IMG/VR virus record: IMGVR_UViG_3300042562_001368
Span: 1-30,398 of that record
DNA length: 30,398 nt
From: a virus
Direction: 5' to 3' (one strand)
Shown here in pieces: positions 1-30,398 of this stretch (its first letter is position 1; the number at the start of each line of letters is the position of its first letter). Both the position numbers and the translations under genes were made by a program. The notes beneath the pieces were generated by a model. That model made no database searches, had not been told where the DNA came from, and saw only the letters and a list, made by a program, of their open reading frames with translations.

Positions 1-1
1 C

Positions 2-991
2 CCACCTAAATTGGATATTAAAGTAATTACAAACCAATTTTTAATTTATGGTAGGGCTAGAAATAGTGGTACTAGATGTGGCTCATGTGGTGCCCCTAGA
101 GATAGTGATGAATACGGTAGAGAAACTACATGTAGTTTTACTGGTACTAGTATAACAACAGCTGAATTTGTTAGAAAAAAGACTGATGATAGAAATCAAT
201 TTTTAATTTACGGTAGAGCTAGAACTAGTAGTACTAGATGTGGTTCATGTGGTGCCCCTAGAGATAGTGATACTTATGGTAGAGAAACTGTATGTTCATA
301 TAGTGGTGATAGTGAAATTTTATTAGAATTAGATAAAAATTTAGATGTATTTGATAATGCGATTGGATTTAGAATCACAGATGATGGTCGTATTGGTTAT
401 AGAGCTTTGAAGTATTATTGTTCTGGTACAACATCTGGTTCAACAACGGGGGTTACAGTTGATGAACAATATTCTATGAGTGGTATTGTTCAAAGTGATG
501 TATGGTCAAGAATTACGATTAGGTTTGTTGCTGATGAGGCTTACACGAAAGAACAATTAAAATGTTTACCAGCTAGAAAGGGTAAATTAATGTTCTATGT
601 TAATTGTAAATTGAAAGCAATATTTAAAGATGTTGATGAATTTGTTGCAAGAAGATTAAACGAATATGAGGGTAAACAAGTTGGTATACCATTTAATATA
701 AGTTTAGGTGGTGGTTCTCAAGGTCTAATGGAAAGTATGACATTTGATGGTCAAGATACTGAAGATTTAGGTTTACTAATTGAGAAGAATTTTGCTGGAA
801 CATTTATAGGTCAAATATCACAATTTAAATTCAATATTTGTGATATGAATTGGTGTGATATTAGTGCTGGTTGTTTAGCGCAATGTGATAGATATGACTT
901 GAATTGTTGTGGTGACCCAGACAATGGGTTAATCATTGATGAGAACGGTGATTATATTATTCAAGAAAACGGATATGGTATTCAATATTAA
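2..991 (+). CDS. Tail adhesin/fibre protein with lectin-like (LamG/ConA-type) domain, 5' partial
   Basis: The reading frame is open to the left edge, so the true start lies upstream; the first in-frame start-like codon seen here (TTG at 11) need not be the start. The N-terminal visible part is two 54-residue tandem units, each holding C-G-S-C and one further Cys. The following part (about residues 105-290 counted from position 11) has features of a concanavalin/LamG-like beta-sandwich: KLMFYVN, then PFNISLGGGSQGL, then IEKNFAGTFIGQISQFKFN. This arrangement is common in phage tail adhesins. The C-terminal tail is Cys-rich (C-D-I-S-A-G-C-L-A-Q-C, then a C-C pair) and ends in short acidic NGDY/NGYG motifs. 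The likely role is carbohydrate binding on the virion, probably on the tail or baseplate. The domain call is by pattern recognition, and the family name is uncertain. Confidence 0.6.
   Translation, partial: PPKLDIKVITNQFLIYGRARNSGTRCGSCGAPRDSDEYGRETTCSFTGTSITTAEFVRKKTDDRNQFLIYGRARTSSTRCGSCGAPRDSDTYGRETVCSYSGDSEILLELDKNLDVFDNAIGFRITDDGRIGYRALKYYCSGTTSGSTTGVTVDEQYSMSGIVQSDVWSRITIRFVADEAYTKEQLKCLPARKGKLMFYVNCKLKAIFKDVDEFVARRLNEYEGKQVGIPFNISLGGGSQGLMESMTFDGQDTEDLGLLIEKNFAGTFIGQISQFKFNICDMNWCDISAGCLAQCDRYDLNCCGDPDNGLIIDENGDYIIQENGYGIQY
32..310 (+). repeat. Tandem 162-nt repeat encoding Cys-containing 54-aa units
   Basis: Two direct copies start at 32 and 194 (period 162 nt, 54 codons). About 39 residues of each unit are almost identical: NQFLIYGRAR, then TRCGSCGAPRDSD, then YGRET and a Cys. 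Each unit has the same three cysteines (C-x2-C plus one 15 residues later). More copies could lie upstream of the window. Confidence 0.85.
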
Positions 992-1025
992 TTTTTATTT
1001 TTTTGGGTTTATTATGACTCAACTA

Positions 1026-1033
1026 ATATTTAT
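1026..1033 (+). promoter_or_regulatory. ATATTTAT promoter-like octamer
   Basis: Exact ATATTTAT followed by TAATAAA, ending 15 nt before the ATG at 1049. It is one of about 14 sense-oriented copies that precede transcription units in this window. Confidence 0.5.
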
Positions 1034-1048
1034 TAATAAAAATACATA

Positions 1049-3430
1049 ATGGCAAATAAGAAAATATATCAATTCCCTATTGACGCTAATTTATCTGGTG
1101 ATAATTTGTTCTTAATGTGGGCTGATAATATAACTGCCGTTAGTACTTTATCAGGTGTTACAAATTATATAGCAAATAATATATCAGTTGAGGACATATA
1201 CGTTACTGGTGGTACATATGATGGTACTGATATAATTCTAACTAGAAATGATAATAATACTGTATCATTCCCCTTAACAATTCCAGATAATGTTCAAAAC
1301 CAATGGGTTATTGAATCAGCAAATACTGTAACAATTAAAACAAACTCACAAAGTTTTATTTATGGTGATTTAATTATCGAAGGGTTACTTAAATTAGAAG
1401 TTAATTCTAAATTAGTTGTCTTAAATGGTGATATAATATTAAATGGTGGTAGTATTAGTGGTGATGGTACCACACAATTAGTTGAAATCCCAACAGTTGA
1501 GATACATACGATTGACGCTAGATTGGAAAATAATTCATTAACTTTTGATACAAATCAAATGGTTGATGCGTATTCAGTTGATTTAACACCCATAAAAAGT
1601 TTATCCGATTTTGGTTTTGTGATAACACCACAATCTATAAATCAAAATATAGTGTTACCTAATAATTCTATAGTTCATTACCCATCACCATTAGTTATTG
1701 GTGATGGGTATGTGTTAGATATACCAGAAAATACAACATTAATAATTGACGATTTAGGTAATGGTAATTTAACTGGTGGTACATATTCTGATGGTACTGC
1801 AACATTCACTAACAATACAGGTGGTACCTTCAATGTGGATGGGTTTTATACAGGTAGTACTGAAGTATTTATAACTGGTGGAACATACTCTAATGGTACA
1901 GCTGAATTTACTAACAATACTGGTGGTACATTCAATGTAGATGGTTTTTATACTGGTAGTACTGAAATATTTATCACTGGTGGTACTTATAACCAAAGTA
2001 ATGGTACAGCTGAATTTACTAACAATACTGGTGGTACATTTAACGTAAATGGATTCTTAACTGGTTATACAAATTATTATACAACTGGTGCAACTTTAAA
2101 TGGTACTACACTTAACTTTAATAGAACGGATACTTTGTCAGCTTATACTGTTAATTTAAGTTCTTTAGGTGGTTCAATTAATTATGCTAATGTTATATTC
2201 GTTGATGCTACTAATGGTAATGACAGTACTGCTATTACAGGTAGGTTTGATAAACCATGTCAAAGTATATACCAAGCCTCATATTTAGCTTCATTAATCT
2301 CAAAAAGTTCAACAAGTAAAGCATTAATTTATATTAGAAAAGGTGGGTATTACTGGAATGGTGCTCTACAAAACTACTTGGATTACTACTCTGAACCTGG
2401 TGTTGTATTTACTGGTGGTAGGGTTACTGACCAATCTTATGGTGCAGTTGTAAGTAATTTTTATGGGTATTCAATATTTTCAAATACTGATGTGTATATA
2501 TCGGCAGCCTCAACAGTTAATTTTGAATTTGATTCTATGTCAAATAGTGGGGCTGCAATGTTAATAATACCATTATCAGGTATTGCAAATGTTACGGTAA
2601 AAGCTAATTATATTTATGCGTCAACTTCTGGTACTGGATATGGGTTTACTATACGAAATAAGGCTAATGTAACTATGAATGTTTCTAGGGATATTGAAGC
2701 GGTTCATAGTACACTTTCAGTTATTAGTCATAGTGGTGATATTGTTATTAATTGCCCAAAAATATATTTAGGAACTGGTAACATATATGGTGGTAATTTT
2801 AAACAAGCTTTAATACTTTATTCAACAAATACTGATTCTAAAATTATAATAAATGGTGATTTAGTTAATAAAGATACAATTTATTATGGTGGAATATCAA
2901 GTATGCTTACTTTTTGGGGTGGTGTACAAGGTACTGTAATTATTAATGGTAATATTATTGGTAATGGTACAGTTGGTACTTATTTAAATGGAAGTAGTTC
3001 AACTGGTAAATTAGTTGTTAATGGTAGTGTTTCTAGTAATTTAACACCAATTAACTTAAATGGTTCAAGTAGTTATTATTTTAAAAATGGTACAATATAT
3101 AATACTAATACATATTCTGGTTATGCTGGGTCACCAGCTGTGGCGATATTAGGCACATGTTATGTTTATTTCAATAATGTTAATTTTTATAATGGTGCTG
3201 ACACAACAAGTGCTATTGATATAAACTCAGCAACATGTTTTGTACATGTTTATAATTCACTAGCATCGGGTAATGGATTGGTAGGTTATTTTATGTATAC
3301 TGGTACTCCTGGTGTGACTGTACAAATACATAACGTTAGGTCAACAAAGGCATTACATGTAAACGTTGTTGATGGTTTAACACCAACAGGGTTAATTATT
3401 GATACAGCATTAAAACTTCCAATTTTTTAA
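1049..3430 (+). CDS. Modular tail fibre with C-terminal right-handed beta-helix
   Basis: A 793-residue putative structural protein. A short N-terminal segment is followed by a beta-rich module (QSFIYGDL near residue 101, then LVVLNGDIILNGGSISG) that recurs in the fibre at 7983. Residues about 242-345 hold three copies of a 34-residue Gly/Thr/Asn-rich unit (TGGTYSxGTAxFTNNTGGTF). From about residue 385 (FVDATNGND) the protein looks like a pectate-lyase-type parallel beta-helix: a DUF1565-like opening, then short beta strands broken by N-G and S-G turns. Such helices often bind or cut polysaccharide, but no catalytic residues can be assigned. The start is the ATG at 1049, which has an A-rich leader, no Shine-Dalgarno sequence, and an ATATTTAT motif 15 nt upstream. 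It is probably a side fibre or receptor-binding protein. Confidence 0.7.
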   Translation: MANKKIYQFPIDANLSGDNLFLMWADNITAVSTLSGVTNYIANNISVEDIYVTGGTYDGTDIILTRNDNNTVSFPLTIPDNVQNQWVIESANTVTIKTNSQSFIYGDLIIEGLLKLEVNSKLVVLNGDIILNGGSISGDGTTQLVEIPTVEIHTIDARLENNSLTFDTNQMVDAYSVDLTPIKSLSDFGFVITPQSINQNIVLPNNSIVHYPSPLVIGDGYVLDIPENTTLIIDDLGNGNLTGGTYSDGTATFTNNTGGTFNVDGFYTGSTEVFITGGTYSNGTAEFTNNTGGTFNVDGFYTGSTEIFITGGTYNQSNGTAEFTNNTGGTFNVNGFLTGYTNYYTTGATLNGTTLNFNRTDTLSAYTVNLSSLGGSINYANVIFVDATNGNDSTAITGRFDKPCQSIYQASYLASLISKSSTSKALIYIRKGGYYWNGALQNYLDYYSEPGVVFTGGRVTDQSYGAVVSNFYGYSIFSNTDVYISAASTVNFEFDSMSNSGAAMLIIPLSGIANVTVKANYIYASTSGTGYGFTIRNKANVTMNVSRDIEAVHSTLSVISHSGDIVINCPKIYLGTGNIYGGNFKQALILYSTNTDSKIIINGDLVNKDTIYYGGISSMLTFWGGVQGTVIINGNIIGNGTVGTYLNGSSSTGKLVVNGSVSSNLTPINLNGSSSYYFKNGTIYNTNTYSGYAGSPAVAILGTCYVYFNNVNFYNGADTTSAIDINSATCFVHVYNSLASGNGLVGYFMYTGTPGVTVQIHNVRSTKALHVNVVDGLTPTGLIIDTALKLPIF
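1772..2077 (+). repeat. Three tandem 102-nt (34-aa) repeats in the fibre gene
   Basis: Units begin at 1772, 1874 and 1976 with a period of exactly 102 nt. Each encodes TGGTYSxGTAxFTNNTGGTF followed by NVxGFYTGSTExFI or a close variant. Two further copies are in the fibre gene at 7983 (about 8425-8630). A 61-nt stretch at 1946-2006 differs from 8496-8556 at only one base. Confidence 0.85.
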
Positions 3431-3433
3431 ATT

Positions 3434-3772
3434 ATGAATAGTACAATTTTATATGGTAGTAATTTACCCGAATTAACAAACATACTAATGGGTATGGTAA
3501 CAATGTCAGATAATACATTATCTCAATTTAATAGTAATATTAATGACTTATCTGATTCAGATAAATTTATTATAAATGAATTTACAAATTTAACAAGTTT
3601 TAATGCTATGGTTAATATTAACAACACTCTAATATATTTTGATTGCACTATGGTTACACCAAATAATGTTTTAGATGAAATAGTTGATATTGATTATCTA
3701 ACTTTAAATGCAAATGATACAACAATTATTAATAATTTTATCACTTTAATTAGAAAATTAAGTAATATATAA
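3434..3772 (+). CDS. Hypothetical protein, 112 aa, fibre-associated
   Basis: I do not recognise this protein. It starts 3 nt after the stop of the preceding fibre, with no promoter motif of its own, so it is very probably co-transcribed and may be translationally coupled. It is acidic and rich in Asn, Asp, Ile and Thr (SDNTLSQFNSNINDLSDSDK; later DIDYLTLNANDTTIINNF). No signal peptide or membrane segment is visible. A small gene directly behind a fibre gene is often a fibre-assembly chaperone or a minor fibre subunit, but that is inference from position only. Confidence 0.6.
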   Translation: MNSTILYGSNLPELTNILMGMVTMSDNTLSQFNSNINDLSDSDKFIINEFTNLTSFNAMVNINNTLIYFDCTMVTPNNVLDEIVDIDYLTLNANDTTIINNFITLIRKLSNI

Positions 3773-3781
3773 AATAATAAG

Positions 3782-3789
3782 ATATTTAT
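3782..3789 (+). promoter_or_regulatory. ATATTTAT promoter-like octamer
   Basis: Exact ATATTTAT ending 17 nt before the ATG at 3807. This gene also has one of the few Shine-Dalgarno-like sequences here (AGGA at 3797-3800, 6 nt before the start). Confidence 0.5.
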
Positions 3790-3806
3790 ATAAAAAAGGA
3801 AAAAAA

Positions 3807-6800
3807 ATGGGAAGAATAATTCAACAAAACAATGGTAAAACAACTGTATATATTACAGGTGAGAATATTAATAATATACCAGTATCAACTAACACATATT
3901 ATTTAGGTGTTGATTTAACCACAGGTTTATATGAAAAATTAAATCCTAGTGGTGCTATCATTAACCTTGAGTCTTCAGGTGGTGGTTCATTTACTGGTGG
4001 AACTGTTAATGGTGCTACAAACTTTACAAATGGTTTAAGTGCAAATACTTTTTCGGCAACAACTTATCTTAATTTACCTGGTGATAGTGTGGAAGTTACT
4101 TATTCAGAACTTGTTGATAAAATAACAGGTGAAACTTTGTCTACGGGTAGTTACTATATTATAACTGATTTCCAAACTTGCTATGACCAACCAGATTTTG
4201 ATTACAACGGTGGTCCGATAATATCAGGAAATTATAAGCAAGGTCCAGTAGAACCTATTATTGTTTTTGCTACCAGTGCTAATACTATTAGTTCTATCGC
4301 ATATCAATCAGCTTACCCTAATGATACAATCAAATATGATTGGTCTTGGGATATGACAGAAGTGACCAATGGAGCTGCATTTGGTAGAATTACAGAGCGT
4401 GTTGATGAATTTAACAATAGAACTGATTATGACCATAGAAATATACTATTTAAAAGATATAGATTATTTACTCAAAGAGAAGGTTTAAGAATAAATGGTA
4501 CAATACAACTATTGGGTGACGGTACCGTTAATGGAACTGACACTACATTTACAGGTTTGACAGTTGGTGATGTGATTTATATACCATCAACCAACCCTAG
4601 TTTTTATGAAATTTTAAGTATTTCTGGTGACACATTAATGTCAGTTTCAGGTGATACAATAGGTTCAGTAGGTCTAGGTACAGTAATTTACAAAACAATA
4701 GAAGAAACTAATGATAGTAATGGTTATTTTAGCTTTAAAAGAACAAATGTTAAAACAGATGATTTTATCGAATACACAACATTTGGAGATGCAACATCAA
4801 ATGATTACGCTAAAAATAACTATATAGGAAACTACGCAAACAACTACACAAATATCGATAGTGGAACTTTCATATTAGCAAACAATGTATTTTTAGAAGG
4901 ACAATATGAAAGTAATAAATTTGGTGATTATTGTTATAACAACACATTTGGAACCGACAATCAAAATAACGTTTGGGGGGATTGGTGTTATGAAAACGTA
5001 TCAGTAAACGATATTGATGATTGTATTATAGGTCATTATTTTAATCGTAACTTAATAAATGCAAATTTAACCTCTAACCATATTGGTAATGATTTTAATA
5101 ATAACCGATTATTGAATGAGAATGGTACTGATTTTGAAGACAACATTATTGGTAATGGTTTTAGTGACAATCTTATTTATTCTGGGTTTTATAAAAATAA
5201 AATATTAGATAACTTTAATAATAATGTAATTGGTGACTTTGGTAACCTAGATAATTTTGAATTCTATAGAAATTATATTCGTAATAATTTTAACAACAAT
5301 ATCATAAGACAAGATTTCCAAAACAATCAAATAGGTACAAACTACCAACAGAATACTATTAATGGTGATTCTCAAGGTAACACAATACTGAATGGGTTTA
5401 ATAATAATACTATTGGTAGTTATTTTAGTGTAAACGATATTGGTGACGATTTTAATAATAATACAGTTAATGATAGTTTTAATGAAAATACTACTAAATA
5501 CAGTTTTTATAATAATGTTATTAGTAATCAATTTAATACCAACGATATAGGTACAAACTTTTATAATAACAACCCATCTAATTTAGATTTATTTGGGTGG
5601 AACGACTTATCAACAGTATCAACAAGAACATATGATACTTTTTATAATTCACTTAATGGTGATTTTGGGAAAATTTTAGGTAAAGAACTTGTGATGGAGG
5701 TTACATCAACATCACAATATTTCAAGATTAAATTTACACAATGGTCAACTAACGACAATGGATTTCAATACACAAGAGAAGAAATTGATTCTTCTGGTAA
5801 TACTTTAGGTCCTGTTATAACATTCACTTTAGTTAATGGTGGAACTGACGTGGATTACATTGTTCCAGGTGATGTAGAAATAACAAGAAGTGGTACTGAC
5901 CCTATTTATAATTCTTTTGCTGAACCTGGTTGGGGTAGTTCAGTTTCACCAAGTGGTACATCATGGAACTCAATCTATACAGAACCTAATAATGGGTTAA
6001 ATTTCGCCTACAATAAAATAGGAAATGAGTTTCAAAATAACACAATAGGAAATGATTTTGGTTTCGGAGGCAGTCAGAATCAGGGTAATGTAATAAACGA
6101 AGCTTTTCAATTTAATACGATTGGAGGATTTATGTACAATAATGTTATAGGTAATGACTTTACCAATAATACAATTGGTGATAACTTTGAAAACAACGCA
6201 ATTAAAAATTATTTCGCAAGCAATACAGTTGGTGATGTTTTTGAGAGCAACACAATTGGTGATTTTTTCAACACCAACACAATTGGTGATAATTTTGAGA
6301 GCAACACCATTAAAAATTATTTCATAGGAAACTCTATAGAAAATGGTTTTGAAAGTAATGAAATCGGTAACTATTTTGGGAATGATGGTTCAGGCATTGG
6401 AGCGCCAGTTCAAAATATTATTTTTGATGATTTTAAATACAACAATATTGGTAATTTCTTTGGTAATGACACTAATTTCCCTTCAGTTGGTGGTGGTACA
6501 AACGGTGACGGTGGAAACATCATAAACACTGGCTTCCAATTTAACGTGATTGGTGATAATGTGTTATTTAACGCACTAAACCTAAACTTCACCAATAATA
6601 AAATTGGAAACGACTTTTGGTTTAACGTATTTGGTCAAAACACATCAGATAATACAATAGGTAATTTATTTGTTGGTAACTCAGGTATCAGTGGATTCCC
6701 AACTGAAATTGGTGATAATTTTATATCTAATAATTTGGGTAACTACTCATCATTTAACGAAATTGATACAAACTTCCAATATAACAAAATAGGTCATTTC

Positions 6801-7367
6801 TTTGGTAACGCTGGTAGTGGAACACAAAACATTATTTCTACTGGATTTACCAATAACAACATCGGTAATTACTTTGGTGATGACGGTTCTAATACTAGTG
6901 GGGGTAATAATATTGGGGTTAACTTTACATTGAATAAAATTGGTTCTCTTTTCTATTCCAACACTATTGGTGATGACTTCAACAACAACATAGTGGGTAA
7001 TGAATCTGATAATAACACTGTGGGTACTAACTTTAGTAAAAACAATATAAGTAATGGGTTTTTCAATAACAACATCGGTAATTACTTTTTTATCAACACA
7101 GTGGGGGATAACTTCAACGGTAACACGGTGGGTAATTCCACTTTTTCCAACACAGTGGGTAATGACTTTTTTATCAACACAGTGGGGGATAACTTCAGAA
7201 GAAACCAAATTGAGTGCTCACCAAGTAGTATAGATTTCACAACGGGACCAGCAACTCACGTATACGGTGATTATAACTGTATAATATTCAAAAGACCTGA
7301 TAGTACATTAAGATTATCTTACTACGATAACTCAGATGTATTAAACATAACAAACATTGACGCATAA
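3807..7367 (+). CDS. Giant beta-solenoid protein with nonapeptide repeats (probable fibre)
   Basis: A 1186-residue protein with two long arrays of a nine-residue repeat, roughly N-x-[IV]-[GK]-[ND]-x-F-x-[NS] (for example NTIGDNFEN, NAIKNYFAS, NTVGDVFES). The arrays span about residues 337-590 and 735-1133. An aperiodic domain of about 140 residues (beginning LFGWNDLSTVS) lies between them, and a mixed domain rich in YxxxD and Gly precedes them. Loop insertions such as GNDGSGIGAP interrupt the second array. The even spacing of Ile/Val and Phe inside Asn/Gly-rich units predicts a beta-solenoid. It is not the RTX nonapeptide (no GGxGxDxL) and not the pentapeptide repeat. The C-terminal portion (ATHVYGDYNC; LRLSYYDNSDVL) may be a cap or trimerisation piece. 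No enzymatic motif was seen. It is probably a long fibre or spike on the virion. Confidence 0.65.
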   Translation: MGRIIQQNNGKTTVYITGENINNIPVSTNTYYLGVDLTTGLYEKLNPSGAIINLESSGGGSFTGGTVNGATNFTNGLSANTFSATTYLNLPGDSVEVTYSELVDKITGETLSTGSYYIITDFQTCYDQPDFDYNGGPIISGNYKQGPVEPIIVFATSANTISSIAYQSAYPNDTIKYDWSWDMTEVTNGAAFGRITERVDEFNNRTDYDHRNILFKRYRLFTQREGLRINGTIQLLGDGTVNGTDTTFTGLTVGDVIYIPSTNPSFYEILSISGDTLMSVSGDTIGSVGLGTVIYKTIEETNDSNGYFSFKRTNVKTDDFIEYTTFGDATSNDYAKNNYIGNYANNYTNIDSGTFILANNVFLEGQYESNKFGDYCYNNTFGTDNQNNVWGDWCYENVSVNDIDDCIIGHYFNRNLINANLTSNHIGNDFNNNRLLNENGTDFEDNIIGNGFSDNLIYSGFYKNKILDNFNNNVIGDFGNLDNFEFYRNYIRNNFNNNIIRQDFQNNQIGTNYQQNTINGDSQGNTILNGFNNNTIGSYFSVNDIGDDFNNNTVNDSFNENTTKYSFYNNVISNQFNTNDIGTNFYNNNPSNLDLFGWNDLSTVSTRTYDTFYNSLNGDFGKILGKELVMEVTSTSQYFKIKFTQWSTNDNGFQYTREEIDSSGNTLGPVITFTLVNGGTDVDYIVPGDVEITRSGTDPIYNSFAEPGWGSSVSPSGTSWNSIYTEPNNGLNFAYNKIGNEFQNNTIGNDFGFGGSQNQGNVINEAFQFNTIGGFMYNNVIGNDFTNNTIGDNFENNAIKNYFASNTVGDVFESNTIGDFFNTNTIGDNFESNTIKNYFIGNSIENGFESNEIGNYFGNDGSGIGAPVQNIIFDDFKYNNIGNFFGNDTNFPSVGGGTNGDGGNIINTGFQFNVIGDNVLFNALNLNFTNNKIGNDFWFNVFGQNTSDNTIGNLFVGNSGISGFPTEIGDNFISNNLGNYSSFNEIDTNFQYNKIGHFFGNAGSGTQNIISTGFTNNNIGNYFGDDGSNTSGGNNIGVNFTLNKIGSLFYSNTIGDDFNNNIVGNESDNNTVGTNFSKNNISNGFFNNNIGNYFFINTVGDNFNGNTVGNSTFSNTVGNDFFINTVGDNFRRNQIECSPSSIDFTTGPATHVYGDYNCIIFKRPDSTLRLSYYDNSDVLNITNIDA
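4816..7208 (+). repeat. 27-nt (9-aa) repeat arrays in two blocks
   Basis: Degenerate 27-nt tandem units encode the nine-residue repeat at about 4816-5577 and 6010-7208. Some copies are recent: 33 nt at 7084-7116 recur exactly at 7165-7197, an offset of 81 nt or three units. Confidence 0.8.
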
Positions 7368-7396
7368 TAATAAGAAAATTAAAAAATAAAAATAAA

Positions 7397-7843
7397 ATGG
7401 CAAGTGCAAATTTTAATAAACAAATACTTTCATCAAATTATAAAAAACAAAATACTGAATATTTTTTAGATGATGTAATAACAAAAGGTTTTAACGGCCC
7501 TTATTCATATAACTTTACTGATGAATCCCAAGTCCCTAACGGTGTAGCATTAGACGGAGATAGATTAAAAATAGCGGAAAGATTAACTTTTGTTTTGTCA
7601 ATAACAGTAAATGCTAGAGATAAAAAAAATAACCCTATATCTGCTATAGCAACAACAAACGTAACTATTGACACCACAAAAGATTATGCTAAAGAGGTGG
7701 AAATTCTATTGGACAATCCAGAAATAACTCAAAAAGTAACTAACACTAAAAACGATTGGTCTAAAATCATAAATCGTGGTACTAATGAAAAGGTTGATGG
7801 TGGTATAAAATATACAGGTGGGGATGTAGTGAGTCCAAATTAA
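7397..7843 (+). CDS. Hypothetical protein, possible Ig-like (He_PIG-type) domain
   Basis: A 148-residue protein that starts 29 nt after the solenoid gene and probably shares its transcript. Residues about 30-92 read like a putative-Ig/cadherin-like fold: YSYNFTDESQVPNGVALDGD, then LTFVLSITVNARD and TTNVTID. That pattern (a Pro-x-Gly-[VL]-x-Leu stretch followed by alternating strands and ending in T-x-x-V-x-I) is typical of He_PIG-like modules in surface and fibre proteins. The C-terminal third is charged and probably flexible. The start is an ATG with an A-rich leader (aaaataaaATGG). The function is unknown; an accessory fibre protein is plausible. The fold call is tentative. Confidence 0.55.
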   Translation: MASANFNKQILSSNYKKQNTEYFLDDVITKGFNGPYSYNFTDESQVPNGVALDGDRLKIAERLTFVLSITVNARDKKNNPISAIATTNVTIDTTKDYAKEVEILLDNPEITQKVTNTKNDWSKIINRGTNEKVDGGIKYTGGDVVSPN

Positions 7844-7848
7844 CCAGT

Positions 7849-7944
7849 ATGGTATTTACATCAACACATATCTGTAAAGGCTCTGAAATTAATGTTCATA
7901 ACAATGTATTTGGTGATAAATTTAAAAAAATTAAAGATAACTAA
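7849..7944 (+). pseudogene. Short ORF (31 aa), possible remnant of a nonapeptide-repeat protein
   Basis: The gap 7844-7982 holds an ATG ORF of 31 codons. Its C-terminal half (HNNVFGDKFKKIKDN) matches the N-x-[IVF]-G-D-x-F-x-x repeat of the solenoid protein at 3807. It has neither a promoter motif nor a ribosome site. It may be a decayed piece of a duplicated solenoid gene, or a very small real gene. Confidence 0.3.
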
Positions 7945-7961
7945 TTTGGTAACTTGTTTAC

Positions 7962-7969
7962 CTACTTAT
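7962..7969 (+). promoter_or_regulatory. Degenerate ATATTTAT-like motif
   Basis: CTACTTAT matches ATATTTAT at 6 of 8 bases, is followed by an A-run, and ends 13 nt before the ATG at 7983. This is the usual spacing of the motif here, but the match is weak. Confidence 0.25.
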
Positions 7970-7982
7970 AAAAAAAAAGATA

Positions 7983-10900
7983 ATGCCAAATAATAAACTA
8001 ATATTAAGGAGTATAAATAGTCCGTGGATAACACCATTTAACGATATTACTACAGGTAGTGTATTATCTTGGGCTGACGTTGATAACAACTTTATATACT
8101 TAAAGGGTGAACTTATATATTCAGGGCAAACCTCTGGTACTAATTTAATTTTAAATAAAATTAATGGTAATAATATATCTATTGATTTAACTCAATTTGA
8201 AGCTGAAGGTAATAGATGGCATATACCATCTGGTACAACGGTAGAAATTGCTACTGATTATCAAAGTTTTATTTTTGGTGACTTATATATTGAAGGGTTA
8301 CTTAAATTGAATGACGGTGCTCAATTAGTTGTATTAAACGGTGATATTATACTTAGTGGTGGTAGTATTAGTGGTAATGGTACAACATTATTAATTGAGT
8401 TACCTCAATTTGATACGGTAGTTACTGGTGGTACATATTCTAACGGTACAGCTACATTTACTAATAATAGTGGTGGTACATTTAATATAAATGGATTTTA
8501 TACTGGTAGCACTGAAATATTTATCACTGGTGGTACTTATAACCAAAGTAATGGTATTGCTACATTTACAAATAACACTGGTGGTACATTTAATGTAAAT
8601 GGATTCTTAACTGGTTATACAAATTACTATACAACTGGTGCAACATTGGTTGGTTCCGTTGCTTATTTTGATAGGACGGATGCATTATCAGCATATACAT
8701 TAGATTTATCATCAATAGATTTTACTGGAAATACATCTGGTAATTGTATTGGTGATTTATGGGTTTCAAATCTTCACGGTTGTTCACCAATTACAATTCA
8801 CGATTCAATACAATCATCAGTATCAACGGCCAGTGGTGATTATTCATTTGCATTTGGTTCTGGTACAATAGCTAGTGGTCAAATATCACATGCCGAAGGT
8901 ATTCAAACTACAGCAAGTGGTGATTATTCACATGCTGAAGGTAATTTAACAGTGGCTAGTGGTCAATCATCACACGCAGAAGGTTATTTTTCAACCGCTA
9001 GTGGTGATTATTCACACGCCGAAGGGTTTGGTTCAACTGCTAGTGGTGAGTTTTCACATGCTGAAGGTAGACAATCCACAGCTTCTGGTGGTGGTGCATC
9101 ACATGCTGAAGGTCTTTTAACAATGGCTACTGGTGAATCATCACATGCTGAAGGTTATGTATCAACAGCTAGTGGTATTGCATCACACTCTGAGGGTTCT
9201 AACACTATTGCTAATGCTATTGCATCACATGCTGAGGGTAATGTAACAACAGCTAGTGGTACAGCGTCACACGCTGAAGGTAATTTAACAACTGCTATTG
9301 GTAATTATTCACATGCTGAAGGTTTTACTACAAAGGCAATCGGTGACACATCACATGCTGAAGGTATTTTAACTACCGCTAGTGGTAATTATTCACATGC
9401 TGAAGGTCAATCAACAACAGCTACTGATGCTAATTCGCATGCTGAGGGTTTTAGTACAATAGCTAGTGGTACTAATTCACATGCTGAAGGTGCAAATACA
9501 ATTGCTAGTGGTAATACATCACATGCTGAAGGTCTTCAAACAATAGCTGGTGGTACATATTCACACACTGAAGGTGGTTTTACAACAGCTAGTGGTAATT
9601 ATTCACATGCTGAGGGTAGTAAAACAACAGCTAGTGGTCAATATTCACACGCTGAAGGTGATAGAACGATAGCTAGTGGTGATACGTCACATGCTGAGGG
9701 TAGAGCTACAACTGCTAGTGGTTTGAATTCACATGCTGAAGGTGGTTTAACAATTGCATCAAATACAGCATCACATGCTGAAGGTTCAGGTACAGTTGCT
9801 AGTGGTTTGAATTCACATGCTGAAGGTAGTAGAACGATAGCTAGTGGTAGTAATTCACACACTGAAGGTAGTGGTACAATGGCCAGTGGTGATACAGCAC
9901 ATGCTGAAGGTATAAGTGTAAGAGCTTATGGTCAAGGTTCGCATGCAGAAGGTAGAGCTACAACCGCTAGTGGTAGTTTTTCACATGCCGAAGGTGTTAA
10001 TACAATAGCTAGTGGTAATTTTGGTTCACACGCTGAGGGTGATGCAACAATAGCTAATGGTATTGCTTCACACGCTGAGGGTAATTTAACAACAGCTAGT
10101 GGTCAAAATTCACACGCTGAAGGTTACACTACGACTGCTAGTGGTTATGCATCACATGCTGAGAATGTAAGTACAAGAGCAACTGGTAGTGGTTCACATG
10201 CTGAAGGTAATGGTACAACATCATTTGGTCAAAATTCACATGCTGAGGGTCTTGTTACAACATCTGTTGGTAGTTGGTCACATTCTGAAGGTAGATTAAC
10301 AACAGCTAATGGACTTGCATCACATACTGAAGGTAATTATACAATAGCTGGTGGTAATACAGCTCATGCTGAAGGTTCTGGTACAACTACATCAAATATG
10401 GCAGCACATGCTGAAGGTTATTTAACAATAGCTAGTGGTTATGTATCACATGCTGAAGGTCAACAAACAACAGCTAATGGTTCTCGTGCACACGCCGAAG
10501 GTATTTATACAACAGCAAGTGGTACTTATTCACATGCTGAAGGGTATCAAACAAATGCTAGTGGTAATACATCACATGCTGAAGGTACTGGTACAATAGC
10601 TGGTAATTATGTGTCACATTCTGAAGGTCATTATACAAAAGCAATGGGTTCAAATTCACATGCTGAAGGTGCAAATACAACAGCTAGTGGTACTGTTTCA
10701 CATGCTGAAGGTACTGGTACAATAGCTAGTAGTTATAATTCACATGGTGAAGGTTATTATACAATCGCTAGTGGTACTGCATCACATAGTGAGGGTTCAA
10801 ATACAACAGCTAGTGGTAGTTATTCACATTCTGAAGGTTATTTTACAAAAGCTCTTGGTAATTTCGGTTCACATGCTGAAGGTTTTTATACAACAGCTAA

Positions 10901-11753
10901 TGGTAATGGTTCACACACTGAAGGTTCAGGTACAACCGCTAGTGGTAAATATTCACATAGTGAAGGTGCCCTTACGACAGCTAGTGGTGATTATTCACAT
11001 GCTGGTGGTCTTAATTCAATAGCTAGTGGTGATGGTTCATTTATACATTCATCAGGTTCAACTGTAAGTGGTGCACGTAGTGTGGTATTGGGTGGTCAGA
11101 ATATTACTGGCGCAACGGCTGACACTGTATATGTACCTAAATTAAATATAAACACAGCACCAGCGAATGATAATTCATTAACTGATGTGTTGGTCAGAGC
11201 AAGTGATGGTGAAGTTAAATATAAAATAATACCTTTGTCAACATCTTATGGGTTATTTGCTCAAACAGCAACTGGACCAAGTGTAACAGGTATTGCTAAA
11301 CAAAGTATTATAGGTACAGGAGTAGGTACTTTATCAGTTCCAGCAAATGGATTTTCTATTGGTGATTCTTTTACTGCGGCCTTAGATGGACAACTATCAT
11401 GTTTAGGTTCAGCAAGATTACATATTCACGTTGAAACATTGGCAGGAGTAGTTCTTGCAGATACGGGTGAAATTGCAATGGAAACAACTACCTCAAAAGC
11501 GTGGTTATTAACTTTGTATTTTACAATTAGAAAAATAGGTGGGGTAGGTGTTGCATCTATTTCATCGGGTGGTTTATTTTCTTATATTAAAAATGCTGGA
11601 ACTAATTTTGAAGGATTTGTATTAAGTAATATTAATACTACAACTTTTGATACAACCGTAGATAATACATTAGTTATTACTGTTCAATGGAATACAAGTA
11701 GTGCAAGTAATACTATTCAATCATATAACTTCATCTTACAAAAAGTATATTAA
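7983..11753 (+). CDS. Long tail fibre with 51 YadA-head-like repeats and C-terminal receptor-binding-like domain
   Basis: A 1256-residue fibre. Residues about 94-230 repeat the modules of the fibre at 1049 (QSFIFGDL, then LVVLNGDIILSGGSISG, then the TGGTY/TNNTGGTF units). A short linker (CIGDLWVSNLHGCSPITIHD) leads to 51 units of about 14 residues of the YadA/Hep_Hag head type (T-x-A-S-G-x-x-S-H-A-E-G-x-x) over roughly residues 300-1020. In trimeric autotransporter heads such repeats form a left-handed trimeric beta-roll. A conserved cap follows (VVLGGQNITGATADTVYVP), shared with the fibre at 23416. The last about 170 residues look like a globular beta-sandwich tip (FDTTVDNTLVITVQWNTSSA). It is probably a trimeric side or long tail fibre. 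A glycosyltransferase gene lies two genes downstream. Confidence 0.8.
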   Translation: MPNNKLILRSINSPWITPFNDITTGSVLSWADVDNNFIYLKGELIYSGQTSGTNLILNKINGNNISIDLTQFEAEGNRWHIPSGTTVEIATDYQSFIFGDLYIEGLLKLNDGAQLVVLNGDIILSGGSISGNGTTLLIELPQFDTVVTGGTYSNGTATFTNNSGGTFNINGFYTGSTEIFITGGTYNQSNGIATFTNNTGGTFNVNGFLTGYTNYYTTGATLVGSVAYFDRTDALSAYTLDLSSIDFTGNTSGNCIGDLWVSNLHGCSPITIHDSIQSSVSTASGDYSFAFGSGTIASGQISHAEGIQTTASGDYSHAEGNLTVASGQSSHAEGYFSTASGDYSHAEGFGSTASGEFSHAEGRQSTASGGGASHAEGLLTMATGESSHAEGYVSTASGIASHSEGSNTIANAIASHAEGNVTTASGTASHAEGNLTTAIGNYSHAEGFTTKAIGDTSHAEGILTTASGNYSHAEGQSTTATDANSHAEGFSTIASGTNSHAEGANTIASGNTSHAEGLQTIAGGTYSHTEGGFTTASGNYSHAEGSKTTASGQYSHAEGDRTIASGDTSHAEGRATTASGLNSHAEGGLTIASNTASHAEGSGTVASGLNSHAEGSRTIASGSNSHTEGSGTMASGDTAHAEGISVRAYGQGSHAEGRATTASGSFSHAEGVNTIASGNFGSHAEGDATIANGIASHAEGNLTTASGQNSHAEGYTTTASGYASHAENVSTRATGSGSHAEGNGTTSFGQNSHAEGLVTTSVGSWSHSEGRLTTANGLASHTEGNYTIAGGNTAHAEGSGTTTSNMAAHAEGYLTIASGYVSHAEGQQTTANGSRAHAEGIYTTASGTYSHAEGYQTNASGNTSHAEGTGTIAGNYVSHSEGHYTKAMGSNSHAEGANTTASGTVSHAEGTGTIASSYNSHGEGYYTIASGTASHSEGSNTTASGSYSHSEGYFTKALGNFGSHAEGFYTTANGNGSHTEGSGTTASGKYSHSEGALTTASGDYSHAGGLNSIASGDGSFIHSSGSTVSGARSVVLGGQNITGATADTVYVPKLNINTAPANDNSLTDVLVRASDGEVKYKIIPLSTSYGLFAQTATGPSVTGIAKQSIIGTGVGTLSVPANGFSIGDSFTAALDGQLSCLGSARLHIHVETLAGVVLADTGEIAMETTTSKAWLLTLYFTIRKIGGVGVASISSGGLFSYIKNAGTNFEGFVLSNINTTTFDTTVDNTLVITVQWNTSSASNTIQSYNFILQKVY
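8845..11040 (+). repeat. 51-unit 42-nt YadA-head-like repeat array
   Basis: SH-containing units run from the TCA at 8886 to the one at 10995, a distance of 50 x 42 + 9 nt. This fits 51 units with three one-residue insertions (GGGASH and two NFGSH units). The core is SHAEG with variants SHSEG, SHTEG, AHAEG, SHGEG, SHAEN and SHAGG. Units diverge at the two residues before S/A-H and at positions after G. Confidence 0.9.
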
Positions 11754-11762
11754 AAAAAAATT

Positions 11763-12023
11763 ATGAAAAAATTAACAAGTGGCGATATCGCTTTAACTAA
11801 AATTGTTCGTGCAACATTTTTAAATGACAAATGGGTAATATTAGTAACAGATACTAATAATTACCTATACAATGTATCATTCACAGGTTTAGAATCTGAT
11901 GATAACAATACAATATTATCTAATACACACACAGCTTTATTAGATGTTGATAAATATGAAGTACCAGTTTTACCAGTTGATGTTACTAGGGAAGATATAG
12001 TAGGTTCAACACCGAAACTGTAA
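11763..12023 (+). CDS. Hypothetical protein, 86 aa
   Basis: I do not recognise this protein. It begins 9 nt after the stop of the long fibre and has no promoter motif, so it is presumably expressed with the fibre. The sequence suggests a small beta-rich domain (WVILVTDTNNYLYNVSFTGL) followed by a short acidic stretch (ESDDNNT) and a Val/Pro-rich tail (YEVPVLPVDVTRED). There is no signal peptide, membrane span or catalytic motif. Position suggests a fibre accessory or assembly protein. Confidence 0.6.
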   Translation: MKKLTSGDIALTKIVRATFLNDKWVILVTDTNNYLYNVSFTGLESDDNNTILSNTHTALLDVDKYEVPVLPVDVTREDIVGSTPKL

Positions 12024-12027
12024 TTTA

Positions 12028-12035
12028 ATATTTAT
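12028..12035 (+). promoter_or_regulatory. ATATTTAT promoter-like octamer
   Basis: Exact ATATTTAT, 29 nt before the ATG at 12065. A perfect all-AT inverted repeat (10-bp arms, loop TTT, 12038-12060) lies between the motif and the start codon and could fold in the leader. Confidence 0.45.
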
Positions 12036-12064
12036 TTTTATTATATTTTTAATATAATAAACTT

Positions 12065-13114
12065 ATGAATTATATTAAGTTTAATTATAAAACAACATTA
12101 CCTAAAGAGGCAAATGCCCCATCAGTAACTATTGGTGGGGATTTACTTGTTGAATATGATGTAACATTTTATGTTGTAAAATCTGATGGTATGGAAAAAG
12201 TAAAATCAGTTAAATGTAAAACTGGTGAAACGGTATATTCAAATATAGCGCAATGGTATATGAATTGGTATACAACTGTTCACCATGATGGGTTATTAGT
12301 TGCTGAAAATAGTTTTAACCCAAAGAATTCAGTTGTTTTTATAAAATTAGATGCGTATGCTTTAGGTGATAATATTGCTTGGGTACCATATATTGAAGAA
12401 TTTAGAAAAAAATATAACTGTGTTTTAATTTGCTCAACTTTCTATAATGATTTATTTAAAGATATTTACCCAAATATTTTATTTGTAGCGCCGAACACAA
12501 ATGTTGATAATATCTATGCTCAGTATTACATAGGTGCATCTAATGATGGTAATCAAAAATATTCACCTGTGGTGGTTGATGAAATGCCATTACAATATGT
12601 TGCATCATCAATATTGTATTTACCAATGGTTGAGATAAGACCAGAATTGGAAAAACAATTAAGAGATATGAAATTCAATAGAAAATACGTTTGTATTTCT
12701 GAATTTGCAAGTCATGAAAAAAAACATTGGAAATGTGAAAATGGGTGGCAAGATGTTGTTGATTATCTAAATTCAATTGATTATGATGTATTTGTTATAT
12801 CTAAAGAACCAACTAATCTTACAAATGTAACTGATTTAACTGGTGATAGGTCAATACTTAATCGAGCTCAAACATTACGAAATGCTGAATTTTTCATGGG
12901 TGTTAGTTCTGGGTTGTCCTGGTTGTCTTGGGGTGTTGGTACTCATACATTTTTAATTAGTGATGTTACCCAAATGAATCATGAATTTCAATCTAATGTC
13001 ACTAGAATATCAGCTAATCCAACTTTAACAAATGTTAATTATTATGCACCATTTGTTACTAAATCAGAAACTGTTATTAATTCCATAAAAAAATACTTAG
13101 AAAGTAAAAGTTAA
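12065..13114 (+). CDS. Glycosyltransferase of the bacterial autotransporter heptosyltransferase (TibC/Aah-like) type
   Basis: A 349-residue protein. It resembles the bacterial autotransporter heptosyltransferases, GT9-related enzymes that move ADP-heptose onto Ser in the repeats of autotransporters such as TibA and AIDA-I. Visible family signatures in order are a beta-rich N-terminal domain (VTIGGDLLVEYDVTF, then NWYTTV); ALGDNIAWVPYIEEF around residues 99-113, with the catalytic-type Asp at D102; CSTFYNDLF followed by a YP pair; CISEF, then EKKHW around residues 217-222; VISKEP; and SSGLSWLSWG at 281-290 in the nucleotide-sugar site. It is shorter than cellular members (about 400 aa), and no Cys remains after C224, so the Cys-rich iron-finger described for TibC seems absent. 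It lies directly downstream of the YadA-like fibre and its small partner, which suggests that virion fibres are the acceptors. The sugar used is unknown. Confidence 0.75.
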   Translation: MNYIKFNYKTTLPKEANAPSVTIGGDLLVEYDVTFYVVKSDGMEKVKSVKCKTGETVYSNIAQWYMNWYTTVHHDGLLVAENSFNPKNSVVFIKLDAYALGDNIAWVPYIEEFRKKYNCVLICSTFYNDLFKDIYPNILFVAPNTNVDNIYAQYYIGASNDGNQKYSPVVVDEMPLQYVASSILYLPMVEIRPELEKQLRDMKFNRKYVCISEFASHEKKHWKCENGWQDVVDYLNSIDYDVFVISKEPTNLTNVTDLTGDRSILNRAQTLRNAEFFMGVSSGLSWLSWGVGTHTFLISDVTQMNHEFQSNVTRISANPTLTNVNYYAPFVTKSETVINSIKKYLESKS

Positions 13115-13116
13115 AG

Positions 13117-13124
13117 ATATTTAT
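13117..13124 (+). promoter_or_regulatory. ATATTTAT promoter-like octamer
   Basis: Exact ATATTTAT followed by AATAAAAA, ending 13 nt before the ATG at 13138. It begins 3 nt after the stop of the glycosyltransferase gene. Confidence 0.5.
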
Positions 13125-13137
13125 AATAAAAAACTTT

Positions 13138-13506
13138 ATGGATTTCTATATAAATAAAAATTCTACTTTACCAATAATGAAACTTGATGTTGTTCAAGAT
13201 GGTAGATATGATGTGAAAAAAATATATGAACTGATACAAAATTCAAATATGTATTTTTCTATGTCTGAATTGGAGACTGGTGTTAAAGTAATTGGTAAAA
13301 AACCAGCACTTTGTATTGCCAAACCATCTGACTGTGGTTATGATGAATATTATATAGCATATAAATTTTCAGAAAGAGAAACAAAAAAACCAGGTACCTA
13401 TGTTGGTCAATTTACTATTGAGTTTTTAGATGGTTATGGTACTTTAATTATGCCTATTAGAGAAGAATTATACATACATATTTTAGACGGTAGTATTAAA
13501 AAATAA
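13138..13506 (+). CDS. Small BppU-like baseplate/fibre adaptor domain protein
   Basis: A 122-residue protein with the layout of a BppU-type N-terminal domain: a first strand after a short lead (NSTLPIMKLDVVQDGR), a mid-strand describing a bounded quantity (IYELIQNSNMYFSM), then YDEYYIAYKF, TKKPGTYVGQFTIEF and a closing LIMPIREELYIHI. In other phages such domains attach receptor-binding proteins to the baseplate or form the base of a fibre. The gene has its own ATATTTAT motif and stands between the glycosyltransferase and the DNA polymerase. The fold assignment is a pattern-level inference; the protein could equally be a free adaptor or an assembly factor. Confidence 0.5.
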   Translation: MDFYINKNSTLPIMKLDVVQDGRYDVKKIYELIQNSNMYFSMSELETGVKVIGKKPALCIAKPSDCGYDEYYIAYKFSERETKKPGTYVGQFTIEFLDGYGTLIMPIREELYIHILDGSIKK

Positions 13507-13545
13507 CCTTTTTGTTGCATTTTTAATCTTAAATTAGTAACTTTG

Positions 13546-13568
13546 TTAACCGTTTGGAAAACGGTTAA
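13546..13568 (+). promoter_or_regulatory. Stable hairpin in the DNA polymerase leader region
   Basis: Perfect inverted repeat TTAACCGTTT / AAACGGTTAA (10-bp arms, 3-nt loop GGA). It is unusually GC-rich for this region and has no T-tract on either side, so it is not a standard terminator. It lies 68 nt before the polymerase start but upstream of the promoter-like motif at 13615. It could be a DNA-binding site, an RNA processing signal, or a translational operator if transcription begins upstream. Confidence 0.4.
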
Positions 13569-13614
13569 AAAATAAAATACCCTTAATCTGTTGTTTTAAT
13601 TTATTTTACCCCAT

Positions 13615-13622
13615 ATATTTGT
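13615..13622 (+). promoter_or_regulatory. ATATTTGT promoter-like motif (7/8) before the DNA polymerase
   Basis: ATATTTGT, one mismatch from ATATTTAT, ends 14 nt before the ATG at 13637. It overlaps by one base TATAAATA (13622-13629), which equals the T4 late promoter consensus. This is unlikely to be meaningful by itself in such AT-rich DNA. Confidence 0.4.
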
Positions 13623-13636
13623 ATAAATAATATCTT

Positions 13637-16600
13637 ATGAGTAAAATAAATTTTGAAGAAATTGAATCATTTCTAGAGGGTAGAGACCCACAAAAATATA
13701 TTATTGCTATCGAATCTAATTATAGTGAGAACTATGTTGATTTAGTAATTAATGACCCTGAAACTGGTAAAAGACTTGAGCGACATAATTATAAACCATT
13801 TGTTTGGTTAAAACAGGATGTCTCAAATATTTTATATGGTGGTAATAAAACTAGGTTAAGAGAAGCCAGAGCTAAATTCAGTATTAGGTTAAAATCATTA
13901 AGAGTTAGTGATGAAAGTGGTTTTACACCAGACCGAATGGAAAATGGTTATAAATTTATGGCTGAAACGTCAAATGGTTATAGTAGTTTAATTGCATTCT
14001 TTAAAGAAGGTGGTGTTGATATATGGGGTGATAAATATAAAGGTTTATTTTTAGCATTACCACCATCTGAACAATTTCTAATACAAACTGGTAAGCGTTT
14101 ATTTAAAGGTATTGATGATTATAATGGGTTGCATAGATTGCAATTTGACTTGGAAACTGCTGGTTTAGATGCTAGCAGACATGAGATTTTCCAAGTCGGT
14201 GTAAAAGATAATCATGGGTTTGAAATCATATTAGAAACCAAAGGTGATACACCAAAAGAACGAAGAGAATCTGAAAAAGAAAATATTATCGAAATGTTTA
14301 AGATAATAGATAGGTTAAAACCAGATTTGATTACAGCTTATAATTCTGAAAACTTTGACTGGCCATATATCGAAAGACGATGTGAAAGATTATCAATTGA
14401 TTTTACTCAAATCGTTAAAACATTAAGTCCTAATTCTAAAATAAAAAGAAAGGATTCCCAATTAAAATTAGGTCAAGAAACTATTAACTACCTACAAACT
14501 TATATGTGGGGTTATAATATCTTGGATATCTCACATGCTGTTCGTAGAGCACAAGCAATTAATTCTGATATTAAACAATGGTCATTAAAATATATTACTA
14601 AATTCTCTAAAGTAGCAAAAACAAATCGTGTTTATGTTCCAGGTGATAAAATCAATTATACATGGGCTGACAAAAGAGATTATTGGTTTAATAATGAAGA
14701 TGGTTCTTGGGGGTTATTGGATACGTTGCTAGATAAAGAAAGTAATTTATCAGATGAAACTGTGAATAAATTACTCAATGACGGTGGGTTAACTAGAGTT
14801 AAAGGTGATTACATAGTTCAACGTTATTTATTAGATGACCTTTGGGAAACAGAACAAGTAGATTATATCTACAATCAAGCATCATTCTTATTGGCTAAGA
14901 TTTTACCAACTTCGTATATGCGAAGTTCAACAATGGGTACTGCTGGTCAGTGGAAATTAATTATGGCTGCATGGTCATATGAGAATGGTTTAGGGATTCC
15001 TAGTCTTCAACCAAAAAGAGAATTTACAGGTGGTTTATCTAGATTATTAAAAGTTGGTTATGCTGGTAATCGTGGAGTTGTTAAGTTTGACTTTGCAGCC
15101 CTATATCCTAAAACACAATTAACTTGGGGTATATTTCCTAATCTTGATATTACTGGTGTAATGGAAGGGTTATTAACATATGTTGTTGATAAACGTGATG
15201 AGTTTAAATTCTTAACTGGGGAGCATAAGGATGAATCTAAGCGACTAAAAGAGTTGTTGGATACCAACATGGGTAAATTAACACCAGAGCGCATTGATAA
15301 GGCTAAATCAATGATTACTATTGAATCTAAGAAGAGTTCAGATTACGATAAAAAACAATTACCACTTAAGATACTAGCTAACTCATGGTTTGGTTCATAT
15401 GGTGCACCTTATTTGTTCCCATGGGGTGATACAGATTGTGCTGAAGAAACAACATGTAGAGGTAGACAATCATTAAGACTTATGGTTAAATTCTTTAAGG
15501 GTAAATATGATTTTGAACCTTTAGTATTAGATACCGATGGTTGTAACTTTATTATTCCAGAAAATATTAATGATATTAAATATATTGTTAAAGCGAGTCA
15601 TTGGAAAACTGAAAAGTATGAACCAGGAACTGAATTAGTAGGTTTGGATGCTACATTGGCTGAATTTAATGAGACATATATGGAAGGTCGTATGGGTCTT
15701 GATATAGATGATATTTACGATGCATCAATTAATTTCAAAAGAAAGAATTACGCAAACAAAATTGATGGTAAAATCAAACTTGTTGGTAATAGTATTAAAT
15801 CAAAATCAATGCCTGTATATATAGAAGAATTTATAAATGGGGGTATTACTTTATTACTTGATGGTAAAGGGTATGAATTTATAGAATTGTATTATGATAC
15901 TGTGAATAAGATTTATAATTATCAAATACCAGCATTGAAAATAGCATCAAAATCTAGAATTAAAATGACATTAAACAATTATAAAAATGTTTATTGTGGT
16001 GAAAAGAATAAAGCTGGAAATTCAAAATCAAGACAAGCCCATATGGAACTTGCAATTACAAATGATTTGAAAGTTGATATAGGTGATGTTATTTACTATA
16101 TCAATACTGGTACTGCTAAATCACATAGTGATATCAAAGCTACAAAAAATAAAGAAACTGGATTAGTTGAAGTTGGTTTTAATTGTCAATTAATACCACA
16201 AGAACAAATTGATAAAAACCCAGAGTTATTAGTTGATGATTATAATGTTGCTAAGTATTTGGAAGCTTTAAATAAGCGAATAGAATCATTATTAGTTTGT
16301 TTTGATACTGATATCAGAGATAGAATATTGATTAGTGTTGAGAAAGATAAGAAAACTAAATTAATGCGACTTCAACAACGAAGTGTTTTTACTGAATCTG
16401 AATGTCAACTTGTATCTGGTAAACCATTAGAAGATGGTGACCAAGATGATTATGAAGAAGATTTAATGAGATTAGAGGATAGAGAAATTAAATTCTGGAT
16501 TTCAGTAAATAAAATACCTAATTTTATTAATGAGGGTGATTGGTTATTACTTACTGAAGATTACATTGAGAGAATGCGAATAGCAAAGGAAGAAGGTATT

Positions 16601-17044
16601 AAAGAAGAAAAGAAAGAGGTTTTAAATCTATTAAAAAGAATGGAGACTTCTGATTACCATAAAATGATTAATTATAATAAATTACCTTTAAGATTAGAAT
16701 CTATTATCGAGGTTACCAAAGAACATTTAGTATCTATAAAATGGGATGAACCGTTATTTAAATCAACTGTATTGTTTGATTATGAAGATGATGCAAAAGA
16801 AAGGGCTTTGTGGTATAGTTCAGTAGAACATGGTGCTGATAATATGTATGAGATGTGGTTAGATTATAAAGCTGAAATGGAAGCTATGTCTGGTGAAACA
16901 ATGGAAAAAGAACTTAGGGATTTGGGGTCAACCATATATAATGAAGAAGTGTATAAAGAACATGAGAAATATATGAATGAAGAATTTCCACCTAGTGAAG
17001 ATAAAATTTCGATTGATGACGATGGTAACGATTGGAACTTCTAA
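13637..17044 (+). CDS. Family B DNA polymerase with 3'-5' exonuclease (T4 gp43-like)
   Basis: The phage replicative DNA polymerase, 1135 residues. Exonuclease motifs: Exo I D171-L-E173 (QFDLETAGLD), Exo II in YNSENFDWPYIERR with D241, and Exo III Y397-L-L-D-D401. Polymerase motifs: A is D485-F-A-A-L-Y-P, B is K578-ILANSWFG, and C is D632-T-D634. All metal-binding acidic residues are present, so both activities should be intact. The enzyme is about 240 residues longer than T4 gp43. The extra length is mainly a charged C-terminal region after motif C that ends in an acidic tail (SEDKISIDDDGNDWNF), where phage polymerases usually contact the sliding clamp. Motif A has Ala where Ser is usual before LYP. 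No intein interrupts it. The start is the ATG at 13637, and a terminator follows the gene. Confidence 0.95.
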   Translation: MSKINFEEIESFLEGRDPQKYIIAIESNYSENYVDLVINDPETGKRLERHNYKPFVWLKQDVSNILYGGNKTRLREARAKFSIRLKSLRVSDESGFTPDRMENGYKFMAETSNGYSSLIAFFKEGGVDIWGDKYKGLFLALPPSEQFLIQTGKRLFKGIDDYNGLHRLQFDLETAGLDASRHEIFQVGVKDNHGFEIILETKGDTPKERRESEKENIIEMFKIIDRLKPDLITAYNSENFDWPYIERRCERLSIDFTQIVKTLSPNSKIKRKDSQLKLGQETINYLQTYMWGYNILDISHAVRRAQAINSDIKQWSLKYITKFSKVAKTNRVYVPGDKINYTWADKRDYWFNNEDGSWGLLDTLLDKESNLSDETVNKLLNDGGLTRVKGDYIVQRYLLDDLWETEQVDYIYNQASFLLAKILPTSYMRSSTMGTAGQWKLIMAAWSYENGLGIPSLQPKREFTGGLSRLLKVGYAGNRGVVKFDFAALYPKTQLTWGIFPNLDITGVMEGLLTYVVDKRDEFKFLTGEHKDESKRLKELLDTNMGKLTPERIDKAKSMITIESKKSSDYDKKQLPLKILANSWFGSYGAPYLFPWGDTDCAEETTCRGRQSLRLMVKFFKGKYDFEPLVLDTDGCNFIIPENINDIKYIVKASHWKTEKYEPGTELVGLDATLAEFNETYMEGRMGLDIDDIYDASINFKRKNYANKIDGKIKLVGNSIKSKSMPVYIEEFINGGITLLLDGKGYEFIELYYDTVNKIYNYQIPALKIASKSRIKMTLNNYKNVYCGEKNKAGNSKSRQAHMELAITNDLKVDIGDVIYYINTGTAKSHSDIKATKNKETGLVEVGFNCQLIPQEQIDKNPELLVDDYNVAKYLEALNKRIESLLVCFDTDIRDRILISVEKDKKTKLMRLQQRSVFTESECQLVSGKPLEDGDQDDYEEDLMRLEDREIKFWISVNKIPNFINEGDWLLLTEDYIERMRIAKEEGIKEEKKEVLNLLKRMETSDYHKMINYNKLPLRLESIIEVTKEHLVSIKWDEPLFKSTVLFDYEDDAKERALWYSSVEHGADNMYEMWLDYKAEMEAMSGETMEKELRDLGSTIYNEEVYKEHEKYMNEEFPPSEDKISIDDDGNDWNF

Positions 17045-17050
17045 AAATAG

Positions 17051-17077
17051 AAAAGGGACTTCAGAGTCCCTTTTTTT
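17051..17077. terminator. Rho-independent terminator between convergent genes
   Basis: Stem AAAAGGGACT / AGTCCCTTTT with loop TCAG and a T-run on the plus strand. A shorter T-rich run follows on the minus strand, so it may serve both the DNA polymerase and the converging gp13-like gene, whose stop codon touches the T-run. Confidence 0.8.
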
Positions 17078-18227
17078 ATTTCATGTAAAAACCCATTGGT
17101 CTGAATTTTAATGCTCGGTTTAAGTATTCAGCTTCATTTGCAGCTCTTTCTAATTGTGTTGTACTAGATAACCTTGCTAATCTTTCATCTAACCTTTCTA
17201 GTATAGTTCTTCTTTCTTCATTACCTTCAGATAATAATGAATCATAATCCATTGTCTTTTCAGCTTCTGGTGGTCCAACAACTCCCCCGAATTTACCTCT
17301 AGTTCTACCTAATGCTCTTTTTGCTTCAGATACAAATAATTGACGTATTAATGTTCTAGTTGGTTCGTTGAACTTAGCGAAATCTAATTTAGAAAGTGGA
17401 ACATCATTTGGTGACATGATAATATCAGGGTTTTGTAATCTACATTCCTCTGGGTTATCAGTATCATAATAGTAATACCAAACTTGGCAACCAGTTAAAT
17501 TAATTCCACCACCAACACCTTGATTTCCTATAGCACCACCAAAACTAAATTTAGAACCTGGTGTACTTAATAAATGTAGTAATCTAGTTCCATCTGGACC
17601 TTTAGTTATTTTATAAACTAACTCACTTCTTAAAATTCTATTCTTTATGTTCATGTCAGATGCGGTCAATAAAATGTCATATGCTGGTGCGATAAAATAA
17701 CCACCCATACCAGCACCACCCATACCAGCACCCATGGCACCACCACCAGAACCCATTTGAGCGAATCCACCACCTAAACCATAGTTAAGACCACCATAGT
17801 TGGCAAATAAAGCCCTGTCTGTTGTTGGTGGTGTTACCCATAATACTTCATTAACTTCTCTACCAGCTGGAATCTGATAAACTTGTCTACCAGCTTCTAC
17901 ATTTATATAATCTTTTTTAAGTTCCCATGGACCTCTGGTTTGTAGCCCAACTTGTTTTGAATATGCATAAGTATATTGTGTTGAGAAATCTAAACTTCTA
18001 ACACTTAAGGCAAATGCCATATCAATTGTATCAACATCTTTACCCAATAATGACATCCATTGATGTTCAATTAACCATTCTTGAGTGTATTGTGCATAAT
18101 CTTCTATTGCAATTTCAAGTAGTACACAAAGTTGGTCATCGTCAAGTTCAATCTTACGATTAGGCCAACCCATAGACACCCTGAATTGTTCAAATATTTT
18201 TAATTTTTCGTCTTCATTTACTGCCAT
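17076..18227 (-). CDS. Neck protein, T4 gp13-like
   Basis: A 383-residue protein matching the layout of the T4 gp13 neck (head-completion) protein. The N-terminal helix pair (FRVSMGWPNRKIELDDDQL, then LEIAIEDYAQYTQEWL) corresponds to the gp13 segment reading LGAPIINVELTPDQI, then ALELYGEY. A middle part with VYQIPAGREVNEVLWV is followed by a Gly/Met-rich loop (about residues 140-180), also present in T4 gp13. The C-terminal helices begin RTLIRQLFVSEAKRALGRTRG, and an Arg/Glu coiled-coil-like segment follows (ERRTILERLDERLARL). gp13 joins with gp14 to the portal to close the filled head. Cellular T4 gp13 is about 309 aa. The gene is on the minus strand, away from gp14-like and gp15-like genes, and has its own ATATTTAT motif. 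Confidence 0.75.
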   Translation of the reverse strand: MAVNEDEKLKIFEQFRVSMGWPNRKIELDDDQLCVLLEIAIEDYAQYTQEWLIEHQWMSLLGKDVDTIDMAFALSVRSLDFSTQYTYAYSKQVGLQTRGPWELKKDYINVEAGRQVYQIPAGREVNEVLWVTPPTTDRALFANYGGLNYGLGGGFAQMGSGGGAMGAGMGGAGMGGYFIAPAYDILLTASDMNIKNRILRSELVYKITKGPDGTRLLHLLSTPGSKFSFGGAIGNQGVGGGINLTGCQVWYYYYDTDNPEECRLQNPDIIMSPNDVPLSKLDFAKFNEPTRTLIRQLFVSEAKRALGRTRGKFGGVVGPPEAEKTMDYDSLLSEGNEERRTILERLDERLARLSSTTQLERAANEAEYLNRALKFRPMGFYMK

Positions 18228-18243
18228 GATATCTGATTTATAT

Positions 18244-18251
18244 ATAAATAT
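18244..18251 (-). promoter_or_regulatory. ATATTTAT promoter-like octamer, minus strand
   Basis: Exact ATATTTAT in minus-strand sense, ending 16 nt before the ATG at 18227. That it follows the gene's strand supports a directional signal rather than general AT richness. Confidence 0.5.
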
Positions 18252-18273
18252 CTAGCAATACTATAATCATCAA

Positions 18274-18531
18274 TTAAGCATTTAAAAATTTTAAAGTTAA
18301 TTTGTAAGCTTCAGCTATTGTTTTGAATGAAGATTCTGGTGCTAAGATTGTTTTATTAACTAAAACAACTGGAACTGACTCTTGTTTAGTCAATTCAAAT
18401 ATCTTTCCAATCTCTTTTTCATTCTCATCAGCCATAACATCGACATAAGTATATTCAATACCGTTTGTATCAAATAACCCTTTTAATTCTTGACAATAAG
18501 GGCAATCTTCAAATCCATATAATTTTACCAT
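18274..18531 (-). CDS. Glutaredoxin
   Basis: An 85-residue glutaredoxin of typical phage length. The redox motif C10-P-Y-C13 follows the first strand (VKLYGFEDCPYC), and the conserved cis-Pro motif is present at S52-V-P54 in ESVPVVLV. Phage glutaredoxins and thioredoxins usually supply electrons to ribonucleotide reductase for dNTP synthesis; no reductase gene lies in this window. The gene starts two nucleotides after the stop of the helicase gene and has no promoter motif, so it is co-transcribed with it. An alternative role in disulfide or redox control cannot be excluded. Confidence 0.9.
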   Translation of the reverse strand: MVKLYGFEDCPYCQELKGLFDTNGIEYTYVDVMADENEKEIGKIFELTKQESVPVVLVNKTILAPESSFKTIAEAYKLTLKFLNA

Positions 18532-18533
18532 TT

Positions 18534-21479
18534 TTATTCTATTTTATCTTCTATTATATAATCCACAATTTCATCAACTGCGGTTGTATTATTATCATTT
18601 CTTGACATAATTTGATTAATTATGCTTTTCTTCCTATTCAAGGTATGCCACATTGTACTAACTATTGTGTTCTCAAATAAGTTATAATAAACTGTAACAT
18701 TATTTTTTTGACCTAGACGGTAACAATTATGTACATTATAATTACCCACTACAAATGAGTGGTCATCTTCAACTGATAAATCATATACACGCTCATATCC
18801 TCGTTTTGGTTTACTAATATGTAGTGATTTTATTGGGTATATAATATATTCACCTTTTTTAACTATTTTATTTAATTTATTATCCACATTAGTTGAACAC
18901 TCGCTTTGGTAATATTCTAACCCGTTAAGAGTTTTAATAGAAAATCTAACATTGTGGTTTAAATTGGCATTGTATCTAACTAATTCAGACCCTAATCTAG
19001 TTGATGCTGTAACATTTTGTTGTATATTTTTTCGTTCATAACCATCACCATGATTAAAACCATTTAATAGTGATTGTAACTGTTCATCATTTAATTCATC
19101 AACCCATTCTGGCATTTTTTTATTTTTAACACCCTTTCCAAACCATTTATTAAAATTAATTGCTAGATTTTTAGAATATATACTACATGTTTTTACATTA
19201 TTTTTATCGGTATATTCACCATGATTATCTATATTAAATGAATTTTTAAATATATCTATTATATATTTTGCAGCATCATACATTTTATTATTATCAATTT
19301 TTTGACATATATTAACACTAGCACCCTTGTTCTTATTATTATCAATAGCCCAACCTTCTGCGATAAAAAATCCAAACGCATATAATAATTCATTAGTTAA
19401 TTCAACTTTATCAACCATATTTACCAATCTACCATTTTTTTGTTCAACATTAAAATTATTAATGAACGTATCACTAATATAGTTAGTTACATCTAAATAT
19501 TCTTTTCTTAAGTTAGGTTGTTTGTTTGATTTTAAAGTTAAGAAATGTTTTTTAATATTTAAATTTTTAGCCTCAATCCATTCAAATGTATTTAATTCAG
19601 AATCATATATAAATAATTTATGGTCATCAGTTACTGATAATTCTCTATTGTAACCAAATGCATTAATATCAACTCTAAGTTTTTTTCGTTCTAAATGAGT
19701 ATGTTTGCCCACAACCTTTTTAAAATTACCTAAATGTGTATAAACTATATCACCAATTTCAATATCTTCAATTTTTTTATAACCATAATTAGTCATAACT
19801 AATTGCCCCCCAAAAATACATCTATCTTCAGCCTGTTCTGAATTACCAGGTACCCAATCAAATGAATTAAAAATAACATATGTTGCCCTTGTTAATGTAA
19901 TTGCAACACCAGCTGATATAATATTACCTATAAATACCATTGGTCCACCTTCCATTTGGAATTTATCTACTGATTTTTGTTTTTCTTTTTCATTCATTTC
20001 ACCGTAATGAATAACGCAATTATTACCATAGTGTTCAGCTAGAGCATGTAATTCATCAGTAAAACATGTGAAGATAACTACCTTATGACCTTGCTCAATC
20101 ACTTCATTAACTAATTCAATAGTTTCTGGTATAGTTTCCATTGCGATATATTTTCTTAGTAAACCTAATTCAACTAAATCTCTTTGTATGGTACCTTTTT
20201 TCTTTTGCTTTTTCCTTTCAAGTAGATAATCTTCCCATAGTGAGTCATATTCTAGTTGTTGTTTATTTGACATTTTAAAATAATTCGGAACTCGTATTTT
20301 ATCTGGCATATCTAAAACTTCATCTTTCATTCTTCTTAATAAAAGATTCCTAGTTTTGATAGATAATTCATCTAAATTTGATGCACCATTGGTAATCCAA
20401 ATTTTTCTTTTTGTTCTATTCTTTAATGTTGTTGTAATTTGTTTACCTTCACAATATCTTTGAGCATAGAATTTCCAATTATCAACTAATGGTGATTTAA
20501 TTAATCGTAATAAGTTATAAAAGTCCATAGGTCTGTTTGCTACAGGTGTTCCTGATAATAACCAAACTCGTTCAATTCCATAATCTACACAAAGTTCAGT
20601 CATAATAGCACCACGAATACTTTTATGGTTTCTAAGGTTATGAGCTTCATCTATAATACACAAATCAAAATTAGAGTTAACTAAATCTCTAATCGGTGGC
20701 ATACCATCATTTTTATCATCTTTTAATGTATGGAAATTTTTCAATATATCAAAGTTAATTATTGTAAACTTTGCGTGTGACCATCTCGAACCACTGATTA
20801 TCGTAATATCTTCTTCTTGTAAATAATTAATTTCTCTTTGCCAGTTTATTTTTGCTGATGATGGGCAAACAATTAATATTTTTTTAGCACCACTTTCAAT
20901 AGCAGCCACTATTGATTGCATTGATTTACCTAAACCCATATCATCAGCTAGTATTGCACCATTTCTAGTCAATAAGAATTTTATACCTGATTTTTGATGG
21001 TCTAATATTTTTCTACCAACTTTACCTTCTGAATCAATAAAGCTGTCTAGTTTCTCATATTTTTCAAAATCAACATCAATATCACATTCTTGAAAATATG
21101 GGTCATCAACTACTTGTGTTTTTGGTAAAAAATACATTCCAGACTTTGCTTGTTTTTTAGTTAATTTACCATATACATGATAAGTCTTTTCAGAATCAGC
21201 TAACATAAATTCAATTAAAATCCTTTCTGGTTTGAATGTTAATTTTTCATTTTGTTGTAATGATTCACCTAAGAATTCAGTTATATTAACAATTTTATTA
21301 ATTAACATAGGTTCTTTATCAAAGTTATCCATTACATATTTACTTTGGGTTGGTGTAAGAATTATTTTACCGTCAGCCAATAATTTTTTTTTCATTTTTT
21401 TTATATATGGATTTTTACCTTCATAACCCTTAAGTTTTGAGATTGCTGAATACCCACCTATTTCATCTAAATTTATCAA
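18534..21479 (-). CDS. SNF2-type helicase precursor interrupted by an intein
   Basis: A 981-residue precursor. Removing the intein (residues 554-918) leaves a 616-residue SF2 helicase of the SNF2/HARP-like group. Motif I is DDMGLGKS (K185), motif II is D277-E-A-H280, and motif III is WLLSGTPVANRP. Motif IV/V follow as KVVIFTCFTDEL, then FIGNIISAGVAITLT. Motif VI (QAEDR then CYRLGQ) is rebuilt only after splicing. The intein therefore blocks the arginine-finger motif until removed, making activity dependent on splicing. Such enzymes remodel DNA forks or displace proteins; a UvsW-like role in replication or recombination is an inference. The frame opens with TTG at 21479 and is closed by a stop two codons upstream. 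The first in-frame ATG is at residue 29, so the start is uncertain. Confidence 0.85.
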   Translation of the reverse strand: MINLDEIGGYSAISKLKGYEGKNPYIKKMKKKLLADGKIILTPTQSKYVMDNFDKEPMLINKIVNITEFLGESLQQNEKLTFKPERILIEFMLADSEKTYHVYGKLTKKQAKSGMYFLPKTQVVDDPYFQECDIDVDFEKYEKLDSFIDSEGKVGRKILDHQKSGIKFLLTRNGAILADDMGLGKSMQSIVAAIESGAKKILIVCPSSAKINWQREINYLQEEDITIISGSRWSHAKFTIINFDILKNFHTLKDDKNDGMPPIRDLVNSNFDLCIIDEAHNLRNHKSIRGAIMTELCVDYGIERVWLLSGTPVANRPMDFYNLLRLIKSPLVDNWKFYAQRYCEGKQITTTLKNRTKRKIWITNGASNLDELSIKTRNLLLRRMKDEVLDMPDKIRVPNYFKMSNKQQLEYDSLWEDYLLERKKQKKKGTIQRDLVELGLLRKYIAMETIPETIELVNEVIEQGHKVVIFTCFTDELHALAEHYGNNCVIHYGEMNEKEKQKSVDKFQMEGGPMVFIGNIISAGVAITLTRATYVIFNSFDWVPGNSEQAEDRCIFGGQLVMTNYGYKKIEDIEIGDIVYTHLGNFKKVVGKHTHLERKKLRVDINAFGYNRELSVTDDHKLFIYDSELNTFEWIEAKNLNIKKHFLTLKSNKQPNLRKEYLDVTNYISDTFINNFNVEQKNGRLVNMVDKVELTNELLYAFGFFIAEGWAIDNNKNKGASVNICQKIDNNKMYDAAKYIIDIFKNSFNIDNHGEYTDKNNVKTCSIYSKNLAINFNKWFGKGVKNKKMPEWVDELNDEQLQSLLNGFNHGDGYERKNIQQNVTASTRLGSELVRYNANLNHNVRFSIKTLNGLEYYQSECSTNVDNKLNKIVKKGEYIIYPIKSLHISKPKRGYERVYDLSVEDDHSFVVGNYNVHNCYRLGQKNNVTVYYNLFENTIVSTMWHTLNRKKSIINQIMSRNDNNTTAVDEIVDYIIEDKIE
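18726..19820 (-). other. Intein with LAGLIDADG (DOD) homing endonuclease, in helicase motif VI
   Basis: A 365-residue intein starting at Cys554. Block A is C-I-F-G-G-Q then VMTNYGYKKIEDIEIGDIVY. Block B is T-D-D-H (intein positions 64-67). The first endonuclease motif is LLYAFGFFIAEG, with acidic E708 of the precursor. Block D is KKMPEWVDEL. The second endonuclease motif is LLNGFNHGDG, with D812. Block F is VYDLSVEDDHSFVV, and the element ends V-H-N followed by Cys919 of the extein. All splicing residues (Cys1, TxxH, His-Asn, Cys+1) and both endonuclease acidic residues are present, so splicing and homing should both be active. It sits between R553 and C919, in QAEDR|CYRLGQ. Confidence 0.95.
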
Positions 21480-21585
21480 ATCTCATATAGTTAAAATTTA
21501 ATTGTTATTTGTATCTAAAAATACTATTAAATATAATGATTTTTAAATAAAAATCAAGATTAAATTGACATTTATATTATTTCAA

Positions 21586-21593
21586 ATATTTAT
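21586..21593 (+). promoter_or_regulatory. ATATTTAT promoter-like octamer
   Basis: Exact ATATTTAT ending 11 nt before the ATG at 21605. It lies in the 125-nt divergent region shared with the minus-strand helicase gene, which has no clear copy of its own. Confidence 0.5.
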
Positions 21594-21604
21594 CTAAAAA
21601 AACT

Positions 21605-22129
21605 ATGTCGAGACCTAGAATAATACCGATAAATAGAAATGCTAAATTTTTTAGTAGAGATGATTTTGATTTAGAAATTAATATGGGTAGAGAGGCTATT
21701 GAGGATGATGGTAATTTTACAATCATACTTTATCGTGTTGATAGAACTCTAACTTCATCAGATGATGTTTATGGTGAATCAACTATGGATGGTATTAGAT
21801 TTTTACCACCTGTTGAGCTTAGAATAGTACCAATATTAAATGAAGCTGAAAATAAAGCTTATAATAGTGGTTCTGGTTCATTAAGATATTTACAAGATGG
21901 TCAATTAACTTTTGGTATTTATGATGCACAACTTGCTGAAATGGATGTTGAATTAAGTTTTGGTGACTATGTTGGTTATGCTGTTAATGAAAGTGAAATG
22001 AGATATTTTAGTATCGTTAATGACGGTAGAAAAAATTATGATAATAAACATACGATATTAGGTTACAAAGGTGCATTTAGAACTGTACTTTGCGCACCAA
22101 TAGATTATAATGAATTCCGAGGAGTTTAA
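21605..22129 (+). CDS. Neck protein, T4 gp14-like
   Basis: A 174-residue protein. Its architecture parallels the central part of T4 gp14: a helix with MGREAIE, then DVYGES (T4 has an equivalent IFGED), a beta segment with LTFGIYDAQLAEMDVELSFGD (T4: NFGMQVQDEVTLSI, then GDLIYF), and a C-terminal YFSIVNDGRK then KHTILGYKGAFRTVLCAP. gp14 forms part of the neck with gp13, to which whiskers and the tail bind. It is shorter than T4 gp14 (about 256 aa). It is followed 16 nt later by the gp15-like gene, as in T4. The gp13 partner is encoded on the other strand about 3.4 kb away. Confidence 0.6.
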   Translation: MSRPRIIPINRNAKFFSRDDFDLEINMGREAIEDDGNFTIILYRVDRTLTSSDDVYGESTMDGIRFLPPVELRIVPILNEAENKAYNSGSGSLRYLQDGQLTFGIYDAQLAEMDVELSFGDYVGYAVNESEMRYFSIVNDGRKNYDNKHTILGYKGAFRTVLCAPIDYNEFRGV

Positions 22130-22145
22130 AATTTAAAAATAAATT

Positions 22146-23225
22146 ATGGCAAATCTACCTAAAGGATTTAGAAAAGACATAAAGATTACGCATCAACCAA
22201 TTGGTTTTGAACAAAGACAAGATATGTTGGATGATATTGCTAGAAAGGGAACTTTTCTACCTAGAGGGGTAATGTATGAAGATATGGATTCAACTGTTAT
22301 TGAATTTATTGAAAAGGATTTATCAATTACAATTGAAGGTGAAAAGGTGCCTGTTTTGTTTTTAACTTTACAAAGATGGTCTGAATTTAGTCAATCTTGG
22401 CAATTTGCTGACAAGTATAAAGACATTAAAATGCCATTTATAACGATTGTAAGACTACCAAACCCACAAGTAGGTAGAAATCAAGCTGGGTTATTTAATA
22501 TACCTGGTAGAAGGTCTTATACGTATATGAAGATACCAACATTTGAAGGTGGTAGAGTTGGTGTTGATACATATAAGATTCCACAACCAACTTCAGTTGA
22601 TTTAACTTATGAAGTTAGGTTATTCTGTAATAGAATGAAAGATTTAAATCAATTAAATCAATTGGTTCAAAAAATATTTCAATCTAGACAGCATTATGTT
22701 CGTGTAAATGGGCATCCAATGCCATTACATTTAGAGAGTATTGGTGATGAAAGTAATATTGATGATTTTGAAAACAGAAGATTTTATGTTCAACCATTTG
22801 AAATGGTGCTTTATGGTTATATATTAGATGAAAATGATTTTGAAGTAATACCATCTATTAATAGAATATTTGTTGCAACTGAAATTGATGGTCAAATAAG
22901 TAAAGTTAGATTTAAAATATTACCAAGTAGTGTTGATGATGGTGTTATTTATAATTTTATTTTCCAAAAAGGTTCAAACCCATCTCAAAATGTCAATTCA
23001 TTTTCATTTGTATCTGATTTTGATGGTAGGTTTACTTCAATTGAAAATTTAATCAATATATCCAATATTGAGATTAAATCAAATAATGTGGTAATATTTA
23101 ATGGTACTACTATTATTGACCCATTAATATTTAATAAATGGGATAATATTACAATAACAATAACTAGGACTGATAATAATGGTAATAGTACATTCAGCTT
23201 AATCGGAAACTCATTAAATGGATAA
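22146..23225 (+). CDS. Tail-completion/sheath-stabilising protein, T4 gp15-like, with extra C-terminal domain
   Basis: A 359-residue protein. Residues about 1-245 fit T4 gp15, the tail terminator that caps the sheath: KVPVLFLTLQRWSEFSQSW, PFITIVRLPNPQ, SVDLTYEVRLFCNRMKDLNQ (T4: IKMIYELSIFTRYEDDMFQ) and ENRRFYVQPFEMVLYGYI (T4: RRRIEWSLTFEVNGW). The part after about residue 245 (ISKVRFKILPSSVDDG onward to NSLNG) has no T4 counterpart and is Asn/Ser/Ile-rich and beta-strand-like, perhaps a fused domain. It follows the gp14-like gene by 16 nt with no promoter motif between. A small ORF overlaps its stop codon (ATGGATAA). Confidence 0.7.
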   Translation: MANLPKGFRKDIKITHQPIGFEQRQDMLDDIARKGTFLPRGVMYEDMDSTVIEFIEKDLSITIEGEKVPVLFLTLQRWSEFSQSWQFADKYKDIKMPFITIVRLPNPQVGRNQAGLFNIPGRRSYTYMKIPTFEGGRVGVDTYKIPQPTSVDLTYEVRLFCNRMKDLNQLNQLVQKIFQSRQHYVRVNGHPMPLHLESIGDESNIDDFENRRFYVQPFEMVLYGYILDENDFEVIPSINRIFVATEIDGQISKVRFKILPSSVDDGVIYNFIFQKGSNPSQNVNSFSFVSDFDGRFTSIENLINISNIEIKSNNVVIFNGTTIIDPLIFNKWDNITITITRTDNNGNSTFSLIGNSLNG

Positions 23226-23406
23226 TTTTTCACAAGGTAATATAAATATAAATAAAACATTTATAATTAGTAGTACACCAGTTACGCCGTTTAATCCATG
23301 TACTGGTATTATAACTGCTGACATAGTTAGTTGTGATAGTATTATTTTTTTTAAAATAAATGTAAAATACAGTCTTATTAATAAAGTCTTTAATATTTAT
23401 ATATAA
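23218..23406 (+). CDS. Small protein (62 aa), possible remnant of a fibre N-terminal segment
   Basis: The ATG overlaps the last 8 nt of the gp15-like gene, a layout typical of translational coupling. The 62-residue product contains PFNPCTGIITADIVSCDS, which resembles the linker before the YadA repeats of the fibre at 7983 (CIGDLWVSNLHGCS). It ends ten nucleotides before the next fibre start at 23416 in a different frame. It may be a decayed N-terminal part of that fibre, or a genuine small gene. No independent evidence of function was found. Confidence 0.4.
   Translation: MDNFSQGNININKTFIISSTPVTPFNPCTGIITADIVSCDSIIFFKINVKYSLINKVFNIYI
23393..23400 (+). promoter_or_regulatory. ATATTTAT promoter-like octamer
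   Basis: Exact ATATTTAT followed by ATATAAAA, ending 15 nt before the ATG at 23416. It lies inside the end of the small ORF at 23218. Confidence 0.45.
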
Positions 23407-23415
23407 AATTATATT

Positions 23416-24870
23416 ATGTCTATTTCTTATATTATTAACAACAATGATTCTACATTAACGGGTCAAACCATTTTTGGTGCATTATCACAAGGTAGTGGTG
23501 CAACTGCTAGTGGTTTATATTCACACGCTGAAGGTTATTTTTCAACCGCTAGTGGTGATTATTCACACGCCGAAGGGTTTGGTTCAACTGCTAGTGGTTT
23601 ATATTCACATGCTGAAGGTGCAAATACAATAGCTAGTGGTAACACATCACATGCTGAAGGTAATGAAGTAATAGCTAGTGGTGAGTATTCACATGCTGAA
23701 GGTAGTAGAACAACTGCTAGTGGTATTGTATCACATGCTGAAGGTGAGAGTACAACAGCTAGTGGTCAATATTCACACGCTGAAGGTGATAGAACGATAG
23801 CTAGTGGTGATACGTCACATGCTGAAGGTTCAGCTACAACCGCTAGTGGTGAGTTTTCACATGCTGAAGGTGAAAATACAACAGCTAGTGGTGAGTATTC
23901 ACATGCTGAAGGTAGTAGAACAACTGCTAGTGGTATTGTATCACATGCTGAAGGTGTTAGTACAATAGCTAGTGGTGCTGCGTCACACGCTGAAGGTGAT
24001 AGAACGATAGCTAGTGGTGATACGTCACATGCTGAGGGGTCTTTTACAATTGCTAGTGGTACTTTTTCACATGCTGAAGGTCAAAATACAACAGCTAGTG
24101 GTAATTATGGTTCACATGCTGAAGGTCAAAATACAATAGCTAGTGGTGATAATTCACACGCTGAGGGTAGTTATACAAAAGCATTTGGTCAAGCTTCACA
24201 CGCTGAAGGATATAGTACAACTGCTAGTGGCATTCAGGCGCATTCTGAAGGTTATTTAACAACAGCTAGTGGTTATTATTCACATGCTGAAGGGATTTCA
24301 GCAAAGTCTTTTGGTGCTTATTCACATGCTGAAGGTAATGCTACAATAGCTAGTGGTGATACGTCACACGCTGAAGGGTATCAAACAACTGCTAGTGGTT
24401 ATTATTCACATTCTCAAGGTTATATTACATTAGCTAGTGGTCAAAATTCACATGCTGAAGGTCAGCAAACCTCAGCAACAACATATAATACACATGCTGA
24501 AGGTATTGGTACACTTGCTAGTGGTACGGGTTCACACGCTGAAGGTTATGGTACCAAAGCAACTGGAATTAACTCACATTCACAAAATTTATATACAATA
24601 GCATCTGGGTTTCATTCACATGCGGGTGGTTCAGGTTCAACCGCAACTGGTATTTCATCATTCGTCCATTCATCTACTTCAACAGTAAGTGGTGATAGAA
24701 GTGCTGTTATCGGTGGTGAGAATATAGTTGGCTCAACAGCTGATACAGTTTATATGCCTAAGATTGAATTAGCTGAGGTTGCTGCTTCAATTATAATGAA
24801 AAGTCCAGATGGTACAAGATATAAGCTAACCATAGCTAATGGTGGTACAGTATCAGTAACAACTGCTTAA
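23416..24870 (+). CDS. Second, short YadA-head-like fibre
   Basis: A 484-residue protein made almost entirely of 27 units of the 14-residue T-x-A-S-G-x-x-S-H-A-E-G repeat. A short lead (SISYIINNNDSTLTGQ) precedes the repeats, and a cap (SAVIGGENIVGSTADTVYMP) matching that of the fibre at 7983 follows. It then ends in a short tail (ELAEVAASIIMKSPDG) where the longer fibre has its globular tip. Units near 23530 and 23752 are identical in DNA to parts of the long fibre 14 kb away, so recombination between the two genes is likely. It stands where T4 has its terminase genes, between gp15 and gp18. It is probably a head- or tail-attached fibre, or a cartridge for the long fibre. Confidence 0.75.
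   Translation: MSISYIINNNDSTLTGQTIFGALSQGSGATASGLYSHAEGYFSTASGDYSHAEGFGSTASGLYSHAEGANTIASGNTSHAEGNEVIASGEYSHAEGSRTTASGIVSHAEGESTTASGQYSHAEGDRTIASGDTSHAEGSATTASGEFSHAEGENTTASGEYSHAEGSRTTASGIVSHAEGVSTIASGAASHAEGDRTIASGDTSHAEGSFTIASGTFSHAEGQNTTASGNYGSHAEGQNTIASGDNSHAEGSYTKAFGQASHAEGYSTTASGIQAHSEGYLTTASGYYSHAEGISAKSFGAYSHAEGNATIASGDTSHAEGYQTTASGYYSHSQGYITLASGQNSHAEGQQTSATTYNTHAEGIGTLASGTGSHAEGYGTKATGINSHSQNLYTIASGFHSHAGGSGSTATGISSFVHSSTSTVSGDRSAVIGGENIVGSTADTVYMPKIELAEVAASIIMKSPDGTRYKLTIANGGTVSVTTA
23503..24630 (+). repeat. 27-unit 42-nt repeat array with a 210-nt higher-order duplication
   Basis: SH units run from 23521 to 24616 (26 x 42 + 3 nt, so 27 units with one inserted residue, NYGSH). 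Within it, 23673-23746 and 23883-23956 are identical over 74 nt at an offset of exactly 210 nt (five units). The segment DRTIASGDTSH also recurs at the same offset, so a five-unit block was duplicated recently. Confidence 0.9.
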
Positions 24871-24888
24871 AATATTAACAAATTAAAA

Positions 24889-24917
24889 TAAAGGGTTTAA
24901 ATACCCTTTATTTTTTT
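24889..24917. terminator. Rho-independent terminator after the second fibre
   Basis: Stem TAAAGGGT / ACCCTTTA with loop TTAAAT, followed by a seven-T run on the plus strand. It lies between two converging genes and overlaps the stop codon of the minus-strand small gene. Confidence 0.75.
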
Positions 24918-25065
24918 ACTCACCATAAAGGTCTTTTGGTTTGACACATTTTTCTTTAATCAATTTTTCCACGTATGCAAACATTTTTAAACCATTTTCT
25001 TCACAATAATCTTTAAGGATTTTATGGGTATTAGGTGTTATTTTAAGGTTTTTAGTTCGTTTCAT
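24916..25065 (-). CDS. Small ribbon-helix-helix-like DNA-binding protein candidate (49 aa)
   Basis: ATG at 25065, 49 codons, stop at 24918-24916. The product begins KRTKNLKITPNTHKILKDY and continues CEENGLKMFAYVEKLIKEKC. This is a short basic beta strand (LKIT) followed by two helices with a Gly turn between them, the usual form of an Arc/MetJ-type ribbon-helix-helix repressor. An AAGGA sequence stands two bases before the start, and ATATTTAT lies 13 nt upstream in the same sense. A 9-bp inverted repeat lies over its promoter region, fitting autoregulation. It is divergently placed to the tail sheath gene. Function as a regulator is inference; the ORF is short but well formed. Confidence 0.6.
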   Translation of the reverse strand: MKRTKNLKITPNTHKILKDYCEENGLKMFAYVEKLIKEKCVKPKDLYGE

Positions 25066-25078
25066 AATCCTTTTTTTT

Positions 25079-25086
25079 ATAAATAT
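25079..25086 (-). promoter_or_regulatory. ATATTTAT promoter-like octamer, minus strand
   Basis: Exact ATATTTAT in minus-strand sense, 13 nt before the ATG at 25065. It overlaps the left end of the inverted repeat at 25084-25110. Confidence 0.5.
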
Positions 25087-25110
25087 GACAAAAGTAAGTT
25101 ATTTGTCATA
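25084..25110. promoter_or_regulatory. 9-bp inverted repeat, candidate operator
   Basis: TATGACAAA (25084-25092) and TTTGTCATA (25102-25110) form a perfect 9-bp inverted repeat with a 9-nt spacer. It overlaps the promoter motif of the ribbon-helix-helix candidate and is a likely binding site for it. Confidence 0.5.
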
Positions 25111-25114
25111 CTAT

Positions 25115-25159
25115 TTTTTGTTGTAAAACAACAAAAAGAAATTTTTCGATTTTTGTTGT
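25115..25159. promoter_or_regulatory. Three copies of TTTTTGTTGT upstream of the tail sheath gene
   Basis: TTTTTGTTGT occurs at 25115-25124 (+), 25128-25137 (-) and 25150-25159 (+). The first two form a 10-bp inverted repeat with loop AAA. The third directly abuts the ATATTTAT motif at 25160. They look like operator or activator sites controlling sheath expression. Confidence 0.5.
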
Positions 25160-25167
25160 ATATTTAT
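25160..25167 (+). promoter_or_regulatory. ATATTTAT promoter-like octamer of the sheath gene
   Basis: Exact ATATTTAT, 44 nt before the ATG at 25212. This is one of three long-leader cases among the tail genes (sheath, tube, baseplate). Confidence 0.5.
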
Positions 25168-25211
25168 TATTAAAACAACGCAAGATAATAATTAATTAAA
25201 AAAAGTAAATA

Positions 25212-28046
25212 ATGGCAGAGAAAGTATTCGTCAGTCCAGGTGTCTATACATCAGAAAAAGACTTAACATTCGTTACACGACAAGTGGGTGTAACAACATT
25301 GGGATTGGTTGGTGAAACAACACAAGGCCCAGCATTCCAACCTATCTTCGTATCAAACTACGATGAATTTAGGTCTTTCTTCGGTGGCTTAGATGCTACT
25401 AGAGTAAAAGATACGGGTGCACCAAAATATGAATTACCATACATTGCAAAATCATATTTATCACAATCTAATCAATTGTTTGTAACTAGAGTATTAGGTT
25501 TCTCTGGTTATGATGCTGGTTTAGCTTGGGGTATAACATTAAGTGCGGCTTTAGACCCAAATACAATTGATGTTGTGTCTGCAACTGTATATTCACCATT
25601 AATTTCGTTTACTGCTGATTCAACTGGTACTATAACTAGTTTAGTTTCTAGTGATTCAGTTATTCAAAGTTTATGGGATAATGGTTTAATCGGTTTAGAT
25701 TATTTAGCTGCATCATCAGTTGGTCCAGTTGCTCCAGTTCCTTTAACATTTGAAAAAATAGGTGTTACTTTCCAAGGTGCTGAAATTCCTAATTTCGTTG
25801 TAACTTCGATAGTAACAAATACTAATGGTACAACTGGTGTAACATCTGGTGATACTATTGTTTATTCTGGTGCTGGTTATTCTAATGTTGAAAACAAGGT
25901 AGTTGCATTATTAAGGTCTAGAGGTAGATACAATGGTTCTGAGCAATTAGTATTCGAAGTTTCTGCAAATACACAAGTTGATTTTGCAACAACACCTTTG
26001 AATGCTGAAACAGACCCTTATGGTGATTTCGCAATTGAAGGTACTTCAAATATTTCAGGTATATTTAGATATGATTTATCATTCGATAGAACTAAGAAAA
26101 ATTATATCACTAGAGTATTGGGTAGAAATGCACAAGACGGTAAAACAGCATTATTTGTTGAAGAAATATATGAAAACATGTTTTCTGATTATGTTACTAA
26201 TGATGAAGTGTTAGGTATTAACATTACAGATTTAGTTAAATACAATAGAGCATTTGATGATTATAAAAAAGAATTCCAACCAGCGGTAACACCTTGGGTT
26301 GTATCTGAACTTCGTGGTTCAAACTTATTAAGATTATTCAGACTTTGGACTATTTCTGATGGTGATGCTGCAAACAAACAATTTAAGATTTCAATTAGAA
26401 ACATCCAACCAGATGTTAAAGAATTTGATTTAATTGTTAGAAGTTATTATGATACTGATGCAAGACCAAATATATTGGAAGCTTATTCAAGATGTTCAAT
26501 GAACCCAGCTTCAAATAACTATATCGCTAAAAGAATTGGTACATTGGATGGTGAATTTCCATCAATGTCTAGTTATATCTTAGTTGATATGGAAACTGGT
26601 TCTGATACTTCAGATGCTTTCCCAGCTGGATTTATTGGTTACCCATTAAGAGATTATACTGAAAATAGTAATACAACTGTTCAAGCACCAACAATTGAAT
26701 ATAAGAAAACATATGGTTCATTTGAAAACAAACGTAAATATTATTTAGGTTTAACAGATACTAAGGGTATTGACCAAGACTTCTTTGACTATAAAGGTGT
26801 TCCAGATAGTACAACTATCGATATGTGGACTGGTATGACAAATGGTTTCCACATGGATGTTAATGCTAGTGCCGCTACAATTGATAATGTATTTATTACT
26901 GTAAACACAACTGGTGGTACTTATAGTCCAATATACACATTCGATACGGGATGTTGTGTATTCCAAAATGATTTCCAATTACAAGGTACTTCATATGAAA
27001 AATTATACTCACGTAAATTTACGTTTGTACCTTACGGTGGGTTTGATGGTTGGGACCCATATAGAACAAGAAGAACAAATACAGACCCTTATTTAATTAA
27101 CGGTACTAAAGGTTCAGTTGGTTTAATTAACGGTACATTCGCTAATAGAACATTAAGTAATGGTGACCCAGGTATTACATCTGATTACTACGCATACTTA
27201 GAAGCTATTTGGACATTTAAAAATCCAGAAGCAACAAATATTAACGTATTCTCAACTCCAGGAGTTGATACATTTAACAATACTAACTTAGTTGAAGAAG
27301 CAATTGAAATGGTTGAACAAGATAGAGCTGACTCTTTATACATTGTTACAACCCCTGATACTGATGCTGGTGGTGAAGTTTTATTACCAGAAGATGTTGC
27401 TGACCAATTATATGGTCAATACGATAGTAACTATACATGTACATACTGGCCTTGGATTCAAATTAATGATGCTGAGAACAATGTTTACATATATGTTCCA
27501 CCTACAAGAGATGTAGTTAGAAACATTGCATTGACGGATAATATCGCATTCCCATGGTTCGCTGTAGCTGGTGTTCAAAGAGGTGATGTTGATGCTATCA
27601 AGGCAAGAGTTAAATTGACTTTGGGTGAGAGAGATACATTATACGAAAATAGAATAAACCCAATTGCAACGTTTGCATCTGAAGGTATTAAGATATGGGG
27701 TAACAAAACATTACAAGTTAAAGAAAGTGCTCTTGACAGAATTAATGTTAGAAGATTGTTACTACAAGCTAGAAAACTTATTTCTGCTGTTGCAATTAGA
27801 TTATTATTTGAACAAAACGATGATATCGTTAGAAATCAATTCTTAAGCTTGGTTAACCCAATTTTGGATAACATTAGAAGTGAAAGAGGTTTAACTGACT
27901 TTAGGGTAGTATTGGATTCAAGTCCAGAATCAATAGATAGAAATGAATTACTTGGTAGAATTTTCTTGAAGCCAACTAGAGCATTAGAATTTATATGTGT
28001 AGAATTTAATATCGTACCAACTGGTGCATCATTTGATGATATCTAA
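25212..28046 (+). CDS. Contractile tail sheath protein, T4 gp18-like
   Basis: A 944-residue sheath subunit. The N terminus is typical of the family (VFVSPGVYTSEKDLTFVTRQ, then VGLVGETTQGPAF-like and NYDEFRSFFGG). The C-terminal domain carries NVRRLLLQARKLISAVAIRL, then FEQND, LVNPILDNIRSERGLTDF and a final ICVEFNIVPTGA, the part that links subunits and contacts the tube. The middle (about residues 130-640) is much larger than in T4 gp18 (659 aa), with inserted beta-rich surface domains. The gene is followed by a strong terminator. Its leader holds three decamer sites and the ATATTTAT motif, and a repressor-like gene is divergent from it, so its expression may be separately controlled. Confidence 0.95.
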   Translation: MAEKVFVSPGVYTSEKDLTFVTRQVGVTTLGLVGETTQGPAFQPIFVSNYDEFRSFFGGLDATRVKDTGAPKYELPYIAKSYLSQSNQLFVTRVLGFSGYDAGLAWGITLSAALDPNTIDVVSATVYSPLISFTADSTGTITSLVSSDSVIQSLWDNGLIGLDYLAASSVGPVAPVPLTFEKIGVTFQGAEIPNFVVTSIVTNTNGTTGVTSGDTIVYSGAGYSNVENKVVALLRSRGRYNGSEQLVFEVSANTQVDFATTPLNAETDPYGDFAIEGTSNISGIFRYDLSFDRTKKNYITRVLGRNAQDGKTALFVEEIYENMFSDYVTNDEVLGINITDLVKYNRAFDDYKKEFQPAVTPWVVSELRGSNLLRLFRLWTISDGDAANKQFKISIRNIQPDVKEFDLIVRSYYDTDARPNILEAYSRCSMNPASNNYIAKRIGTLDGEFPSMSSYILVDMETGSDTSDAFPAGFIGYPLRDYTENSNTTVQAPTIEYKKTYGSFENKRKYYLGLTDTKGIDQDFFDYKGVPDSTTIDMWTGMTNGFHMDVNASAATIDNVFITVNTTGGTYSPIYTFDTGCCVFQNDFQLQGTSYEKLYSRKFTFVPYGGFDGWDPYRTRRTNTDPYLINGTKGSVGLINGTFANRTLSNGDPGITSDYYAYLEAIWTFKNPEATNINVFSTPGVDTFNNTNLVEEAIEMVEQDRADSLYIVTTPDTDAGGEVLLPEDVADQLYGQYDSNYTCTYWPWIQINDAENNVYIYVPPTRDVVRNIALTDNIAFPWFAVAGVQRGDVDAIKARVKLTLGERDTLYENRINPIATFASEGIKIWGNKTLQVKESALDRINVRRLLLQARKLISAVAIRLLFEQNDDIVRNQFLSLVNPILDNIRSERGLTDFRVVLDSSPESIDRNELLGRIFLKPTRALEFICVEFNIVPTGASFDDI

Positions 28047-28057
28047 AAATAATTAAT

Positions 28058-28088
28058 AAAAAGGGTTATTTATTTAACCCTTTTTTTT
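28058..28088 (+). terminator. Rho-independent terminator after the sheath gene
   Basis: Stem AAAAAGGGTTA / TAACCCTTTTT with a 6-nt loop and a continued T-run; 11 paired bases. It separates sheath and tube transcription, and the tube gene has its own promoter motif downstream. Confidence 0.85.
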
Positions 28089-28106
28089 AAAAAAATAGAA
28101 TCATTA

Positions 28107-28114
28107 ATATTTAT
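28107..28114 (+). promoter_or_regulatory. ATATTTAT promoter-like octamer of the tube gene
   Basis: Exact ATATTTAT followed by AATAAAAG, 39 nt before the ATG at 28154 and just after the sheath terminator. Confidence 0.55.
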
Positions 28115-28153
28115 AATAAAAGATAACAAAAAGAATTAAAAAAATAAAAGAAC

Positions 28154-28642
28154 ATGGCTGATTTATTGATGAAAATGCCCGTACCTTATGAGCCTAAAAA
28201 GAAGAATAGATGGCTTTTAAGATTTCCAGCTGATTTAGGTATACAAGAATGGTGGTTAGCGTCTGCCTCAAGACCTTCTATAACACAAAATGAGGTTGAA
28301 ATACCTTTCCTAAACACATCTACTTGGGTAATCGGTAGATTTACATGGGAATCTATAAGTGTGACGTTTAGAGACCCTATTGGGCCTTCTGCTGCTCAAG
28401 CTATTATGGAATGGGTTCGTTTACAATCTGAATCTATTACAGGTAGACAGGGTTATGCTGCTGGTTACAAAAAAGATATTGAATTAGAGATGTTGGACCC
28501 AACTGGAGTTGTTATTGAAAAATGGCAATTACAAGGTACAATGTTAACGAATGTTAACTTTGGTGACTTATCGATGGATGATGATGGTATCGCAGATATC
28601 ACAGCTGACATGAGATTTGACAGAGCTATACTTTTGTTTTAA
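28154..28642 (+). CDS. Tail tube protein, T4 gp19-like
   Basis: A 162-residue tube subunit, matching T4 gp19 (163 aa) in length and layout. It opens with a short N-terminal arm, then NRWLLRFPADLG and WWLASASRPSITQNEVEIPFLN, a conserved first part of the tube barrel. ISVTFRDPIGPSAAQAIMEW and KDIELEMLDPTGVVIEKW follow, and it ends in the final strand MRFDRAILLF. It polymerises into the inner tail tube through which DNA passes, inside the gp18-like sheath. It has its own promoter motif and terminator, consistent with high-level separate expression. Confidence 0.95.
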   Translation: MADLLMKMPVPYEPKKKNRWLLRFPADLGIQEWWLASASRPSITQNEVEIPFLNTSTWVIGRFTWESISVTFRDPIGPSAAQAIMEWVRLQSESITGRQGYAAGYKKDIELEMLDPTGVVIEKWQLQGTMLTNVNFGDLSMDDDGIADITADMRFDRAILLF

Positions 28643-28669
28643 CAGAATTGCTCTATCAAACATAAATTT

Positions 28670-28709
28670 AACCTTACTTTTATATACTATATTTAAGTAA
28701 GGTTTTTTT
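28670..28709 (+). terminator. Rho-independent terminator after the tube gene
   Basis: Stem AACCTTACTT / AAGTAAGGTT (10 bp, about 15-nt AT-rich loop) followed by a T-run. Confidence 0.8.
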
Positions 28710-28720
28710 ATTTTAATTAA

Positions 28721-28728
28721 ATATTTAT
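28721..28728 (+). promoter_or_regulatory. ATATTTAT promoter-like octamer
   Basis: Exact ATATTTAT followed by AATAAAAC, ending 12 nt before the ATG at 28741 and 11 nt after the tube terminator. Confidence 0.55.
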
Positions 28729-28740
28729 AATAAAACTCAA

Positions 28741-29472
28741 ATGAGAAAAAGTGATAAAAAACATAATATGTCTAAAGTTAATTTATTAGCTGAACAAAGA
28801 TATTTACAATCAAAAGGTTTAATAAATGAAGACCCAATTGGTGGTAATAACGAATTAATGGTGATTAAAAGACAAATTGAAGATTTAAAACCAAATTTTA
28901 CAATTAATTTTGATGCTTTGAAAGTTATAGGTTTAGATTTGGAGATAACTTATGATTTAAATAGTAAACTTTATAAAGTTAGAAATAGTATTACTGGTAA
29001 GTATTATGTTAATAACATATTACATACTCAATGTGTTGATTGTGAATTTAGAACCCCTGATGAAGTTATTAAATTTATTAGACTTAAAGCTGAAGGTGGT
29101 GCTGTTAAATTTATGCCAGAGTCAATGGGTAGTATTGATGAAATGGATTATAGTAGAGAAATCGAACTTGATGATTTTAAATTTTTAAATAACCCTGAAT
29201 TTAGTGGTTGGGTAGTTGAACAGTCTGGTGATTCTGAGTTTATCATTAAAAATGATAAATACCCATATTTTGAATTTGTTGTTTCTTTAGATAAAGGGAA
29301 TTATAGTCACGCTGGTAAGTATCCATGGAATTATGAAGCTAAACATTCTGGTGGTAGAAATTATGTATCAAGCGGACATCAAGGTTTTTATACCATTGAA
29401 AGGAATGCAACATCAAATTTAGAAAACACTTTTAGGAATTTTTTAAGGAATAGAGAAAATGAAATGAGATAA
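28741..29472 (+). CDS. Hypothetical protein, 243 aa, in tail gene cluster
   Basis: I do not recognise this protein. It stands where T4 has the portal gene (after gp19) but shows no portal features and is far too small. A basic lead (MRKSDKKHNMSK) precedes LLAEQRYLQSKGLINEDP, which looks like a short helix. An alternative ATG lies at codon 10. The C-terminal part is aromatic and Gly/His-rich (NYSHAGKYPWNYEAKHSGGR), which may form a compact domain. No signal peptide or membrane span is seen. It has its own promoter motif and is enclosed by terminators, so it is an independent unit. It is probably a minor virion or tail-assembly protein. Confidence 0.65.
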   Translation: MRKSDKKHNMSKVNLLAEQRYLQSKGLINEDPIGGNNELMVIKRQIEDLKPNFTINFDALKVIGLDLEITYDLNSKLYKVRNSITGKYYVNNILHTQCVDCEFRTPDEVIKFIRLKAEGGAVKFMPESMGSIDEMDYSREIELDDFKFLNNPEFSGWVVEQSGDSEFIIKNDKYPYFEFVVSLDKGNYSHAGKYPWNYEAKHSGGRNYVSSGHQGFYTIERNATSNLENTFRNFLRNRENEMR

Positions 29473-29476
29473 TATT

Positions 29477-29505
29477 AAAACCACTTTTAAAAGTGGTTTT
29501 TTTAT
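29477..29505. terminator. Rho-independent terminator after the 243-aa gene
   Basis: Palindromic stem AAAACCACTT / AAGTGGTTTT with loop TTAA, followed by a T-run. Confidence 0.8.
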
Positions 29506-29537
29506 TTTATGTTATTTACAAAAAAACTTATTATGGT

Positions 29538-29545
29538 ATATTTAT
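29538..29545 (+). promoter_or_regulatory. ATATTTAT promoter-like octamer
   Basis: Exact ATATTTAT, 41 nt before the ATG at 29587. Confidence 0.5.
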
Positions 29546-29586
29546 TTTTGAGTTATAAAAATAATATTAATAAATAAGTTTTAATT

Positions 29587-30398
29587 ATGGAAAATAGACC
29601 AAAAGTCTTCCCAACGGCAGACCAAATTGCCGCAGCAAATCAAACTGGAGTAGAAATTGCGAAAGAGCAAGAAGAAACAATAATGAATAATCAGGTGTCT
29701 TCTGGTGAAATAGAGGCGGCAAATGAAATGGCTAGAAGAACAGCTGAACAATTACGATTAAGAGAGGAATCGTTAAAATCATCAAATCAAGATGTTGCTC
29801 AAGAAGCATTAAACCCAAGAGTTGAAGTACAACAACACACAATGAAAAGTCCAATGGAAAATTTAAAACCACAAATCAACACTAATAGAGATATTGAAAT
29901 AGCTCAAATTAGTCAACCACAAATGAATCAACCTTATGATATCATTCCATTACCAAGTGAAGGTAAGTTATATAGAAATAAAAAAGGTAAAATTAAAGTT
30001 TCATTCTTAACTGCGGCTGATGAAAATATTTTAACATCACCAAACTTACTTGAGAGTGGTGATTTCTTAGAAATATTATTAAATAGAAAAATATTAGAAC
30101 CAGAATTAAGATATAATGATTTGATACCTGGTGATAGAGATGCTATTATGGTTTGGCTTAGAGCTACTGGTTATGGTGAAATGTATCCAGTTACAATTTT
30201 AGATGAAAATGATAAACCATTTGAAACTGAAGTTGATTTAACTAAACTTAAAGTTAAACATTTATCAGTTGAGCCAGATGGTGAGGGGTTATTTACATTT
30301 ACATTACCTTTATCAAAATCAACAGTTAAATTTAAATTATTGACAGTTGGTGAAATTAGTGAGCTTGAGAAGTTAGCATTATTTTTAAAAGAAGAAAA
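29587..30398 (+). CDS. Baseplate hub/assembly protein, T4 gp26/gp51-type, 3' partial
   Basis: Open from the ATG at 29587 to the window edge (270 complete codons). The first about 115 residues are a polar, Gln/Glu-rich helical extension (PTADQIAAANQTGVEIAKEQ, then NEMARRTAEQLRLREESL) that may be coiled. From about residue 117 the protein matches the T4 baseplate family: IIPLPSEGKLYRNKKG, FLTAADENILTSPNLL, DLIPGDRDAIMVWLRATGYG, and on to SKSTVKFKLLTVGEI. In T4 this family includes gp26 and gp51, which act in hub assembly. The leader has a long gap from the ATATTTAT motif, as for the sheath and tube. The C terminus is missing, so full length is unknown. Confidence 0.75.
   Translation, partial: MENRPKVFPTADQIAAANQTGVEIAKEQEETIMNNQVSSGEIEAANEMARRTAEQLRLREESLKSSNQDVAQEALNPRVEVQQHTMKSPMENLKPQINTNRDIEIAQISQPQMNQPYDIIPLPSEGKLYRNKKGKIKVSFLTAADENILTSPNLLESGDFLEILLNRKILEPELRYNDLIPGDRDAIMVWLRATGYGEMYPVTILDENDKPFETEVDLTKLKVKHLSVEPDGEGLFTFTLPLSKSTVKFKLLTVGEISELEKLALFLKEE

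Follow-up and report, generated by a model that had tools for sequence, protein, structure and literature searches.

The question raised by this locus is what a glycosyltransferase gene resembling those that modify bacterial autotransporter adhesins is doing beside a repeat-rich fibre gene in a phage, and which molecule its product would modify. The window (the whole stretch of 30,398 nucleotides analysed here, IMG/VR record IMGVR_UViG_3300042562_001368) contains the features listed in Table 1. Our preferred reading, to which we give a probability of about 0.55 on the strength of sequence comparison and modelling, is that the enzyme O-glycosylates repeats in the YadA-head-like fibre encoded next to it (fibre 1), most likely with heptose. 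This reading is based on the family, fold, catalytic residues and conservation of the enzyme and on its recurrent, co-directional linkage to fibres with SHAEG repeats.

Table 1. Position of the enzyme, the fibres and the small genes of the window.
Feature	Position	Strand	Description
Fibre-like protein	1049..3430	+	GGTYSNGTAEFTNN-type repeats in common with N-terminal part of fibre 1
Fibre-like protein, Asn-rich NNTIGDNF repeats	3807..7367	+	Period 9/18 (from L002/L003 homologues)
Fibre protein 1, proposed substrate	7983..11753	+	1256 aa; Pfam YadA_head PF05658, E=9e-23
86-aa gene between fibre 1 and enzyme	11763..12023	+	Conserved in close relatives
Compact BAHT-like (Aah/TibC-like) glycosyltransferase	12065..13114	+	349 aa; ATG start; without iron finger or thumb
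122-aa gene	13138..13506	+	23 bp downstream of enzyme
Fibre protein 2	23416..24870	+	484 aa; 26 SHAEG repeats; Pfam YadA_head, E=1.5e-21

Family, fold and active site of the enzyme

All four motifs quoted in the first-pass annotation as the signature of the TibC/Aah glycosyltransferases (CSTFYNDLF, KKHW and SSGLSWLSWG among them) were found in the open reading frame. The profile search and structure prediction which that annotation had proposed both pointed to the same family. The best NCBIfam match was TIGR04414 (hepto_Aah_TibC), the autotransporter strand-loop-strand O-heptosyltransferase family, with E=1.1e-53 and a score of 182.5 bits, just below the curated cut-off of 200 bits. When the PDB was searched by sequence, TibC (4rap) and its mutant (4rb4) were the sole matches (E 1e-23). 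An AlphaFold2 model, built from 33 window and viral sequences, had a mean pLDDT of 95.3 and a pTM of 0.91, and Foldseek placed TibC chains first (E 2.9e-26, TM 0.84 over 382 alignment columns). The TibC-like protomer, an N-terminal beta-barrel followed by a GT-B catalytic core, was recognised in the model, where seven strands lie ahead of residue 90. Two comparisons gave dN/dS values of about 0.22 and 0.09, indicating purifying selection on the gene.

In TibC, Asp110 is the catalytic base and Thr226, Lys230, Arg286 and Trp305 hold the sugar (PMC4358343). The corresponding residues of the phage enzyme are D102, S216 (a Thr to Ser change), K220, R267 and W286; the Asp, Lys and Trp are conserved throughout the clade of finger-less phage enzymes described below, and the Arg is kept in every locus except L012. 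S281 occupies the position of TibC P300, where AAH, the AIDA-I heptosyltransferase of the same family, has S294; this position sets the choice of donor epimer, and AAH accepts both ADP-heptose epimers. From AAH the enzyme otherwise differs as it does from TibC, in finger, thumb, phage context and partner.

Absence of the iron finger and thumb

TibC, the autotransporter heptosyltransferase of ETEC and a member of the BAHT family, forms a dodecamer that requires both an iron finger, made of four Cys (339, 342, 358 and 370), and a beta-hairpin thumb, of which F265 and V266 make the ring contacts (PMC4358343). The phage enzyme, which is 22% identical to TibC, has no iron-finger Cys, and indeed no Cys at all past residue 310; F265/V266 fall in an alignment gap, and the thumb region is approximately 9 aa shorter than that of TibC. 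As finger and thumb are both missing, a TibC-type dodecamer is not expected, and the enzyme is presumably active as a monomer or small oligomer. The TibC/Aah assignment of the first-pass annotation was thus borne out by sequence, fold and catalytic residues, with the correction that the two dodecamer-building elements are missing.

Scans of viral contigs recovered hundreds of relatives of the whole Aah/TibC family. The finger-less phage relatives, all without the four-Cys pattern, formed a single clade in a tree of all columns (support 100/99), and support was still 99 when the finger columns were removed; finger-bearing phage and bacterial relatives fell outside it. The tree is unrooted, and loss of the finger, rather than gain, is suggested by the fact that TibC, most bacterial relatives and the other phage branches have it. 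Two cellular sequences (L089 and L096) likewise lack the Cys pattern. The sole clade member from a cellular genome collection, L086, lies on a contig of 3.7 kb that was binned with Rickettsiales; by eye, this contig also has GIY-YIG-like and ClpP-like ORFs, and it may itself be phage. Taken from sequence and model, the gene is best described as encoding a compact form of the Aah/TibC enzymes that is specific to phages.

The finger-bearing phage proteins are longer, in many cases carry a fused GT4, methyltransferase or other domain and lie on separate tree branches; the four Cys were kept in those that were fetched. UniProt A0A6J5SVC1 and the protein of Microcystis phage Mel-JY01 (WWT39291) have a BAHT-like domain, and such genes are often near Ser/Thr/Gly-rich repeat proteins; the local excess of Ser/Thr-repeat proteins around finger-bearing phage genes was not significant (P =0.24). 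A0A6J5SVC1 bears the database name 'Glycosyltransferase Aah/TibC', so that the occurrence of the family in phages, as such, is on record. The suggestion that its use by a phage is new agrees with the literature search, in which the full texts of open-licence papers yielded none that described a TibC-like enzyme of phages, its finger-less form or its fibre linkage.

The neighbouring fibre

Fibre 1 scored 80.5 bits against the YadA-head family (PF05658; Pfam cut-off 25), placing it within that family. The first-pass annotation had counted 51 SHAEG repeats rich in Ser and Thr; the repeats are real and Ser plus Thr make up 29% of the repeat region, while the count came to 50 by a loose pattern and 34 by a strict one, with 46 spacings of 14 aa and 3 of 15 aa. 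Parts of the NCBIfam models of the trimeric autotransporters BimA, Ata and EmaA also matched, in the repeats only and far under their cut-offs, and the PDB match was the BpaC head (7o23, E=6e-16). On these matches the partner is trimeric and YadA-like and not a beta-helix of the TibC type. The gene order was as annotated, the enzyme lying downstream of the fibre and of a small partner gene (86 aa). As with TibC, therefore, the enzyme gene adjoins a repeat-rich fibrous protein; here, however, a phage fibre carrying YadA-head repeats takes the place that an autotransporter substrate has beside the BAHT enzymes. The proposal that the fibre is a TibC/Aah-like repeat partner accordingly stands as regards the link, which recurs in about 14 clusters, and falls as regards the repeats, which are not of the strand-loop-strand beta-helix kind. 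Neither the 86-aa nor the 122-aa gene matched a Pfam or PHROG family; a small gene resembling the latter sits downstream of the fibre in L009.

Linkage of the enzyme to SHAEG fibres

The finger-less enzymes were clustered at 90% identity, giving 33 clusters (one, the 777-aa L294, is an outlier and perhaps not a true member). An ORF with the SHAEG motif was observed within 3 kb of the enzyme in 15 of these. L276 was discounted as spurious, its lone motif being in a short ORF on the opposite strand; in the remaining 14 clusters the fibre and the enzyme were all co-directional. SHAEG ORFs accounted for 15 of 267 genes within 3 kb and 0 of 320 beyond 4 kb (Fisher P =6e-6), a P-value which overstates independence because the clusters are partly related phages, and which depends in part on later choices, as the distance cut-offs were changed from 4/5 kb to 3/4 kb once a first result had been seen. 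It supersedes an earlier test on 22 clusters (P =0.03). As the enzyme adjoins a Ser/Thr-rich tail-fibre gene in about a dozen lineages, it probably sugar-coats the phage's own fibres.

About half of the finger-less clade has no adjoining SHAEG fibre. Over whole contigs, the fibre was near the enzyme in four records, 21 and 61 kb off in two and absent from two unlinked contigs of 109 and 149 kb; in one further record the contig ended within the neighbouring fibre. These unlinked members favour the foremost alternative, that the enzyme chiefly glycosylates a phage protein other than the SHAEG fibre, for instance a different repeat fibre from the module or, in the unlinked loci, a solenoid such as a leucine-rich-repeat protein. 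A leucine-rich-repeat protein gene, with no SHAEG fibre nearby, was seen in the two unlinked loci checked (L012, 7989-9395; L015, 1561-2973), and the window has further repeat fibres at 1049-3430 and 3807-7367. We nevertheless regard this alternative as unlikely, given that the adjacent repeat fibre is nearly always of the SHAEG type (about 14 clusters) and that in several loci the enzyme gene is immediately beside it (9 bp in L023, 80 bp in L009). Within the window, the Asn-rich fibre-like protein, which matched no Pfam, PHROG or NCBIfam family, is a possible other target, and fibre 2 a possible second substrate.

In the reverse direction, 80 SHAEG-fibre loci were searched and a BAHT-like gene was found in one, which was the window's own relative. 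The notion that a SHAEG fibre implies the enzyme was therefore rejected; most phage SHAEG fibres are without it, making the enzyme an optional modifier. Flavobacterium phage immuto has a SHAEG fibre and no annotated glycosyltransferase within 8 kb. Since phages of Flavobacterium and Tenacibaculum have SHAEG fibres, phages with the fibre-enzyme pair may infect Bacteroidota.

Other activities considered

Modification of a host glycan (the LPS core), altering receptors or blocking superinfection in the manner of the WaaC/WaaF-type GT9 enzymes, would fit the weak Pfam match to Glyco_transf_9 (E=3e-5) and the recovery of WaaC as the second fold family (TM 0.47). It is nonetheless improbable, as TibC is far better by sequence and by fold, including the TibC-type N-terminal beta-barrel region, the LPS heptosyltransferase I model gave E=0.011 only, and the gene is linked to fibre genes.

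Similarly improbable is a non-enzymatic role as fibre chaperone or assembly factor. The precedent is BimC of Burkholderia, a BAHT homologue encoded beside the trimeric YadA-type autotransporter BimA, with which it works; BimC was reported to be without transferase activity (PMC6439308), and TibC is inactivated when its finger is mutated (PMC4358343). Against this, the catalytic residues are conserved as described above. The BimC-BimA pair, in which BimC binds iron, is at the same time a bacterial parallel for the fibre reading, as the phage fibres match the BimA model. Glycosylation of phage DNA can be set aside as highly improbable: DNA glycosyltransferases are generally known to be frequent in phages (PMC12619734), but the top folds include no DNA glucosyltransferase and the enzyme is linked to fibres.

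Fibre glycosylation is the reading that we retain. Besides the features and linkage of the enzyme, it is favoured by the glycan genes around the enzyme in relatives, by the second BAHT-like gene near fibre 2 in close relatives and by the heptose genes of two huge phages (all described below); counting against it are the reverse search (1/80), the unlinked half of the clade, the inactive TibC finger mutants, the lack of activity of BimC and the absence of heptose genes in near relatives.

Proposed mechanism and sugar donor

During phage assembly the enzyme would move a sugar onto Ser, and perhaps Thr, residues in the fibre repeats; the sugar would most likely be heptose, drawn from the host ADP-heptose pool, and the outcome would be a hyperglycosylated fibre shaft. 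We infer enzymatic activity, the heptose donor and the fibre as substrate, as well as a possible benefit, for instance in shielding, stability or receptor choice. Of 19 records tested, 2 had heptose genes. Both are huge phages that encode finger-bearing relatives: LR756504 has GmhA, and LR756501 an HldE-type kinase domain that scored below its cut-off. Near relatives of the window had neither GmhA nor HldE in their records, and the donor would therefore have to come from the host.

There is a parallel in the glycosylated virions of mycobacteriophages (Freeman et al. 2023, cited in PMC12619734), in which phage glycosyltransferases act on virion proteins; there, capsid and tail-tube C-termini are modified.

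More tentatively, with the odds somewhat against it, phages may have domesticated an adhesin-glycosylating enzyme in a compact, non-dodecameric form dedicated to YadA-like fibres, some adding sulfation or chain extension, so that shafts would be hyperglycosylated with a host LPS precursor. If fibre glycosylation is correct, protein O-glycosylation of tail fibres would be a recurrent trait among environmental phages, and TibC-type catalysis would be possible without the iron finger and dodecamer. Enzyme, candidate substrate and repeats are together in one short cluster, which could be expressed in a laboratory strain of E. coli as a direct test case. E. coli makes ADP-heptose.

Accessory glycan genes and a second cassette

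Glycan-building neighbours in the relatives comprised GT4, DUF2827, FkbM methyltransferase, GT32-like, and sulfotransferase plus APS kinase genes. The last pair was observed beside both the enzyme and the SHAEG fibre in L011 (4144-5411) and in L024 (7845-9561, the sulfotransferase by eye only), which suggests that the fibre glycans are sulfated; other linked loci carry GT4 (L029) or DUF2827 (L020).

Two close relatives, L128 and L129, with flanks 97-98% identical to the window, were found to have an extra stretch at the position of window junction 23336/23337, so that the junction is either a natural deletion or an assembly join. In L128 this stretch is 14 kb long, adjoins SHAEG fibre 2 and encodes a TSG-repeat fibre, a collagen-repeat fibre, an FkbM methyltransferase, a GT4/FkbM/GT32-like fusion and a finger-bearing BAHT-like protein; in both relatives this second BAHT-like gene is about 3 kb from fibre 2.

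Two minor observations were made elsewhere in the window. The ORF at 11-991 has an N-terminal duplicated segment (NQFLIYGRAR...CGSCGAPRDSD). The SNF2-related helicase at 18534-21479 on the minus strand is interrupted by a likely intein, for which the Pfam Intein_splicing match (E=1e-8) narrowly missed its cut-off, and is about 365 aa longer than its L002-L005 homologue (616 aa).
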